From the NCBI RefSeq assembly GCF_003390885.1, contig NZ_QMEL01000001.1, positions 186,001 to 250,000 of the forward strand: 64,000 nucleotides of DNA, written 5' to 3'. The translations under genes were made by a program, and so were the position numbers. This DNA comes from Pelagibacterium sediminicola. Lineage in GTDB: Bacteria; Pseudomonadota; Alphaproteobacteria; Rhizobiales; Devosiaceae. The first letter of the stretch is position 1. Each line of letters starts with the position of its first letter. The notes beneath the pieces are model-generated. The model made no database searches. It saw only the letters and a list, made by a program, of their open reading frames with translations, and was not told where the DNA came from. Positions 1 through 64,000 of the stretch are shown one piece after another.

Positions 1-813
1 TCGGGCGGTCTGCGCCAGTTCTGCGAGGGCGTTGGTGAAGCCACCATCGATATCGCCAACGCGTCGCGGCCCATCCGTCCGGCCGAGGTCGAAGCCTGTA
101 ACGCCGCTGGCGTGACCGACATCCGCGAAGTCCAGTTCGGCTATGACGGGATCGTGTTTGCCGTTTCCGCCGACAAGGGTGATTTCGCGCTCGAGCCGGT
201 CCATGTCTACACCGCCATCGCCGCCCAGGTTTATGTCGATGGCGAATGGGTCGACAATCCCTACACCAACTGGAACGAAATCGACGCTTCGCTGCCCGAC
301 CAGCCGATCTCGCTGGCCATCCCCGCCGGCAACCACGGCACGCGCGAAGTGTTCGAGGAGCGCGTCACCTCGGCCGGCTTTGAAGCCGCCGCCTGGCCCG
401 ATGCTCCCGAAGGCGCCGAAACCAGTTTCCGCCAGGACGTCGTGATCGAGATCGCCGGCGACTACACCGAAACCCTCGCCCGCCTCCAGTCCAACCCCGA
501 CACGGTCGGTGTCTTTGGCCTGTCCTTCTACGATCAGAACCGCGACACCCTCAAGGTTGCGACCGTTTCGGGCATCACGCCTTCGCTCGAGAGCATCGCT
601 TCGGGCGAGTACCCCGTTTCGCGCCCACTGTTCTTCTACGTCAAGGGCCAGCACATCGGCGCGGTTCCCGGCATTGAAGAGTATGTCGCGTTCTTCCTCT
701 CCGACCAGATGGCCGGTATGGGCGGCACGCTCGAAGGCGCCGGCCTGATCCCGGCCCCGGCTGAAGAAACCGCAGCGGTCCTCGCCGCCTTCGAGGCCGG
801 CGAAAGCCTCTGA
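1..813 (+). CDS. pstS: PstS phosphate-binding protein (5' end outside window)
   Basis: Periplasmic phosphate-binding subunit of the high-affinity Pst transporter. The frame is open from base 1, so only the C-terminal 270 residues are present; the N-terminal lobe and signal peptide lie upstream. The first visible residues (SGGLRQFCEG, then DIANASRPI) match the PstS stretch that lines the phosphate site. A GTG at 112 lies inside this frame and is not a true start. It is followed by pstC, pstA, pstB, phoU and phoB on the same strand, which makes the assignment firm. The gap to pstC carries a strong hairpin that may set the pstS to pstC ratio. Confidence 0.93.
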   Translation, partial: SGGLRQFCEGVGEATIDIANASRPIRPAEVEACNAAGVTDIREVQFGYDGIVFAVSADKGDFALEPVHVYTAIAAQVYVDGEWVDNPYTNWNEIDASLPDQPISLAIPAGNHGTREVFEERVTSAGFEAAAWPDAPEGAETSFRQDVVIEIAGDYTETLARLQSNPDTVGVFGLSFYDQNRDTLKVATVSGITPSLESIASGEYPVSRPLFFYVKGQHIGAVPGIEEYVAFFLSDQMAGMGGTLEGAGLIPAPAEETAAVLAAFEAGESL

Positions 814-821
814 TAAAACGT

Positions 822-852
822 CGCGCGCGGCCCCTGCCGGCCGCGCGCGTTT
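822..852 (+). terminator. Strong hairpin between pstS and pstC
   Basis: An 11-bp perfect GC stem (822-832 with 839-849) closes a 6-nt loop and is followed by TTT. It starts nine bases after the pstS stop. Such a structure between a binding-protein gene and its permease genes can act as a partial terminator or an RNase-resistant 3' end, raising pstS mRNA above pstCAB. The short U-run argues for attenuation rather than full termination. The functional reading is inference. Confidence 0.6.
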
Positions 853-874
853 CCACCAGGCAAAGAGACGCCCG

Positions 875-2251
875 ATGACCCCAATGCTGATCGCCGCCGT
901 CCTTCTGGTTCTGATGGGACTGGGCTACACGCAGGGCTTCTCGCGCAGCAGGGCGCTGCTTGCCGCCGACGGCGCAAGGCTTCACTCGCGCCCGCAATAT
1001 CACGGCGCGCTCGTCGCGCTCTGGGTTCTGGTGCCCGCCATTCTCGTTCTGGCGCTTTGGGTCATGTTCGGCCCCGGCGTCTCGCGCGCCTTCATCGTGT
1101 CTCAGCTTCCCGCCGACATCGTCGCGCTCGAAGGCTCTCAGCTCAATATCGCCATCGCGCGCATCCAGGCCATCGCCTCGGGCTTCGGGGTTGCCGGAGA
1201 GGTCGCGCCCTGGGAAACGGCGGCGGGCGAAACCTACGCGCAATTCCACTTCCTGACACTCCTGCTGGTCGTGGGGGCCGCTGCCGGTCTGGGCATCCTT
1301 GCCCTGCTTTACGCCCGCAAGCGCATCACCCCGGCGCTTCGTGCCCGCAACGCGGTCGAGCGCGCCATCGGGTGGCTGCTGCTTGCCTGTTCCGCCGTTG
1401 CGGTGCTCACCACCTTCGGGATCGTGGCCTCGCTCCTGACCGAAGCCATCCGTTTCTTCACCTTCGTCAACCCGCTCGACTTTTTCTTCGGCACCGTCTG
1501 GAACCCGCGCTTTTCCTCGACCGGCTCGGACGCCCAGGGCCAGTACGGCCTCCTGCCCCTGCTCTGGGGCACGATCATGGTCGCAGGGATCGCGATGCTG
1601 GTCGCGGTGCCGGTGGGGCTGATGACGGCCATCTATCTGTCCCAATACGCCTCCCCGCGCATGCGCAACACCATCAAGCCGGTGATCGAGGTGCTGGCGG
1701 GCATCCCCACCATCGTCTACGGCTTTTTCGCGCTGGTGACGATGGGCCCGGCCCTTGCCGCCTTGGGGCAGGCGATCGGGGTCGAGATCCGCGCTACCAG
1801 CGCGCTCACCGCCGGACTGGTGATGGGGATCATGATCATCCCCTTCATTTCCTCGCTCAGCGACGACATTCTGCGTCAGGTACCCCAGGCGATGCGGGAC
1901 GGCTCGCTCGGGCTTGGCGCAACCCAGAACGAAACCATCCGCCGGGTGCTGCTGCCCGCAGCCCTGCCCGGCATCGTCGGCGCAACCCTTCTCGCCATCT
2001 CGCGCGCCATTGGGGAAACCATGATCGTCGTGATGGCGGCGGGCAACTCGCCCATTCTGCGCGCCAACCCCGCCGAACCGATCTCGACGGTCACCGTCAC
2101 CATTGTCAACCAGCTCACGGGCGACAGCGATTTTGCCGGGCCGCAATCGCTGGTCGCCTTCGCGCTCGGGCTTACGCTTTTCGCAATGACGCTGGTGCTC
2201 AATGTCGTTGCGCTGATGATCGTCCGGCGCTTCCGGGAGCAGTACGAATAA
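875..2251 (+). CDS. pstC: PstC phosphate ABC transporter permease
   Basis: Inner-membrane permease subunit of the Pst complex, 458 residues, clearly longer than the roughly 320-residue enterobacterial protein. The extra length is an N-terminal extension with two hydrophobic segments (about residues 1-20 and 45-70), a soluble loop, then a third segment near 130-150 before the conserved permease core. The core carries the binding-protein-dependent transport signature around GLGATQNETIRRVLLPAALPG. The stop overlaps the pstA start by one base (TAATG), indicating translational coupling. Long PstC forms are usual in alphaproteobacteria. Confidence 0.93.
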   Translation: MTPMLIAAVLLVLMGLGYTQGFSRSRALLAADGARLHSRPQYHGALVALWVLVPAILVLALWVMFGPGVSRAFIVSQLPADIVALEGSQLNIAIARIQAIASGFGVAGEVAPWETAAGETYAQFHFLTLLLVVGAAAGLGILALLYARKRITPALRARNAVERAIGWLLLACSAVAVLTTFGIVASLLTEAIRFFTFVNPLDFFFGTVWNPRFSSTGSDAQGQYGLLPLLWGTIMVAGIAMLVAVPVGLMTAIYLSQYASPRMRNTIKPVIEVLAGIPTIVYGFFALVTMGPALAALGQAIGVEIRATSALTAGLVMGIMIIPFISSLSDDILRQVPQAMRDGSLGLGATQNETIRRVLLPAALPGIVGATLLAISRAIGETMIVVMAAGNSPILRANPAEPISTVTVTIVNQLTGDSDFAGPQSLVAFALGLTLFAMTLVLNVVALMIVRRFREQYE

Positions 2252-3615
2252 TGGCCGATACCACCACATCAACCGATGCCGCCGCGCGGGCCCGCCGCGA
2301 GACTATCCGAAAGGGGCTGGGGCGGCGTCACCTGACCGAAAAGCTCTTCCGGGGCTTCGGGATCGGGGCGATCCTGATCGCGCTCGGCCTTGTGGGCACC
2401 CTGTTCTGGATGGTGATCTCCAAGGGCTACCCCGCCTTCACCCAGGCCAATGCGACGCTCGAGGTCTATTTCGACCCCGAAATCCTTTCGTTCGATCCCG
2501 CCCCCGTGCGCGGGGCCGGTCAGTCGGACGCCGATTATCGCGCCGCCCATCTGGGCTGGCAGCGCGCCGTGACCATGGCCAACTGGAACCGGATCGTCGA
2601 GAATGCCGTCGTTAATGCCGCGCCGCAAGGCTTTGAAATCGGCAGCCGTGAAGCGCTGGCGCTGATCGATGCCGGTGAGCGGCACCGGTTGCGCGACATG
2701 TTCGTTGCCAACCCAAACCTTCTCGGCCAGCGGGTCAGCGTCGATATGCTGGCTTCGGCCAACACCGACAACTGGCTCAAGGGCACGATCGACCGCAACC
2801 TGCCCGATGCGCGCCAGCAACTGGCCGCCTCCACCCGCCAGCTTGCCGACATGATGCTCGAAAACGGCACCATCGAGTTCCGCTTCGCCTGGCACATCTT
2901 CACCAATGTCGATTCCCGCGCCGCCCCTGCCGCCGCCGGTCTTGCAGGCGCCTTTGTCGGCTCGCTCTACATGATGCTGGTGGTGATCGTGCTCGCCGTG
3001 CCCATCGGGGTGGCGAGCGCCATTTATCTGGAAGAATTCGCGCCCAAAAACCGGCTGACCGATCTCATCGAGGTCAATATCAACAACCTCGCCGCCGTGC
3101 CCTCGATCGTTTTCGGGCTTCTGGGCGCTGCCGTCTTCATCCGCTATTTCGGGCTGCCGCTTTCGGCGCCCATCGTGGGCGGGCTCGTGCTGACGCTGAT
3201 GACGCTGCCCACCATCATCATCGCCACGCGCTCCTCGCTGCGCGCCGTGCCGCCATCGCTGCGGCAGGCCGCGCTGGGGCTGGGGGCCTCGAAAACCCAG
3301 ATGGTCTTCCACCATGTCCTACCCATCACCTTCCCGGGAATCCTGACGGCCACCATCATCGGGGTCGCCCAGGCGCTGGGCGAAACCGCCCCGCTGCTGT
3401 TGATCGGGATGAATGCCTTCGTTGCAGCCATTCCCGCGACGCCCTTCGACCAGTCGAGCGCGCTACCGGTGCAGATCTATCTCTGGCAGGGCAATGAGAA
3501 CCGCAATTTCTTCGAGGCGCGCACCTCGGCAGCCATCATGGTACTGCTGGGCCTGATGATCACGCTCAACGCGATCGCCGTTATCCTGCGGCAGCGTCTG
3601 GAGCGCCGCAAATGA
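2251..3615 (+). CDS. pstA: PstA phosphate ABC transporter permease
   Basis: Second Pst permease, 454 residues. The ATG at 2251 shares a base with the pstC stop; an open frame extends upstream of it but overlaps pstC and is rejected. One transmembrane segment (about 35-55) is followed by a periplasmic domain of about 150 residues, the extension seen in alphaproteobacterial PstA (DUF3333 type). The C-terminal half has about five membrane segments and the permease loop [17 protein letters not shown]. The end overlaps pstB by four bases. Confidence 0.92.
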
Positions 3616-4481
3616 CCACCGACACGTTCAGCGCAGGAGCGCCTTTCGCCATGTCCGCCAGCCCCACCGCCGTCCCGGCCGAGCCCGTCAAAGAAACGGT
3701 GCGCACCATAGACCCCGCCGCCAATCCGGCCCGGCTCAGGACCGACGATGTCAGCGTTTTCTACGGTGACAAGCAGGCGCTGTTCGATGTTTCCATCGAT
3801 ATTCCCGAAAAGTCCGTATCGGCCTTTATCGGCCCCTCGGGGTGCGGGAAATCCACCTTCCTGCGCTGTATCAACCGCATGAACGACACCATAGAGGGCT
3901 GCCGGGTGAGCGGGGATATCACGCTCGATGGGGAAAACCTTTACGACCCGCGCCTCGACGTGGTCGAGTTGCGCGCCCGGATCGGCATGGTCTTTCAAAA
4001 GCCCAACCCGTTCCCCAAATCGATCTTCGAGAACGTCGCCTATGGCCCCCGCATCCACGGGCTGGCCGGCAACAAGGCCGACCTTGAGGAGATCGTCGAA
4101 TCCTCGCTCAAGAAGGCGGGGCTGTTCGAGGAGGTCAAGGACCGGCTGCACCAGCCGGGCACCGGCCTGTCCGGCGGCCAGCAGCAGCGCCTGTGCATCG
4201 CGCGCGCCATCGCGGTGGGCCCGGAGGTGATCCTGATGGACGAGCCGTGCTCGGCGCTCGATCCCATCGCCACTGCCGTCATCGAGGAACTCATCGACGA
4301 GTTGCGCGAGAACTACACCATCATCATCGTCACCCACTCGATGCAGCAGGCGGCGCGCGTCTCCCAAAAGACCGCGTTCTTCCACCTGGGCAAGCTCATC
4401 GAAGAGGGGCCGACCGAAGAGATCTTCACCAATCCGCGCGAAAAGCGCACCCAGGATTATATCACCGGCCGTATCGGTTAA
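3612..4481 (+). CDS. pstB: PstB phosphate ABC transporter ATPase
   Basis: Cytoplasmic ATPase of the Pst system, 289 residues. Walker A is GPSGCGKST (about residues 74-82), the ABC signature is LSGGQQQR and Walker B is [13 protein letters not shown]. The start overlaps the pstA stop (ATGA). The first 40 residues are low-complexity and precede the ATPase fold; an alternative ATG at 3651 would trim 13 of them. The next gene, phoU, starts 12 bases on, in keeping with one operon. Confidence 0.95.
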
Positions 4482-4493
4482 GGAGAAGCGGCG

Positions 4494-5195
4494 ATGAACA
4501 GTGGACATATCGTTACGGCCTATAACGACGAGTTGACCGAATTGGCCCGCGCGATCACCGAGATGGGCGGGCTGGTCGAAAAGGCGCTCAACAACGCGGT
4601 CGAGGCGTTGGTGCGAGCCGACAATGAACTGGCCATGGCGACGGTCGCCGCCGACAAGAAGATCGATGCCATGCAGCACCTGATCGATGAACAGGCGGTG
4701 TCGATTATCGCGCGCCGTCAGCCGGTCGCCACCGACCTGCGGCTGGTCATCGCCTCGATCCACGTGGCCAACGATCTCGAGCGCATCGGCGACATGGCCA
4801 AGTCGACGGCAAGGCGCTCCACCCAGTTTGAGGGGCTGACCATGTCGGTCCAGTTCAAGAACGGGATGCGGCACATGGGCGAACTCGCCCAGCGCCAGGT
4901 CAAGCTCGCCATCGATGCGTTCGCGGCCAAGGACAAGGACATGGCCGTCGAGGTGTTCGAACGCGACACCGATGTCGATGCGCTCTATGTCTCGCTGTTC
5001 CGCGAGCTTTTGACCTACATGATGGAAGACCCGCGCAACATCACCATGTGCACCCATCTGCTGTTCTGCGGCAAAAATCTCGAACGCGTGGGCGATCATG
5101 CGACCAACATCGCCGAGCAAGCCTATTTCCTTGCCACCGGCAAGTCGCTGGTCTCCGACATCGAGGACCTGCGGCGCGAGAAACTGGTACCCTGA
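4494..5195 (+). CDS. phoU: PhoU phosphate signalling regulator
   Basis: A 233-residue protein of two three-helix PhoU repeats (about residues 10-110 and 115-215). Each carries the acidic metal-site pattern; the motif AND-LERIGDMAK in the first repeat is echoed by NLERVGDHATN in the second. PhoU links the Pst transporter to the PhoR/PhoB pathway and damps PhoB activation when phosphate is plentiful. A GGAGAA ribosome site sits just upstream. phoB follows one base after its stop. Confidence 0.95.
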   Translation: MNSGHIVTAYNDELTELARAITEMGGLVEKALNNAVEALVRADNELAMATVAADKKIDAMQHLIDEQAVSIIARRQPVATDLRLVIASIHVANDLERIGDMAKSTARRSTQFEGLTMSVQFKNGMRHMGELAQRQVKLAIDAFAAKDKDMAVEVFERDTDVDALYVSLFRELLTYMMEDPRNITMCTHLLFCGKNLERVGDHATNIAEQAYFLATGKSLVSDIEDLRREKLVP

Positions 5196-5196
5196 C

Positions 5197-5889
5197 ATGA
5201 TCCCGCAGGTTCTTGTCGTCGAAGACGAAGCCGATCTCGTCGAATTGCTGCGCTATAACCTCGAGGCCGAGGGGTTCGGGGTCGCCGCCGCCCAGGACGC
5301 CGAGGAAGCGATGCTGCGCATAGCCGAACGCAAGCCGGACATCATCCTGCTTGACTGGATGCTGCCGGGCGCATCGGGCATCGAGATCTGCCGCCGGTTG
5401 CGCGCGCGGCCCGAAACCGCGACCGTCCCCATCATCATGGTGACGGCGCGGGGCGAGGAGGAGGAGCGGGTGCGCGGGCTCGCCACGGGTGCGGACGACT
5501 ATATGGTCAAGCCCTTCTCGATCCCCGAGCTGCTGGCCCGGGTCAACGCGCTGCTGCGCCGCTCCAACCCGCAACTGATCGCCGCGATTTTGAAGGCCGG
5601 GGACATCGAACTCGACCGCACGACCCATCGCGTACGGCGGGCGGGCAAGGAAATCCACCTCGGGCCCACCGAATACCGGCTGCTCGAATACCTGATGGGC
5701 AATCCGGGCCGGGTCTATTCGCGCGAGCAACTGCTCGACGGGGTGTGGGGCACCGATGTCTATGTCGATGAACGCACGGTAGACGTCCATGTGGGGCGTT
5801 TGCGCAAGGCCATAAACCGCGGCCGCGCCAAAGACCCCATCCGCACCGTGCGCGGGGCGGGCTACGCGTTTGACGAGAAGTTCGCCTGA
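5197..5889 (+). CDS. phoB: PhoB phosphate response regulator
   Basis: OmpR-family response regulator, 230 residues. The receiver domain has the acidic pair near residues 10-11, the phospho-acceptor D53 in LLDWMLPG and the conserved lysine in VKPFS. The C-terminal winged helix carries REQLLDGVWG and DERTVDVHVGRLRKAI. The ATG at 5197, one base after the phoU stop, gives the family start MIPQVLVVEDE; the longer frame from 5098 lies within phoU and is rejected. PhoR is not in the window and may lie upstream of pstS. Confidence 0.93.
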   Translation: MIPQVLVVEDEADLVELLRYNLEAEGFGVAAAQDAEEAMLRIAERKPDIILLDWMLPGASGIEICRRLRARPETATVPIIMVTARGEEEERVRGLATGADDYMVKPFSIPELLARVNALLRRSNPQLIAAILKAGDIELDRTTHRVRRAGKEIHLGPTEYRLLEYLMGNPGRVYSREQLLDGVWGTDVYVDERTVDVHVGRLRKAINRGRAKDPIRTVRGAGYAFDEKFA

Positions 5890-5924
5890 TCCATTCTTTC
5901 CCTTCCGTCGTTGCCCGGCTTCAA

Positions 5925-6055
5925 GCACCTTCGCTGCCCCGGCGAAAGCCGGGGCCCATGCTGCAAATTTTGACCATGTTGGATGGTTCGCTGTGGATCC
6001 CGGGTCGAGCCCGGGATAGCGACGGAGACAAGCCGATCATTTCGATCAAACCATC
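5925..6055 (+). repeat. Palindromic intergenic repeat (mosaic family)
   Basis: Two hairpins lie in the phoB-to-exporter gap: 5937-5954 (CCCCGGC and its complement around AAA) and 5997-6017 (ATCCCGGG and its complement). The stretch at about 6030-6050 resembles the right arm of the mosaic repeat at 33536-33552. The hairpins may also end pst-phoB transcription, though no clear U-run follows. Related copies lie at 13090-13450, 19511-19620, 33391-33559 and 41229-41426. Confidence 0.65.
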
Positions 6056-6141
6056 CGGGCTGACGGGCCGAACCCCAAAACTTGACTTGATCGGTTAGTT
6101 TTAAACGGCTAGGGGAAGGGCCAACCATAGTTGCCCCCGCC

Positions 6142-7884
6142 ATGCTCCGCCGTTTCTTTTCCTATTATGCGCCCTACAAGGGGCTGTTTCTTCTCGATTT
6201 CGGCTGCGCCGTCGTCGCGGGGCTGCTCGAACTCGGCTTTCCCGTGGTCGTCCAGCTTTACGTCGACCGGCTGCTGCCCAGCGAGAACTGGACGCTGATC
6301 CTTAGCGCGGCGGGTATCCTGCTGCTCGTCTACATCCTCAACGCCGTCCTGCTCTCGATCGTCAATTATTGGGGGCACGCGCTGGGGATCGGGATCGAGA
6401 CCGACATGCGGCGGCAGGCCTTCGACCACCTGCAAAAGCTCTCCTTCCGCTATTTCGACGACAACCAGACCGGGCACCTCATCACCCACGTCACCAAGGA
6501 TCTCGAGGAGGTCGGTGAGATCGCCCATCACGGGCCCGAGGACGTGTTCATCGCCATCATGACCTTCATCGGGGCCTTCGTCATCATGGCGCTGATGAAT
6601 TTGAAACTTGCCGCGCTAACCCTGTTCGTCGTGCCGGTTGCCATGTTCATCGTCTGGAAATACGGGGCGGAGATGACGCAGACCTGGCGCGCCATCTACC
6701 GCCGTGTGGGCGATTTCAATACCCGCATCGAGGAAAGCATCGGCGGGGTGCGGGCGGTCAGGGCCTTTGCCAATGAGGACCACGAGCGCAAGCTTTTCGA
6801 AGGCGACAACCAGAATTACCGGACCACCAAGCTCCACGCCTACAAGATCATGACGGCGTCGATCTCGATTTCGTATCTCTCCAAGAGCCTCGTGCAGCTT
6901 CTGGTGATGCTGGCGGGCACCGCGCTCGTGATGTTCGGGGAGATGAGCTATGGCGCCTTCGTGGGCTTCCTGCTGCTGGTCAACGTGCTGTTCCGGCCCA
7001 TCGACAAGATCATCTCGGTGATCGAGAGCTATCCCAAGGGCATCGCCGGGTTCAAGCGCTTCTGCAAGCTGATCGACACCAAACCCGACATCGTCGACCG
7101 GCCCGGCGCGGTCGCGGTTACGCATTTGCGCGGCGATATCGTCTTTGAAGATGTCGATTTCGCCTATCAGCAGGACCGTCCGGTTTTGAGCAGGCTGAAC
7201 CTGCGGATCGGGGCGGGGCAGACGGTCGCCCTGGTCGGGCCCTCGGGGGCGGGCAAGACGACGATCTGTTCGCTGCTGCCGCGCTTTTACGAAATCGATC
7301 GTGGCGCCATCTCCATCGACGGCACCGATATCCGCGACATGACCCTTGCTTCGCTCCGCAGTCAGATCGGTATCGTGCAGCAGGACGCGTTTGTCTTCGG
7401 TACAACCATTCGCGACAACATCGCCTATGGCCGGCCCGGGGCGAGCGATGCCGAGATCATGGAGGCGGCGCGCAAGGCGCAGTTCGATCGGGTGATCGAA
7501 AGCCTGCCCGACGGGCTCGATACGCTGGTGGGCGAACGCGGGGCGAAACTGTCCGGCGGGCAAAGGCAGCGGCTGGCGATCGCAAGGGTGTTCCTGAAAA
7601 ACCCGCCCATCCTCATTCTCGATGAGGCGACCTCGGCGCTGGACATGGAGACCGAGCGGGAAATCCAGGCGGCGCTCGCAAAGCTCGCCGAGGGGCGCAC
7701 GACGCTCGTCATCGCGCACCGGCTAGCGACCATCCGCAACGCCGACCGCATCCTCGTCGTCACGGCCCAAGGTATCGTTGAGGAGGGCACCCACAAGGCG
7801 CTGGTCGCGCGCGGCGGGCTTTACGCAAGGCTGCACGCCATCCAGTTCACCACCGACGATCTGGTGGCAGGCGAGCCGGCTTGA
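6142..7884 (+). CDS. ABC exporter, fused membrane and ATPase domains
   Basis: A 580-residue half-transporter of the MsbA/multidrug type that would act as a homodimer in the inner membrane. Residues 1-300 form the six-helix exporter domain; the ATPase domain follows with Walker A GPSGAGKTT (about 365-373), signature LSGGQRQR and Walker B ILILDEATSALD. Substrate cannot be told from sequence: lipids, drugs or peptides are all possible. No accessory membrane-fusion gene is attached. The ATG at 6142 lacks a well-placed Shine-Dalgarno site, as the purine run at 6112-6120 is too far away. Confidence 0.85.
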   Translation: MLRRFFSYYAPYKGLFLLDFGCAVVAGLLELGFPVVVQLYVDRLLPSENWTLILSAAGILLLVYILNAVLLSIVNYWGHALGIGIETDMRRQAFDHLQKLSFRYFDDNQTGHLITHVTKDLEEVGEIAHHGPEDVFIAIMTFIGAFVIMALMNLKLAALTLFVVPVAMFIVWKYGAEMTQTWRAIYRRVGDFNTRIEESIGGVRAVRAFANEDHERKLFEGDNQNYRTTKLHAYKIMTASISISYLSKSLVQLLVMLAGTALVMFGEMSYGAFVGFLLLVNVLFRPIDKIISVIESYPKGIAGFKRFCKLIDTKPDIVDRPGAVAVTHLRGDIVFEDVDFAYQQDRPVLSRLNLRIGAGQTVALVGPSGAGKTTICSLLPRFYEIDRGAISIDGTDIRDMTLASLRSQIGIVQQDAFVFGTTIRDNIAYGRPGASDAEIMEAARKAQFDRVIESLPDGLDTLVGERGAKLSGGQRQRLAIARVFLKNPPILILDEATSALDMETEREIQAALAKLAEGRTTLVIAHRLATIRNADRILVVTAQGIVEEGTHKALVARGGLYARLHAIQFTTDDLVAGEPA

Positions 7885-7985
7885 AACCGGACGCCACCCG
7901 TCCTAGATAGGGGCCGGCGTGAGGACGGCCTCACCCCCATCATGGGAAGCATTTCGGGACGGCCCGGTTGAAAGGGTTAAACCTC

Positions 7986-8414
7986 ATGCGTAGCGTCTGG
8001 GACCGTATCCGCCACGCTCTGAGCTTTGAGATCATCGGGCTTTTTCTCGTCATCCCGCTCGGGGCGCTGTTCTTTTCCAAGCCCATGGGCGACATCGGCG
8101 TGATCGGTATCGTGGGCGCCACACTGGCGACGGGCTGGAACTATCTTTACAACCTGATCTTCGACCACGCCCACAAGCGCATGACCGGCACGACCCTCAA
8201 ATCGCGCCGCATGCGGATCGTTCACGCCGCGCTGTTCGAGCTGGGACTTTTGATCGTCCTCCTGCCGTTCATCGCCTGGTATCTCCAGATTTCGCTTCTC
8301 GAAGCCCTGGTGATGGACGCCGCGTTCGCCCTTTTCTATCTGGTCTATGCCTATGTCTTCAACCTGGCCTACGACCGCCTGTTCCCGCTCCCCGAGTGGC
8401 ACAAGACACGGTAG
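7986..8414 (+). CDS. PACE-family small efflux transporter
   Basis: A 142-residue, four-helix inner-membrane protein made of two bacterial-transmembrane-pair units (about residues 5-65 and 70-140). The PACE family (AceI prototype) exports chlorhexidine and other biocides or polyamine-like cations by proton antiport. A TTG at 7968 is possible, but the ATG at 7986 has AAAGGG ten bases upstream and places the acidic residue in SFEIIG at position 15, the position of the essential glutamate of AceI. The family call is strong; the substrate is unknown. Confidence 0.82.
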   Translation: MRSVWDRIRHALSFEIIGLFLVIPLGALFFSKPMGDIGVIGIVGATLATGWNYLYNLIFDHAHKRMTGTTLKSRRMRIVHAALFELGLLIVLLPFIAWYLQISLLEALVMDAAFALFYLVYAYVFNLAYDRLFPLPEWHKTR

Positions 8415-8421
8415 CGCCGTT

Positions 8422-11400
8422 CTATTGCGCGGGCGCCCGAGGCTGGTTCCGATGATGCTGTCCGGCGATCATCTCGCGGAACGTGGGAGCATTGGGCGTC
8501 AGGAACAGCCAGCGCAGGAAGGCGGCGATGTCGGCGCCGATCCCGAGAATGGCGGGGACGAGGAATAGCACCAGAAGCGTTGCCACCGACAGGCCCGAGA
8601 CGATGGTCAGCGCCATGGGGATCAGGAACTGGGCGACAAGGCTCTTTTCAAAGATCAGCGGGAGAAGCCCGCCAATTGTTGTGAGCGATGTGAGGATCAC
8701 GGCCCGCAGCCGGTCGCGGGACGCACCCACGGCGGCTTCGCGCAGCCCCTCGCCCTCCGCCAACCTTTCGTTCATGCGCGCGATCATGACGATCGAGGCG
8801 TTGATAAGGATTCCGCCCAGCCCGAGCATGCCCATCATCGAAACGACCGTCAGGCTATGACCCAGAAGATAGTGGCCCCAGATCGCTCCCGCGATGCCGA
8901 ACGGGATGATGATCATAACCGCGATCGGGGCGAACCACGAGGCGAACACCCAGGAAACGATCACATACATCACCGCCAACGCGAAAACCGCCCCGATCGC
9001 GAGATCGGCGAACGCCGCGTTCTGTTCGGCCTGCCTGCCCCCAAACTCGTAGGAAATGCCGTAATCGGCGGCAATCCGGGGCAGGTAGTCGGCTTCGAGC
9101 CGGGCAAGGATTTCGCCCGCGTCGGCGCCCTCGGAGACATCGGCCCGCACCGATACCGCCGTCCGGCCGTTCTCGCGGGCGATGAAGGCAAAACCCTGCC
9201 GCTCGGAAAACTCGACGATCGAATCGAGCGGCACATAGGCCCCGCCGGGCGCGCGCACCCACATCTCACGCAGCGCCGCCGAGCCGGTCGCCTCCGTGGT
9301 CCTGATCAGCCTTACGGTGATTTCTTCCTCGTGGGCGGCGATAGTGCCTGCGGTGCGGCCCTGGAAGGCATCGCGCACTTGCGTGCCCAGCGTTACGAGG
9401 TCGAACCCCAGCCCCGTGCCGCGCGCGTTCAGCGTCATGATCAGCTCGGGACTGCCGTAAAATAGCGTGTCCATGGCCGAATTGACCTCCGGGAAGCCCT
9501 CAAGGACGTCCTGGAGGGTTTCCGAGGCGCGCTTGAGGGTCGCCGCGTCGCGGCCCACGAAGCGGATGTCGATGGCCTGACCCTGTGGTCCGCCCCGGGA
9601 TTCGCGGATGCCGATGCTTTCGACGCCCGCCACCGCAGGGAGGTTGTCGCGCAACGCCTGAGTGATGACGGGCGTGCGCACGGAACGCTCTTCGGACGGG
9701 GTGAGATAGACGTTGAAATTGGCGCGCCCTTCCTCGAGGTCGAGGCTGGCATAGGTCGTGACGATCAGGTCCTCGCCATCGGGGGTAAGACTGTGCTCGA
9801 CCTCGGACACCGCGTCCTCGATCTCCTGGATGACGGCGGCCATCTCGTTTTGCGGGATGCCGGCCTGGAACTGGGCGGAGACGTTGAAGCTTTCCGCCTC
9901 GGTCGTGGGGAAGAAGTCGAACCGCAACTGGTTGGACATCAAGAGCCCCAGCGCGCTGATGGTGATGGCCAGCGCGATGGCGGCGGTCAGGTAGCGCCAG
10001 GAATAGGACCAGTGGGCAACGGTCCCGAACATGCGGTCGCGGAAATAAGCAAAGCCGGCATCGAAATTGCGCCGGAACCAGCCCGGGCGCCTGCGCTGGC
10101 GCGGCAGGGAGTGGGCGAGGTGTCCCGGCAGGATGAAAAAGCACTCGAGCAGACTCGCCACCATCACCGCAACGACGATCACCGGCAGCGGGGCCATCAT
10201 CTGGCCCACCACATCGCCCACCAGCCACACCGGCGCGAACGCGGCCATGGTGGTCAGCGACATGGCGATGACCGGCGGGGCCATGCGGGTGGCGGTGCTG
10301 ATGGCCGCTTCGGAACGCGAAAGGCCCCGCGCATAGAGCGTCGAGGTGTGTTCGCCCACGACGATGGTGTTGTCGACGATGATCCCCAGCATCATCATCA
10401 GCCCGAACATCGAGATCATGTCGAGGGTCAGCCCCAGCGCATACATCGCCCCCAGCCCGCCCAGAAGCGCAATCGGCACCCCGGAGGCCACCCAGAAGGC
10501 AACGCGCATGTCCAGAAAGACAAAGAGAACCACGAGGACGAGCAGATAGCCCATGAGCCCGTTGGAGATCAGCAGCGCAAGGCGCTGGTTGACCTGTTCG
10601 GCGGCGGCGTCGAACACCACGGCGTTGAGCGAATTGGGCAGGGTCGGCTGCAACTGGTCGATATAGGCCCGCACCGCCTCATAGGTGGTGACCGTGTCCG
10701 CATTGGCGGCGCGCGAGACCTGGAGCTTGATCGCGGGCTCGCCGCGCATATAACCGAGCGGTGTATCGGGGTTGAATGCATCGGAGATGGCCGCGACGTC
10801 TCCGAAGGTCAGCACCTGCCCGGTGGCGGAGGAATAGATTTCCGTCTCGGCGATCTGCCGGGTCGAAAGCTCGCGCGCGGCGGCCCTGATCTGGGCGTCG
10901 AAATCGCCGCTCAGCGTTCCCGATGGCTGATCGTTGAAATTGGGGGAGAGCGCGTTGGAAAGATCGGCGAGGGTAAGTCCGAGCTGGCGGAGCTTGGCGT
11001 CGTCCACCTCGATGCGCAATTGCCGGTCGCGATAGCCTGTGAAATCGACCCTGTCGACGCCGGCTGCCAGCAAGCCGTCGCGGATTTCGCGGGCATAGTG
11101 CCGGAGCGCTTCTTCGGGGAAGGGGCCCGAAATGGCAATCGCGGCCACCGGGTCGAAAAAACGCCGCGCCGAGACGGTGGGCGTACTGGCCCCGGAGGGA
11201 AGGTTGCCGACCGAGGAGACGGCGGACTGCACCAGCCGCTCGGCGTTCTGCATATTGACGTTGCGCTCGAAATTGAGCGTGATCTGCCCGCGCCCCTCGC
11301 GCGCAAACGAGTTCATGGAGATGACGCCGTCGATGCCCTGGACGGCGGGTTCGATCAGCAGCATGACGTTGCGCTCGACGTCCTCGGCGGTCGCTCCGCT

Positions 11401-11577
11401 CCAGGTCACTCCGATGGTGATCGACCGTATCTCGGTATTGGGCATCAATTGCCGGTTGAGGTTCGCAAGCCCCCAGGCCCCGAAGAGAATGAAAAGGACC
11501 ATGAGCAGATTGGCGGCGTTGTGGTGCCTGACAAATCCGGCCAGCAACCCGCGCGAGGCTTCGGGCGAAGGGCGCAT
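8422..11577 (-). CDS. RND efflux pump, inner-membrane subunit
   Basis: A 1051-residue resistance-nodulation-division transporter (AcrB/MdtB type). One membrane segment at the N terminus is followed by a large periplasmic domain, a six-helix bundle, a second periplasmic domain and a second bundle; the two halves are internally related. The TM4 proton-relay acidic residue is present in MLGIIVDNTIV. The start shares one base with the stop of the adaptor gene upstream, so the pair is coupled. No TolC-like outer-membrane gene is present in the window. Substrate class (drug or metal) is not resolved. Confidence 0.9.
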   Translation of the reverse strand: MRPSPEASRGLLAGFVRHHNAANLLMVLFILFGAWGLANLNRQLMPNTEIRSITIGVTWSGATAEDVERNVMLLIEPAVQGIDGVISMNSFAREGRGQITLNFERNVNMQNAERLVQSAVSSVGNLPSGASTPTVSARRFFDPVAAIAISGPFPEEALRHYAREIRDGLLAAGVDRVDFTGYRDRQLRIEVDDAKLRQLGLTLADLSNALSPNFNDQPSGTLSGDFDAQIRAAARELSTRQIAETEIYSSATGQVLTFGDVAAISDAFNPDTPLGYMRGEPAIKLQVSRAANADTVTTYEAVRAYIDQLQPTLPNSLNAVVFDAAAEQVNQRLALLISNGLMGYLLVLVVLFVFLDMRVAFWVASGVPIALLGGLGAMYALGLTLDMISMFGLMMMLGIIVDNTIVVGEHTSTLYARGLSRSEAAISTATRMAPPVIAMSLTTMAAFAPVWLVGDVVGQMMAPLPVIVVAVMVASLLECFFILPGHLAHSLPRQRRRPGWFRRNFDAGFAYFRDRMFGTVAHWSYSWRYLTAAIALAITISALGLLMSNQLRFDFFPTTEAESFNVSAQFQAGIPQNEMAAVIQEIEDAVSEVEHSLTPDGEDLIVTTYASLDLEEGRANFNVYLTPSEERSVRTPVITQALRDNLPAVAGVESIGIRESRGGPQGQAIDIRFVGRDAATLKRASETLQDVLEGFPEVNSAMDTLFYGSPELIMTLNARGTGLGFDLVTLGTQVRDAFQGRTAGTIAAHEEEITVRLIRTTEATGSAALREMWVRAPGGAYVPLDSIVEFSERQGFAFIARENGRTAVSVRADVSEGADAGEILARLEADYLPRIAADYGISYEFGGRQAEQNAAFADLAIGAVFALAVMYVIVSWVFASWFAPIAVMIIIPFGIAGAIWGHYLLGHSLTVVSMMGMLGLGGILINASIVMIARMNERLAEGEGLREAAVGASRDRLRAVILTSLTTIGGLLPLIFEKSLVAQFLIPMALTIVSGLSVATLLVLFLVPAILGIGADIAAFLRWLFLTPNAPTFREMIAGQHHRNQPRAPAQ

Positions 11578-12968
11578 CAGCCGCCGCCCCCGGGTCCACC
11601 GCGCATGAACGTGCCGCCGCCAGCCGGTGTGCTTTCCTCGCCTTCAACGGCAACGGCCACCCCCTCGCCCGCCTGGGAGAGCCGCGAGGTGATGATGCGC
11701 TCGCCCTCGGCGATCTCGGCCCGGACGATCAACTGGTCATTGCTACGGGCAAGGATGTCCACCCGAACTGCCGCCATGCGGCCGTCGCGGATCACATAAA
11801 GATGGTCCTCGTCATAGACCGCCGTTTCGGGGATCAAAAGGCTCCGCTCATGGGCAACGCCCTCGACGGCGACCGAAACGAAGGTACCGGGCCGCAACTG
11901 ACGGGCGCCGTCGGCGTCGAGCCGGGCAAAGACCATGATGCCGCCCGTCGAGGGATCGACTTCGGCGGCAACGCGGGTGATGGTGCCACGCGACTGGCCG
12001 GGAGTGGCGCGGGCCGAGGACGAGACCGTCAACGCCCGGCCGACGATCCCGGTCGCTGAAAGGTCCCGGAACTGGCGGTCGGACAGCATGAAATGAACAT
12101 CGAGCGCGGCGGTCTCATAGAGCGAGCCGAGATTTTCATTGGCGTTGACATAGCCCCCTTCGGTCACCGCGCTGGCGGTGACCGTGGCGTCGAACGGGGC
12201 GGTTATCTCGGTATTGGCGCGGTTGCGTTCGGCCAAATCGAGTTCGTGGCCGGCCTGCGCGATGGCGGCCTGTTGGCGCAGGATCTGCGCATCGAGGGTA
12301 AAAAGGTTGGCTTCGCGCTGATTGAGCGCCTGCTGGCGCTCGGCGACGGTGAGCGCGCGGGTATCGACCGTCTGCTGGGTCGCCGCGCCCGAGGCGAGCA
12401 GGGACCGGGCGCGCTCCAGGTCGGTTTCGGCGGCGGCCAGCGATGACCGGGCGGTGGTGATGTTGCGTTCCTCGAGGGTCTTGGCCTCACGTGCCTCGGC
12501 CAGAGAAAGCTCGGCATTGGCGATCGCCGCCTGTGCCTCGAGGACCGCCGCGTCATAGGAAAAGGGGTCGATCCGCACCAGAAGCTCGCCCGCCTCGACT
12601 TCCCCGCCCGCAACAAAGCGGGGGGAAACCTCGATGACCCGCCCCTGGACCTGGGCGCGCAGATCGAGCGTACGGGCGGCGACCACCTGCCCGAAAGTGG
12701 TGATGTCGGCGCCATGGGTGCCATAGGCGGGGGTGACGGCGTTGACGGTGAAGGTCCGCTCGCGGTTGATGCGCTGGGGCGCCTCGGGACGGCTGGCGAC
12801 CCATCCCATCACCTGATAGAGGGCGAACCCCACCACCAGCAGCGCGATGGCGAACCGGGCCAGCGCCGAAAGAATGCCGAACCGCTTTTTCGGGCGGTCC
12901 TGCACGGAGGTGGGGCTTTGTCCGGATGCGGAATGGTGTGCCGCATCCGGCCCGCCGGTCTTGTCCAA
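11577..12968 (-). CDS. RND efflux periplasmic adaptor (membrane fusion protein)
   Basis: A 463-residue HlyD/AcrA-type adaptor bridging the RND pump and an outer-membrane channel. It has an N-terminal membrane anchor (about residues 34-52), a lipoyl/biotinyl-like half, a long coiled coil rich in Ala, Glu and Gln (about 135-215), the second lipoyl half and beta-barrel domains. The C-terminal end is glycine-rich. The start is TTG at 12968 with only a weak ribosome site; a GTG at 12905 would still keep the anchor. Confidence 0.87.
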   Translation of the reverse strand: MDKTGGPDAAHHSASGQSPTSVQDRPKKRFGILSALARFAIALLVVGFALYQVMGWVASRPEAPQRINRERTFTVNAVTPAYGTHGADITTFGQVVAARTLDLRAQVQGRVIEVSPRFVAGGEVEAGELLVRIDPFSYDAAVLEAQAAIANAELSLAEAREAKTLEERNITTARSSLAAAETDLERARSLLASGAATQQTVDTRALTVAERQQALNQREANLFTLDAQILRQQAAIAQAGHELDLAERNRANTEITAPFDATVTASAVTEGGYVNANENLGSLYETAALDVHFMLSDRQFRDLSATGIVGRALTVSSSARATPGQSRGTITRVAAEVDPSTGGIMVFARLDADGARQLRPGTFVSVAVEGVAHERSLLIPETAVYDEDHLYVIRDGRMAAVRVDILARSNDQLIVRAEIAEGERIITSRLSQAGEGVAVAVEGEESTPAGGGTFMRGGPGGGG

Positions 12969-13451
12969 TGAAGGCGATCCCTGAACTGGAGCGTTTGGCG
13001 CAAGCTACAGGCTCATTTCCCTGCGCTCAAATGAACTTTTCGCAAGGATTTGGAAAGCTGATCCAGGAGCGGTTCCAGCTTTAGATCGTTTCAGGTTTTG
13101 ATGGAAACGGCCTGCCGGGGCGGTTGGGGATGGATCGCACTGGATTGCCGGGAACCAGTCCCGGAATGACATTGGTAATTTTGGCCGATACCTGCCCCAT
13201 TCCCGCTTGTCACCCCGGGATTCATTCCCGGGGTCCAGATCGAACCCGCCGCAATCGCAGGAACCTCGATGATTCCGTCAAAACCTGATGCGATCTAGTG
13301 GAATCGGCCAAACGCTCTGTTTGCTTCTCCGGCGAAAGCCGGAGTCCATGCTTGAAAACCCGCGCAAGTTGAGGTTTCGCGATGGTTTCCGGCTTTCGCC
13401 GGAAAAGCGAGGGGAGAGTGAGAGGCTGTTTCCGACTAAACCTGAAACGCC
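12969..13451. repeat. Intergenic repeat cluster between the RND operon and hslO
   Basis: No gene is seen here. Two adjacent mosaic repeat units fill most of the gap. One runs from the arm TTCAGGTTTTGATGG (13090-13106) to the inverted arm ending in GATCTAG (13273-13298), with a CCCCGGGA...TCCCGGGG hairpin inside (about 13208-13238). The next runs to the arm at 13430-13447 and holds two CCGGC-GAAAG-CCGG hairpins near 13328 and 13390. The RND operon promoter presumably lies at 12969-13080, but no convincing hexamers were found. Confidence 0.65.
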
Positions 13452-14441
13452 TCAGAACTGGTTGGGATTGAAATGATAGTGGGTCGAGCAGAACTCGCAC
13501 ACCACCTCGATCTGCCCGTCGACGACCATTTCGGCCCGGTCCTCGGGCGTAAAATCATAGATCATCTGTTCGACCCGCTCGGCCGAGCACGTGCAGCGCT
13601 CAAGCAGGATCTGGGGCTCGAAGACCCTCACCCCCGTCTCGTGGTAGAGGCGGAACAGCAACCGTTCGGCGGAAAGGTCGGGGTCGGCCAGTTCCGCATC
13701 GGTCACGGTGTCGAGCAGCGCTCTTGCCTCGGTCCAGCTATCGTCCTCGACAAAATCGGGATCGGCGGTTTGCTCATTGGCGAAATCCCCGTCGCCGGGC
13801 AGGTCGGCCATGTGCGGCGTCCCGCTTTCGGGCAGGTGCTGGAGCAGGACGCCCCCGGCACGCCAGCACGAACCGGGCGTGCCGCGCTCGGAATATTCGG
13901 CGACCGCCAGCCGCACGCGGGTCGGGATCTGCTCGGACTGGAGAAAATAGGTATGGGCGACCTCTTCGAGCCCGTCATCGCCGCCCAACTCGACGATCCC
14001 CTGATAGCGGTCCATGTGGACGCCCTGGTCGACCGTCAGCGCCAGAATGCCCTTGCCCAGCAGTTCGGCCGGGCTTGCCCGGCCCTCGGCGGCGGCCTTT
14101 TCGATGGTTTCGGCGTCATAGCGCGCATAGGCGCGCAACCCGTCCGGGGTGTCGAAGTCGACGACCAGAAGGCTCACCGGCCCATCGGTGCGCGACTGAA
14201 GGATGAACCGGCCCTCGAATTTGAGCGAGGAGCCGATCAGCGCGGCCAGCGTCGTTGCCTCGCCCAGAAGACGGGCGACCGGTTCGGGGTAGCCGTGGCG
14301 CGAAATGATCGTATCGAGCGCATCGCCCAGGCGCACGACGCGCCCCCGGCTGTCCAGCGTCTCGAGCGCAAAGGGTACGGCAACGTCGTCTCCGCTTTCG
14401 GGGCGGTTGAGGCCGAACTGTTCGAGGGTGCTCTGACTCAT
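13452..14441 (-). CDS. hslO: Hsp33 redox-regulated chaperone
   Basis: Hsp33 holdase of 329 residues. In reduced cells it is folded with zinc; oxidation releases the zinc and exposes the chaperone surface. The C terminus shows the four zinc cysteines as CTC (in LERCTCS) and CEFC, the standard CXC...CXXC arrangement. The ATG at 14441 gives the usual N terminus; a frame from 14558 would overlap argF and is rejected. It follows argF after a 46-bp gap on the same strand, an arrangement common in this order. Confidence 0.92.
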   Translation of the reverse strand: MSQSTLEQFGLNRPESGDDVAVPFALETLDSRGRVVRLGDALDTIISRHGYPEPVARLLGEATTLAALIGSSLKFEGRFILQSRTDGPVSLLVVDFDTPDGLRAYARYDAETIEKAAAEGRASPAELLGKGILALTVDQGVHMDRYQGIVELGGDDGLEEVAHTYFLQSEQIPTRVRLAVAEYSERGTPGSCWRAGGVLLQHLPESGTPHMADLPGDGDFANEQTADPDFVEDDSWTEARALLDTVTDAELADPDLSAERLLFRLYHETGVRVFEPQILLERCTCSAERVEQMIYDFTPEDRAEMVVDGQIEVVCEFCSTHYHFNPNQF

Positions 14442-14487
14442 GGATTTTCCTTGTGCCGCGCCGCGATGGATGTGGGGGCGCGGGCTT

Positions 14488-15414
14488 TCAGATGGTTTCG
14501 ATCCCGAAGACCCAGCAAAGGATCGCCTTTTGCACGTGGAGCCGGTTTTCGGCCTCATCGAACACCACCGATTGAGGACCGTCGATCACCTCGTCGGTAA
14601 CCTCGTCGCCCCGATGGGCGGGCAGGCAGTGCATGAAGAGGGCTTCGGGGTTGGCGTTGGCCATTAATTTCGGATCGACCCGGTAAGGTTTCAAGATGCG
14701 GCGGCGCTCACCCTCGTCGGTATCGCCCATCGAGACCCAGGTGTCGGTGATGATGAGATCCGCATCTTTCGTGGCGGCGGCCGGGTCGGTGCCCAGCGAG
14801 ACGGCGTCTCCCGCTGCCGCGATGTCGGACAAAAGCCCCTGATCGGGCCAGTATTCTTTCGGGCAGGCGATCGAGAGCGTTGCGCCGAACAGAGCGGTAG
14901 CGTGAACCCATGACGCCAGCACGTTGTTGCTGTCCCCGACCCAGGCGATCTTTTTGCCCGCGATCGGCCCGCGATGCTCTTCATAGGTCATGAGGTCGGC
15001 CATCACCTGGCAGGGGTGCGAGCGGCGCGTCAGCCCGTTGACGACCGGCACGCCCGAGGCGCCCGCGAGATCGAGCAGGTCGTCGTGGGAGAGGATGCGG
15101 ATCATGATGGCATCGACATACCGGCTCATCACCCGCGCGGTATCCTCGATGGTTTCCTCGCGGGCGAGCTGCATTTCCTGGCCCGTCAGCATCAGCGTTT
15201 CGCCCCCGAGCTGGCGCATGCCGACATCGAACGAGACGCGGGTACGGGTCGACTGGCGCTCGAAGATCATGGCGAGCACCTTGTCCTTCAAAAGCGCGGG
15301 CCGTTCCCCGGCCTTCAGCCGGCCCTTGAGGGCGTGGGCCAGATCGAGGATGACCCGCAACTGGTCGTGGGAGAAATCCTTGAGATCGAGAAAATGTCTT
15401 GGCTGTCCCGTCAT
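14488..15414 (-). CDS. argF: Ornithine carbamoyltransferase
   Basis: Catalyses carbamoyl phosphate plus ornithine to citrulline in arginine synthesis. The 308-residue protein has the carbamoyl-phosphate motif STRTR (in [11 protein letters not shown]), the HPCQ motif (in [11 protein letters not shown]) and the ornithine loop HCLPAHRG near the C terminus. It lies directly after argD, so the two form an arginine operon, probably with hslO. Normal family length and all hallmark motifs make this secure. Confidence 0.95.
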
Positions 15415-15462
15415 GATTGACTGGTCCTTGAAAATCGATGCTGTCGAATGAAGACGCGGGCC

Positions 15463-16650
15463 TTATTGGGCCGCGTTGGCGCTTTCCGTCTCGAGTTCGG
15501 CAAAGGCGTCCGAGAGGATCGCCACCGCTTCCTCGATCTCGGCTTCGGTGACGATCAGGGGCGGCAGAAGGCGCAGGACATTGTCGCTGGCCGCCACCGC
15601 AAGCAGCTTGTGATCGCGCAGCCGCTGGACAAAGTCGCGGACCGGAGGCGTGATCTTGAGCCCGGCGATCAGGCCCTTGCCCCGCACCTCGGTGATGAGG
15701 CCGGGATATTTCTGCATCAATTGATGAAGATGGCGCGACAACACCTTGCCCATGGCCTCGACATGCTCGAAAAAGCCCGGCGCGAGCACGCGGTCGAGAA
15801 CGGCATTGCCCACCGCGCAGGCCAAGGGATTGCCGCCATAGGTCGAGCCATGCGTGCCCGGCACCATGCATCTGGCGACCTCTTCGGTGGCAAGGCAGGC
15901 CCCGAGCGGGAAGCCGTTGCCGATGGCCTTGGCGACCGCCATGATGTCGGGGGTGACCCCGGCCCACTCAAAGGCAAAGAACTTGCCCGTCCGGCCATAG
16001 CCGCACTGGACCTCGTCGAAGATCAGGAGGATGCCGTGCCTGTCGGCGAGCGCACGCAGCCCCTGGAGGTAGGCGTCGGAGAACGCCGTGACCCCGCCCT
16101 CGCCCTGCACCGGCTCGATAAGGATCGCGGCGGTCTTCTCGTCGATCGCCGCCTCGACACGTTTCAGATCGCCCGGCTCGATATGCTTGTAGCCGGGCAT
16201 GGGGCCAAAACCCTCCGTATAGGAGGCGTTGCCCGCCGCCGCGATGGTCGCGGTGGTGCGCCCGTGGAAGGAACCGGCAAAGCCGATGATATCGACCCGT
16301 TCCGTTTCCCCCTTGTCCCAGAAATAGCGCCGCGCGGTCTTGATGGCGCATTCGAGCGCCTCGGCGCCCGAATTGGTGAAGAACACCTTGTCGGCAAAGG
16401 TCGCCTCGGCCAGCCGCCGGGCCAGCCGTTCCTGCTCGGGGATCACGTAGATATTGGAGACGTGCCAGAGCTTTTCGGCCTGGGCCTTGATGGTCTCGAC
16501 AAGGTGCGGATCGCCATGGCCGAGCGCGTTGACCGCGATCCCCGCGTTGAAATCGAGATAGGCCGTGCCGTCCGCGGTGTACAATCGCATGCCCTCGCCC
16601 CGCACAAAGGCGAGTTCGGACCGGGCATACGTGCCGTAGAGCGCAGACAT
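15463..16650 (-). CDS. argD: Acetylornithine aminotransferase
   Basis: A 395-residue class-III aminotransferase that makes N-acetylornithine from N-acetylglutamate semialdehyde; it may also serve the succinyldiaminopimelate step of lysine synthesis. Motifs seen include [12 protein letters not shown], the GRT motif in SFHGRTTAT, the PLP aspartate in IFDEVQCG and the Schiff-base lysine in [11 protein letters not shown]. The ATG at 16650 gives the standard start [15 protein letters not shown]; the longer open frame to 17040 runs into the gcrA promoter region and is rejected. Confidence 0.94.
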
Positions 16651-17135
16651 GCTGAATGCTACCTTCTCGAATTGGTGTCGTCGTGACGAAAGGGATATCC
16701 CCAAAACGAAAAACGCGCCCGGCCAATCGGTCCAGACACGCGCTTTTCCTTGTCCGCTTATGATCCCGGACGCCAGAAAAGTCAATGATGGAGCGTGCGA
16801 GAATGCCCTGTTTCCGGCCCTCCCGGCGGGTCTGGACTCACACTGGCCACAATCTGCTGCTAGCCATTGCGGGGAGGGCGGGCTGTGTGCCGCGTGCAAC
16901 AGCTTTCCCCGATTTCCATCCCCGTTCGCAATTGCACGGGGATTATCTTGGGAAACTCGCTTGGCTCTCTTGCAAGCGATTCCACCGCTTGTGTAGGATG
17001 GCCGCCATTGGGAGCACGATATCTCGTGTGCGGACCCCAATCACTCTACGAGACCTAGTATCTCGGCCCGCGGACGCGTCTCGCGGCACGGGATCGGACT
17101 CTGAATCGTCATTCAGCTTGGGAGCCTTATCGATC
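16651..17135. other. Divergent argD-gcrA regulatory region
   Basis: No gene is seen in this 485-bp gap. It holds four CcrM methylation sites (GANTC) at 16835, 16978, 17097 and 17103, the last two only one base apart. A candidate gcrA promoter lies at 16970-16999 with one GANTC in its spacer. No TTAA-N7-TTAA CtrA box was found here. The argD promoter was not resolved. Confidence 0.5.
16970..16999 (+). promoter_or_regulatory. Candidate gcrA promoter with GANTC in the spacer
   Basis: TTGCAA (16970-16975) and TAGGAT (16994-16999) are separated by 18 bp and match four of six consensus bases each. GATTC at 16978-16982 falls between them, the position expected for promoters controlled by GcrA and CcrM methylation. 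The start codon is 137 bases downstream, so other promoters are possible. Confidence 0.4.
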
Positions 17136-17684
17136 ATGACCTGGACCGACGAACGCGTAGCCCTTCTCAAGAAACTCTGGATGGAAGGCCTGAGCGCCAG
17201 CCAGATCGCCGGGGAGTTGAGTGGCGGGGTAACGCGCAACGCGGTGATCGGCAAGGTGCACAGGCTCAAACTTTCGGCCCGCGCCAAGCCCGCCAATGTC
17301 GCCTCGCGCCCCAAGGCGCCGCGCGCAGCGCCGCCTCGCCGACCCTCATCGGGTGCAGGGCCGGCCGCGCGCGCCAGCGTCAGCGCGGTGAGCCAGCGCC
17401 GTACCAGCGCCGCACCGGTAGTGGGCGCCACCGCCCTCAAGATCGACACCGAACTTGAAACCGAGACGGTGGCCGAGGTGCAGACCCGAGCCACCGAGCT
17501 TTACATCCCGCCCGAGGAGCGCATTTCCCTGCTCCAGCTTTCCGAAAAGACCTGCAAGTGGCCGATCGGCGATCCCATGTCGAGCGAGTTCCATTTCTGC
17601 GGCCGCAATGCGGAAGAGGGCAAGCCCTACTGCGAGTTCCACGCCCGCCGCGCCTATCACCAGGTCGAGCGCAAGAAGCGCTGA
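17136..17684 (+). CDS. gcrA: GcrA cell-cycle regulator
   Basis: Alphaproteobacterial transcription factor that works with sigma-70 RNA polymerase at promoters carrying methylated GANTC. The 182-residue protein has the DNA-binding head TWTDERVALLKKLW, SASQIAGEL and TRNAVIGKVHRLKL (residues 2-48), a basic Pro/Ala-rich linker (about 50-110), and the C-terminal sigma-binding part with TCKWPIGDP, FHFCG and YCEFHARRAY. The ATG at 17136 is preceded by GGGAG; the longer frame from 16785 is non-coding upstream. Two GANTC sites sit 29-39 bases before the start codon. Confidence 0.93.
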   Translation: MTWTDERVALLKKLWMEGLSASQIAGELSGGVTRNAVIGKVHRLKLSARAKPANVASRPKAPRAAPPRRPSSGAGPAARASVSAVSQRRTSAAPVVGATALKIDTELETETVAEVQTRATELYIPPEERISLLQLSEKTCKWPIGDPMSSEFHFCGRNAEEGKPYCEFHARRAYHQVERKKR

Positions 17685-17822
17685 TCGAGTTCCCCCTCGC
17701 TATCCGGCAGGGTTTAGGCCGGGTTGCCCGGATAAAGCGGGCAATGACGGGGAGCGTTTACTTGGACTTTTGAGAGAAGGCGCGCGCTCCGGCTCTTTCG
17801 CTCCCTCCCTCTTGAGGGAGTG

Positions 17823-17987
17823 CTATCGCAGATGGATTTGCGTGTGTGGCCTCACCCCTCCCCCACCCTCCCCATCAAGGGGAGGGTGTTTCCTTGGCTT
17901 GGCTGCTCCCCTACGCACAAGGCCAGCACCTCCCCCCTTGTGGGGGAGGTTGGGAGGGGAGATTCGGCGTAAGCCGAAGCATATACG
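17823..17987. repeat. MITE-like repeat, degenerate copy
   Basis: About 165 bp with GC hairpins (CCCTCCCCATCAAGGGGAGGG and a CCTCCCCC...GGGGGAGG pair). It matches, in inverted orientation, the element at 20821-20979: both share the stretches ATGGATTTGCGTG, ACGCACAAGGCCAGCACC and ATTCGGCG.AAGCCGAA. The termini here are degenerate (TATCGCAGATGG and GCATATACG). The gap 17685-18082 also has CCGGGTTGCCCGG-type palindromes near 17718 and no gene. Confidence 0.7.
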
Positions 17988-18082
17988 TTGGCCCTGCCCT
18001 CAAGGGAGAGGAAGGCGATGGAAAACCTCGGTACACACTCCCGACGACGGGCAGGTGTAGCGCTTGGCGAAAAGGCCGCGCC

Positions 18083-19288
18083 CTATGCCTCGTCGAGCGC
18101 GTAGGTGAAGTCGGCGATGAGGTCGTCGGGATCTTCCAGCCCCACCGACAGGCGCAGCAGGCCCGCGCTGATGCCCATTTCGGCCTTTGCATCGTCCGAA
18201 AAACGCTGGTGGGTGGTGGTTGCGGGGTGGGAGATGATCGATTTGGCGTCGCCCAGATTGTTGGAGATCGCAACGATCGCCAGCGCGTCGGCCATCCGGA
18301 ACGCCGCCTCCTTGCCGCCCTTTACCGTGAGGGCGATCAGCGTCGAGCCGCCGCCCATCTGGCGCCTCGCCAGTTCGTGCTGGGGATGGCTGGGGTGGAA
18401 GGGATAGCTTATGTGCTCGATTTTGGGGTGGCTGGCAAAAAAATCGGCCAGTCTGGCCGCGCCATCGGTCATCGCCTTGACGCGGAGTGGCAGGGTTTCA
18501 AGGCTCTTGAGCAGCACCCAGGCGTTGAACGGGGACATGGAGGGTCCGGTCTGGCGGATGATGGTGTGGATATCGCCCTCGATCAGCTCCCTGCGGCCAA
18601 GGATGACCCCGCCCAGCGCGCGTCCCTGCCCGTCCATATGCTTGGTCGCCGAATAAACGACGAGATCGGCGCCCAGTTCGAGCGGCTTTTGCCAGATGGG
18701 GGTGGCAAAGACGTTATCGACGACGAGCACCGCACCATGGGCGTGTGCGATATCGGCGACGGCCCTCAGATCCACCAGATCGAGCGTTGGATTGGTCGGG
18801 GTTTCGACGAACACCAGCTTTGTGTTGGGCCGCATGGCGCGGGTGAAATTTTCCGGGTCGCGGCCATCGACGAGCGTCGTTTCAACGCCCCAGCGCGGCA
18901 GATAGTCTTCCATCACGTAGCGGCACCCGCCAAACAGCGCCCGGGCGGCAACCGCATGATCGCCGGCCCGCACCTGGCTGAGCACAGCCGTCGTGACGGC
19001 GGCCATGCCCGAGGCCGTGCCGCGCGCCGCCTCGGCTCCTTCGAGCAGCGCGGCGCGCGTCTGGAACGTCTCGACGGTGGGGTTTGAAAAGCGCGAATAG
19101 ATGTGGCCGGGCTCGGTGCCGTCAAAGCGCGCTTCGGCGCCTTCGGAAGTGGGATAGACAAAGCCGGAATTGAAAAAGATGGCCTCGGAGGTTTCTCCGT
19201 ACTGGCTGCGCTCCATACCGCCGTGAACCAGCATGGTCTGCGCCTTGCGGCGCCTGTGGTCGTAAAGCGGGTTCTTTTCCTTGGGCAT
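18083..19288 (-). CDS. metZ: O-succinylhomoserine sulfhydrylase
   Basis: PLP enzyme of the Cys/Met-metabolism family, 401 residues, making homocysteine directly from O-succinylhomoserine and sulfide. It shows the family motifs YSRFSNPT, the lysine in VVYSATKHMDGQGR and the C-terminal SLGxx-like stretch (here NNLGDAKSIISHPATTTH). A SAM-II riboswitch immediately upstream confirms the methionine role. The MetZ rather than MetB/MetC assignment rests on overall similarity and the riboswitch context. The start is ATG 19288. Confidence 0.9.
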   Translation of the reverse strand: MPKEKNPLYDHRRRKAQTMLVHGGMERSQYGETSEAIFFNSGFVYPTSEGAEARFDGTEPGHIYSRFSNPTVETFQTRAALLEGAEAARGTASGMAAVTTAVLSQVRAGDHAVAARALFGGCRYVMEDYLPRWGVETTLVDGRDPENFTRAMRPNTKLVFVETPTNPTLDLVDLRAVADIAHAHGAVLVVDNVFATPIWQKPLELGADLVVYSATKHMDGQGRALGGVILGRRELIEGDIHTIIRQTGPSMSPFNAWVLLKSLETLPLRVKAMTDGAARLADFFASHPKIEHISYPFHPSHPQHELARRQMGGGSTLIALTVKGGKEAAFRMADALAIVAISNNLGDAKSIISHPATTTHQRFSDDAKAEMGISAGLLRLSVGLEDPDDLIADFTYALDEA

Positions 19289-19304
19289 GGGCCACCTCGA
19301 AACG

Positions 19305-19335
19305 AAAAAACCGGCACGCGTGCGATCGCGGCCGG
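19305..19335 (-). terminator. Intrinsic terminator between SAM-II aptamer and metZ
   Basis: Read on the minus strand, CCGGC-CGCG pairs with CGCG-(T)-GCCGG around the 6-nt loop ATCGCA, with a single bulged T, and runs into six T residues (19310-19305). It sits 8 bases after the aptamer and 17 bases before the metZ ATG, the position of a riboswitch expression platform. Confidence 0.75.
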
Positions 19336-19342
19336 CGGAAAA

Positions 19343-19405
19343 CGGGTCTCTTTAGCAGCTTGTTTTAAGGTGGCCTGCAATCGGACCGGCCAAATCACCA
19401 CCTCG
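19343..19405 (-). ncRNA. SAM-II riboswitch aptamer
   Basis: On the minus strand the P1 stem CGAGGTGG/CCACCT encloses the conserved TGATTTGG and ATTGCAGG segments; the 3' tail carries the hallmark GCTAAA, followed by GAGACCC that can pair with GGTC in the loop to form the pseudoknot. This is the S-adenosylmethionine-sensing class found before metA, metX and metZ in alphaproteobacteria. It lies about 25 bases after a good promoter. Confidence 0.87.
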
Positions 19406-19436
19406 CCGGAGCCTAAAAGCTGCGGACAGCGATGTT

Positions 19437-19464
19437 GTTAGACCCAAATGCGGCTTGGCGTCAA
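19437..19464 (-). promoter_or_regulatory. metZ promoter
   Basis: Read on the minus strand: TTGACG (19464-19459), a 16-bp spacer, TCTAAC (19442-19437). Transcription would begin near 19430, so the SAM-II aptamer would be the first structured part of the leader. Confidence 0.6.
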
Positions 19465-19510
19465 TCGCCCCGGTTGATAAGCCTGAACCAGACGATATTG
19501 CTGCTCTCTC

Positions 19511-19620
19511 CAATATCATTCCGGCATTCATTGCCGGAATCCAGAATAGCGGCAGCGGCATACACTGAGCGCGTTGGTGGTTCCGCGCTGGGCCCCGGGA
19601 ATAAATCCCGGGGTGACATA
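19511..19620 (+). repeat. Pair of palindromic repeats between metZ and dcd
   Basis: Two hairpins: ATTCCGGCA...TGCCGGAAT at about 19517-19540 and CCCCGGGA...TCCCGGGG at about 19591-19613. Near-identical hairpins, in the opposite order, occur at 41282-41312 and 41346-41375. They belong to the dispersed mosaic family. Confidence 0.65.
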
Positions 19621-19658
19621 CGGAGTTTGGCATGCGCGAGGAAAAGGAGCGGGTGAGG

Positions 19659-20771
19659 ATGAGCGAAGCGTGGCCACAGGGGATTTTTTCGGCGCGGCTC
19701 ATCAAGGCACTCGCGAGGACCGGCGCCATTGCTTCGGGCAAGAAGTTCGACGCCGATCAGGTCCAGCCCGCAAGCCTTGACCTGCGGCTGGGCGAAAAGG
19801 CGCTGCGCGTGCGCTCGAGCTTTCTGCCCGGTCCCGAAAAGACGGTGGCCGAGCGGGTGGAAAACCTAAAGCTGCACGAAATCGATCTCACCAAGGGGGC
19901 GGTGCTCGAGCGCGGCTGCGTCTATATCGTCCCGCTGCTCGAAAGCCTCGACCTGCCCAAAGAGGTGGCGGCGGCCGCCAACCCCAAGAGCTCGACCGGA
20001 CGGCTCGATATCTTCACCCGCGTCATCACCGACGGCGCGCGCAGCTTCGATACGGTGGCGGCCGGTTATAAGGGCCCGCTTTATATCGAAATCTCGCCGC
20101 GTACCTTCCCGGTGCTGGTAAGGACCGGCTCGCGGCTGTCCCAGATGCGGTTCCGCTCGGGAAATCCGCGCCTCTCGATCGCCCAGCACAAGGCGCTGCA
20201 CAAGAAGGAAACGCTGGTTTTCGACCCCAACATGGATGTGGGCGAGGGCGTGGCACTATCCATCGATCTCAAGGGCGACGGGCGCGGCGGGCTGATCGGG
20301 TTCCGCTCCAAGCGCCACACGGCGGTGGTCGATGTGGACAGGAAGGACGCGCTCGATGTGCTCGACTACTGGGAGCCGCTCTATAATCGCGGCGACAACG
20401 AGCTGATCCTCGATCCCGACGAGTTCTATATCCTCGTTTCACGCGAGAGTGTTCACGTGCCCCCCGACTACGCCGCCGAGATGGTGCCGTTCGATCCTTT
20501 GGTGGGTGAGTTCCGCGTCCATTACGCCGGGTTCTTCGATCCCGGCTTCGGCCATTCGGCGGCGGGCGGGGAGGGCTCGCGCGCCGTGCTGGAAGTGCGG
20601 AGCCGCGAGGTGCCGTTTCTTTTGGGCCACGGCCAGACCGTGGGGCGGCTGCTTTATGAAAAGATGGCCGAGCGGCCCGCCGAGCTTTACGGCACCGCGC
20701 TGGGGTCCAACTATCAGGCCCAGAGCCTCAAGCTTTCAAAGCATTTCAGGGCGTTTCCGGCTGAGGGTTGA
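19659..20771 (+). CDS. dcd: 2'-deoxycytidine 5'-triphosphate deaminase (long form)
   Basis: A 370-residue protein of the long Dcd family of Hyphomicrobiales, about twice the size of E. coli Dcd (193 residues). It deaminates dCTP to dUTP for dTMP synthesis. The N-terminal half has ASLDLRLGEKA, NPKSSTGRLDIF and the SRLSQMRF segment typical of dUTPase-fold proteins; related patterns in the C-terminal half suggest a duplicated fold. The ATG at 19659 has AAGGAG ten bases upstream; an ATG at 19632 would add nine residues. dut is elsewhere in the window (60210-60683). Confidence 0.8.
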   Translation: MSEAWPQGIFSARLIKALARTGAIASGKKFDADQVQPASLDLRLGEKALRVRSSFLPGPEKTVAERVENLKLHEIDLTKGAVLERGCVYIVPLLESLDLPKEVAAAANPKSSTGRLDIFTRVITDGARSFDTVAAGYKGPLYIEISPRTFPVLVRTGSRLSQMRFRSGNPRLSIAQHKALHKKETLVFDPNMDVGEGVALSIDLKGDGRGGLIGFRSKRHTAVVDVDRKDALDVLDYWEPLYNRGDNELILDPDEFYILVSRESVHVPPDYAAEMVPFDPLVGEFRVHYAGFFDPGFGHSAAGGEGSRAVLEVRSREVPFLLGHGQTVGRLLYEKMAERPAELYGTALGSNYQAQSLKLSKHFRAFPAEG

Positions 20772-20820
20772 GGCGCGTTTCCGGCATCGTTGGCCCCCTC
20801 ACCCCGGCGTGGGGTTGTTA

Positions 20821-20979
20821 TATCGCATATGGTTCGGCTGCCGCCGAATCCCCCCTCCCATCCTCCCCCACAAAGGGGGAGGTGCTGGCCTTGTGCGTAG
20901 GGAGACAGCCAAGGAAAAGGAAACACCCTCCCCTTGATGGGGAGGGGTGAAGCCACGCACGCAAATCCATATGCGATAG
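20821..20979. repeat. MITE-like repeat with 12-bp inverted termini
   Basis: A 159-bp element bounded by TATCGCATATGG (20821-20832) and its exact complement CCATATGCGATA (20968-20979). The interior carries GC hairpins and is the inverted counterpart of the element at 17823-17987. No open frame and no clear target-site duplication are seen. It sits between the convergent dcd and choV genes, where it could also stop transcription. Confidence 0.75.
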
Positions 20980-21043
20980 CTCTGCCCCGTGGGAATGGGT
21001 CGGGAGAAGGGGCAGCGATGCCGGCTAAAAAAGCTTGCCCATC

Positions 21044-22099
21044 TCAGACCGGATCGGCCACATCCGGCGAATATTTCGCCAGCGCCCGGATCACCTGTCT
21101 CGCGCTCACGCGGCCGATCTGGCCGCCATCGGCATTGGTGACGCCGACCCATTGGTGTTCGGCGAACCAGGGCAGCACGTCCTCGCAGCGGGCATCCATG
21201 GGGACGGTGTGCTCGCAAGGCTCGAACGCACCCTTTTCCATGATGGTGCGCACGTGGATGGCACGGGCCTTGTTCACGTCGCGCACGAACTCCTCGATAT
21301 GGGCGTTGGCCGGGTTGAGCACGATTTCCTCGGGCTTGCCGACCTGCTGCACCGCGCCATCCTTGAGCACCGCGATACGGTTGCCGATCTTGAGCGCCTC
21401 GTCGAAATCATGGGTGATAAACAGGATGGTCTTGTTGAGCGAGGACTGCAGCTCGATCAACTGTTCCTGCATGCCGGAACGGATCAGCGGATCGAGGGCG
21501 GAAAACGCCTCGTCCATCAACAATATGTCGGTGTCCATGGCCAGCGCCCGGGCGAGCCCCACGCGCTGCTGCTGGCCACCGGAAAGCTGGCGGGGGCGCG
21601 ATCGTTCATAGCCCGACAGCCCCACCACCTCGACCCAATGGGCTGCCCGCTCCAGCCGCTCGGCTTTCCCGACGCCCCGAATCTCAAGGCCATAGGCGAC
21701 ATTGCTGAGCACCGAGCGGTGCGGGAGCAGCCCGAATTTCTGGAACACCATGGCGATCGAGGTGCGCCGGAAGGTGCGCAACTGGTCAAGGCTCATCGAG
21801 AGCACGTCCTCGCCATTGACGACGATCTTGCCGGCAGTCGGGTCGATCAGGCGGTTGACGTGGCGGATGAGGGTGGATTTTCCCGATCCCGAAAGCCCCA
21901 TGACCACGAAAATCTGGCCCCGTTCGATGTCCAGACTCACATCGTCCAGACCCACGACATGGTTGGTTTCGGCTTGTACCTCGGTCTTGGACTTGCCTTT
22001 TGTGAGAAGGGCGAGTGCCGTTTCGGGGGCGGGCCCAAAAATCTTGGTGACCCCACGCATGGTGATGGCGAGGTCTGCTGTCGTGCCGTTGGTATCCAT
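21044..22099 (-). CDS. Betaine/choline ABC transporter ATPase (ProV/ChoV type)
   Basis: ATPase of a quaternary-amine uptake system, 351 residues. Walker A is GLSGSGKST (about residues 68-76), signature [11 protein letters not shown], Walker B ILLMDEAFSALDP. After the ATPase core, about residues 280-345 form a CBS-like regulatory region (ARCEDVLPWFAEHQWVGV), typical of ProV/OpuAA proteins that sense ionic strength. Its start shares a base with the permease stop. The trio order binding protein, permease, ATPase matches rhizobial choXWV. Confidence 0.9.
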   Translation of the reverse strand: MDTNGTTADLAITMRGVTKIFGPAPETALALLTKGKSKTEVQAETNHVVGLDDVSLDIERGQIFVVMGLSGSGKSTLIRHVNRLIDPTAGKIVVNGEDVLSMSLDQLRTFRRTSIAMVFQKFGLLPHRSVLSNVAYGLEIRGVGKAERLERAAHWVEVVGLSGYERSRPRQLSGGQQQRVGLARALAMDTDILLMDEAFSALDPLIRSGMQEQLIELQSSLNKTILFITHDFDEALKIGNRIAVLKDGAVQQVGKPEEIVLNPANAHIEEFVRDVNKARAIHVRTIMEKGAFEPCEHTVPMDARCEDVLPWFAEHQWVGVTNADGGQIGRVSARQVIRALAKYSPDVADPV

Positions 22100-22974
22100 T
22101 ACCGGACCTCCCCGAGACCAAACCGCTCCTGGAGCCGTTTGCCATAGGCTTGCGTGATGCGGTCGAAAACGATGGCGAGCACGACGATGCCGAGCCCGGC
22201 AAAAAGGCCCCGGCTCACCTCGAGCCGCCCGATGCCCTGCAGCACCTGATAGCCGAGCCCGCCCGCCCCGATCATCGAGGCGATCACCACCATGGCGAGC
22301 GCCATCATGGTCGTCTGGTTGACGCCCGCAAGGATGGTGGGGAGCGCAAGCGGCACCTGAACGCCGAACAGACGCTGGGTGGGGGTGTCACCAAAGGCAC
22401 GGCTGGCTTCCATCACCGCCGGGTCGACATTGCGCAGCCCCAGATCGGTGAGACGCATCAGGGGCGGGGAGGCATAAACGATGGTGGCGAGCAGCGCCGG
22501 GATCTTGCCCGGCCCAAAGATCATGACGGCGGGAATGAGATAGACGAAGCTGGGCATGGTCTGCATGAGGTCGAGCACCGGGGTCACGATCTGGCGGACC
22601 CGCATCGAGCGCGACATCCAGACCCCGATGGGGATGGAAATGACGATCGCGGTCAGCGTTGCGGCCAGCATCAGCGCCGTCGTCACCATGGCGTCGCGCC
22701 AGAGCTCCATGATGCCCATGAACACGAGCGCCACCAGCACCACGACGGGCAGTTTCCAGTTGCGGGTGGCGAGGAACGCCAGCCCCACGAGGATGGCGAC
22801 GATGAGCCACCACGGGGTTGCCAGCAGCAGGCGCTCGATCCAGTTGAGGAACATCAAAAGAGGATAGGCCGCCGCCTCGAGCTCGCCGCCCCAGTTGCGC
22901 ACGACCCAGTTGAGCCCGTCATCCACTGCGCGGCGGAGGGGGCGCGTATCGATCAGTTCGGGAAACATTGCCAT
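22099..22974 (-). CDS. Betaine/choline ABC transporter permease (ProW/ChoW type)
   Basis: A 291-residue inner-membrane permease. About six hydrophobic segments lie between residues 35 and 275, with the conserved EAA-type loop around VMEASRAFGDTPTQRLFGVQVPLALP (about 170-195). It couples to the ProV-like ATPase, whose start overlaps its stop. The N-terminal 60 residues (MFPELIDTRPLRRAVDDGL) match the amphipathic head of ProW proteins. Confidence 0.9.
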   Translation of the reverse strand: MAMFPELIDTRPLRRAVDDGLNWVVRNWGGELEAAAYPLLMFLNWIERLLLATPWWLIVAILVGLAFLATRNWKLPVVVLVALVFMGIMELWRDAMVTTALMLAATLTAIVISIPIGVWMSRSMRVRQIVTPVLDLMQTMPSFVYLIPAVMIFGPGKIPALLATIVYASPPLMRLTDLGLRNVDPAVMEASRAFGDTPTQRLFGVQVPLALPTILAGVNQTTMMALAMVVIASMIGAGGLGYQVLQGIGRLEVSRGLFAGLGIVVLAIVFDRITQAYGKRLQERFGLGEVR

Positions 22975-23052
22975 CCCTTGTGCTGTTGCCCGTAAAAGGA
23001 AACGCGACCGGGCGATGGCCCGGCCGCGATTAAGTGTTATCGGCTTTCAGCT

Positions 23053-24090
23053 TCAGCCAAGACTGGCCAGCACGCGCTCGGCGACGTCGTCGGGGACCCA
23101 TGAGGTCCACAGGTCCTGTTCGGTGCGCAGGAAGTTCTCGGCCGTCTCGGCAGCGTCCGCCATGTTCTCCTCGCCATAAACGAGGAGCGAACTGATCTGG
23201 GCATTGGTGAGCCCCGCCTTGGCCAGATAGGCCGCAACCTCGGGCGCCTCCTCGGGCAGCCATGCGGCAGCTCCGATCACAGCCGGGGAGGACGGATAGG
23301 CCGACACACCGGCCGGTTCCCGGCAATCGGTGTCGGTATTGCAGGTATAGGCCTCGATATCGACCGGGCCCAGGTCAAGCTGAACGGCGTCGAACTGGCC
23401 AAGGATCGAGGTCGGACCCCAATAGTAAAAAAGGATCGGCTCCTCGCGGGTGAAGGCCCTTGCAATCGAAGCATCGAGCGCGCCGCCCGAACCGGGGGAA
23501 AAGAGGTTCCAGCCCTTGTTTTCCATGTCGAACGCCTCGAACAGCGCCGAAGTGGACAGTTCGCACACCCAGCCCGGCGGGCAGGAATAAAGCCGGCCCT
23601 CGCCGGGGTTTTCAGGGTCGGGGAACAGGTCCGGATGCTCGATCACCGCCTCGGCGGTGGTCAGTTCGGGATGCGCTTCCAGTGTATAGCGGGGGATGAA
23701 CCAGCCCTCGACCGTGCCGTCGGTGATGGCGTCGGCAAGCTGGACGACGATGCCCTCCTCGATGCCGCGCTCCCAGGGCTCCTCGATGGCGCTGGTCCAC
23801 AATTCCGGCGCCAGCGCCGGGGTGCCGCGCGAGAGCATGGAGGCGGAAGTCGGGACCGTATCGCCCGCCACGACCTCGACATTACAGCCGAACCCTTCGC
23901 CCAGAATCATCGCATGGATATGGGCGAGGGCTGCGGCCGAGGGCCAGGTCATTTCGGCGATGTCGATGTTACGGTCGGTGCCGCAAGTGGTTTCCTGCGC
24001 AAGCGCCGGTATGGATGTGGTCGCAAAAAGCGTCCCTGCGAGTGCGACAACACCCATCGCGGCGGCAACGCCACCCGATTTAAAAAGCAT
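23053..24090 (-). CDS. Betaine/choline ABC transporter binding protein (ChoX/ProX type)
   Basis: Periplasmic solute-binding protein of the OpuAC fold, 345 residues. The signal peptide covers about residues 1-30, with cleavage after IPALA. Several Trp and Tyr residues (EMTWPSAAALAH, LFYYWGPTS) could form the aromatic cage that binds quaternary ammonium compounds. The ATG at 24090 has GGAGG seven bases upstream and is preferred to ATGs at 24108 and 24153. Choline, glycine betaine or proline betaine cannot be told apart from sequence. Confidence 0.87.
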   Translation of the reverse strand: MLFKSGGVAAAMGVVALAGTLFATTSIPALAQETTCGTDRNIDIAEMTWPSAAALAHIHAMILGEGFGCNVEVVAGDTVPTSASMLSRGTPALAPELWTSAIEEPWERGIEEGIVVQLADAITDGTVEGWFIPRYTLEAHPELTTAEAVIEHPDLFPDPENPGEGRLYSCPPGWVCELSTSALFEAFDMENKGWNLFSPGSGGALDASIARAFTREEPILFYYWGPTSILGQFDAVQLDLGPVDIEAYTCNTDTDCREPAGVSAYPSSPAVIGAAAWLPEEAPEVAAYLAKAGLTNAQISSLLVYGEENMADAAETAENFLRTEQDLWTSWVPDDVAERVLASLG

Positions 24091-24124
24091 AATGATGCCT
24101 CCAGCCATGTTTATAGTGGCGCGG

Positions 24125-24153
24125 ACGCTAACAACGTGCGGTTTCCCTGTCAA
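24125..24153 (-). promoter_or_regulatory. Candidate promoter of the betaine/choline operon
   Basis: Read on the minus strand: a perfect TTGACA (24153-24148), a 17-bp spacer, then TAGCGT (24130-24125), a weak -10. It lies 35 bases upstream of the binding-protein start. The weak -10 suggests dependence on an activator or on osmotic conditions, which is inference. Confidence 0.45.
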
Positions 24154-24505
24154 ATCAACGAATACTTGAAAGACAACTGTATAAGAGAAGAAAGAATGTC
24201 TCCGTTTACATCCGGATCAGAATCATAATTTTAAACATATTACTTTTTTTGTATTCGGGAAATCTGCCCAAGAACTGATAGCGCCACTTTGTTGACAAAA
24301 ATCGATTGTGTTTTTTTGGAAAAAGATGCTTTCCGAGCCTGCCCCCGCTCCCGCAGGTCAGGCAGAAAAGCGGCAGGTCGTCCGCCGAATTTCAAAGCGG
24401 CGCAACTGCCAATGGCCTTGCCCGGCGGCACAATTGCAGCTAGAAGCGAGCGATGGCACCGGATGCTGCCGGATCATTTTCCGGCCTGCTCTGGTCCTTA
24501 AGGAT
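24154..24505. other. AT-rich intergenic stretch before tRNA-Gly
   Basis: No gene is supported in these 352 bp. The part at about 24160-24330 is much richer in A and T than its surroundings, with runs such as TTTTTTT near 24244 and 24308. The rest returns to the local GC level. It separates the betaine/choline promoter from tRNA-Gly and may hold upstream activating sites. No integrase, inverted repeat or second tRNA fragment was seen. Confidence 0.4.
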
Positions 24506-24579
24506 GCGGGTGTAGCTCAATGGTAGAGCAGAAGCTTCCCAAGCTTACGACGAGGGTTCGATTCCCTTCACCCGCTCCA
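24506..24579 (+). tRNA. tRNA-Gly (CCC)
   Basis: A full cloverleaf of 74 nt including an encoded CCA. The acceptor stem GCGGGTG pairs with CACCCGC, the T arm is AGGGTTCGATTCCCT, and the anticodon loop TTCCCAA reads CCC. The closing base pair of the anticodon stem is a G-A mismatch. Confidence 0.95.
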
Positions 24580-24659
24580 TTTTGTCCTCTGCTTAACCGC
24601 GAAACATAGCCAACAGATCGCACCCGGCCGCGCGAGCGCCCTTACGGTGCCCATCAGGC

Positions 24660-25880
24660 TCAGAGCGTCATGCCGAGCTGCCTGCCGACCGATTCCACGT
24701 CCTTGTCGCCACGGCCCGACAGGCACAGGACGATCACCTCGTCGGGCTTCATGGCAGGGGCCAGTTCCATCACATGAGCAAGCCCGTGCGCGCTTTCAAG
24801 CGCGGGGATGATGCCCTCGAACTTGGTGCAGGCCATGAAGGCGTCGAGCGCCTGCTGGTCGGTGACCGGTACATAGGAGACGCGGCCGGTATCGCGCAGG
24901 AAAGCGTGTTCGGGGCCGACGCCGGGATAGTCGAGCCCGGCGGAAATCGAATGGCCCTCGAGAATCTGCCCGTCCTCGTCCTGGAGGAGATAGGTGCGGT
25001 TGCCGTGCAGAACCCCCGGACGCCCGCCGGCCATCGAGGCGGCGTGGCCGTTTTCGACATCGAGCCCGTACCCAGCCGCTTCCGCGCCGAAAATCCTGAC
25101 GCCCGGCTCGTCGAGAAAGTCGTGGAAGGTGCCGATGGCGTTGGAGCCGCCCCCGATACAGGCGACCAGCGCGTCGGGCAGACGGCCTTCCATCTCCATG
25201 ATCTGGGTGCGGATTTCCTCTCCGATCACCTTCTGGAAGTCCCTGACCATTTCGGGATAGGGATGGGGCCCGGCGGCGGTGCCGATCAGGTAATAGGTGG
25301 TGTCCACATTGGTCACCCAGTCGCGCAGCGCCTCGTTCATGGCGTCCTTGAGGGTGCCCGCACCGGCGGTGACGGGCCGCACCTCGGCGCCCAGCATCTT
25401 CATGCGCAAGACGTTGGGCATCTGGCGTTCGACGTCGGTGGCGCCCATGAAGATCGTGCAGGGCAGCCCGAACCGCGCACAGACCGTGGCGGTCGCCACC
25501 CCGTGCTGCCCGGCCCCCGTTTCGGCGATGATGCGCGTCTTGCCCATGCGTTTGGCCAAAAGGATCTGGCCGAGGCAGTTGTTGAGCTTGTGCGAGCCGG
25601 TATGATTCAAATCCTCGCGCTTGAAATAGATGCGCGCGCCGCCCAGTTCCGCGCTCATGCGCTCGGCGAAATAAAGCGGGGAGGGACGGCCCGCGAAATG
25701 GGTGCGCAGATCGTCCATTTCCGCAAGGAATTCGGGGTCCTCTTGCGCGGCGCGGTACGATTTTTCGAGGTCGAGGATGAGCGGCATCAGCGTTTCGGCG
25801 ACGAACCGTCCGCCGAAAATGCCGAACTTGCCGTTCTCGTCGGGCCCCTGGCGCAGGGAATTGGCGGGTTGCTTGTTCAT
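24660..25880 (-). CDS. trpB: Tryptophan synthase beta chain
   Basis: PLP enzyme joining indole and serine to tryptophan, 406 residues. The Schiff-base lysine is in [10 protein letters not shown], the substrate loop is AETGAGQHG, and the phosphate-binding glycines are in [10 protein letters not shown]. It follows trpF on the same strand by 12 bases. The alpha-subunit gene trpA, usually next, is absent: downstream come tRNA-Gly and the betaine/choline operon. The protein itself looks intact. Confidence 0.96.
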
Positions 25881-25892
25881 TTTTCTTTTCTT

Positions 25893-26546
25893 TCACTCCC
25901 GCGCCGCGGCGCGCGCATTGGCGATGAAGGCCGAGATCAGCGCCTTGTCCTTGACGCCCTTTTCGCGCTCGACGCCCGAGGCGACATCGAGCCCGAAGGG
26001 CCTGACCTCGCGTATGGCCCGCGCCACATTGTCGAGGTCGAGGCCACCCGAAAGCATGAAGCGGATGGACCGGTCAAGCCCGGTGAGCAGCGTCCAGTCG
26101 AAGGTTGCGCCCAGCCCGCCGGGCCGTGTGGCATCAGCGGGCGGTTTTGCATCGAGGATCAGCCGGTCGGCGACCCGGGCATAAGCGGGGATGGCCGCAA
26201 CGTCTTCGGCGCTGCCGACGGGAAGCGCCTTGATGATCTTTTTTTTCGTCCGCACCCGCGCCGCCTCAAGCCTTCGGGGCGTTTCCCGGCCATGCAATTG
26301 CAGCCAGCCCGCCCCGCTCGCGGCGGCGGCATCGAGAGCCGCATCATCGGGATCGACCAAAAGGACGACGGTTTCGATCCGCCCGGCGGCCCTTTTGACG
26401 AGGTCCGCCATGCCCGCCCCTTCGATAAAGCGCGGGCTTTTTGGGAAGGCGTTGAAGCCCACCATCGCCGCACCCTCGGCAATGACGTGGTCGAGGATAT
26501 CGGGGGTCCTGATCCCGCAGATCTTGATAACCGGATCGTAAGCCAT
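25893..26546 (-). CDS. trpF: Phosphoribosylanthranilate isomerase
   Basis: A 217-residue TIM-barrel enzyme of tryptophan synthesis that isomerises phosphoribosylanthranilate to CdRP. It shows IKICGIRTP near the N terminus, the strand VVLLVDP, LQLHGRETP, and the phosphate-binding segments FMLSGGLDLDNV and GLDVASGVE near the C terminus. The ATG at 26546 lies five bases after the lapA stop; the longer frame to 26861 overlaps lapA and is rejected. Confidence 0.94.
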   Translation of the reverse strand: MAYDPVIKICGIRTPDILDHVIAEGAAMVGFNAFPKSPRFIEGAGMADLVKRAAGRIETVVLLVDPDDAALDAAAASGAGWLQLHGRETPRRLEAARVRTKKKIIKALPVGSAEDVAAIPAYARVADRLILDAKPPADATRPGGLGATFDWTLLTGLDRSIRFMLSGGLDLDNVARAIREVRPFGLDVASGVEREKGVKDKALISAFIANARAAARE

Positions 26547-26551
26547 GGAGA

Positions 26552-26902
26552 TCAGGCCAGGTCGTCCGCGGCGGCAAGCGCGGGGTCGGGCTCGCGGGCC
26601 GGAGCGCGGCGGGCCGCGTCGAGGTCGGCCTTGAGCTGCACATTTTCCCTTTTGAGCCGCTTTTCGGAGCGGCGATGGGTCCCTTGCGTCCACCACACGG
26701 CAATCCCGCCCAGCGCGATGCCGAAAAACAGCGCCGCATAGATCACGAGAAATAGCGGCACGCCATAGCCCGCCGTCCCCTCGGCGGCGGAGACCAGCGG
26801 GTTGAAATTGACCGCGACCATGTGCCGGTTGGCCAGCGCGAAGATGAAGATGATCGCGCAAAGCGGCACGAGCACGAGCCAGCCGATGATGCGTTTGCGC
26901 AT
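26552..26902 (-). CDS. LapA-family (DUF1049) membrane protein
   Basis: A 116-residue inner-membrane protein with two hydrophobic helices (about residues 5-25 and 48-70) and a charged coiled-coil-like tail (about 75-105). The pattern NRHMVAVNFNPL between the helices and GGIAVWWTQGTHRR after the second fit the LapA/DUF1049 family, linked in enterobacteria to lipopolysaccharide assembly. It starts the lapA-trpF-trpB run. Confidence 0.82.
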   Translation of the reverse strand: MRKRIIGWLVLVPLCAIIFIFALANRHMVAVNFNPLVSAAEGTAGYGVPLFLVIYAALFFGIALGGIAVWWTQGTHRRSEKRLKRENVQLKADLDAARRAPAREPDPALAAADDLA

Positions 26903-26920
26903 TGAAATCGTCTTTCCCTG

Positions 26921-27042
26921 AAGCGTTTCCAGCCTAAAGCCTCTATTTTGATGGAATCAAGACAGAAGCTCCAGCAGGTCTTTGATTTATCGCGTTCCCG
27001 AACCGGACAAGTGGTATCCACCTGTTCTGTAAACGCTCTAGA
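26921..27042. repeat. Composite intergenic repeat with hairpin
   Basis: Bounded by GAAGCGTTTCCAG on one side and TGTAAACGCTCTAG on the other. The inner inverted pair ACAAGTGG / CCACCTGT (27007-27025) resembles rhizobial intergenic mosaic elements. It contains TTTTGATGGAATC, the core of the arm in the 13 kb, 33 kb and 41 kb repeats, and ends with the same CTAG. Confidence 0.55.
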
Positions 27043-27092
27043 TGGATATCATTGATCCGGTCCGCAAGCGCGATGAATCCGGGACCCGCGAT

Positions 27093-27374
27093 CTATTTGC
27101 CGTTGAGGCGCTCGCGGATTTCCTTGCCCGCCTTGAACTGGGGCACGTATTTCTCGTCCACCGCGACCTGTTCGCCGGTGCGTGGGTTGCGGCCCTGACG
27201 CGCCGGGCGGTTCTTGACCGAGAACGCCCCGAAGCCGCGCAACTCGACCCGATCCCCCCGCGCCAGCGCATCGCCGATCTCGTTAAGGATCGCATTGACG
27301 ATGTTTTCGACGTCCCGATGGAACAGATGCGGATTTTCCGCGGCAAGTTTTTCAACAAGTTCGGACTTGATCAT
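27093..27374 (-). CDS. ihfB: Integration host factor beta subunit
   Basis: A 93-residue HU/IHF-family DNA-bending protein that pairs with IHF-alpha in nucleoid organisation, sigma-54 activation and recombination. The N terminus [11 protein letters not shown] and the DNA-binding arm [12 protein letters not shown] (with the intercalating proline) fit IhfB. GGGAGG lies upstream of the ATG at 27374; the longer frame from 27419 is rejected. Position between rpsA/sppA and trpF matches the usual order in alphaproteobacteria. Confidence 0.92.
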
Positions 27375-27444
27375 TCCATGATGCGCCTCCCGGCGCGTTT
27401 TTGGGCTGGCCGGCACCATTGTGCCTTGTTCCGCCTTTGTTTTT

Positions 27445-28383
27445 TCAGGGTGAAGGGTGCCAAAGCGAGATCAGCCCGTCAAGCGCGATCGCCCCGCCCG
27501 CGCCCAGCCCCAGCGCGTCGGCGGCGCCATGGCCCAGCCATTGGCGCAGCCAGCCGGTGCGCGAGGGCGGCGGCCATGCGGTGAAGGCGGCAAGCCCGGT
27601 ATCGACGCCATGGGTCTCGTCGAGCCATTGGCGCGCCTCGGCCTCCCCGCCCAGCGCGTCGACAAGCCCGGTTTCAAGCCCCATCTGCCCAGTCATGATG
27701 CGGCCATCGGCCAGCGCCAGCGCCTGGGGACGGGTCAATCCGCGCCGCTCGGCGACCAGATCGAGGAAAAACGCAAAGCTGTCCTCGACCAGCGCCTCGA
27801 GGCTGCGGCGGACTTCGGGGCTCATGGGAGCGTCGAATTCGGGCTCGGCCTTGAGCCGTCCCGAGGCGATCTTGTCGAGATCGATGCCGATGGTGTCGAG
27901 CAGCCGTCCGGCGTCGACATGGCGGTAGAGAACGCCGATCGAGCCCACGATCGAGAGCCGGCGCGCAAGGATATGATCGGTGCCGATGGCGGTCATATAG
28001 GCGGCGGAGGCGCCAAGCTCGTTGATGACGGCAACAGTGGGCTTTGCCGACGACAGGGCGCGCAGCGCCTCGTAAAGCTCCTCGCCGCCCGCCGTCGTGC
28101 CGCCGGGGCTGTTGATGGCAACGATCACCGCCCTGACGCTGTCGTCGTCGGCAAGCGCGGCGATCCGCTCGGTCCGGTCGCGATCCGTTGCGATGGTGCC
28201 GTTGATTTCGACCCGGGCAACCGCCTCGCCGGGGGCGGAAAAATCGGGGCCGAAGCGCGAAACCCCGACGAGAATGGCCAGAGCAAGCGCCAGAAAGGCA
28301 AAAATCCGCCAGCGCCCGCGCGAGCGCCTTATGGCGCGGGTCGCGGGGATGGCGTGGAGGGGATCGTCGCCAAGCTGGGTCAT
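27445..28383 (-). CDS. sppA: Signal peptide peptidase SppA, short form
   Basis: A 312-residue S49 serine peptidase anchored by one N-terminal membrane helix (about residues 25-45) that degrades leftover signal peptides in the membrane. The single S49 domain has the INSPGGT segment, the catalytic serine region [17 protein letters not shown], and the lysine region SGRLKAEP. The protein is half the length of E. coli SppA, which has two fused domains, and would act as a tetramer or octamer. Confidence 0.88.
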
Positions 28384-28462
28384 CTATGGCCTTTCGACAT
28401 GCGCGTGAGAGCGGATAGGGCTAACGACTCACGGGGGCCAATGCAAGCCGCGCGCCGTCCCC

Positions 28463-28496
28463 GAAACGAGAAAGGCCCGCGCGGTAGCGCGGGCCT
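28463..28496 (-). terminator. rpsA terminator
   Basis: Read on the minus strand, AGGCCCGCGC and GCGCGGGCCT form a near-perfect stem with a 4-nt loop, followed by TTTCTCGTTT. It lies just after the rpsA stop and before sppA, so it would separate the two transcripts. Confidence 0.75.
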
Positions 28497-28522
28497 CCTG
28501 AAAGTCGAACACACAATGCGTG

Positions 28523-30226
28523 TTACTTCTTGTCCTGGCCCTTGAGGGCCGCGCCAAGAATGTCGCCGAGCGAAGCACCGGAATCGGACGAGCCATACTG
28601 GGCCACCGCTTCCTTTTCCTCGGCGATTTCGAGCGCCTTGATCGAAAGGCCGATTTTGCGGGTCTTCTTGTCGAACTGGGTGATGCGCGCATCGACCTTT
28701 TCGCCGACAGCAAACCGCTCGGGGCGCTGGTCTTCGCGGTCGCGGCTCAGGTCCGAACGGCGGATGAAGGCCGTGAGGTCCGTATCGGCGATCCGCACCT
28801 CGAGGCCGCCATCGGTCACGGCGGTGACTTCGGAGGTAACGATGGCGCCCTTGCGCAGCCCGTCCGCGCCGGTTGCAGCAGCCTCGAAGGAATCGGTGCC
28901 GAGCTGCTTGATACCGAGCGAGATGCGCTCCTTTTCGATATCGACGTCGAGAACCTTGGCCTTGACGATATCGCCGCGGTTATAGTCCTCGAGCGCTTCT
29001 TCGCCCGGACGGTTCCAGTCGAGGTCGGAAAGGTGGACCATGCCGTCCACATCGCCGTCGAGCCCGATGAACAGACCGAACTCGGTCTTGTTCTTGACCT
29101 CGCCCTCGATCTCGGCGCCCACGGGGAACTTGTCGGCAAAGCTTTCCCACGGATTGGCGAGGGTCTGCTTCAAACCGAGCGAAATGCGGCGCTTTTCGGG
29201 GTCGACCTCGAGCACCATCACCTCGACTTCCTGGGAGGTGGAGACGATCTTGCCCGGATGGACGTTCTTTTTGGTCCAGCTCATTTCCGAGACGTGGATC
29301 AGGCCTTCGATGCCCGGCTCCAGTTCCACGAACGCACCGTAGTCGGTGATGTTGGTGACGCGGCCGGTGAACTTGGCCCCGATCGGGTATTTGGCGGCAA
29401 TGCCTTCCCACGGGTCGGCCTGAAGCTGCTTCATGCCCAGCGAGATGCGGTGGCTCTCCTGGTTGACGCGGATGATCTGGACCTTGATGGTCTCGCCGAT
29501 CGAGAGCACCTCGTTGGGGTGGTTGACGCGGCGCCACGCGATGTCGGTGACGTGCAGCAGCCCGTCGATACCGCCAAGGTCAACGAACGCACCGTAATCG
29601 GTGATGTTCTTGACCACGCCCTCGACCACCTGGCCCTCTTCGAGCTGCTGGACGATCTCGGAGCGCTGCTCGGCGCGGCTTTCCTCGAGGATGGCGCGGC
29701 GCGAAACCACGATATTGCCCCGGCGCTTGTCCATCTTCAGAATCTGGAAGGGCTGGGGAACGTTCATCAGCGGGGCGATGTCGCGGATGGGACGGATATC
29801 GACCTGCGAGCGCGGCAGGAAGGCCACGGCGCCATCGAGATCGACGGTGAAGCCGCCCTTGACCTGGTTGAAGATCTGGCCTTCGACCTTTTCGCCCTTG
29901 TCGTAAAAGGCTTCGAGGCGCACCCAGCTTTCCTCGCGGCGGGCCTTTTCACGGGAAAGGACGGCCTCGCCCATGGCGTTCTCGACGCGGTCGACATAGA
30001 CCTCGACTTCCGAGCCCACGGTGATGGTGCCGTCGCGGCCGGCCTGGCCGAATTCCTTCAGGGGCACGCGGCCCTCGGTCTTGAGGCCCACGTCGATGAT
30101 CGCGAGATCCTTTTCGATCGCGACGACCGTGCCCTTGACCACGGTGCCTTCGGCGGGGTCGATGTCCTGGAAGCTCTCGAGCAGGAGCTTTTCAAAATCT
30201 TCAGCGGATGCTGTCTGGTTGGCCAT
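28523..30226 (-). CDS. rpsA: 30S ribosomal protein S1
   Basis: A 567-residue protein with six S1 RNA-binding domains (about residues 30-100, 115-180, 200-268, 285-355, 370-440, 455-525), each with the VxxxxxGxxV and FVxLxxGxxGLxHxS-type pattern (DYGAFVELEPGIEGL is the clearest). It helps the ribosome unfold and bind mRNA leaders. The ATG at 30226 gives the standard MANQTASAEDFEKLL start. The cmk-rpsA order is near-universal in proteobacteria. Confidence 0.97.
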   Translation of the reverse strand: MANQTASAEDFEKLLLESFQDIDPAEGTVVKGTVVAIEKDLAIIDVGLKTEGRVPLKEFGQAGRDGTITVGSEVEVYVDRVENAMGEAVLSREKARREESWVRLEAFYDKGEKVEGQIFNQVKGGFTVDLDGAVAFLPRSQVDIRPIRDIAPLMNVPQPFQILKMDKRRGNIVVSRRAILEESRAEQRSEIVQQLEEGQVVEGVVKNITDYGAFVDLGGIDGLLHVTDIAWRRVNHPNEVLSIGETIKVQIIRVNQESHRISLGMKQLQADPWEGIAAKYPIGAKFTGRVTNITDYGAFVELEPGIEGLIHVSEMSWTKKNVHPGKIVSTSQEVEVMVLEVDPEKRRISLGLKQTLANPWESFADKFPVGAEIEGEVKNKTEFGLFIGLDGDVDGMVHLSDLDWNRPGEEALEDYNRGDIVKAKVLDVDIEKERISLGIKQLGTDSFEAAATGADGLRKGAIVTSEVTAVTDGGLEVRIADTDLTAFIRRSDLSRDREDQRPERFAVGEKVDARITQFDKKTRKIGLSIKALEIAEEKEAVAQYGSSDSGASLGDILGAALKGQDKK

Positions 30227-30452
30227 TAAAACTCCGATCCGGGGGACAGCCCCGGAACATTTCTTGGGTTGGTGTTGACTATTTATCGCCCCGCAATGGC
30301 CACAGCCCGCCTCGGCACCCCAAGGGGAGCCGCGCGGACATCTCATCGCGCAATGTTAGGGCTTTCAGCCGGCAAGCTGGGAGGCGTCTACAACGCTTCC
30401 CCGCAGGTCCGCTACGGTTCCAGAGCCGCAAGTTTGGATTTGGCTTTTCCCT

Positions 30453-33102
<2,650 letters not shown>

Positions 33103-33175
33103 GGGGTTTTGCCCTGCCGCCTCCGGCTCACGGGTCCGGGGCGTCACAATTTGTGCCGGGGGCGAAATTTTGCTC

Positions 33176-33204
33176 TTGCTTCCCCCGGCACTCTCACATA
33201 GGTT
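33176..33204 (+). promoter_or_regulatory. Candidate tRNA-Ala promoter
   Basis: TTGCTT (33176-33181), a 17-bp spacer, then TAGGTT (33199-33204). It would give a leader of about 55 nt before the tRNA. Confidence 0.35.
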
Positions 33205-33268
33205 CGCCGCCGTCCGAGAGAGCGACCTTCGGGCATCGTGAGATCGAACGCGATCTCACTTAAGAGAT

Positions 33269-33344
33269 GGGGCCATAGCTCAGCTGGGAGAGCGCCTGCA
33301 TGGCATGCAGGAGGTCAGCGGTTCGATCCCGCTTGGCTCCACCA
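33269..33344 (+). tRNA. tRNA-Ala (GGC)
   Basis: A 76-nt cloverleaf with encoded CCA. The acceptor GGGGCCA pairs with TGGCTCC (one G-T), the anticodon stem CCTGC/GCAGG encloses ATGGCAT, reading GGC, and the T arm is GCGGTTCGATCCCGC. Confidence 0.95.
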
Positions 33345-33390
33345 ATTCCGGAAGTCAGATTTCAGACATCAGGAATCAGAGAGTTGGATC

Positions 33391-33559
33391 GCTTCGGATT
33401 TTGACGGAAGCAGTCACCCTCTCCCATCGCTTCCCCGGCGAATGCCGGGGGGCCATGTTTCAACACGCTCTCTGATGGATGGTCCGCTATGGTTCCCGGC
33501 TTTCGCCGGGAAAGCGACAGAGGCAAGCCGATCGTTTCCATCAAAGCCTGAAGCGGTCT
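33391..33559 (+). repeat. Mosaic repeat unit with inverted arms
   Basis: Left arm CGCTTCGGATTTTGACGGAAG (33391-33410, 20 bases quoted elsewhere in part) and right arm TTCCATCAAAGCCTGAAGCG (33536-33555) are near-perfect inverted copies, enclosing CCCCGGCGAATGCCGGGG (about 33434-33451) and CCCGGCTTTCGCCGGG (about 33495-33510) hairpins. The unit ends in GGTCTAG, which overlaps the tadG stop codon. Confidence 0.7.
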
Positions 33560-35297
33560 AGCCGACCAGCGTTGCCGCGCGGCAGTCAAAGCCGTGCATG
33601 CGCACATCGGCTTCGCCGACCGAGAGCCCCATCACCCCCAGAAGGGTCACAAGAATCCTGTCGAGCGCGTTCGTCACGGGCCCAAGAAGGGTTTCGACCC
33701 TGCCCAGAACGCCGCCCAGGGACACGGTGAAGGGCTCGAGCCTGAGATCGAGGCGGCTGAGCAGGGACGGGGTGAGCGAGGCAATCGGCGTCGTCGTGCC
33801 CACGGTCCTGACCGTGCCGTTCTCCACATCGGCATGGGAAAACCGGACCCTATGCGCGCTGGTCTGCGCCACTTGGACATCGGCCAGCGCGGTGACCCTT
33901 GCCAGCCCCGCGACATTGACGATCGCCCCGCGCGTCACAACGAGCGGGCTCGCGGTATCGGAAAAGCTGCCCGGGACGGTCTCGCCCACCGCAAGCCGCA
34001 GGACACCCGGCCGCACCGCGAGCGTCGCCGTGCCCAGATCGGGACGTCCGGCCGGACAATCGAGCGCTGCCAGTTCCGCCTGGGCAAAGGCGAGTTCAGC
34101 ATAGACCGGTAACCTGATCTGGAGCGGGACGATGCCCAGAACACCGCCGAGAAGATCGCCCAGAACGCCGCCCGAACCACCGTCAAATTCACCGCCGATG
34201 TCGATATCGAACTTCAATCGCACCTGCGCGGTGCGCACGACACTGCCCGTGGGCCCATAAATGTACCACGCCGCCTGGGGCGGCTCACCCACCGCAAGAT
34301 GCGCCGTGACCCCGGCAATGCCCGGCAGGCCCGGTTCGAGCGCGAAGGCGGCCTGTCGCTGGCCGTCGGCAAGCAGCGCGGCGGCGGTCAGCAGGTCGAA
34401 CGCGTTGATCGTCGCAGCCGCGCCGGCCATGGGCGTGCCGACCGCCACCCCGGCAAGTCCGTCGGCGGCGACCAGCCTTGCCATTTCGACGAAAAGACCG
34501 TCATCGATCACACCCGCCAGATCGGCCAGCAGGTCGAGTACCGCCGGATCGGTGCCCCCCGCGGCGGCGGCCAGCGCCAATGCGATGTCGGCGAGCGCGA
34601 CATTTGCGCCCAACACCGCCCCATACGTGCCGGCGGACACCCCGATTTTCCCCGCGAGCGCATCGAGAAAGTCCAAAAGCCCGATATCGAGGCTGGCGAT
34701 GGCCTCATAATCGAGCAGCTTCAGCGAAAGCTGCGTGCCCAAAAGCTGGCCCAGAAGCGCGTTGACGAGCCCTTCATCGAGGCGCGCCAGCCGCGAGCCG
34801 ATGGAAAAGGCGGCGCGCGGGGTGGCGCTGGCCAGCGCGCTCGTTGCGATGTCGGGCGCCTCGTCCATGAAAAGCCGCGCAAAATGGAGCGTTCCGGGCG
34901 CGCGCAGATGCACCGCCACCGCGTTGGCGGGGCTGACGCCGGGCTCGAAACGCGCGCCGGCCGCCAGTGCGGGGTCGGGCGTATAGCGCCCCGTCTGGAC
35001 GCGCAGGGGTCCGGTCGGGGCGGCCAGTTCGGCAAGCGGGATCGCGGCATCGACCGCCTTTTGGTCCAGAAGCGTCTGGTGGGCCAACTCCAGCGCCCTT
35101 GGCGGATCGGCGGCGGCGTGGATGGCGGCAAGATCGACGGCGGCCTGCATCTGGCGCTTTTCATGATAAAGCGCCGCCTCGTCGACGACCAGCGCGGCGG
35201 CGGCGAGCAGCAGGGGAAACAGCAGCGCTGCGGAAACGGCGATATTGCCGCCCGTCGCGCGCAAAAAATCAGCGATCGCATGGCAGCGGCGGGCCAT
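33558..35297 (-). CDS. TadG-like protein of Tad/Flp pilus type
   Basis: A 579-residue protein. The N-terminal RATGGNIAVSAALLFPLLLAAAALVVDEA pattern (about residues 10-40) is the TadG/TadE pilin-like anchor segment with a following helix rich in Gln, His and Asp. The remainder is a long Ala/Leu/Gly/Val-rich, probably exported beta- and helix-containing region with no recognised catalytic motif and no clear von Willebrand A domain. The ATG at 35297 follows GGAGGGG by seven bases and overlaps tadE by 29 bases. The stop codon lies inside a repeat. No tad secretion genes are nearby. Confidence 0.68.
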   Translation of the reverse strand: MARRCHAIADFLRATGGNIAVSAALLFPLLLAAAALVVDEAALYHEKRQMQAAVDLAAIHAAADPPRALELAHQTLLDQKAVDAAIPLAELAAPTGPLRVQTGRYTPDPALAAGARFEPGVSPANAVAVHLRAPGTLHFARLFMDEAPDIATSALASATPRAAFSIGSRLARLDEGLVNALLGQLLGTQLSLKLLDYEAIASLDIGLLDFLDALAGKIGVSAGTYGAVLGANVALADIALALAAAAGGTDPAVLDLLADLAGVIDDGLFVEMARLVAADGLAGVAVGTPMAGAAATINAFDLLTAAALLADGQRQAAFALEPGLPGIAGVTAHLAVGEPPQAAWYIYGPTGSVVRTAQVRLKFDIDIGGEFDGGSGGVLGDLLGGVLGIVPLQIRLPVYAELAFAQAELAALDCPAGRPDLGTATLAVRPGVLRLAVGETVPGSFSDTASPLVVTRGAIVNVAGLARVTALADVQVAQTSAHRVRFSHADVENGTVRTVGTTTPIASLTPSLLSRLDLRLEPFTVSLGGVLGRVETLLGPVTNALDRILVTLLGVMGLSVGEADVRMHGFDCRAATLVG

Positions 35298-35736
35298 GGC
35301 CTTCCCCTCCATTGCGGATGGTCGAGACGTAGCGGATGGTCTTGCCCGGCATGGGGATGGGCGGATAGATGTTCCACACCGGCAGGCTCGAAGCGTCATA
35401 GGCCAGTTCGACCAGGAACTGGCCGGGATCGGCGGAACTTTGCGCGGCGCTGACCGAGAGCCGGTGGCGCTCGATCAGCACATAGCTCGATGCGTTATCG
35501 TCGATATAGGTGCGGACGAGGTCTCCCCGCTCGCAATCGTCGAGCCCGGCCACCGCCACCCGGGCGGCATCGGCGGCCAGTTGCTGGACCGAATGGGCCG
35601 CGCCGAAATAGATGCCATAGGCAAGCGCGCCGAGCACCAGCAGCAGGAAGACCGGCATCACCAGGGCAAATTCGACGGCGGAGGCACCCCCCGCGTCCCC
35701 GAACCGGCTTGCTTCATGCTTTCGTCCACGCGCCAT
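35269..35736 (-). CDS. TadE-like pilin-type protein
   Basis: A 155-residue small protein with the TadE signature: a short basic N terminus, GGASAVEFALVMPVFLLL (about residues 16-33; the Glu is the conserved pilin glutamate), one membrane helix, and a C-terminal exported part. Processing would be by a prepilin peptidase. It overlaps the TadG-like gene, and the pair forms an operon. Whether they act with a Tad machine elsewhere cannot be seen. Confidence 0.8.
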   Translation of the reverse strand: MARGRKHEASRFGDAGGASAVEFALVMPVFLLLVLGALAYGIYFGAAHSVQQLAADAARVAVAGLDDCERGDLVRTYIDDNASSYVLIERHRLSVSAAQSSADPGQFLVELAYDASSLPVWNIYPPIPMPGKTIRYVSTIRNGGEGHGPPLPCDR

Positions 35737-35824
35737 TGTCCACCCCTTGGAAAGAGCCGTTTGGAGGCGGCAGGGGGAAGGCTTGCACGGTGAAGGTTTG
35801 GGGATGGCTTACGGGCAGCGCCGT

Positions 35825-35844
35825 AAAACCCCGATCAGGGTTTT
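35825..35844 (-). terminator. Terminator at the end of the glycosyltransferase gene
   Basis: AAAACCC and GGGTTTT pair around a 6-nt loop, with the T-run in the descending arm on the minus strand. The glycosyltransferase stop TAA (35845-35843) overlaps its base. Confidence 0.6.
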
Positions 35845-36691
35845 ATCGCTGCCTGAGCAGCGGCTCGATATGGTCCTCGAACAGCGAAGCCGGTTTTGCC
35901 GGGTCGGGGGCAAAACCGCGTTCGGCGGCGAGCGAAAGCTCCAAAAACCGGTCGACGCCCGAAAACGCCCCCTCATAGGGTTCGCGGTAATAGCCCGAGG
36001 CCAGCCGGTCGCGCAAAAGGGTCTTGCTGGCGATCATGTTTTCGGCGACGTCGGGGGCGTTGGACTGGGAAAGCGGCATCTTGACGTAATCGTGAAGCGG
36101 CGTGCCGAAATGGTAGCAGGCCGGGATCGTCTCAAACAGACGCAGGAGAAAATCGAGGTCCGCCATCCAGATCATGGGCGGATCGAAGCGCGGATCGGCG
36201 CGCCGGCGGTCGTAGACCAGCATCGAATCGCCGGAAAAATTGGTGAACTTGTAGTCGGACGGCGTCAGCAGCCGGTCCCCTCCCGCCCCCACCCGGCGCA
36301 GAACCTTGCCGTCCGGCAACGCGATGTTGAGCGCGCTCGATGCCAGTCCGTGGGCGATGACGGCGGGCATCATCGTTTCGAGCTTCCGGGGCACAAAGCG
36401 GTCGTCGGCATCGAGCAGGGCCGCATAGCGATAGCGCGATTTCCCGATCCCGATGTTGCGGGCCGGCGAAGCCCCGCCCGCGATTGCACCGCTCGCGGTA
36501 AAGACAAGGCGCGGATCGGCGATTCCCTCCCGGCCCAGCACCGCCTCGTAATCGGTGTCGTCATCGGCGACGATGATGAGCTCGAACGCCTTGTAGGTCT
36601 GGTCGAGAACCGATTGCACGGCCCAGCCGATCGTTGCCTGCGCCCCATAAGCGGGCATGACGATGGAGACGGGTTCGGCGGCTTGTGTCAT
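35843..36691 (-). CDS. Family 2 glycosyltransferase
   Basis: A 282-residue cytosolic glycosyltransferase of the GT-A fold. The start VSIVMPAYGAQATI, the nucleotide-binding acidic residues in LIIVADDDTD, the metal-binding DXD-like ALLDADDRF and MIWMADLDFLLRLFE fit GT2. No membrane helices are seen. Sugar donor and acceptor are unknown, and no polysaccharide genes lie nearby. ATG 36691 is chosen because it begins just before the fold; ATG 36739 would put a sigma-32-type promoter inside the gene. Neither has a good Shine-Dalgarno site. Confidence 0.8.
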   Translation of the reverse strand: MTQAAEPVSIVMPAYGAQATIGWAVQSVLDQTYKAFELIIVADDDTDYEAVLGREGIADPRLVFTASGAIAGGASPARNIGIGKSRYRYAALLDADDRFVPRKLETMMPAVIAHGLASSALNIALPDGKVLRRVGAGGDRLLTPSDYKFTNFSGDSMLVYDRRRADPRFDPPMIWMADLDFLLRLFETIPACYHFGTPLHDYVKMPLSQSNAPDVAENMIASKTLLRDRLASGYYREPYEGAFSGVDRFLELSLAAERGFAPDPAKPASLFEDHIEPLLRQR

Positions 36692-36708
36692 GGCGGGGCA
36701 GGGGTTCA

Positions 36709-36736
36709 CTTGAACGTTGGCGTCCTGAACCCATAT
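36709..36736 (+). promoter_or_regulatory. Sigma-32 (RpoH) type promoter of hsp20
   Basis: CTTGAA (36709-36714), a 14-bp spacer, then ACCCATAT (36729-36736). This matches the heat-shock consensus CTTGAA-N13-15-CCCCATNT at 13 of 14 positions. The predicted start near 36744 gives a leader of about 71 nt before the hsp20 ATG. Confidence 0.72.
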
Positions 36737-36743
36737 CATAGCC

Positions 36744-36814
36744 AGACCATCGCGGTGCTGAGAAGTCGGGCCCGGTGGCACGTTGCTTGATCATCAAGGA
36801 CAAAGACCGACGAA
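36744..36814 (+). promoter_or_regulatory. ROSE-like RNA thermometer in the hsp20 leader
   Basis: The last hairpin places TTGCT (36783-36787) against the Shine-Dalgarno-like AGGA (36797-36800): T84-A00, G85-G99, C86-G98, T87-A97, T88-A96, G89-C95 with the loop ATCAT. The G-G pair opposite the ribosome site is the diagnostic ROSE feature. An upstream pairing GTGC (36755-36758) with GCAC (36778-36781) gives a second hairpin. ROSE elements control small heat-shock genes in rhizobia. The 14-nt gap from AGGA to the ATG is longer than usual, which lowers confidence. Confidence 0.58.
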
Positions 36815-37237
36815 ATGTCCCGCGTATCGCTGTTTTCCGCACCGTTCCTGCTGGGGTTCGACGCGTTCGAGGAACGCTTCGACCGGCTGGCCAAGGCCAC
36901 CGAAGGGTATCCCCCTTACAATATCGAACGCACAGCCGTTGAGGGCGAGGGCGAGCGTTATTTCATCGCCATCGCCGTTGCCGGGTTCGCGCGTAACGAT
37001 CTGGAAGTGATTGCGGAGGATAATCAGCTCATCGTGCGGGGTCGGCAGACCGAGGATGGTGCGCGCCAGTACCTGCACCGCGGCATTGCCGCGCGACAGT
37101 TCCAGCGCACATTCCTTCTTGCCGACGGCATGCGGGTGGAAGGCGCCGAGCTTAAAAACGGCTTGCTTGCCATCACCGTGTACCGGCCTGTCACAAAGCC
37201 CGTGGCGCGCCGGATCGACATCACGTCGATCGAATAG
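36815..37237 (+). CDS. Small heat-shock protein, Hsp20/IbpA type
   Basis: A 140-residue class-A small heat-shock chaperone that holds unfolding proteins. The N terminus MSRVSLFSAPFLLGFDAFEE, the entry PPYNIERT, the alpha-crystallin core (about residues 35-125) with FIAIAVAGFARNDLEV and the A-x-x-x-n-G-L motif ELKNGLLAITV are typical. Expression is probably heat-controlled twice, by an RpoH promoter and a ROSE-like leader. A DUF1150 gene follows 13 bases later, a frequent pairing in Hyphomicrobiales. Confidence 0.9.
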   Translation: MSRVSLFSAPFLLGFDAFEERFDRLAKATEGYPPYNIERTAVEGEGERYFIAIAVAGFARNDLEVIAEDNQLIVRGRQTEDGARQYLHRGIAARQFQRTFLLADGMRVEGAELKNGLLAITVYRPVTKPVARRIDITSIE

Positions 37238-37250
37238 AAAGGTATGCGTT

Positions 37251-37550
37251 ATGAACAAGGCCAATGAAAAACGCGCGTTCACCGATGCCCCCGGGCACGC
37301 GGCCGAACCGCTCAAGATCCTGACGCCGGCTGAATTTGCGGCGCTGGGCGCGGGAGATATCGTCTTCTGGCGTCAGATGCGGGCGGGCGAGCTTGCCCAT
37401 TTCATCCCCCAGGCGGGCCTTGCCCCGACCGAGCAGGTGCTCGAGTTGCTGATGAGCGCCGATGGCGCGCCGGTACTGATCGCGGACAGCCGCGAGGCGA
37501 TCCTCGACTGGATCGACGGGCACGAAGTGAGCCTGGCAACGCTACATTAG
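37251..37550 (+). CDS. DUF1150 family protein
   Basis: A 99-residue protein of unknown function. It shows the family segments LTPAEFAALG, DIVFWRQMRAGEL and a C-terminal ILIADSREAILDW-like stretch (here VLIADSREAILDWIDG). The ATG at 37251 is 13 bases after the hsp20 stop, so it should share the heat-shock transcript. The longer frame from 37011 overlaps hsp20 and is rejected. Confidence 0.8.
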   Translation: MNKANEKRAFTDAPGHAAEPLKILTPAEFAALGAGDIVFWRQMRAGELAHFIPQAGLAPTEQVLELLMSADGAPVLIADSREAILDWIDGHEVSLATLH

Positions 37551-37609
37551 CGGCGAACTTTCCCCGCCGTCACCACCCGGTTTGTCGGGGTGACCCGGCG
37601 CAGGGAGCC

Positions 37610-38074
37610 TCAGGCGGCGTTCGCCTCGATCGGGGTCACCAGAATATCGCGCAGCTTTGCCTCGTCCTTGGTGGTGCGGAGGCGATCGACCACGCCTTCG
37701 GCGCGCAAGAGGCGCGCCACGCGGCTCAGGGCCTTGAGGTGGTCGGCGCCCGACCCTTCGGGGGCAAGCAGCATCACGACGAGATCGACCGGCTGGTCGT
37801 CCACCGCATCGAAATCGATGGGTTGGGACAGACGGGCAAAGACCGCCGTGACCCCGGCAAGACCCTTGATCTTGCCGTGGGGGATGGCGATGCCGCTGCC
37901 CAGCCCGGTCGAACCGAGCTGCTCGCGATTGGCCAGGGTCTCGAAGATCACCGCCGTGTCGATACCGGTCAGCTCGGACGCCTTTTCGGCCAGAAGCTGG
38001 AGGAGCTGGCGTTTGCTCGCGACTTTCGCGCAGGGAACGATCGCGTCCTGCGACACAATGTCAGCAAGTTCCAT
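37610..38074 (-). CDS. ptsN: PtsN, nitrogen-regulatory enzyme IIA
   Basis: A 154-residue EIIA-Ntr protein, the output domain of the PTS-Ntr phosphorelay that tunes potassium, nitrogen and phosphate responses. The phospho-accepting histidine is in GIAIPHGKIKG. It follows hpf on the same strand after a 95-bp gap. In many proteobacteria both genes lie next to rpoN; here rpoN is about 17 kb away. Confidence 0.93.
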   Translation of the reverse strand: MELADIVSQDAIVPCAKVASKRQLLQLLAEKASELTGIDTAVIFETLANREQLGSTGLGSGIAIPHGKIKGLAGVTAVFARLSQPIDFDAVDDQPVDLVVMLLAPEGSGADHLKALSRVARLLRAEGVVDRLRTTKDEAKLRDILVTPIEANAA

Positions 38075-38169
38075 TTATCGTGCCTTCGGGTGTTTGTGGG
38101 CGTGGAGAATCATGTCTCTGGAGTCAGGTCACCGCCGCCTTGACGCTGCGGACCGGGTCTGACACGCGC

Positions 38170-38739
38170 TCAATTTGAAGAGAGCGATGGATCAATCCAT
38201 CCAATGTTTCCGTCAGCGCGGCGGTAAACCACATTCATGCCCCCATGTCCAGCATGTCGGAACACAATTACATCAGCTCCGGTGAGGTCGATCTCCATGA
38301 CCGCATCCCCCACGCTCATGGTTCTCAGGCTTTCGGTGGATTCGGCGATCACCGGGGGCGCGAAATCCTCGTCGATTTCCTCGGTGCCCTGGGGGGCGGC
38401 AAGGACATAGGCGGCATAGTCGCCCTCATTGCCATTGACGTTCCTGCGGTGATTCTTGAGCTTGCGCTTGTACCGGCGCAGGCGCTTTTCGATATGACCG
38501 GTCATGGCCTCGTAAGCGGCGGTCGCATCGTTTGCCGAAGCGCTCGCCTGGAGGATCACGCCGGTATCGAGGTGGACCTGGCAATCGGCGCGGAACCCGA
38601 TACCCTCTGGCTCGAGGGTAAGGTGCCCGTTATAGCCGCCGTCAAAATACTTCCCCACCATCGCATCGAAATAATCGACCGCCTTGCCGCGCAGCGATTC
38701 GCCGACATCCATATTCTTTCCAGAGACTCGAAGGGCCAT
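38170..38739 (-). CDS. hpf: Ribosome hibernation promoting factor (long HPF)
   Basis: A 189-residue long-form HPF that dimerises idle ribosomes. The N-terminal domain (about residues 1-100) has the beta-alpha-beta fold with basic YKRKLKNHRRN near its end; the C-terminal domain (about 130-189) carries the dimerisation part with DLTGADVIVFRHAGHGGMNVVYRR. GGGAGG lies ahead of the ATG at 38739. The 223-bp gap to irr holds no other gene. Confidence 0.93.
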   Translation of the reverse strand: MALRVSGKNMDVGESLRGKAVDYFDAMVGKYFDGGYNGHLTLEPEGIGFRADCQVHLDTGVILQASASANDATAAYEAMTGHIEKRLRRYKRKLKNHRRNVNGNEGDYAAYVLAAPQGTEEIDEDFAPPVIAESTESLRTMSVGDAVMEIDLTGADVIVFRHAGHGGMNVVYRRADGNIGWIDPSLSSN

Positions 38740-38962
38740 GGGGAAAACCTCCCGGTTTCGTTGACGATAGCCACAGGGAACCGGCGCTTTGGTGCGCCCG
38801 TGTCCGTACCATCGAGTCTAGACCCGTCTCTTGGCGCTGGCAATCGCTTCCGGGCCCGAGCCGGGCCGCCGGTGCAAAACCCCGGCGGGCCCTGCCGCTT
38901 GTCTCTGATGGACCGGCTGACTATAAGGGAATGAGTGTAAAACTGAGCGATAGGCCCGATTT

Positions 38963-39403
38963 ATGAGCCGAACCGGACCTGCACCGACCGAAACCTCCCG
39001 CGGCCCGTGCCTCATGGCCGTGCTGCGCATGGCCGGATTGCGGCCCACCCGGCAGCGCCTCGCGCTGGCCGAACTGCTGTTTTCGGGCGAACACCGCCAC
39101 GTTAATGCCGAGCAGCTTCATTCCGAGGCCGAGACAGCGGGCGTGCAGGTCTCGCTGGCCACGATCTACAATTCGCTGCACCAGTTCCGGCAGGCGGGCC
39201 TGCTGCGCGAAATCTCGATCGATGCGTCGCGCTCCTATTTCGATACCGACACCACCGACCACCACCACTTCTTCATCGAGGACGAGCAGCGGATCATCGA
39301 TATCCCCTCCAACTCGATCCAGATCAGCGGGCTCCCCGAGGCGCCCGAGGGCATGACGGTGACCCATGTCGACGTGATCGTGCGGGTGAAGGGCAACCGC
39401 TGA
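38963..39403 (+). CDS. irr: Irr, Fur-family iron response regulator
   Basis: A 146-residue Fur-type repressor of alphaproteobacteria that senses haem rather than free iron and controls haem synthesis and iron uptake. The winged helix lies at about residues 20-85 (GLRPTRQRLALAELLF, VSLATIYNSLHQF). The histidine cluster TTDHHHFF (residues 98-104) is the HxH haem-binding site of Irr. Zinc-site cysteines of classical Fur are missing. In many relatives irr adjoins fabA; here it does not. Confidence 0.9.
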   Translation: MSRTGPAPTETSRGPCLMAVLRMAGLRPTRQRLALAELLFSGEHRHVNAEQLHSEAETAGVQVSLATIYNSLHQFRQAGLLREISIDASRSYFDTDTTDHHHFFIEDEQRIIDIPSNSIQISGLPEAPEGMTVTHVDVIVRVKGNR

Positions 39404-39421
39404 CGCTCCGTGTCTGGCGTC

Positions 39422-39991
39422 TTAAAAAGCCTCGCCCGGATAAACACCCCAGAGCGCGGATTGCTCGACAAAGCCCCTGTACTGGGTGCTGCGCCCGTTC
39501 TTGTCCGCGTGGGTCAACTGGGCTTCGCAGACCGTCCCGGTACAGCCATTGAGCGTGACGATAAGATTGGGGGTAAGCCAGGCGCGCGCACTTGCCTCGG
39601 GATCGTCGTCGGCGCGCAGCGCCACCTGTCCCGCGTCCGACCATGGGGCGACGATCGCCGTGCGCGTCCCTGAGAGCAGACTCTGGTGCAGCCAGCCTTC
39701 GGCGCCTTCCACGTCGCGGATCTTGCGCCAGACATCGAACTCCTGGACGATTTCCACAGGCACGCTGCTCTTTAGGAACACCCAGGCGATATTGTAGCGC
39801 GTGCCCGGGCCGACGCGCACATTGGTGCCGGCGTTGGAAACCGATGCGAATCGCGGCAGCGGCAGGCCGGTCGACGGGCCGGTGACCGTTTCGCCCTGCC
39901 CCAGCGCCGGTCCGGCCGGCAGCGCCACGAGCCCCAGAACCAGCATGGCGGCGGCGGCAAGGCGGGCAAAGGGCAGGGTCAAGACTGGCAT
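39422..39991 (-). CDS. Secreted SH3-domain protein
   Basis: A 189-residue exported protein. The signal peptide spans about residues 1-31, ending at PALG. Two bacterial SH3-like modules follow (about 45-110 and 120-185), with NVRVGPGTRYNIAWVF and GWLHQSLLSG typical of peptidoglycan-binding SH3_4 repeats. A likely cell-envelope role is inferred. It ends 18 bases from the convergent irr stop. Confidence 0.78.
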   Translation of the reverse strand: MPVLTLPFARLAAAAMLVLGLVALPAGPALGQGETVTGPSTGLPLPRFASVSNAGTNVRVGPGTRYNIAWVFLKSSVPVEIVQEFDVWRKIRDVEGAEGWLHQSLLSGTRTAIVAPWSDAGQVALRADDDPEASARAWLTPNLIVTLNGCTGTVCEAQLTHADKNGRSTQYRGFVEQSALWGVYPGEAF

Positions 39992-40099
39992 TTTCTATAC
40001 GGTTCCCATGATCGCGGGGCGGCTTTGCGCCCCGGCCCCGCGACGGGCAGGGCTTTCCACGCGAGCGCTTTTTTTCTATTGAGTAGCGCACCCGAATTA

Positions 40100-41155
40100 A
40101 TGGTCGCTGAAAGGCAGGCGAGTTATGGCCTCAAATCCGGTAATCGTGTGACGCGCGCCCGCCCCAAGGTCTTTGTCACCCGCCGCCTGCCTGGCGTTGT
40201 CGAAGAGCGCATGGCCGCGCTGTTCGACACCGAGGTCAATATCGGCGACACCCCGCTCGACCGCACCGCGCTGGTGGCGCGGGCACACGATTGCGATGTG
40301 CTCGTCTCCTCGATCACCGACCGGATCGATGCCGACCTCATCGCCAGCCTCCCCGCTTCACTAAGGCTGATCGCCCAGTTCGGCAACGGATTCGACAACA
40401 TCAATATCGAGGCCGCCCATCAGGCCGGCATCACGGTCACCAACACCCCTTCGGTGCTCAGCGAAGACACCGCCGACATGGCGATGGCGCTGATGCTGTC
40501 GGTGCCGCGCCGGTTGATCGAGGGATCTCAGGTCCTGCTCGAGGACGGGACATGGTCGGGCTGGTCGCCCACATGGATGCTGGGCCAGCGCGTCGCGGGC
40601 AAGGCGCTGGGCATCGTGGGGCTGGGGCGGATCGGCATGGCGGTGGCGCGGCGGGCCAGGGCCTTCGGGCTTTCGATCCACTATTGCGGGCGCGTGCGCA
40701 AATCGGCGCAGATCGAGGAACCGCTCGAAGCGACCTGGTGGCCAGAGATCGACGAGATGCTGGGGATCGCCGACATCGTTTCGCTCCACACCCCCCATAC
40801 GCGCGACACTTTTCATATCCTTTCGGCCGAACGGCTGGCGCGCATGAAAAAGGGCGCGGTGCTGGTCAATCTCTCGCGGCCCGAACTGGTGGACGAGGAG
40901 GGGCTGGCCGAAATGATCGAAACGGGCCATCTGGCGGGAGCGGCGCTCGATGTCTTCGAGCACAAGAAGGGCGTCAATCCGCGCCTTCTGGAACTGGCGC
41001 GCGCCAACCGGCTGATCCTCACCCCCCATATGGGCTCGGCAACGCTCGAAAGCCGCATCGAGATGGGCGAGACGGTGATCGTCAACATCCGCACCTTCCT
41101 CGACGGCCACCCGCCCCCGCACCGGGTCCTGCCGGACGCCAAATCGCCGATTTAG
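40100..41155 (+). CDS. D-2-hydroxyacid dehydrogenase (glyoxylate/hydroxypyruvate reductase type)
   Basis: A 351-residue NAD(P)-dependent dehydrogenase. The Rossmann motif is GIVGLGRIGMAVARRA; catalytic Arg, Glu and His are in VNLSRPELV, the GAALDVFE segment and LTPHMGSATLES. Best match by eye is glyoxylate/hydroxypyruvate reductase. The start is uncertain: ATG 40100 lacks a ribosome site, and GTG 40148 would give the family-like VTRARPKVFVTRR head and may be the true one. Confidence 0.82.
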   Translation: MVAERQASYGLKSGNRVTRARPKVFVTRRLPGVVEERMAALFDTEVNIGDTPLDRTALVARAHDCDVLVSSITDRIDADLIASLPASLRLIAQFGNGFDNINIEAAHQAGITVTNTPSVLSEDTADMAMALMLSVPRRLIEGSQVLLEDGTWSGWSPTWMLGQRVAGKALGIVGLGRIGMAVARRARAFGLSIHYCGRVRKSAQIEEPLEATWWPEIDEMLGIADIVSLHTPHTRDTFHILSAERLARMKKGAVLVNLSRPELVDEEGLAEMIETGHLAGAALDVFEHKKGVNPRLLELARANRLILTPHMGSATLESRIEMGETVIVNIRTFLDGHPPPHRVLPDAKSPI

Positions 41156-41228
41156 GCTAAGCCGCGGGCACCAGTGTCAGCCCCGCGGGTTTCACAGGCG
41201 ATCCTTGTGCCGTCCGCCGAGCTAAAGC

Positions 41229-41426
41229 ATTTCAGGTTTTGACGGAATCGTCGGGGCTCTGGCGATTGCGGCGGGTTCGGTCTGGACCCCGGGAATGAAT
41301 CCCGGGGTGACATTGGAGGGGGAGAGTTAGCAGAAAACACCATTATCATTCCGGCATTTATTGCCGAAATCCAGCGCAATTCCTCCAGGATGGCGGAAGC
41401 TGGGTGTTTCCATCAAAATCTGAAAC
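41229..41426 (+). repeat. Mosaic repeat unit with inverted arms
   Basis: Left arm TTCAGGTTTTGACGGAA (41231-41247) and right arm TTCCATCAAAATCTGAAA (41408-41425) are inverted copies. Inside are CCCCGGGAATGAATCCCGGGG (a 20-base core at about 41286-41306) and an ATTCCGGCA...TGCCGAAAT hairpin (about 41348-41371). The same two hairpins occur at 19511-19620 without the arms. No gene lies in 41156-41447. Confidence 0.7.
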
Positions 41427-41447
41427 GAGCCGGCAAAAAACCGTTTT

Positions 41448-41876
41448 TCAGTCTTGACGCTGTTGGGCCGCCATCGCCGCCTCGACCTTCCTGTGCTGCT
41501 CATAGCCTTCGCCTTCGGTGGCGAAATCCTCGAGCTCGTAGAGCTGGCGGATCTCGAAGCGGTCCTGTCCGTGAGCGATCGGACATCTGGCGACCCAGTC
41601 GATGGCCTCCTTGAGCGAGGCGCACTCCCAGAGCCAGAATCCGGCGATCACTTCCTTGATTTCGGCGAACGGGCCGTCGGTGACCAGCGGCTTGCCGTCC
41701 CTCACCTGGACGCGGGCGCCCCTTGCGGTCGGCATCAGCCCCGCGCCGCCCTCGCGCATGATACCGGCCTTGACCAGTTCCTCATTGTACTTGCCCATGG
41801 CAAGCAGCAGACCCTCTTCCGGCTCGGCGCCTTTTTCGGTATCGGGCGATGCCTTTATCATGACCATGAAGCGCAT
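41448..41876 (-). CDS. YciI family (DGPF domain) protein
   Basis: A 142-residue small protein of the YciI/YCII fold. The N-terminal MRFMVMIKASP and the motifs GVRVQ-like (here GARVQVRDGKPLVTDGPFAEIKE) and IAGFWLWECAS identify the DGPF family; DGPF itself is present. The biochemical role is unknown; such genes often sit beside ECF sigma factors, but none is here. Confidence 0.82.
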   Translation of the reverse strand: MRFMVMIKASPDTEKGAEPEEGLLLAMGKYNEELVKAGIMREGGAGLMPTARGARVQVRDGKPLVTDGPFAEIKEVIAGFWLWECASLKEAIDWVARCPIAHGQDRFEIRQLYELEDFATEGEGYEQHRKVEAAMAAQQRQD

Positions 41877-41946
41877 GGTTTTCTCTCCTTCAAAACGCTC
41901 TACGATAAACGACGCGCCGGTGAGCGCCCGACCGACATGGCAGCAT

Positions 41947-41980
41947 AAAAAAAGCCCGGCGCGTCGAAACGCGCCGGGCC
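41947..41980 (-). terminator. pnp terminator
   Basis: Read on the minus strand, GCCCGGCGCG pairs perfectly with CGCGCCGGGC around TTTCGA and is followed by seven T residues. It closes the rpsO-pnp transcript 26 bases after the pnp stop. Confidence 0.88.
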
Positions 41981-42005
41981 GATATGGGTAGGATGGCGGA
42001 CTGCC

Positions 42006-44141
42006 TCAGTCCCCGTTGTCGTCCCCGGTCTTTTCCTTGCCGGTCTCCTGGTCGACGACCTTCATCGAGAGGCGCACCTTGCCGCGCTCGTCAAAGCCAA
42101 GCAGCTTGACCCACACCTTGTCGCCTTCCTTGACGACGTCGGTGGTCTTGCCCACGCGCTGGTCGGCGAGCTGGGAGATGTGCACGAGCCCGTCGCGCGA
42201 ACCGAAGAAATTGACGAAAGCGCCGAAATCGGCGGTCTTGACCACGGTGCCCTGATAGATGGCGTTGACCTCGGGCTCGTCGGTGATCGACTTGATCCAC
42301 TTGATGGCGGCATCGATCTGCTTGCCATCCGAAGACGAGACCTTCACCGTGCCATCGTCCTCGATATTGACCTTGGCGCCGGTCTTTTCGACGATCTCGC
42401 GGATCACCTTGCCGCCGGTGCCGATCACTTCGCGGATCTTGTCGGTCGGGATCTTGAGGGTTTCGATGCGCGGGGCGAATTCGCCCACTTCGGCGCGCGC
42501 GGTGTCGATGGCCTTGGCCATCTCGGCGAGGATATGGGTGCGGCCGCCCTTGGCCTGCGCCAGCGCGATCTTCATGATCTCCTCGGTGATCCCGGCGATC
42601 TTGATGTCCATCTGCAGGCTGGTGACGCCATCGGCGGTGCCGGCCACCTTGAAGTCCATGTCGCCCAGATGGTCCTCGTCACCAAGGATGTCCGAGAGGA
42701 CAGCGAATTTCTCGCCCTCAAGGATCAGGCCCATGGCAATACCGGCCACCGCCTTTTTCATCGGCACGCCCGCATCCATCAGCGCAAGCGAGGTGCCGCA
42801 CACGGTCGCCATCGAGGACGAGCCGTTCGATTCGGTGATTTCCGAAACGACGCGCAGCGTATAGGGGAACTCTTCGGCCGAGGGGCGCACGGGATTGATG
42901 GCGCGCCAGGCGAGCTTGCCGTGGCCGATCTCGCGGCGGCCGGGCGAACCCATGCGGCCCGCTTCACCCACCGAATAGGGCGGGAAGTTGTAGTGAAGCA
43001 GGAAGTTCTGCTTGTAGGTGCCCTCGAGCGAATCGATGAACTGCTCGTCATCGGCGGTGCCCAGCGTTGCAACGACCAGCGCCTGGGTTTCACCACGCGT
43101 GAAAATGGCCGAACCGTGGGTGCGGGGCAGGACGCCGACCTCGGAGACGATGGGACGGACCGTTTCCAGATCGCGCCCGTCGATGCGGGTCTTGGTGTCG
43201 AGGATGTTCCAGCGTACGACCTTGGCCTGGAGCGACTTGAAGACCGCGCCGACCTGTTCGGGCGTATACCGGCCCTCGCCCTCTTCGGGCAGGAAGTGCG
43301 CCTTGACCTTGGCCTTGGCGGCATCGACCGCGCCATAGCGGGTCTGCTTGTCGGTGTTCTTGTAGGCGTCGCGCAGTTCGGCTTCGATGAAGGCGAGCAT
43401 TTCGGTTTCAAGCGCCGACTGGTCCTCGGGCTCGAACTCGCGCGGCTCCTTGGCGGCCAGCTCGGCCAGCTTGATGATCGCATCGATCACCTTCTGGCTC
43501 TGGGCGTGGCCGAACATCACCGCGCCCAGCATCACTTCCTCGGAAAGCTCCTTGGCTTCCGACTCAACCATCAACACGGCGTCGGCGGTGCCGGCCATGA
43601 TGAGGTCGAGCTTTGAATCCGACCGCCTGTCGATGGGCGTGTTGAGCACGTATTCGCCGTCAATGTAGCCCACGCGCGCCGCACCGATCGGGCCCATGAA
43701 GGGAATTCCCGAGATGGTCAGTGCAGCCGAGGCCGCAACCATCGCCAGAACGTCAGGCTCATTTTCCAGATCGTGCTGGAGCGTGGTGATGATGACCTGG
43801 GTTTCGTGCTTGTATCCGGCGGGAAACAGCGGGCGGATCGGGCGGTCGATGAGGCGCGAGGTGAGCGTCTCGGCTTCGGTCGGGCGGCCTTCGCGCTTGA
43901 AATAGCCCCCGGGGATCTTGCCCGCGGCGAAGTATTTTTCCTGGTAGTTGACGGTCAGCGGGAAGAAATCGATGCCTGCCTTGGGCTCTTTTGCCGAAAC
44001 CACGGTGGCGAGCACGACGGTCTCGCCCAGCGTTGCGACCACCGCACCATCGGCCTGACGGGCGACCTTGCCGGTTTCGAGCGTCAGGGGCTGGCCGCCC
44101 CAGTCGAGTTCGACCTTGTGATAATCGAAATTGATAGCCAT
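42006..44141 (-). CDS. pnp: Polynucleotide phosphorylase
   Basis: A 711-residue phosphorolytic 3'-5' exoribonuclease of RNA decay. Two RNase PH domains (about residues 10-230 and 305-535) flank an alpha-helical domain; a KH domain (about 550-610, [15 protein letters not shown]) and an S1 domain (about 620-690, [23 protein letters not shown]) follow. The ATG at 44141 has AAAGGA nine bases upstream. It follows rpsO, the conserved order, with autoregulation of the leader likely from the family. Confidence 0.97.
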
Positions 44142-44391
44142 TGGCTTTCGTCCTTTCAACGCGCCCCTCACCCGGCCGGTTCATCGCCGGCGCGGGAAAC
44201 GGGGGCAGCATAAAGGGCCGGGACGCCCTCTGGACGGAACATGGACAAGATGGCGAGGAACTCCGGCAAGATTTGGGTTTGCGAAGTTCCCGGCGATCCT
44301 GCCATGCCCCAAAAGGGGCGCCAGGCCGGTTGCGCCGGATTTTTCCGGCTTTTACGAGCGGTCCCGGCTCCATGCCGGAAAGCGCCTGTTC

Positions 44392-44429
44392 AAAACGCCG
44401 ATGCGGGGCCGGTGGCCGGTCCCGCATCG
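44392..44429 (-). terminator. Terminator between rpsO and pnp
   Basis: CGATGCGGG (44399-44407) pairs with CCCGCATCG (44421-44429); on the minus strand the stem is followed by GCG and four T residues. It lies 12 bases after the rpsO stop, so read-through would feed pnp. Confidence 0.65.
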
Positions 44430-44441
44430 CAAGATTTTCGT

Positions 44442-44711
44442 TCAGCGGCGGATGCCGAGCCTTCCGATCAGGCTCTGGTAGCGCGCCTCGTCGCCGCGCT
44501 TGACATAGTCGAGCAGCGAGCGGCGGGTGGAAACGAGTTTGAGAAGCCCGCGGCGGGAATGATTGTCCTTGGCGTGGCCCTTGAAGTGCTCGGTCAGGTT
44601 GTTGATGCGTTCGGTGAGGATCGCAACCTGAACTTCGGGCGAACCGGTGTCGCCGGCCTTGGTTGCATATTCGGCAATCAGCGCAGCCTTGCGCTCGGGA
44701 GTGATCGACAT
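44442..44711 (-). CDS. rpsO: 30S ribosomal protein S15
   Basis: An 89-residue primary 16S rRNA-binding protein. The helix [16 protein letters not shown], the loop [12 protein letters not shown] and [21 protein letters not shown] are standard. It precedes pnp as in most bacteria, but the gene before it is a histidine kinase rather than truB. Confidence 0.97.
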
Positions 44712-44865
44712 CGGGAGTCCTTTCTATTCAAGGAGGAAAAGCCGCCATAGCCGGGATGTCGTCCAGGTATGGCCTTATGAACCGGGCGGGCGATGCCGCG
44801 CCGATCGGGGTCCCTATAGGGCAAATGGGGCAAAAAGAGAAGCGCTTATTTCCGCGCCGCCCCTG

Positions 44866-46611
44866 TCAGACCTCGCCGCTATCGGGCTCGTCCTCGATTC
44901 CGGCGGGCTGGCGGTCGGGATCGATCTCGGCGAGCGGGATCGAGAACACCCATTCGATGCCATCGTCGTGAATGCGGCGTTCGACGTCGGCCTTGAGCGC
45001 ACCGCTCACCATGGTCTTGAGCACCACCGTACCGAACCCCTTGCGCTCGCGCGGCGGGGCAAAGCCGGGTACCGTCTCACGCCACGAAACATGGAGCCTG
45101 CCGGCGCCCGCGCGGTTCCAGTCCACCACCAGCGTGCCGTCGGGCGCCGAAAAGGCACCGTATTTGGCCGCGTTGGTTGCCAGTTCATGGACGGCCATGC
45201 CCAATACCTGCGCCGACTGCACGTTCAGCAGGATATTGGGGCCCGTCTTTGTGACGCGCGCCGGATTTTCGGGCCGGAAGGGATCGATCTGGGCGCTGAT
45301 CAACTCGCGCAGCCCGATCCCCTGGGTGCCGTGGGTCAAAAGCAGGTCGGTGGAACGCGCCAGCCCGTAGATGCGATGCTGGAAGCCCTCGACGAACTGC
45401 TCGACCGTCTCGGCCCCTTGCGCCGTCTGCTTGGCCATGGCCGAGATGACCGTCAACTGGTTCTTGGAGCGATGCGCAACCTCGCGCATCAGGAACCGCA
45501 CCTCGGTTTCGGCGCTCTTGCGCTGACGGGCGGCATCGGCCAGCGCCTGGGAAACCTGGGAAAGCTCGAGTACGGGATAATAGGTGGGCTCGAAATCGGC
45601 GCCGGAGCCGAGCCGCTTGGCTTCGCGCGCCAGCCCGCGCACCGAGCGCGCGATGCGGCGCGCAAGGATGAAGACGGCGATTGCGGCGATGCCGATGAGC
45701 GCCGCTCCACCCGCCAGCAGCCACAAAAGCGATGAGCGCAACGGCTGCTGAACCACCCAGACCGGCGCCCAGGCGACCACATACCAGCCCGAAAGGATCG
45801 AGCGCTGGGTGATGGTCCTGTAGCTTTCGCCGTCGATCGGCCGCTCGCGCCAGCGCATCGAGGTGCCGGTGCCTTCGAGCAGGGGAACGAACAGCGTGTC
45901 GCCTACCACGGCACTGTCCTGGGAAGCGGCGATGACCCGGTTGTGCCCGTCGACCAGCGCGACGTGCCAGCCCTGCGGCAGTTCGCGGGTCAAAAGCGCG
46001 GTGGAAAGGCTGGAGGCTTCCTGGGTGAGGATCACCACCTGGTCTTCGTTGGGCGGCTCCCGGCGCATCATGACGTTGAACACGTAACGATCGGCCGTGG
46101 CCCCGAAAAACAGCTCGGAAACGATGGCGTCGGGGGTCGCAAAAGCACGAAGTGCCGACTGGGGGTCGGACATAGGTCCCAGCGGCGCGCCGTAGGCGAC
46201 GCGGGTGTTGATCAACTGCCTGAGGGCTGTATCCACGAGGAGAAGGTTCGATCCCGTACCGGCCAGCGCGGCCTGCACGTGGGCGTGATAGGCTGCCAGG
46301 TCGCCTTCGAGCAGGGATTCGGCGCGGGCGAGAACGCGCAGGGTCGTGATCATCCCGGCGATTTCGCGCTCGACCGCCTGCACCACCGAACGGGTGGTGG
46401 CGACGGTGAAGGTCTCGACGATCTCCTCCTGGGCGACGTTGTGGCGCTGGAGCAGAACGGCGGTGAATCCCAGGATCGGCACGACGAGCACGCCAACGAG
46501 CACGATCAGATAGATCAGAACCGGATAGGACCGGCGCAAGGGGGGCTTTGGTGGCACGGCGGTCCGGTCCCCGTTCTGCGGCGCGGGTTTTTCCGCTGCG
46601 TTTACGCTCAT
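44866..46611 (-). CDS. HWE-family sensor histidine kinase
   Basis: A 581-residue membrane sensor kinase. A cytosolic head is followed by a membrane helix (about residues 30-52), a periplasmic sensing region of about 230 residues (Cache-like, unproven), a second helix (about 285-308) and a HAMP-like stretch. The kinase core has the phospho-accepting histidine in REVAHRSKNQLT and HELATNAAKYGAF; the W-R-E in HVSWRETVPG is the HWE signature. The ATG at 46611 is preferred to TTG 46647. No response regulator is adjacent. It sits between truB and rpsO. Confidence 0.85.
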   Translation of the reverse strand: MSVNAAEKPAPQNGDRTAVPPKPPLRRSYPVLIYLIVLVGVLVVPILGFTAVLLQRHNVAQEEIVETFTVATTRSVVQAVEREIAGMITTLRVLARAESLLEGDLAAYHAHVQAALAGTGSNLLLVDTALRQLINTRVAYGAPLGPMSDPQSALRAFATPDAIVSELFFGATADRYVFNVMMRREPPNEDQVVILTQEASSLSTALLTRELPQGWHVALVDGHNRVIAASQDSAVVGDTLFVPLLEGTGTSMRWRERPIDGESYRTITQRSILSGWYVVAWAPVWVVQQPLRSSLLWLLAGGAALIGIAAIAVFILARRIARSVRGLAREAKRLGSGADFEPTYYPVLELSQVSQALADAARQRKSAETEVRFLMREVAHRSKNQLTVISAMAKQTAQGAETVEQFVEGFQHRIYGLARSTDLLLTHGTQGIGLRELISAQIDPFRPENPARVTKTGPNILLNVQSAQVLGMAVHELATNAAKYGAFSAPDGTLVVDWNRAGAGRLHVSWRETVPGFAPPRERKGFGTVVLKTMVSGALKADVERRIHDDGIEWVFSIPLAEIDPDRQPAGIEDEPDSGEV

Positions 46612-46689
46612 TCCGGGTCCGTCCGAAAACCTCGACTTGAGCGCCAAGAGGTAACCTGTCAGCCCGCCCGGGTAAAGGTCATAAGCCGG

Positions 46690-47607
46690 TCAGCCACCCG
46701 CAAGGATGACGCGGCGGGGCTTGAACTGGCCCTTTTCGACAAAACCGACCGCCACCGCCTCGCCCCGGCAGCTCGCCCAGGCCTCCTCGAGCGCGACCGG
46801 CGCATCCCGCCCGGTCAGAAGCACCGGATTGCCCAGCCGGATCGTTGCCGCCTGACGCTCATCGAGCCTTATTTCGGGCAGGTCGAACAGCCCGGCGGCG
46901 ACCGGGAGGAGGAACTGGTCCCGCGCAGCGCCCTCGAGGGCCTCGATGCTCTCAAGGCTGACCGCCATCTCGTCGGAAAATTCGCCTACCCGCGCGCGGT
47001 GCAGCGCGCCGACATGGCCCCTGGTCCCGAGCGCTTCGGCGATATCGCGGGCCAATGCGCGCACATAGGTGCCCTTGGCGCAGGTGACCGCAAGGCGCGA
47101 TCTTTCGGGGCCGTGGGAGACGATCTCGATCGTCTCGATCTCGACCTCGCGGGGCGGCATCTGGGGCGTTTCACCGGCCCGCGCCAGATCATAGGCGCGC
47201 TCGCCCCCGATGCGGATGGCCGAAAAGGCTGGAGGGACCTGCGTGATAAGCCCGGTAAAGCGCGGCAGGACCGCTTCGAGCGCGGCCCTTTCGGGACGCA
47301 CGTCGGAGGTTGCGATCACCTCGCCCTCGATGTCGTCGGTCGAGGTCTGGCTGCCCCAGACGATATCGAACTGGTAGAGCTTTATGCCGTCCTGCACATA
47401 GGGCACGGTCTTGGTGGCTTCGCCGAAGGCGATCGGCAGGATGCCGGTGGCCAAGGGGTCGAGGGTTCCGGCGTGTCCGGCCTTTTTGGCGCCATAGAGC
47501 CAGCGCAGCTTGCCCACCGCCTCAGTCGAGGACATGTCATAGGGCTTGGAAAAGACCAGCCAGCCCGAGAGATTGCGCTTTGGGCGCTTTTGCGGAGCCT
47601 GGCTCAC
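46690..47607 (-). CDS. truB: tRNA pseudouridine-55 synthase
   Basis: A 305-residue enzyme making pseudouridine 55 in the T loop of tRNAs. The catalytic aspartate is in HAGTLDPLATG; other family blocks are GWLVFSKPYDMSST, and GTYVRALARDIAEALG. The start is GTG at 47607, 12 bases after the rbfA stop. truB after rbfA is the conserved order. Confidence 0.95.
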   Translation of the reverse strand: MSQAPQKRPKRNLSGWLVFSKPYDMSSTEAVGKLRWLYGAKKAGHAGTLDPLATGILPIAFGEATKTVPYVQDGIKLYQFDIVWGSQTSTDDIEGEVIATSDVRPERAALEAVLPRFTGLITQVPPAFSAIRIGGERAYDLARAGETPQMPPREVEIETIEIVSHGPERSRLAVTCAKGTYVRALARDIAEALGTRGHVGALHRARVGEFSDEMAVSLESIEALEGAARDQFLLPVAAGLFDLPEIRLDERQAATIRLGNPVLLTGRDAPVALEEAWASCRGEAVAVGFVEKGQFKPRRVILAGG

Positions 47608-47619
47608 CGGTCGGTTTCC

Positions 47620-48027
47620 TTATTCTTCTTCGTCGTCGCGCGCCTCGAGATCGCGCCGCACGCGATCCGAGCGCAGGATGGCATCGATCCGGCCATATTC
47701 ATCGAAGGTCGTGTCGACGAAAAAGCGGAATTCGGGCGCGTATTTGAGGTTGAGCAGCGGGGCCACCCGGCCACGGATGAATTTTGCGTGGGTATTGAGC
47801 GCATCCACCACATCGGCGGTATTTTCCCCGCCCAGCGGCATCACATAGACATTGGCGATCCGCAGATCGGGGGTCATGCGCACTTCGGGGACGGTGATCG
47901 TGCTCACCTCGAGCAGCGGGTCGATGATCTCGCCGCGCTGCAACAGGGACGCGATTTCATGCCGCACGCGTTCTGCAACGCGCAGCATGCGCTGGGACGG
48001 TGCCGATGTCTTTGCCTTCTTAGCCAT
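47620..48027 (-). CDS. rbfA: Ribosome-binding factor A
   Basis: A 135-residue 30S maturation factor with a KH-like fold. The N terminus SQRMLRVAERVRHEIASLL and the middle DPLLEVSTITVPEVRMTPDLRIANVYV are diagnostic; the C-terminal tail is acidic (DDEEE). The ATG at 48027 lies 31 bases after the stop of an epimerase gene. The usual upstream genes nusA, ylxR-like and infB are missing here. Confidence 0.94.
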   Translation of the reverse strand: MAKKAKTSAPSQRMLRVAERVRHEIASLLQRGEIIDPLLEVSTITVPEVRMTPDLRIANVYVMPLGGENTADVVDALNTHAKFIRGRVAPLLNLKYAPEFRFFVDTTFDEYGRIDAILRSDRVRRDLEARDDEEE

Positions 48028-48058
48028 GGGCGCGAGATAAGCTTCTCTTGGGCCCCCG

Positions 48059-48940
48059 TCAACGCCCACTTTCCGCCGCAAGGATGGCGGCGAGCCCGTC
48101 GCGATAGGTGGGATGGCCCATTGCATAGCCCAGCGCGGCCTTGATCTTGCCGTTGGCGACGCGGCGGTTGCCGGCATAAAACGAGCGCACGAGCGGGGGG
48201 AGATCGGCGGTGTCGAAATCGGTTTCGGGCGGCGGATCGATGCCCAGCAGGGCCGCCGCGTGGCAAACCACGTCCTGGGGCGGCGCCGGTTCGTCATCGG
48301 CAATATTGAAAATACCCTCAAGCCCCCGTGCGGCGGCCAGCGCCGTGATCTCGCCGATATCGGCGTTATGGATGCGGTTGAAGACCTGTCCGGGCTTGAC
48401 GATCCGCCGTGCGGTGCCGGCGCGGAGCTTGTCGAAAGCCGACCGGCCCGGCCCGTAAATCCCGGCCAGCCGCAGGATGGCCAGCGGCACCCCGCGACTT
48501 TGGGCGAGCGCCTGCCATTGCGCTTCGGCCTTCAGCCGCCAGTCGATGCGCGCATTGAGGGCCCGGGTCGGGAAACTCTCGTCGATCCAATCCCCGCCCG
48601 CATCGCCATAAACCCCGATGGTGGAGTAATAGCCGATCCATTGCAGGTCTTTCGCCCTTTCGACGATCCCGGAGGCCGCATCGAGCACCGGGTCGCCGCC
48701 CGCACCGGGCGCGATCGACACCAGAATGTGGGTCGCCCCGAGGATCGCGTCCTCCAAAGCCGGGTCGGGAGCGCCGTCAAAAAGGTGGGCGGCAATGCCC
48801 AGCGCGTCGAGACGGGCGGCTTTTGCCGGGTCGCGGGTGGTGCCCGCAACCCTTGCCGTGGGGTTGCGCCATCTTATCGCCTCGATGGCCGCCAGCCCCG
48901 AAAAGCCCGCACCAAAGACCAGAACGTTCAGTTGCTCCAT
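48059..48940 (-). CDS. NAD-dependent epimerase/dehydratase-like SDR protein
   Basis: A 293-residue extended-SDR Rossmann protein of the YeeZ type. The dinucleotide motif is VLVFGAGFSGLAA (residues 5-17), with YYSTIGVYGDAGG at the active-site strand; the usual YxxxK is not obvious, so catalysis is doubtful. The ATG at 48940 overlaps the end of queG by 13 bases. The 610-residue frame to 49891 includes out-of-frame queG sequence and is rejected. Confidence 0.78.
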   Translation of the reverse strand: MEQLNVLVFGAGFSGLAAIEAIRWRNPTARVAGTTRDPAKAARLDALGIAAHLFDGAPDPALEDAILGATHILVSIAPGAGGDPVLDAASGIVERAKDLQWIGYYSTIGVYGDAGGDWIDESFPTRALNARIDWRLKAEAQWQALAQSRGVPLAILRLAGIYGPGRSAFDKLRAGTARRIVKPGQVFNRIHNADIGEITALAAARGLEGIFNIADDEPAPPQDVVCHAAALLGIDPPPETDFDTADLPPLVRSFYAGNRRVANGKIKAALGYAMGHPTYRDGLAAILAAESGR

Positions 48941-50046
48941 TCCGCCCTCACTCCGGGATCGGTTTCCACCGCCCGTGCCGTTGCCTTGCGTGCGCCCGCC
49001 TCGCCGGGATCGAGCTTTTTGAGCGCCCAGACCGCCATCCCCCTGATCAGCGGGTCGGGGTGATCGAGAAATTTTCGCACACGCGGCAGGTGGGTCCTGT
49101 CCCCGCTGTTGCCCGCCGCGACCAGCCCGTTGCGCATCAGCCGCGCCCAGCCCAGCCGCCGGACCGGGGTACCGGAAAACGCGCGGCGAAAAGCCGGATC
49201 GTCGAGCGCGAGCAGGTCGGCAAGGCTCAGATCGGCGATTTCGTCGCGCGCCTGAAGCTTTGCCTCGCGCGCGCTGCTTGCGAACTTGTTCCACGGGCAG
49301 ATCGCCAGGCAATCGTCGCACCCGAACACCCGGTTGCCCATGGGCTCGCGCATTGCGAGCGGGATCTGGCCCTTGTGCTCGACCGAATAATAGGCAAGGC
49401 ACTTGCGGGCATCGAGCTGGAAGGGCGCGGGGAAGGCATCGGTGGGGCAGACATCGAGGCACCGCGTGCAGGTGCCGCAGCTTTCGGCGTGCGGGGCATC
49501 GGGGGGCAGGTCGGCGCTGGTATAGATCGCGCCCAGAAAGAGCCACGAGCCGTACTGGCGCGACACCAGCACCGTATGCTTGCCCTGCCAGCCGAGCCCG
49601 GCCGCTTCGGCCAAGGGCTTTTCCATCACCGGGGCTGTATCGACGAACACCTTGACCTCGGCCCCGGCGCGGCGGGCCAGAAGCCCGGCCAGCTCCTTTA
49701 TCTTGCCCTTGACCACATCGTGGTAGTCGCGCATCTGGGCGTAGGCGGAAATATTGGCGAGCCTCGTGTCGGCGAGCCGGCCAAGGGGATCGGTCCGGGG
49801 GCCGTAATTGATCCCCACCATGATGACCGAGCGCACATCGGCCCAGAGGTTTTGCGGCCGGGCGCGGCGCTCCGCGGTTTCGGCCATCCATTCCATGTCG
49901 CCGTGCCAGCCGCGGGCCAGCGCGGTGTGCAATTTATCCTCCAGATCGGGCCGGGCCGAGGCCGGCGCGATGCCGAAGGCGTCAAAACCCAGAGCAGAGG
50001 CGCGGGCGCGCAGCTCCCGGACGATGCTCTGGACGTCTGCGCTCAA
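48928..50046 (-). CDS. queG: Epoxyqueuosine reductase
   Basis: A 372-residue cobalamin-dependent enzyme that reduces epoxyqueuosine to queuosine in tRNA. Two ferredoxin-type 4Fe-4S clusters are coordinated by CGTCTRCLDVCPTD and CDDCLAICPWNKF; the N-terminal substrate region has GWHGDMEWMAE. The start is TTG at 50046, overlapping the GST stop by three to four bases. The C-terminal third is HEAT-like. Confidence 0.93.
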   Translation of the reverse strand: MSADVQSIVRELRARASALGFDAFGIAPASARPDLEDKLHTALARGWHGDMEWMAETAERRARPQNLWADVRSVIMVGINYGPRTDPLGRLADTRLANISAYAQMRDYHDVVKGKIKELAGLLARRAGAEVKVFVDTAPVMEKPLAEAAGLGWQGKHTVLVSRQYGSWLFLGAIYTSADLPPDAPHAESCGTCTRCLDVCPTDAFPAPFQLDARKCLAYYSVEHKGQIPLAMREPMGNRVFGCDDCLAICPWNKFASSAREAKLQARDEIADLSLADLLALDDPAFRRAFSGTPVRRLGWARLMRNGLVAAGNSGDRTHLPRVRKFLDHPDPLIRGMAVWALKKLDPGEAGARKATARAVETDPGVRAEWSN

Positions 50047-50723
50047 AAATCGAGGTCCGCATAGGCGGGCGCGGCGGGCATGCCGACCACGCGGTCGGCA
50101 AGCAGCGGGCGGAAGGCGGGGCGCGACTTGATGCGCGCGTACCAGTCCTTGGCGTCCCCCGCCCTGGCCCAGTCGATATCGCCCATATAGTCGAGGACCG
50201 AAAAATGGGCGGCGAGTGCGAAATCGGCCACCGTCATCACCTCCCCGGCCAGCCAGCGGCGGGTTGCGAGCAGCCAGGAGAAATAGGCCAGATGTTCGTT
50301 GAGATTGGCCTTGGCGATGCGCAGCACGGCGGGGTCTGGCGCGCCCGAACGCAAATCGCGCTTGATGAGCTTTTCCTCAAGCAGATAGGTCGTCACTTCC
50401 GCGTTGAGCTTCAAAAGCACCCATTCGAGCAGCCGCCAGGTTTCGGCGCGCTGGCCGGGGTGCTCGGGCAAAAGCGGTTCGATGTGGTTTTCCGGGCCAA
50501 AATTGGCCTCGACATGGGAAATCGCGGCCAGAACCCCGACGACGGGCGCAAACGGCTCGTCGAGCATCACCGGCACGGTGGCGGCGGGGTTGATGTCGAG
50601 AAAATCGGGATCGCGCCGCCAGGGCGCGGTATCGACCAGCTCCACTTCGATGCCGTATTCGGCGAGCATGAGGCGGATGATGCGCGAATTGGGATCGAGC
50701 TTGTGATGCAAAAGCTGGGGCAT
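50043..50723 (-). CDS. Glutathione S-transferase-like protein
   Basis: A 226-residue GST. The thioredoxin-like N-terminal domain (about residues 1-80) begins HHKLDPNSRIIRLMLAEYG and has the cis-proline in AATVPVML; the helical domain follows with LAGEVMTVADFALAAHFS. The likely glutathione-activating residue is the Ser in DPNSRI, though unproven. ATG 50723 starts the fold. A perfect CtrA-type box lies 123 bases upstream. Substrate unknown. Confidence 0.85.
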   Translation of the reverse strand: MPQLLHHKLDPNSRIIRLMLAEYGIEVELVDTAPWRRDPDFLDINPAATVPVMLDEPFAPVVGVLAAISHVEANFGPENHIEPLLPEHPGQRAETWRLLEWVLLKLNAEVTTYLLEEKLIKRDLRSGAPDPAVLRIAKANLNEHLAYFSWLLATRRWLAGEVMTVADFALAAHFSVLDYMGDIDWARAGDAKDWYARIKSRPAFRPLLADRVVGMPAAPAYADLDF

Positions 50724-50845
50724 GGGCGGCGCTTCTCGCTCCCGGACAACACGTGATCGCTGTGGATTTAGCCGCCCGTCATGGGCGTCAATCAAGGTCT
50801 TTTTATGCCCCGGCTCCTGTTATGCCGCCAATTGGCCATTATCGG

Positions 50846-50860
50846 TTAAGCGCCTGTTAA
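50846..50860. promoter_or_regulatory. CtrA-type box TTAA-N7-TTAA
   Basis: A perfect TTAA (50846-50849), seven bases, TTAA (50857-50860). It lies between the NDUFA9-like stop and the GST start. Each TTAA is rare in DNA this rich in GC. CtrA is the master cell-cycle regulator of alphaproteobacteria; its target here would be the GST-queG block. Confidence 0.5.
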
Positions 50861-50863
50861 CGC

Positions 50864-51829
50864 TCAGGCCGCGATCCGGCGGTCGAACTCGCCATGCTTG
50901 CGGAAGCGCCACAGATAGGTCGGGATCACCGCATCGATCGTCGTGGGGGTGACCCCGAGCGCCAAAAGCGTGCGTTTTGCCCTTGCCGCGTCCTGCGACA
51001 CCACATTGTCGATGCCCAGCTGAACCACCTGATCGGAGGTGAGGAGCGGGCGCGGCAGGATAGCGGCCAGCGACGCCATCAGTTTCGCCATTCCCGCAGG
51101 CAGGGCCACGAGCGGGCGATTGCGCAGCGTTTCGGCGTTCACGCGCTCGAGAATTTCCCGCATGGTCACGACTTCCGGCCCGCCGAACTCATAGACCGCC
51201 CCCGGCTTGCCCGCGCCCTGGACGAGATTGGCCATCGCCTCGGCGACGTTGCCGACATGGACGGGCTGGAATTTCGTCTCGCCGTGGATGACCGGCAGGA
51301 CAGGGGACATGCGGGCGAGCATCCCGAAGAGATTGAAGAAATTGTCGTCCTGCCCGAAGATGAGAGAGGGGCGCACGATGATGGCGCCGGGGAAGGCCTT
51401 GAGCGCTTCGGCCTCACCGGCAGCTTTTGAGCGGGCATAGGCCGAGGGCGAACCGGCGTCCGCGCCGATGGCCGACATGTGGATCAGGCGTTCGGCACCC
51501 GCCGCCTTGGCCGCCTCGGCGACGTTTTTGGCGCCCATGGCCTGAACGGCACGGAATTTCTGGCGGCCCTTTTCAAAAAGAATGCCCACCAGATTGATGA
51601 CCACGGATGATCCGCGCGCGGCGGCAAGCACCGACTGGGGGTAGCGCAGATTGGCCTGAACCGGCTGGATCTGGCCCGGAAAGCCGTACATGCGCACATG
51701 GCCGGCAAGATCGGGGCGGCGGACGGCGACCCGCACGCTATAGCCGCGCCGGGCGAGTTCCTGCACCAGTTGCGTACCCACAAAACCCGATCCGCCAAAG
51801 ACCGTGACCAGCTTGCCCGTTTCGCTCAT
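50864..51829 (-). CDS. NDUFA9-like (complex I accessory) SDR protein
   Basis: A 321-residue atypical extended-SDR protein. The N terminus KLVTVFGGSGFVGTQLVQELA gives the Rossmann motif, followed by VRRPDLAGH-like residues and GAERLIHMSAIGAD. Such proteins match mitochondrial complex I subunit NDUFA9; the alphaproteobacterial versions may bind NADPH in complex I assembly. A hydrophobic patch at 235-260 (MAKLMASLAAILPRP) could touch membranes. It shares a promoter region with the GFA gene. Confidence 0.87.
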   Translation of the reverse strand: MSETGKLVTVFGGSGFVGTQLVQELARRGYSVRVAVRRPDLAGHVRMYGFPGQIQPVQANLRYPQSVLAAARGSSVVINLVGILFEKGRQKFRAVQAMGAKNVAEAAKAAGAERLIHMSAIGADAGSPSAYARSKAAGEAEALKAFPGAIIVRPSLIFGQDDNFFNLFGMLARMSPVLPVIHGETKFQPVHVGNVAEAMANLVQGAGKPGAVYEFGGPEVVTMREILERVNAETLRNRPLVALPAGMAKLMASLAAILPRPLLTSDQVVQLGIDNVVSQDAARAKRTLLALGVTPTTIDAVIPTYLWRFRKHGEFDRRIAA

Positions 51830-51879
51830 CGGTGAGGTGCCCTGTCTGATAAAATTGTGGCCGATACTGACATCAAAGG

Positions 51880-51908
51880 CTTTTAGCCCCCGCCCCGCCC
51901 GGTTTCAA
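51880..51908 (-). promoter_or_regulatory. Promoter of the NDUFA9-like gene
   Basis: Read on the minus strand: TTGAAA (51908-51903), a 17-bp spacer, TAAAAG (51885-51880). The start codon is at 51829, about 45 bases after the expected start. Confidence 0.55.
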
Positions 51909-51947
51909 TCGCTTTGATGGCGCAGATGCGCGCCCCTCGAGCGGCGC

Positions 51948-51977
51948 TTGACCGGGGCAAACTACTTGTTCTATATT
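51948..51977 (+). promoter_or_regulatory. Promoter of the GFA gene
   Basis: TTGACC (51948-51953), an 18-bp spacer, TATATT (51972-51977), good matches at both elements. Transcription would start near 51984 and the ATG is at 52013. Confidence 0.6.
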
Positions 51978-51982
51978 TGTTC
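51968..51982 (+). promoter_or_regulatory. LexA-type SOS box GTTC-N7-GTTC
   Basis: GTTC (51968-51971), seven bases, GTTC (51979-51982): the alphaproteobacterial LexA operator is this direct repeat. It covers the -10 of the GFA promoter, the position expected for a repressor site. Confidence 0.55.
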
Positions 51983-52012
51983 TGATCTTGACGAAGACAC
52001 CGGAGGACCTCG

Positions 52013-52363
52013 ATGCCGATCTATGAAGGCAGCTGCCATTGCGGCGCCGTGCGGTTTTCCGCGCAGACCGAACTCGATTCGCTCCTGCGCTGCAACTGTT
52101 CGCGCTGCCGGCGTCTGGGCTGGGTGCTGCAACCGGTCCCGGCGGAAAACTTTACGCTGGTGAGCGGAAAGGACCGGCTCACGAGCTATCGCTTCAACAA
52201 GAAGGTCATCGATCACACCTTCTGCTCGGTGTGCGGGGTCGAGGCCTTCGCCAATGGCCGGGACCGCGAGGGCAACGCGCTCTATATGGTCAATGTCAAC
52301 TGCCTTGAGGGCGCAGAGTACGATCCCGATACGGTCACCAGCTTCGACGGCGCTTCTTACTGA
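52013..52363 (+). CDS. GFA family zinc-binding protein
   Basis: A 116-residue protein of the glutathione-dependent formaldehyde-activating (GFA, CENP-V) fold. Zinc cysteines are in GSCHCGAVRF, RCNCSRCRR and FCSVCGVEAF, the complete family pattern. Most relatives are not formaldehyde enzymes, so the function is open. A CCGGAGGA ribosome site precedes the ATG. The promoter carries a LexA-type box. Confidence 0.88.
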   Translation: MPIYEGSCHCGAVRFSAQTELDSLLRCNCSRCRRLGWVLQPVPAENFTLVSGKDRLTSYRFNKKVIDHTFCSVCGVEAFANGRDREGNALYMVNVNCLEGAEYDPDTVTSFDGASY

Positions 52364-52393
52364 AACAAAATCGCCGGCGCCCTCTGCTTCTCA

Positions 52394-52422
52394 TTGACAA
52401 ACCCCCGGGGCCGCTCTAGTGA
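52394..52422 (+). promoter_or_regulatory. tRNA-Leu promoter
   Basis: TTGACA (52394-52399), a 17-bp spacer, TAGTGA (52417-52422). The expected start is near 52429, five bases before the tRNA. Confidence 0.6.
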
Positions 52423-52433
52423 GTTGCGCCGTT

Positions 52434-52520
52434 GCCCGGATGGCGGAATTGGTAGACGCGCCAGCTTCAGGTGCTGGTTCCTGCAAGGGAGTGGAAGTTC
52501 GAGTCTTCTTCCGGGCACCA
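52434..52520 (+). tRNA. tRNA-Leu (CAG)
   Basis: An 87-nt class-II tRNA with long variable arm and encoded CCA. The acceptor GCCCGGA pairs with TCCGGGC, and the anticodon stem CCAGC/GCTGG encloses TTCAGGT, reading CAG. Confidence 0.95.
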
Positions 52521-52627
52521 TCTCTCGACCCGATATGGTTTTCGCCCTTGCCGGGCTAGGCAAGGGGGTGTTGCCTGTGGCATCAAGCCCGCACCATTCC
52601 ATAAAGCGCGAGGGAGCGACCGGGATC

Positions 52628-53242
52628 ATGAGCGTGCGGCTGCACAAGGGCGACCTGCCCGATCTTTCCCGCTATGGCCGCCAGGTGGCCATCGACACCG
52701 AAACCATGGGGCTCAACCCGGCGCGCGACAGGTTGTGCGTGGTGCAGCTCTCGCCGGGCGACGGCACCGCCGACATCGTCCAGATCGCGCCGGGCCAGAC
52801 CGATGCTCCAAACATCAAGGCGCTTCTGGCCGATACCGGCGTCACAAAACTCTTTCATTTCGCCCGGTTCGACATGGCCGCGCTTTATGCCGCGTTCGGG
52901 GTAATGCCCGAGCCGGTCTATTGCACCAAGATCGCTTCAAAGCTCGTGCGCACCTATACCGACCGGCACGGGTTGAAGGATCTGGCGCGCGAGCTTTTGG
53001 GGGTCGATATGTCCAAGCAGCAGCAAAGTTCGGACTGGGGCGCCGAAACGCTGACCCAGGCCCAGCTCGACTACGCGGCCTCGGACGTTCTTTATCTCCA
53101 CGACATGCGCCGCCATCTCGACCGCATGCTGGCGCGCGAGGACCGGGCCGACATGGCGAAAGCCTGCTTTGACTTCCTGCCCACAAGGGCAAGGCTTGAT
53201 CTGGCCGGCTGGCCCGAAACCGATATCTTTGCCCATAGCTGA
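52628..53242 (+). CDS. Ribonuclease D-like 3'-5' exonuclease
   Basis: A 204-residue DEDDy exonuclease domain without the HRDC domains of full-length RNase D (about 375 residues in E. coli). Exo I is VAIDTETMGL, Exo II HFARFDMAAL, Exo III YAASDVLYLHDM. It would trim structured RNA or DNA ends. ATG 52628 begins MSVRLHKGDLP; the longer frame from 52394 runs through tRNA-Leu and is rejected. It starts the run lptC-lptA-lptB-rpoN. Confidence 0.88.
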   Translation: MSVRLHKGDLPDLSRYGRQVAIDTETMGLNPARDRLCVVQLSPGDGTADIVQIAPGQTDAPNIKALLADTGVTKLFHFARFDMAALYAAFGVMPEPVYCTKIASKLVRTYTDRHGLKDLARELLGVDMSKQQQSSDWGAETLTQAQLDYAASDVLYLHDMRRHLDRMLAREDRADMAKACFDFLPTRARLDLAGWPETDIFAHS

Positions 53243-53262
53243 TTAAAAAGGGTGAGGTCCCG

Positions 53263-53928
53263 ATGAGCGCGGCAAACCCCGGCATACGGCACGACATCCA
53301 TGCCCGCCTCGCCCGGCATAACCGGCGCATCGGCGTCCTGCGGGTTGCCGTGCCGGCCCTCGCCTTACTGCTCCTTTCGATCCCGGTGGTCCAGATCGGG
53401 GTTTCGATGGTCGCCGATGCCCTGCCGGTCGCCGGGATCAGGCTCGAAAACGATACGCTGGTCATCGCCGCGCCGCGTTTCGAGGGGCGCACGGCGACCG
53501 GAACGGTCTACAAGATGAACGCCGAACGCGCCGAAAGCCGGATCGGGGATCTCGACATCGCCGATCTTTACGGGCTCAGGGTCGATCTTGCCGGCGGGGG
53601 CGGCTACCGCGCCGAAATCGAATTTTCGACCGCGCAATGGACGATGAGCGCCGAGCGGCTGGTTTCCAACGAGGACGTGCTCGTCACCGATTCGACCGGG
53701 GCGGCCGGTGTGCTGGCAGGCGTCGAGGTGGACTGGCCCGGCCAGATCATCACCAGTGACGGGCCGGTGCGTTTCACCTTTTCGGGCGGCAACCGGCTCG
53801 ATGCGGCAACGATGAGGCACGACATGGGCGGCGCGATCTGGCAGTTTGGCGGCGTGCGCCTGCAGATGATTCCGGCGCCCGACGATGGACAAGAGCGCGA
53901 CCCCTTCGCCCAGGAGCCTGGCTTATGA
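53263..53928 (+). CDS. lptC: LptC lipopolysaccharide transport protein
   Basis: A 221-residue inner-membrane protein, one helix (about residues 27-47) and a periplasmic jellyroll that passes lipopolysaccharide from LptB2FG to LptA. The sequence is poorly conserved, as usual for LptC; assignment rests on the LptC-like topology, length and the neighbours lptA and lptB. It overlaps lptA by four bases. Confidence 0.85.
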   Translation: MSAANPGIRHDIHARLARHNRRIGVLRVAVPALALLLLSIPVVQIGVSMVADALPVAGIRLENDTLVIAAPRFEGRTATGTVYKMNAERAESRIGDLDIADLYGLRVDLAGGGGYRAEIEFSTAQWTMSAERLVSNEDVLVTDSTGAAGVLAGVEVDWPGQIITSDGPVRFTFSGGNRLDAATMRHDMGGAIWQFGGVRLQMIPAPDDGQERDPFAQEPGL

Positions 53929-54443
53929 AACCGATCCATACGATATTTCTTGCGGTGCTGGCCAGCGCAACGCCCGCCGCGGCCCAGACCGCCGCCGACC
54001 CTTCCGGGTTCGGCGGGCTTTCGGCCCAGGCCGACGAACGGGTCAACATTTCCGCCGACGCGCTCGAAATCGCCGAGGACGAGAACACCGCGCTCTTTAC
54101 CGGCAATGTCGTCATCATCCAGGGCACGATGGAAATGCGTGGCCCCCGGGTGCTGGCGGTCTATGGCGAGGGCGGGCCGAGCGATCTTGAAAACTTCACC
54201 GCCTCGGGCGGGCGCATCGACATGATATTTGACGGACAGACCGCCCAGAGCAACGAGGCTTTTTACGATTTTTCCGCCCGCACCCTGACGCTCACCGGCG
54301 ATGTCGTCGTGGTCAACGCATCGGGCACGGTGGAAAGCCAGCGGCTGGTCATCGACACCCGGGCGGGCACCTCCTCGTTCTCGAGCGGTCCCGGCGCGTC
54401 CGGCGGGCGCGTCACCGGCGTCTTCACCCCGGGCGGCGGATGA
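53925..54443 (+). CDS. lptA: LptA lipopolysaccharide transport protein
   Basis: A 172-residue periplasmic bridge protein of the Lpt system. The signal peptide spans about residues 1-20 (ending PAAAQ). The OstA-like fold shows VNISADALEIAEDENTALFTGNVVIIQG, then paired VxxQ strands (DVVVVNASGTVESQRLVIDT). It overlaps lptC and lptB by four bases each. Confidence 0.92.
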   Translation: MKPIHTIFLAVLASATPAAAQTAADPSGFGGLSAQADERVNISADALEIAEDENTALFTGNVVIIQGTMEMRGPRVLAVYGEGGPSDLENFTASGGRIDMIFDGQTAQSNEAFYDFSARTLTLTGDVVVVNASGTVESQRLVIDTRAGTSSFSSGPGASGGRVTGVFTPGGG

Positions 54444-55192
54444 GCACCAGCGGGGCAAGGATCGACCAGACCGGCTGGCTCGTGGCGCACGGTCTGGCCA
54501 AGAGCTTTAAAAAGCGGGCCGTCGTGCGCGACGTCTCGATCGCTGTGCGGCGCGGGGAGGCGGTGGGCCTGCTCGGCCCCAACGGGGCGGGCAAGACCAC
54601 GGTCTTTACCATGATCATGGGGCTGGTCAGGCCCGACAAGGGCGAAGTGCTGCTCGACGGACTGCCGATCACCCATCTGCCTCTTTACCAGCGCGGACGG
54701 CTCGGCATCGGCTATCTGCCCCAGGAAGCCTCGATCTTTCGCGGGCTGAGCGTCAAGGACAACGTCCTCGCCGTCCTCGAAGGCCATATAAGGGACAGGC
54801 GCGAACGCCATGCCCGGCTCGATGCGCTGCTCGAGGAATTTTCCGTTTCCCACCTGCGCGACGCGGATGCGCTGGCGCTTTCGGGGGGCGAGCGGCGGCG
54901 GGTCGAGATCGCACGGGCGCTGGCCGCCGACCCCAAATTCATGCTGCTCGACGAACCCTTCGCAGGGATCGACCCCATCGCGGTCGCCGATATCCAGGGG
55001 CTGGTCAAGCAATTGACGGGACGCGGGATCGGGGTCCTGATCACCGACCATCAGGTGCGCGAGACCTTCCGGCTGGTCGACCGGGCCTACCTCATCCATG
55101 GGGGCAAGGTTATGATCCAGGGCCGCCCCGAAACCATCATGGCCGACCCCGACGCAAGGCGGGTCTATCTGGGCGAGAGCTTTACGCTCTAG
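54440..55192 (+). CDS. lptB: LptB lipopolysaccharide export ATPase
   Basis: A 250-residue cytosolic ABC ATPase driving lipopolysaccharide extraction with LptF and LptG, which are not in the window. Walker A is GPNGAGKTT, the Q-loop region LPQEASIF, signature LSGGERRRVEIARAL and Walker B FMLLDEPFAGIDP, the LptB hallmark. rpoN starts about 100 bases downstream, the order found across proteobacteria. Confidence 0.95.
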   Translation: MSTSGARIDQTGWLVAHGLAKSFKKRAVVRDVSIAVRRGEAVGLLGPNGAGKTTVFTMIMGLVRPDKGEVLLDGLPITHLPLYQRGRLGIGYLPQEASIFRGLSVKDNVLAVLEGHIRDRRERHARLDALLEEFSVSHLRDADALALSGGERRRVEIARALAADPKFMLLDEPFAGIDPIAVADIQGLVKQLTGRGIGVLITDHQVRETFRLVDRAYLIHGGKVMIQGRPETIMADPDARRVYLGESFTL

Positions 55193-55292
55193 GCTCGCTC
55201 CCGCCAGATGGCACAAAACTTGTATGGGGGAATAGAATCTCCTAGAATCCCCTCTCCGCCCGGTTCTCGATGGCAAGTGGGGATTTTTGATC

Positions 55293-56792
55293 ATGGCGCT
55301 ATCGCCGCGGCTCGACGTCCGGCAATCCCAGACATTGACGCTGACCCCCCAGTTGATGGCCTCGATCCGGCTTTTGCAGCTCAGCCATCTGGAGCTTTCG
55401 GCCTTTGTCGATGCCGAACTGCTGCGCAATCCGCTGCTCGAACGCGAGGATGGCGGCGATGGCGATACCCCGCTCGAGCGCGAGCGGCCCGCCGAGATCG
55501 ATCCCTATGAGGACGTGGTCGACCAGGGCGCGCAACTGCAAAGCGCCGTCTCGATCGCCGACAGTCTCGACACCGATGTCGCCAACGTCTTTCCCGAACA
55601 GTCGGGCCAGGATTCGCTGTCGCAATCGAATATGTGGCCGGAAGGGAAGTCCGCCTATGCCGGGCTCGATGCCCCCGATATCGACCAGTACGTCCCGGCA
55701 AAGCCCACGCTTGCCGATCATCTGGCCGGGCAGGTGGCGCTGATCGTCAAGGACCCCGCCGAGCGGCTGATCGCCCGGAGCCTCATCGACAATCTCGACG
55801 AGCGCGGCTACCTCGTTGCCGATTGCGCGGGGATCGCCGAACAACTCGGCGCGCCGGTCGAAACGATCGAGGCGGTGCTCGCAAAACTGCAGGGCTGCGA
55901 TCCGGTGGGGGTTTTCGCGCGCGATCTGGGGGAATGCCTTGCCATCCAGCTCCGCGACAGGAACCGGCTCGACCCCATGATGGCGGGGCTCCTTGCGCGG
56001 CTCGAGATGATCGCAAGCCACGATCTTTCGGGGCTGTGCAAGGCGCTGGGGGCCAGCCGGGAGGACCTTGCCGATATGCTGGCCGAATTGCGCGCGCTCG
56101 ATCCCAAGCCCGGCCGGGCGTTCGATGGCGCGCCGGTCGAGGCGGTGATCCCCGATGTCTTCGTGAGGCGCGGGCCGGGAGGCAACTGGCAGGTCGAGGT
56201 CAATGCCGATGTGCTGCCTCGGGTGCTGGTCAACCGCACCTATTACGCCTCGGTCTCGAAAAAGACCCGCGATGCGGGGGAAAAGAGTTTTCTGGTCGAT
56301 TGCCTTGCAACCGCCAACTGGCTGACGCGGAGCCTTGACCAGCGCGCCCAGACGATCCTCAAGGTCGCGACCGAGATCGTCAAACAACAGGATGGGTTCC
56401 TCGAGCGCGGCGTCGCCCACCTCCGCCCCATGACCCTCAAGACGGTCGCCGCTGCCATCGAGATGCACGAATCGACCGTTTCGCGGGTCACCGCCAACAA
56501 ATATGTCGCGACCCCGCGCGGGCTGTTCGAGATGAAATATTTCTTCACCACCGCGCTCGGTTCGGCCAGCGGCGGCGAGGACCATTCCGCCGAAGCCGTG
56601 CGCCACCGCATAAAACAGCTCATCGACGCGGAAAGCCCCACCGCGATCCTTTCGGACGACACGATCGCCGAAACGCTCAAGGCCGAACAGGGGATCGAGG
56701 TGGCGCGGCGCACGGTCGCCAAATACCGCGAGGGGATGAACATCGCCTCGTCGGTCGTCCGGCGCCGGCAGAAAAAGGCGCAGATGGCCTGA
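55293..56792 (+). CDS. rpoN: RNA polymerase sigma-54 factor
   Basis: A 499-residue sigma-54. Region I is the Gln/Leu-rich N terminus (QSQTLTLTPQLMASIRLLQLS), region II is acidic (about 50-115), and region III has the core-binding domain and the helix-turn-helix ESTVSRVTANKYV. The C-terminal RpoN box ARRTVAKYRE, which reads the -24 element, is intact. ATG 55293 is preferred to TTG 55287. hpf and ptsN, usual downstream neighbours, are elsewhere. Confidence 0.96.
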   Translation: MALSPRLDVRQSQTLTLTPQLMASIRLLQLSHLELSAFVDAELLRNPLLEREDGGDGDTPLERERPAEIDPYEDVVDQGAQLQSAVSIADSLDTDVANVFPEQSGQDSLSQSNMWPEGKSAYAGLDAPDIDQYVPAKPTLADHLAGQVALIVKDPAERLIARSLIDNLDERGYLVADCAGIAEQLGAPVETIEAVLAKLQGCDPVGVFARDLGECLAIQLRDRNRLDPMMAGLLARLEMIASHDLSGLCKALGASREDLADMLAELRALDPKPGRAFDGAPVEAVIPDVFVRRGPGGNWQVEVNADVLPRVLVNRTYYASVSKKTRDAGEKSFLVDCLATANWLTRSLDQRAQTILKVATEIVKQQDGFLERGVAHLRPMTLKTVAAAIEMHESTVSRVTANKYVATPRGLFEMKYFFTTALGSASGGEDHSAEAVRHRIKQLIDAESPTAILSDDTIAETLKAEQGIEVARRTVAKYREGMNIASSVVRRRQKKAQMA

Positions 56793-56869
56793 AGGCGCCC
56801 GCCCCGCTCCCGCCCCTCAAGGACCGTGGAAAAGCCCCGCCAGCCTGTGAGCTATACCCAAATGCTCTA

Positions 56870-56899
56870 TTGACCCCCTTGGGCAATGCCCTCTACACA
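56870..56899 (+). promoter_or_regulatory. Candidate fabA promoter
   Basis: TTGACC (56870-56875), an 18-bp spacer, TACACA (56894-56899). The fabA ATG is at 56926. Confidence 0.4.
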
Positions 56900-56925
56900 G
56901 GTTTGCATTCAACAAAGGGGAGCCC

Positions 56926-57441
56926 ATGGCGGACCGTGCCCATTCCTACGACTACGAAGAGCTTCTGGCCTGCGGGCGCGGAGAGCTGTTCGGGCCGGGC
57001 AATGCACAGCTTCCCCTGCCGCCCATGCTCATGTTCGACCGCATCACGCGGATCGATGAGGAGGGGGGCGCGTTTTCGCGCGGCCAGGTGCGCGCCGAGC
57101 TCGACGTCACGCCGGACCTGTGGTTCTTCAAATGCCATTTCCACAACGACCCTGTGATGCCGGGTTGTCTGGGGCTCGATGCGCTCTGGCAGATGACCGG
57201 GTTTTTCCTCGGCTGGACCGGCTCGCCGGGGCGTGGACGCGCGCTGGCCGGCGAGATCAAGTTCACCGGGCAGATCACCAATGACGTCAAGTCGGTCGAA
57301 TATGGCGTCGATATCAAGCGCGTCATGCGCTCCAAGCTCACGCTGGGGATCGCGGACGGCTATGTGAAGGCCGACGGGCGCACCATATACGAGGCCAAGG
57401 ACATGCGGGTCGGCCTTTTTACCGACATGGGCAGCCTTTAA
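56926..57441 (+). CDS. fabA: FabA 3-hydroxydecanoyl-ACP dehydratase/isomerase
   Basis: A 171-residue hot-dog-fold enzyme that introduces the cis double bond in unsaturated fatty acid synthesis. The active-site histidine and following loop are in [22 protein letters not shown], which is diagnostic of FabA rather than FabZ. AAGGGGAG precedes the ATG. fabB follows after 44 bases, so the pair supplies the classical anaerobic unsaturated pathway. Confidence 0.96.
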
Positions 57442-57485
57442 AAGACTCAAGCCAGTTGGCAGGGGCCAGAAAAGAAGAGGCGAAG

Positions 57486-58715
57486 ATGAAGCGCGTTGTC
57501 GTCACCGGAATGGGGATCGTTTCCTCGATCGGGAACACTATCCCGGAGGTTCTCGATAGCCTCAAGGCCGCGCGGCCCGGTATTTCGCGCGCCGAGGACT
57601 ATGTCGAATACGGGTTCCGCTGCCAGGTGCATGGCGCCCCCACGCTCGATCCGTTCTCCGTTCTCGACCGGCGCACGACGCGCTTCATGGCCAAGGGCGC
57701 GGCCTGGAACTACATCGCCATGGCCGAAGCCATCGCGATGGCCGGGCTCGAGGAAAAAGACATCAAGAACCCGCGCACCGGGATCGTCATGGGTTCGGGC
57801 GGGCCGTCCACCCGCGCGGTGGTCGAGGCCGCCGACATCACCCGCACCAACAAGAGCCCAAGGCGCATCGGGCCGCTGGCCGTGCCCAAGGCGATGAGTT
57901 CGACCGCTTCGGCAACGCTGGCCACCGCTTTCGGCATCCTTGGCGTCAACTATTCGATTTCCTCGGCCTGCGCCACCTCCAAGCACTGCATCGGCAATGC
58001 TTACGAACAGATTCAGCTCGGCAAGCAGGACATCGTCTTTGCCGGCGGGCACGAGGACCTCGACTGGTCGATGTCGAACCTGTTCGACGCCATGGGCGCG
58101 ATGAGTTCGAACTTCAACGACACCCCCCAGACCGCCTCGCGCGCCTATGACGCCAATCGCGACGGGTTCGTGATCGCGGGCGGCGCGGGCGTGCTCGTGC
58201 TTGAGGAACTCGAACACGCAAAGGCGCGCGGCGCGACGATCTATGGCGAGATCGTCGGCTATGGCGCGACCTCGGATGGCTACGACATGGTCGCCCCCTC
58301 CGGCGAGGGCGCGGTGCGCTGCATGAAGATGGCGCTCGAAACGGTCAGGGAAAAGATCGACTACATCAACCCCCACGCCACTTCCACGCCGGTCGGAGAC
58401 AAAAAGGAGATCGAGGCGCTGCGCGAAGTGTTCGGCAATGAGGACAAGTGCCCGCCCCTTTCGGCCACCAAGTCGCTGACCGGGCATTCGCTGGGCGCAA
58501 CGGGCGTGCAGGAGTGTATCTATTCACTGCTCATGATGAAGCACCGCTTCATCTGCGAAAGCGCCAATATCGAAACGCTCGACCCCGAATTCGCGGACAT
58601 GCCCATCCTGCGCCAGCGCCGCGACGACGTGGATCTGGGCATCGTGCTCTCGAACAGCTTTGGTTTCGGCGGCACCAACGCAACGCTGGTCTTCCGGCAC
58701 CCGGACCTGGTCTGA
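57486..58715 (+). CDS. fabB: FabB 3-oxoacyl-ACP synthase I
   Basis: A 409-residue condensing enzyme that elongates the cis-unsaturated intermediate from FabA. The active-site cysteine is in [12 protein letters not shown]; the two histidines are in [12 protein letters not shown] and [15 protein letters not shown] 57486 has GAGG before it and starts [14 protein letters not shown]; the frame from 57456 is longer by ten residues and rejected. The fabI gene often found next is absent; a convergent ThiF-like gene follows. Confidence 0.96.
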
Positions 58716-58770
58716 ACCACCCGCTCCTGCGCTGTTTTTCCTTCATCGCCCGTGGGCGATGAGGGAGATA

Positions 58771-59505
58771 TCACGGGCCCTTGCCGTATCGCAGCACCGT
58801 CGTCTCCCCGCTTCGTGCGGAATAAACGAGCAGCTTGCCGGTCAGCGGCTCCCCATACCCCACGATCAGTTTCAGCGCCTCATTGGCCATCATCGTCCCC
58901 AGCACCCCCGGCAGGACGTTGAGCACGCCCGCCAGTTCGCACGGCGGGCTGTCCTCGGGCGAGGGGTCCTGGGGGTAGAGATCGGCAAAACCGGGGTTGG
59001 CGCCGCGGTAGGGCATCAAAACGGTAAGCGCGCCGTCGAACTGGCCCAGCGATCCGGTGACCAGCGGGATTTTCGCCGCCGCGCAGGCCTGGGCGACGAG
59101 GCGCTTGGTCGGAAAACTGTCGGTGCCCTCGAGGACCAGATCATAGCCCCCGATGATCCCCGCGGCGTTGTCCTCATCGATCCATTCGGGATGGGCGGTG
59201 AACCGCACATGGGGGTTGATCGCGGAAACGAAGCGCTCCGCCCCTTCCGTTTTGAGCGCCCCCGCATCGGCGTCGGAAAAAAGGATCTGGCGCTGCAGGT
59301 TGGAGAGCGAAACCGTGTCGGGGTCGACAGCTCCCAGAACGCCCACCCCGGCGGCGGCGAGATAGGCGATGACCGGGCTGCCCAGCCCCCCGACCCCCAC
59401 GACCAGCACCCGTGCCGCCTTGATCCGTTGCTGGCCCGGTCCCCCGATCCCTTTCAAGACCAGATGGCGGGCGTAACGGGCGCTTTCGTCAGGCGTCAGC
59501 GTCAT
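58771..59505 (-). CDS. HesA/MoeB/ThiF-family adenylyltransferase-like protein
   Basis: A 244-residue E1-like protein that would adenylate the C terminus of a sulfur-carrier protein (MoaD or ThiS type). The ATP-binding loop is VVGVGGLGSPV, Rossmann arginine in SNLQRQILF and the catalytic-type cysteine region PPCELAGVLNVLPG. The two CXXC zinc pairs of canonical MoeB are missing. ATG 59505 begins MTLTPDESARYARHL; the longer frame to 59613 is rejected. Confidence 0.85.
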   Translation of the reverse strand: MTLTPDESARYARHLVLKGIGGPGQQRIKAARVLVVGVGGLGSPVIAYLAAAGVGVLGAVDPDTVSLSNLQRQILFSDADAGALKTEGAERFVSAINPHVRFTAHPEWIDEDNAAGIIGGYDLVLEGTDSFPTKRLVAQACAAAKIPLVTGSLGQFDGALTVLMPYRGANPGFADLYPQDPSPEDSPPCELAGVLNVLPGVLGTMMANEALKLIVGYGEPLTGKLLVYSARSGETTVLRYGKGP

Positions 59506-59515
59506 CGCTTTTTTG

Positions 59516-60250
59516 TCAGCGGTCCCCGACGGGCAGGGCGATGAACCGCCGGTCGGGACCTTCAAAGCCGTGCGCCCACACCGAAAGCACCGCGACCGCC
59601 GAATCGTGCTCATAGGCCTCGAAGGGCAGGTAGACGCCGTAGAATTTATAGGTGACGACGCAGCCGCGCGAAGCGGGTACGCGCGTGTCGCGATGGATTT
59701 GGGCCATTTCGCCGTCCGCCTCGCGGGTCAGCGCGTAACCCATCGGATCGCCCTCGAAAAGCTCGCAATCGACCGTCGAGGGCGCCTTGAAGATATCGAG
59801 GCTGAGGGTGAACTCACCCCGGGTTTGCGCCAGCCCGAAAGAGGGCAGGCCATAGGTGATCGTGAGCCCCTCATCGTTAAGCGCACCATCGCCCCTGAGG
59901 ACGATCGGGATGGCTGGGCGGGTGATGTCATGGGCGTTGAGCGCCTCGCCAGCCTCGGAAAACGCTTTCTGACGCGCCACCGAGAGCGGCGCGGTTTCCT
60001 CATTGATGCGCGCCCTCACCGGGGTGCCGCCGGCAAAGCTGTCGCTATCGAGATCGATGAGGAAGATGTCGGTATAGGGAAAGCCCGAGCCGTCCTGGAT
60101 ACCGAACTGCTCGAAGGCGAAATAGCGCCCGTCGGCGGAAAAGCCCAGCGCGTTGAACTGCGCGCTTTCCGCCGCCATCGCCACACCCGGCACAAGCGCC
60201 AGCCCGATGCTAAGCGCCCACGCCCGTAGAGCCGAAACCACCTTGTCCAC
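59516..60250 (-). CDS. DUF2259 secreted protein
   Basis: A 244-residue exported protein of unknown function. The GTG at 60250 has GAGGAG seven bases upstream and starts [19 protein letters not shown], a signal peptide ending GVAMA (about residue 26). The mature part begins with [18 protein letters not shown] and has [13 protein letters not shown], a pattern of the DUF2259 family. An upstream ATG at 60307 lies within dut and is rejected. It overlaps dut by 41 bases. Confidence 0.75.
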
Positions 60251-60683
60251 GCGCCGTCTCCTCGAGTTCCTCGACTTCGACAATTTCGCTTTGCGCGACC
60301 TCGGCAATCACCATCTGGGCGATGCGGTCGCCGCGCCTGACGGCAAAAGGGGCTGCGCCGTGATTGATGAGAATGACCTTCACCTCGCCGCGATAATCCG
60401 CATCGATGGTGCCGGGCGCATTGAGAACGGTGACGCCGGACTTGGCCGCCAGCCCCGAACGCGGACGTATCTGCGCTTCAAAACCGGGGGGCAGGGCCAG
60501 CGCAAAGCCGCATGCCACCAGCCCATGGGCGCCCGGCGCAAGAACGAACGCTTCGCCTTGAGGCAGCGCGGCGCAAAGATCGTATCCGGCCGCCGCCGCC
60601 GTCTGCCGCGCGGGCAAGGCCAGTCCCTTGCCGTGCGCGAACCATTCGAGCCGGACCACCGCCCTATTTCTGGACGACGGCAT
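60210..60683 (-). CDS. dut: dUTPase
   Basis: A 157-residue trimeric dUTP diphosphatase that keeps uracil out of DNA and supplies dUMP. All five motifs are seen: [44 protein letters not shown] and the C-terminal GQGGFGSTG. It overlaps the lipoprotein gene before it by 20 bases. Its neighbour order with coaBC fits the order. Confidence 0.96.
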
Positions 60684-61254
60684 AGGCCTCCTCGGGCAGA
60701 TCGAGATCGCCGGTCAAAAGCTCGGTGAACATGATCGTCAGGGCCGCCGAATTACCATCGGCAGCCAGTTCCATATTGGTATCGAGGACCGGACCGCCCG
60801 ATATGGTCAGGGTGATCTGCGCGCCTTCGAACATCGAGGCCATCATGGCCAGCGTCTCGGGGTCCTCGCCCGCGCCCACCCCTTCGCCGATCTCGTCGGC
60901 AAGACCGCCGAGCGGGAAGCTGACGCGGACCTGGCCGCCCCCGATCGCCTCGATCGTGGGGCTCTCGCCGTCGTCGCCCATCTCGAACTCGTCAAACGGT
61001 CCCGAAGTGGTGGTGACGCACGAGACGGTCTCGGGCGTCTCGACAAGTTCACCATCGTCGCAGAACCCCTCATCGGTCTCATCCTGCTGGGCGGCGAGCA
61101 TTTGATAGATGTCCGCCCCCACGGTTGTGGCCATGGTGCCCTTGGCCTCGCTCTGGCTCAGGACCTCCACTTCCATCGAAATGTCCATGCAGGCGGCCAG
61201 CGAGAGCGCCAGCGCGGCCGCGCCCGAAAGCCGTACAAGGGGAAAATGCAGCAT
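60664..61254 (-). CDS. Putative lipoprotein
   Basis: A 196-residue protein not assigned to a known family. The N terminus [22 protein letters not shown] is a lipoprotein signal (lipobox LSLAAC, so Cys 22 becomes the first mature residue). A Thr/Asp/Glu-rich exported part of about 170 residues follows, with two further cysteines that could pair. AAAGG precedes the ATG at 61254; the longer frame to 61356 is rejected. Position between dut and coaBC suggests co-transcription. Confidence 0.65.
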
Positions 61255-61376
61255 TGTGTACCTTTCGTCGTCCAAACCCTGTTGTCCAGACCCTCTGCCG
61301 CGCTCATGGGCGGCGGTCCCGTATTTTCCCGCACTCTCGCTGCAAACCGCCGCCAAGGCAAGCGGGGGACGAGAAA

Positions 61377-62591
61377 TTAGTCCTTGAGCGTCAGGGCCAT
61401 ACGTTTAGCCAGGCGGGCGGCGGCCTGGTGCTTTGAAAGCGCTCCCCAGTCCTCTTCCCCTTCATCGGAAAAAAAGAGGATCGCGGTGTCCTCGCCCCCA
61501 AAGACCCTGCTGCCCGGGCTCACATCGTTGGCGAGCAGCCAGTCGCAGCCCTTTTTCTCCCGCTTGGCGCGGGCGCGGGCGCGGAGATCGCCGGTTTCGG
61601 CGGCAAAGCCGACAACCAGACGCGGGCGTTTTCCTTCCGGCAGTGCGGCCACGGTCTTGAGGATATCGGGATTGGGGGCAAATTCGATCCGGGGCGGGGT
61701 TGCGTCCGCGTCCTTCTTGAACTTTTGACCCGACGGGTTGGTGACGCGCCAGTCGGCGACCGCCGCGCAAAAGACCGCTCCGGCGGCGGGCAATGCCTTT
61801 TGGACCGCCGCTTCCATCTCGAGCGCCGTTGTGACCGGGACGATGGTGCATCCCCTGGGGCTCGCCGCCTCGGCGGGCCCGGTGACAAACACCACATCCG
61901 CCCCCTCCCCGGCCAGTGCCTCGGCGATGGCGACGCCCTGCTTGCCCGAGGAGGCGTTCGAGATATAACGCACCGGGTCGATGGGCTCGCGCGTCGGCCC
62001 GGAGGTGACGACGATCTTTTTGCCGGCAAGCGGCCGGAGCGCGGAGCTTTGTGAGAAATATCCCTCGATTGCCGCCAGAACGGTTTCGGGCTCGGCCAGC
62101 CGGCCCGGCCCATATTCTCCGCAGGCCATTTCGCCCGCGTCGGGCCCGACGATCTTCACCCCGTCCGCTTCCAGCAGCGCGATGTTGCGCCGGGTCGCGG
62201 CGGCGTCCCACATCCGCACATTCATGGCCGGGGCGACAAGGATATCGGTGTCGGTGGCCAGAAGGCAGGTGGAGGCGAGATCGTCGGCCAGCCCGTTGGC
62301 CATCCTTGCGATGAGGCTGGCCGTGGCGGGCGCAACCACAATCAGGTCCGCCGAGCGGGAAAGCTCGATATGGCCGATCTCAGTCTCGCGGGTGAGGTCG
62401 AACAGCTCGGTCAGCGCCGGGCGGCCCGAGATCGCCGAGACGGTGAGCGGGGAGATGAAATGGGTGGCGCTTTGGGTCAGGATCGCCTGCGCCGTGCCGC
62501 CCGCCTTCTGGATGAGGCGGATCAACTCGATCGCCTTATAGGCCGCTATACCGCCCGAGATGATGACGAGGATGTGCTTTCCGGCGAGCAT
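61377..62591 (-). CDS. coaBC: Bifunctional CoaBC (phosphopantothenoylcysteine decarboxylase/synthase)
   Basis: A 404-residue bifunctional enzyme of coenzyme A synthesis. The N-terminal flavoprotein decarboxylase (about residues 1-180) has ISGGIAAYK, VAPAMNVRMWD and ACGEYGPGRLAEP; the C-terminal synthetase (about 190-404) has TSGPTREPIDPVRYISN and the lysines in QKFKKDAD. It precedes dut on the minus strand, a widely conserved neighbourhood. Confidence 0.95.
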   Translation of the reverse strand: MLAGKHILVIISGGIAAYKAIELIRLIQKAGGTAQAILTQSATHFISPLTVSAISGRPALTELFDLTRETEIGHIELSRSADLIVVAPATASLIARMANGLADDLASTCLLATDTDILVAPAMNVRMWDAAATRRNIALLEADGVKIVGPDAGEMACGEYGPGRLAEPETVLAAIEGYFSQSSALRPLAGKKIVVTSGPTREPIDPVRYISNASSGKQGVAIAEALAGEGADVVFVTGPAEAASPRGCTIVPVTTALEMEAAVQKALPAAGAVFCAAVADWRVTNPSGQKFKKDADATPPRIEFAPNPDILKTVAALPEGKRPRLVVGFAAETGDLRARARAKREKKGCDWLLANDVSPGSRVFGGEDTAILFFSDEGEEDWGALSKHQAAARLAKRMALTLKD

Positions 62592-62594
62592 GGC

Positions 62595-64000
62595 CTATCC
62601 CACAAGCTGAAAAAGGAGCACGAGGGCCGCAAGGCCCAGAACCAGCAGTCCACCCCATTTGAGCGCCGTCAGCAAGGGATCGCGCGTTCGCGCCCTTTGC
62701 TGGTCGGCCTCGATATCGGCAAGCACGCGCTCGGCGCGGGCGGCGATCCCGGGCAGGCGGCGGACCGCGCCCAGAAGCGCCCTGCCCTCATCGAGAAGAA
62801 TTTCGCCCCGCCCGATCGGTCCTACGGCACGCCGCACCCATTCGCCCACCACCGGTTCGGCGGCGTCCCACATGTTGAAGCGCGGGTCGAGCATGCGCGC
62901 CGTGCCCTCGACCAGCACCATGTTCTTTTGCAATAGCACCAGTTCGGGCCGCGCCTCCATATCGAACAGCTCGGTCACATCGAGCAGTTGCCCCAGAACC
63001 CGGGCCATCGAAATCTCGTCGGCGGCCCGCCCCACCAGCGGCTCGCCGATGGCGCGCAGGGCCTGGGCGAAATCGGCGATCGCATGGGTCGAGGGCACAT
63101 AGCCGATCTCGATGTGGAGTTCGGCGATGCGGTCGTAATCGCGCTGGATGAAGCCATAGAGAATCTCGGCCAGAAAGCGCTGCTCGCGCTTGCCGAGCCG
63201 GCCCATGATGCCGAAATCGACCGCCACGATCGCCCCGGTCCCGGGGTCGGCGAACAGATTGCCCGGGTGCATGTCGGCGTGGAAAAAGCCGTCGCGGATG
63301 GCGTGGCGCAAAAAGCCGCGCACCAGCGCGTGGGCGAGATCGGGCCGGGAAAGCCCGGCCGCATCGATGCGCGCCGTCTCGCGCACGGGGATGGCCTCGA
63401 TCCAGTTGGTCGTCAGCACCGAGCGCGCCGACTGGCCCCAGTGAACGACCGGCACGGCAAAGCCGGGGTCGTCCCTGGTGTTGTCGGCCATTTCGGAAAT
63501 GGCCGAGGCCTCCATGCGCAGATCCATTTCGAGCGCGGCGGACCGGGCAAGGGTATCGACCACGTGCCGCCCCCGGAAGCGTCTGGCGCCGGGCACGATG
63601 CGTTCGGCGGCGCCGGCCAGCGCGTAAAGCCCGTCGAGATCGCGCCGGAAGCGCGCCTCGATGCCGGGGCGCAGCAGCTTTACCGCAACGGTTTCCTTGT
63701 GCCCATCCTCATGAACGAGCGTTGCCTTGTGCACCTGGGCGATGGAGGCGGCGGCGACCGGGGGAGAAATATCGGTCAGCGCCTCGGCCTTGTCGCCCAG
63801 CGCTTCCTTGAGCAATCCCGGCACGAGCGCGGGGTCGAAGGGCGGCATGGCGTCCTGGAGTTTTGCCAGATCGTCGGCGACGTCCGGGCCCACGATGTCG
63901 CGGCGGGTGGCGAGCAATTGCCCGAGCTTGACATAGGTGGGGCCGAGCCGGTTGAGGGCGTTGGCCAGCCTTGCCACGCGCCCGGTCCGGCGCACCTCGC
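62595..64000 (-). CDS. ubiB: UbiB ubiquinone biosynthesis kinase-like protein (5' end outside window)
   Basis: Member of the ABC1/ADCK family needed for ubiquinone synthesis. The reading frame runs off the window edge at 64000; about 468 residues are visible, out of roughly 520. Seen are the KxGQ motif in LGPTYVKLGQLLATR, VAVKLLRPGIEARF, the catalytic-like GNLFADPGTGAIVAVDFGIMGRLG, and two C-terminal membrane helices (RDPLLTALKWGGLLVLGLAAL). ubiE is expected just outside. The stop is three bases from coaBC. Confidence 0.93.
   Translation of the reverse strand, partial: EVRRTGRVARLANALNRLGPTYVKLGQLLATRRDIVGPDVADDLAKLQDAMPPFDPALVPGLLKEALGDKAEALTDISPPVAAASIAQVHKATLVHEDGHKETVAVKLLRPGIEARFRRDLDGLYALAGAAERIVPGARRFRGRHVVDTLARSAALEMDLRMEASAISEMADNTRDDPGFAVPVVHWGQSARSVLTTNWIEAIPVRETARIDAAGLSRPDLAHALVRGFLRHAIRDGFFHADMHPGNLFADPGTGAIVAVDFGIMGRLGKREQRFLAEILYGFIQRDYDRIAELHIEIGYVPSTHAIADFAQALRAIGEPLVGRAADEISMARVLGQLLDVTELFDMEARPELVLLQKNMVLVEGTARMLDPRFNMWDAAEPVVGEWVRRAVGPIGRGEILLDEGRALLGAVRRLPGIAARAERVLADIEADQQRARTRDPLLTALKWGGLLVLGLAALVLLFQLVG

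Follow-up and report, generated by a model that had tools for sequence, protein, structure and literature searches.

A putative short two-hairpin ROSE-like RNA thermometer behind an RpoH-type promoter at the hsp20-DUF1150 locus of Pelagibacterium sediminicola

The leader of the small heat-shock gene hsp20 of Pelagibacterium sediminicola is very probably a short ROSE-like RNA thermometer built of two hairpins, whose transcription would start at an RpoH (sigma32) promoter. The locus lies in a 64,000-nucleotide stretch of contig NZ_QMEL01000001.1 (positions 186,001 to 250,000 of the forward strand; hereafter the window, in whose numbering positions are given). The sequence elements are present and conserved, both hairpins covary among homologues, and the position of the element is specific to hsp20. 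A ROSE-like element at this place had been proposed in an initial annotation, and is here supported by conservation and covariation across the Hyphomicrobiales. The leader is thus viewed as a well-supported, and unsurprising, member of the known ROSE thermometer class.

The hsp20-DUF1150 locus and its promoter

The controlled gene, hsp20 (36815-37237, plus strand), encodes an IbpA-type small heat-shock protein (PF00011, E 2.9e-16), orthologues of which were recovered by protein search in 127 of 136 genomes of the family. It is separated by a gap (36692-36814) from a divergent family 2 glycosyltransferase on the minus strand (35843-36691, assuming that translation starts at its ATG). The frame of the latter remains open up to a GTG at 36781 (35843-36781, minus strand), so that an upstream start would overlap the hsp20 leader antisense; initiation at the ATG at 36691 is more likely. 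Downstream, and only 13 nt from the end of hsp20, follows a DUF1150 gene (37251-37550, plus strand; PF06620, E 9.1e-22). A search of this 13-nt gap found no terminator-like site, and DUF1150 also follows hsp20 at 27 of the 28 top-scoring loci that the blind search described below located in other genomes; the two genes are probably co-transcribed. The ATG of DUF1150 is preceded by an AAAGG of its own, hence only transcription, and not translational thermo-control, is likely to be common to both genes. The proposal of the initial annotation, that temperature controls both genes at both levels, therefore likely holds for shared transcription and overreaches as regards the translation of DUF1150. 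Inspection of translations further revealed two minus-strand genes convergent to the pair, one PtsN-like (PTS IIA; 37610-38074) and one resembling a ribosome hibernation factor (HPF; 38170-38739).

The gap contains a CTTGAA -35 element (36709-36714, plus strand) and, 15 nt further on, a CCCATAT -10 element (36730-36736, plus strand), both assigned from a pattern scan, conservation and the published RpoH1 consensus. The arrangement CTTGAA-N15-CCCATAT departs by a single mismatch from the alphaproteobacterial consensus, given for rhizobial RpoH1 as CTTGAA-N15-16-CCTATAT (PMC4843759). An alternative reading of the -10 element, ACCCATAT at 36729-36736, is placed 14 nt from CTTGAA, which is the spacing of the initial annotation; its promoter coordinates proved right. 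The pattern CTTGAA-N14-17-CCATAT occurs once in the window, at this very site, and in none of 100 shuffles. In the 3.24-Mb genome it is found four times, against once for a reversed control pattern, and reading frames inspected downstream of the other three sites held no obvious heat-shock gene, so the promoter pattern alone is neither proof nor specific. Conservation adds to the case: CTTG stands 17 or 18 nt from CATAT, equivalent to the N15-16 spacing of RpoH promoters, in 97 of 109 orthologous upstream regions. The genome moreover encodes rpoH (368 bits, above the cut-off of the model), as a member of an RpoH regulon would demand alongside its promoter. Aggregated, these findings support a sigma32-type promoter before hsp20, the transcription of which would then be sigma32-dependent. 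Transcription would begin near 36743-36744, some 7 nt past the -10 element, and given that start the leader extends about 71 nt to the hsp20 ATG at 36815, in agreement with the length originally suggested.

A second hsp20 resides elsewhere in the genome (L031, G000:C1:25804-27100, outside the window). It likewise has a CTTGAA promoter, followed by CUUGCUUU...CAGGAGA before the ATG, and its leader is longer, resembling classical ROSE; RF00435 matches the counterpart in a relative (L123) at 71.3 bits.

Two hairpins in the leader and their covariation

The ROSE-like element as a whole spans 36747-36802 (plus strand), as delimited by two covariance models, R1 and R2. Hairpin I (36747-36778, plus strand), predicted in the minimum-energy fold and backed by covariation in homologues, joins CCAUCG to CGGUGG and GGUGC to GGGCC, leaving one bulged C, and has a core in which UGC faces GGG through a bulged G or a G-G pair. 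This hairpin was absent from the initial annotation. Hairpin II (36782-36801, plus strand; G-UUGCU-UGA-UCA-UCA-AGGA-C) is the presumed thermosensing hairpin, in which the anti-Shine-Dalgarno UUGCU (36783-36787) is opposite the Shine-Dalgarno (SD) AGGA (36797-36800), with G36785 facing G36799; its two arms read G-U-[U]-G-C-U-U-G-A and U-C-A-A-G-G-A-C. The last hairpin is thereby present just as had been claimed, G-G pair included, and its core is kept in orthologous leaders.

Folding of the single sequence is uninformative in itself: z-scores of -0.84 for 36743-36817 and +0.22 for 36745-36830 are ordinary and do not prove structure. In a competing fold, UUGCUU binds to downstream AAG/CGACG; at 37 °C this fold is favoured over hairpins I and II by 1.2 kcal/mol when calculated from nearest-neighbour parameters lacking a special G-G term. 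In nearest-neighbour folding with this energy model, likewise without a G-G term, predicted accessibility of the SD in the window shows no increase with temperature. Hairpin II has moreover lost its outermost pair in the window, where C and A stand unpaired, and the SD is separated from the hsp20 ATG by 14 nt (36801-36814), which is unusually long. The competing fold, the lost pair and the long spacing would all fit a thermometer that is degenerate in this species, with the promoter alone regulating and the leader persisting as a vestige whose SD is poorly placed. We nevertheless regard this as quite unlikely: hairpin I pairs along its full length, interrupted by a one-nucleotide bulge, hairpin II keeps its UUGCU/AGGA core, and an AGGA-AUG spacing of 11-14 nt is common to the whole genus, as opposed to 7-9 nt in 72 of the 109 orthologous leaders.

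We then turned to comparative evidence, using 109 orthologous leaders that protein searches of 61 and 136 genomes had yielded. U(U/C)GCU lies within 16 nt of AGGA in 102 of these. Pairs were counted in columns anchored on the motif cores alone, in the 85 unique sequences carrying the motif. The core of hairpin II (G facing G, C-G and U-A) is invariant in all 85, and its outermost pair covaries between C-G, U-A, G-U and G-C, with standard pairs in 87% of sequences against a shuffle maximum of 66%. In hairpin I, standard pairs at outer positions 3-8 amount to 55-82% of the same sequences, compared to 36-51% in shuffles, and a single position can show as many as six pair types. A separate alignment of 59 homologues revealed changes on both sides in seven of the nine hairpin I pairs. 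Evaluated for the named two-hairpin structure, this alignment contains 112 double-change cells (50.7 in shuffles) and has a covariation score of 0.253 (0.126 in shuffles), and none of 500 shuffles reached either the count or the score. Sliding the partners by one column reduced pairing from 82% to 49%. The shuffles ignore relatedness, which the slid control retains, and the covariation counts lend support but should not be read as exact probabilities. RNAalifold on a MAFFT alignment recovered hairpin II only, because hairpin I is one column off in some rows; the anchored count and the pair counts on the named structure were used to handle this shift.

Both hairpins hence covary above shuffles in the leaders of hsp20 orthologues, Devosiaceae included, and this strong, beyond-chance comparative evidence argues that they are real RNA structure. 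The reverse notion, that the conserved blocks are DNA elements such as an operator or promoter parts, has a precedent in the first ROSE, which was initially taken for a transcription-factor binding site (PMC4166951). Compensatory changes in hairpin I and in the closing pair of hairpin II would be unexpected for a DNA-protein site, and we consider the notion exceedingly improbable here.

Relation to known ROSE families and distribution in the order

ROSE elements are recognized by a U(U/C)GCU whose helix with the SD is imperfect and contains non-canonical pairs (PMC3669281, PMC11342760). The leader conforms: its 3'-proximal hairpin sets U(U/C)GCU against the SD, the SD helix contains a non-canonical G (G36785), there are two hairpins where the class has two to four, and the 5' UTR belongs to a small heat-shock gene, the PF00011 frame beginning 14 nt after AGGA. 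A fourU thermometer was considered and rejected, as UUGCU, and no UUUU, is opposite AGGA.

Rfam, its ROSE models included, returned no match in the window even at E values up to 10, so the family assignment foreseen in the initial annotation did not materialize. This negative outcome reflects a limit of sensitivity, because sub-threshold ROSE or ROSE_3 matches sit at the homologous place in nine relatives. Such matches score 26.4 bits (L010), 23.1 (L011), 21.3 (L021), 24.7 (L036) and 24.4 (L045), with further ones in L156, L159 and L163, while the best orthologous leader (L082) reaches 28.5 bits (E 0.007 over all families) compared to a gathering score of 43. The gathering score of ROSE RF00435 or RF02523 was attained by no orthologous leader tested. 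When RF02523 was run across 41 relatives, four weak matches and none above the cut-off were obtained, of which that in G043 is before a paralogous hsp20, and no match preceded an orthologue of the window hsp20. The leader element is thus ROSE-like by its defining features, and beyond the reach of the curated Rfam models.

Our own covariance models were more sensitive. With R1, which was built from the orthologous leaders and has the window in its training set, the site scores 37.8 bits and is the best in the genome, the next one being at 18.1. With R2, from which the genus was left out, it scores 29.6 bits (E 1.9e-7), again ranking first in both the window and the genome, where the runner-up has 22.4, and all 12 other leaders of the genus were found. 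When 297 genomes of the order were searched blindly, the best matches comprised 29 loci from other genomes; some of the nearest leaders belonged to the training set, and most of those outside the family did not. The best 28 lie directly before hsp20, which the weakest of the 29 (E 2.8e-5) does not. Among the best 80 named loci, the promoter pattern recurs in 78 when a looser -10 element is allowed, and U(U/C)GCU is close to AGGA in 59. The two motifs face each other in Mesorhizobium, Brucella, Agrobacterium, Rhizobium, Sinorhizobium and Hoeflea, and in Bradyrhizobium and several Xanthobacteraceae the SD is AGGGC with UCGCU retained. Congruent with these counts, conservation of the promoter and the ROSE-like element before hsp20 is supported across the Hyphomicrobiales, as judged from sequence comparison.

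Deviating forms were also observed. Bosea and Microvirga (L212, L219, L222, L227, L235, L244 and L247, upstream of position 1001) display UGCC/GCGCC facing GGGC in the last hairpin, replacing U(U/C)GCU; G facing G is retained, and the same core occurs in hairpin I elsewhere. In Maritalea-like genomes (L024, L026, L079, L084 and L086), the block is found 41-48 nt before the hsp20 ATG, or AAGAAC takes the place of AAGGAC and a short ORF follows, hence the ROSE-like element seems displaced or decayed in that genus.

The closest anatomy is that of the short two-hairpin ROSE leaders of Pseudomonas ibpA, which are sigma32-dependent, with a leader of 61-62 nt and two hairpins (Krajewski 2013, PMC3669281). 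Shared with these are the sigma32-type promoter, the two hairpins, the SD in hairpin II opposed by U(U/C)GCU and the small heat-shock gene downstream, in the present case as predicted from sequence; what differs is the bacterial class, the SD-AUG distance of 14 nt and the DUF1150 gene that follows. ROSE_3 (RF02523) resembles the leader in its model consensus, with GAUGCC/GGGUC in the first hairpin and cGCU/GgAG in the second, and matches the orthologous place in four Devosiaceae leaders below threshold (21-28 bits), yet 43 is never reached and the window is without match. Classical rhizobial ROSE (RF00435; Bradyrhizobium hspA ROSE1) likewise precedes small heat-shock genes and pairs U(U/C)GCU to the SD with a G-G, but is longer, with three to four hairpins, and it is the other hsp20 copy of these genomes that resembles this type. 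In Mesorhizobium loti and Sinorhizobium meliloti, ROSE has been reported or predicted before class A sHsp genes, some of them RpoH-dependent (PMC3989490, PMC2873474); we compare these as a gene class, and not as established orthologues of the DUF1150-linked hsp20. Since the M. loti class A genes have already been reported with ROSE (PMC3989490), orthologues of the window hsp20 may have been noted before. A literature search found no publication linking Devosia with RNA thermometers.

Proposed temperature control and possible Hsp20 self-repression

We envisage that heat shock would raise RpoH activity and thereby the amount of hsp20-DUF1150 mRNA. At growth temperature, hairpin II would hold the SD AGGA in an imperfect helix with UUGCU, with G facing G, and ribosome binding would be weak; on warming, hairpin II would melt and free the SD, permitting hsp20 translation, a mechanism taken over from ROSE elements that have been characterised. 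Hairpin I, in turn, probably assists folding: being stable, it would prevent mispairing of hairpin II and stay folded on warming, by analogy to the Pseudomonas ibpA leader, where probing shows hairpin I remaining folded (PMC3669281).

Instead of, or besides, a thermometer, the leader could be a protein-binding autoregulatory site, where an Hsp20 oligomer binds the 5' UTR and blocks its own translation until stress draws Hsp20 onto unfolded proteins. E. coli IbpA indeed represses its own translation via the ibpA 5' UTR, for which R93 and Y34 are needed, both described as conserved in alphaproteobacterial IbpA (PMC10474464). Also, hairpin I is conserved more than SD masking requires. In the Hsp20 of the window, we read R94 of GIAARQF and Y32 of GYPPYN as the likely counterparts of R93 and Y34; both residues are invariant in our alignment. 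On the other hand, the conserved U(U/C)GCU against AGGA is exactly what a thermometer predicts, and in E. coli self-repression acts on top of a thermometer, so the two are compatible. We therefore assign the autoregulatory site a modest chance, well short of even, and Hsp20 self-repression may act on the same leader.

A related idea is that hairpin I is itself regulatory, either as a second heat-labile module or as a docking site for Hsp20 self-repression. Hairpin I shares the core of YGC facing GGG with the thermosensing hairpin and has been conserved throughout the order; we nonetheless hold this role to be unlikely. If it were true, the leader would integrate temperature and the level of free chaperone in alphaproteobacteria. 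In either case, the role of the first hairpin is now made testable.

For annotation, the curated RNA models miss the hsp20-DUF1150 leader, and the alignment and covariance model presented here could improve its detection. With the two-hairpin ROSE-like thermometer as the preferred reading, the short layout of sigma32 promoter and ROSE element that was characterised in Pseudomonas now also covers an hsp20-DUF1150 locus that is conserved throughout the Hyphomicrobiales.
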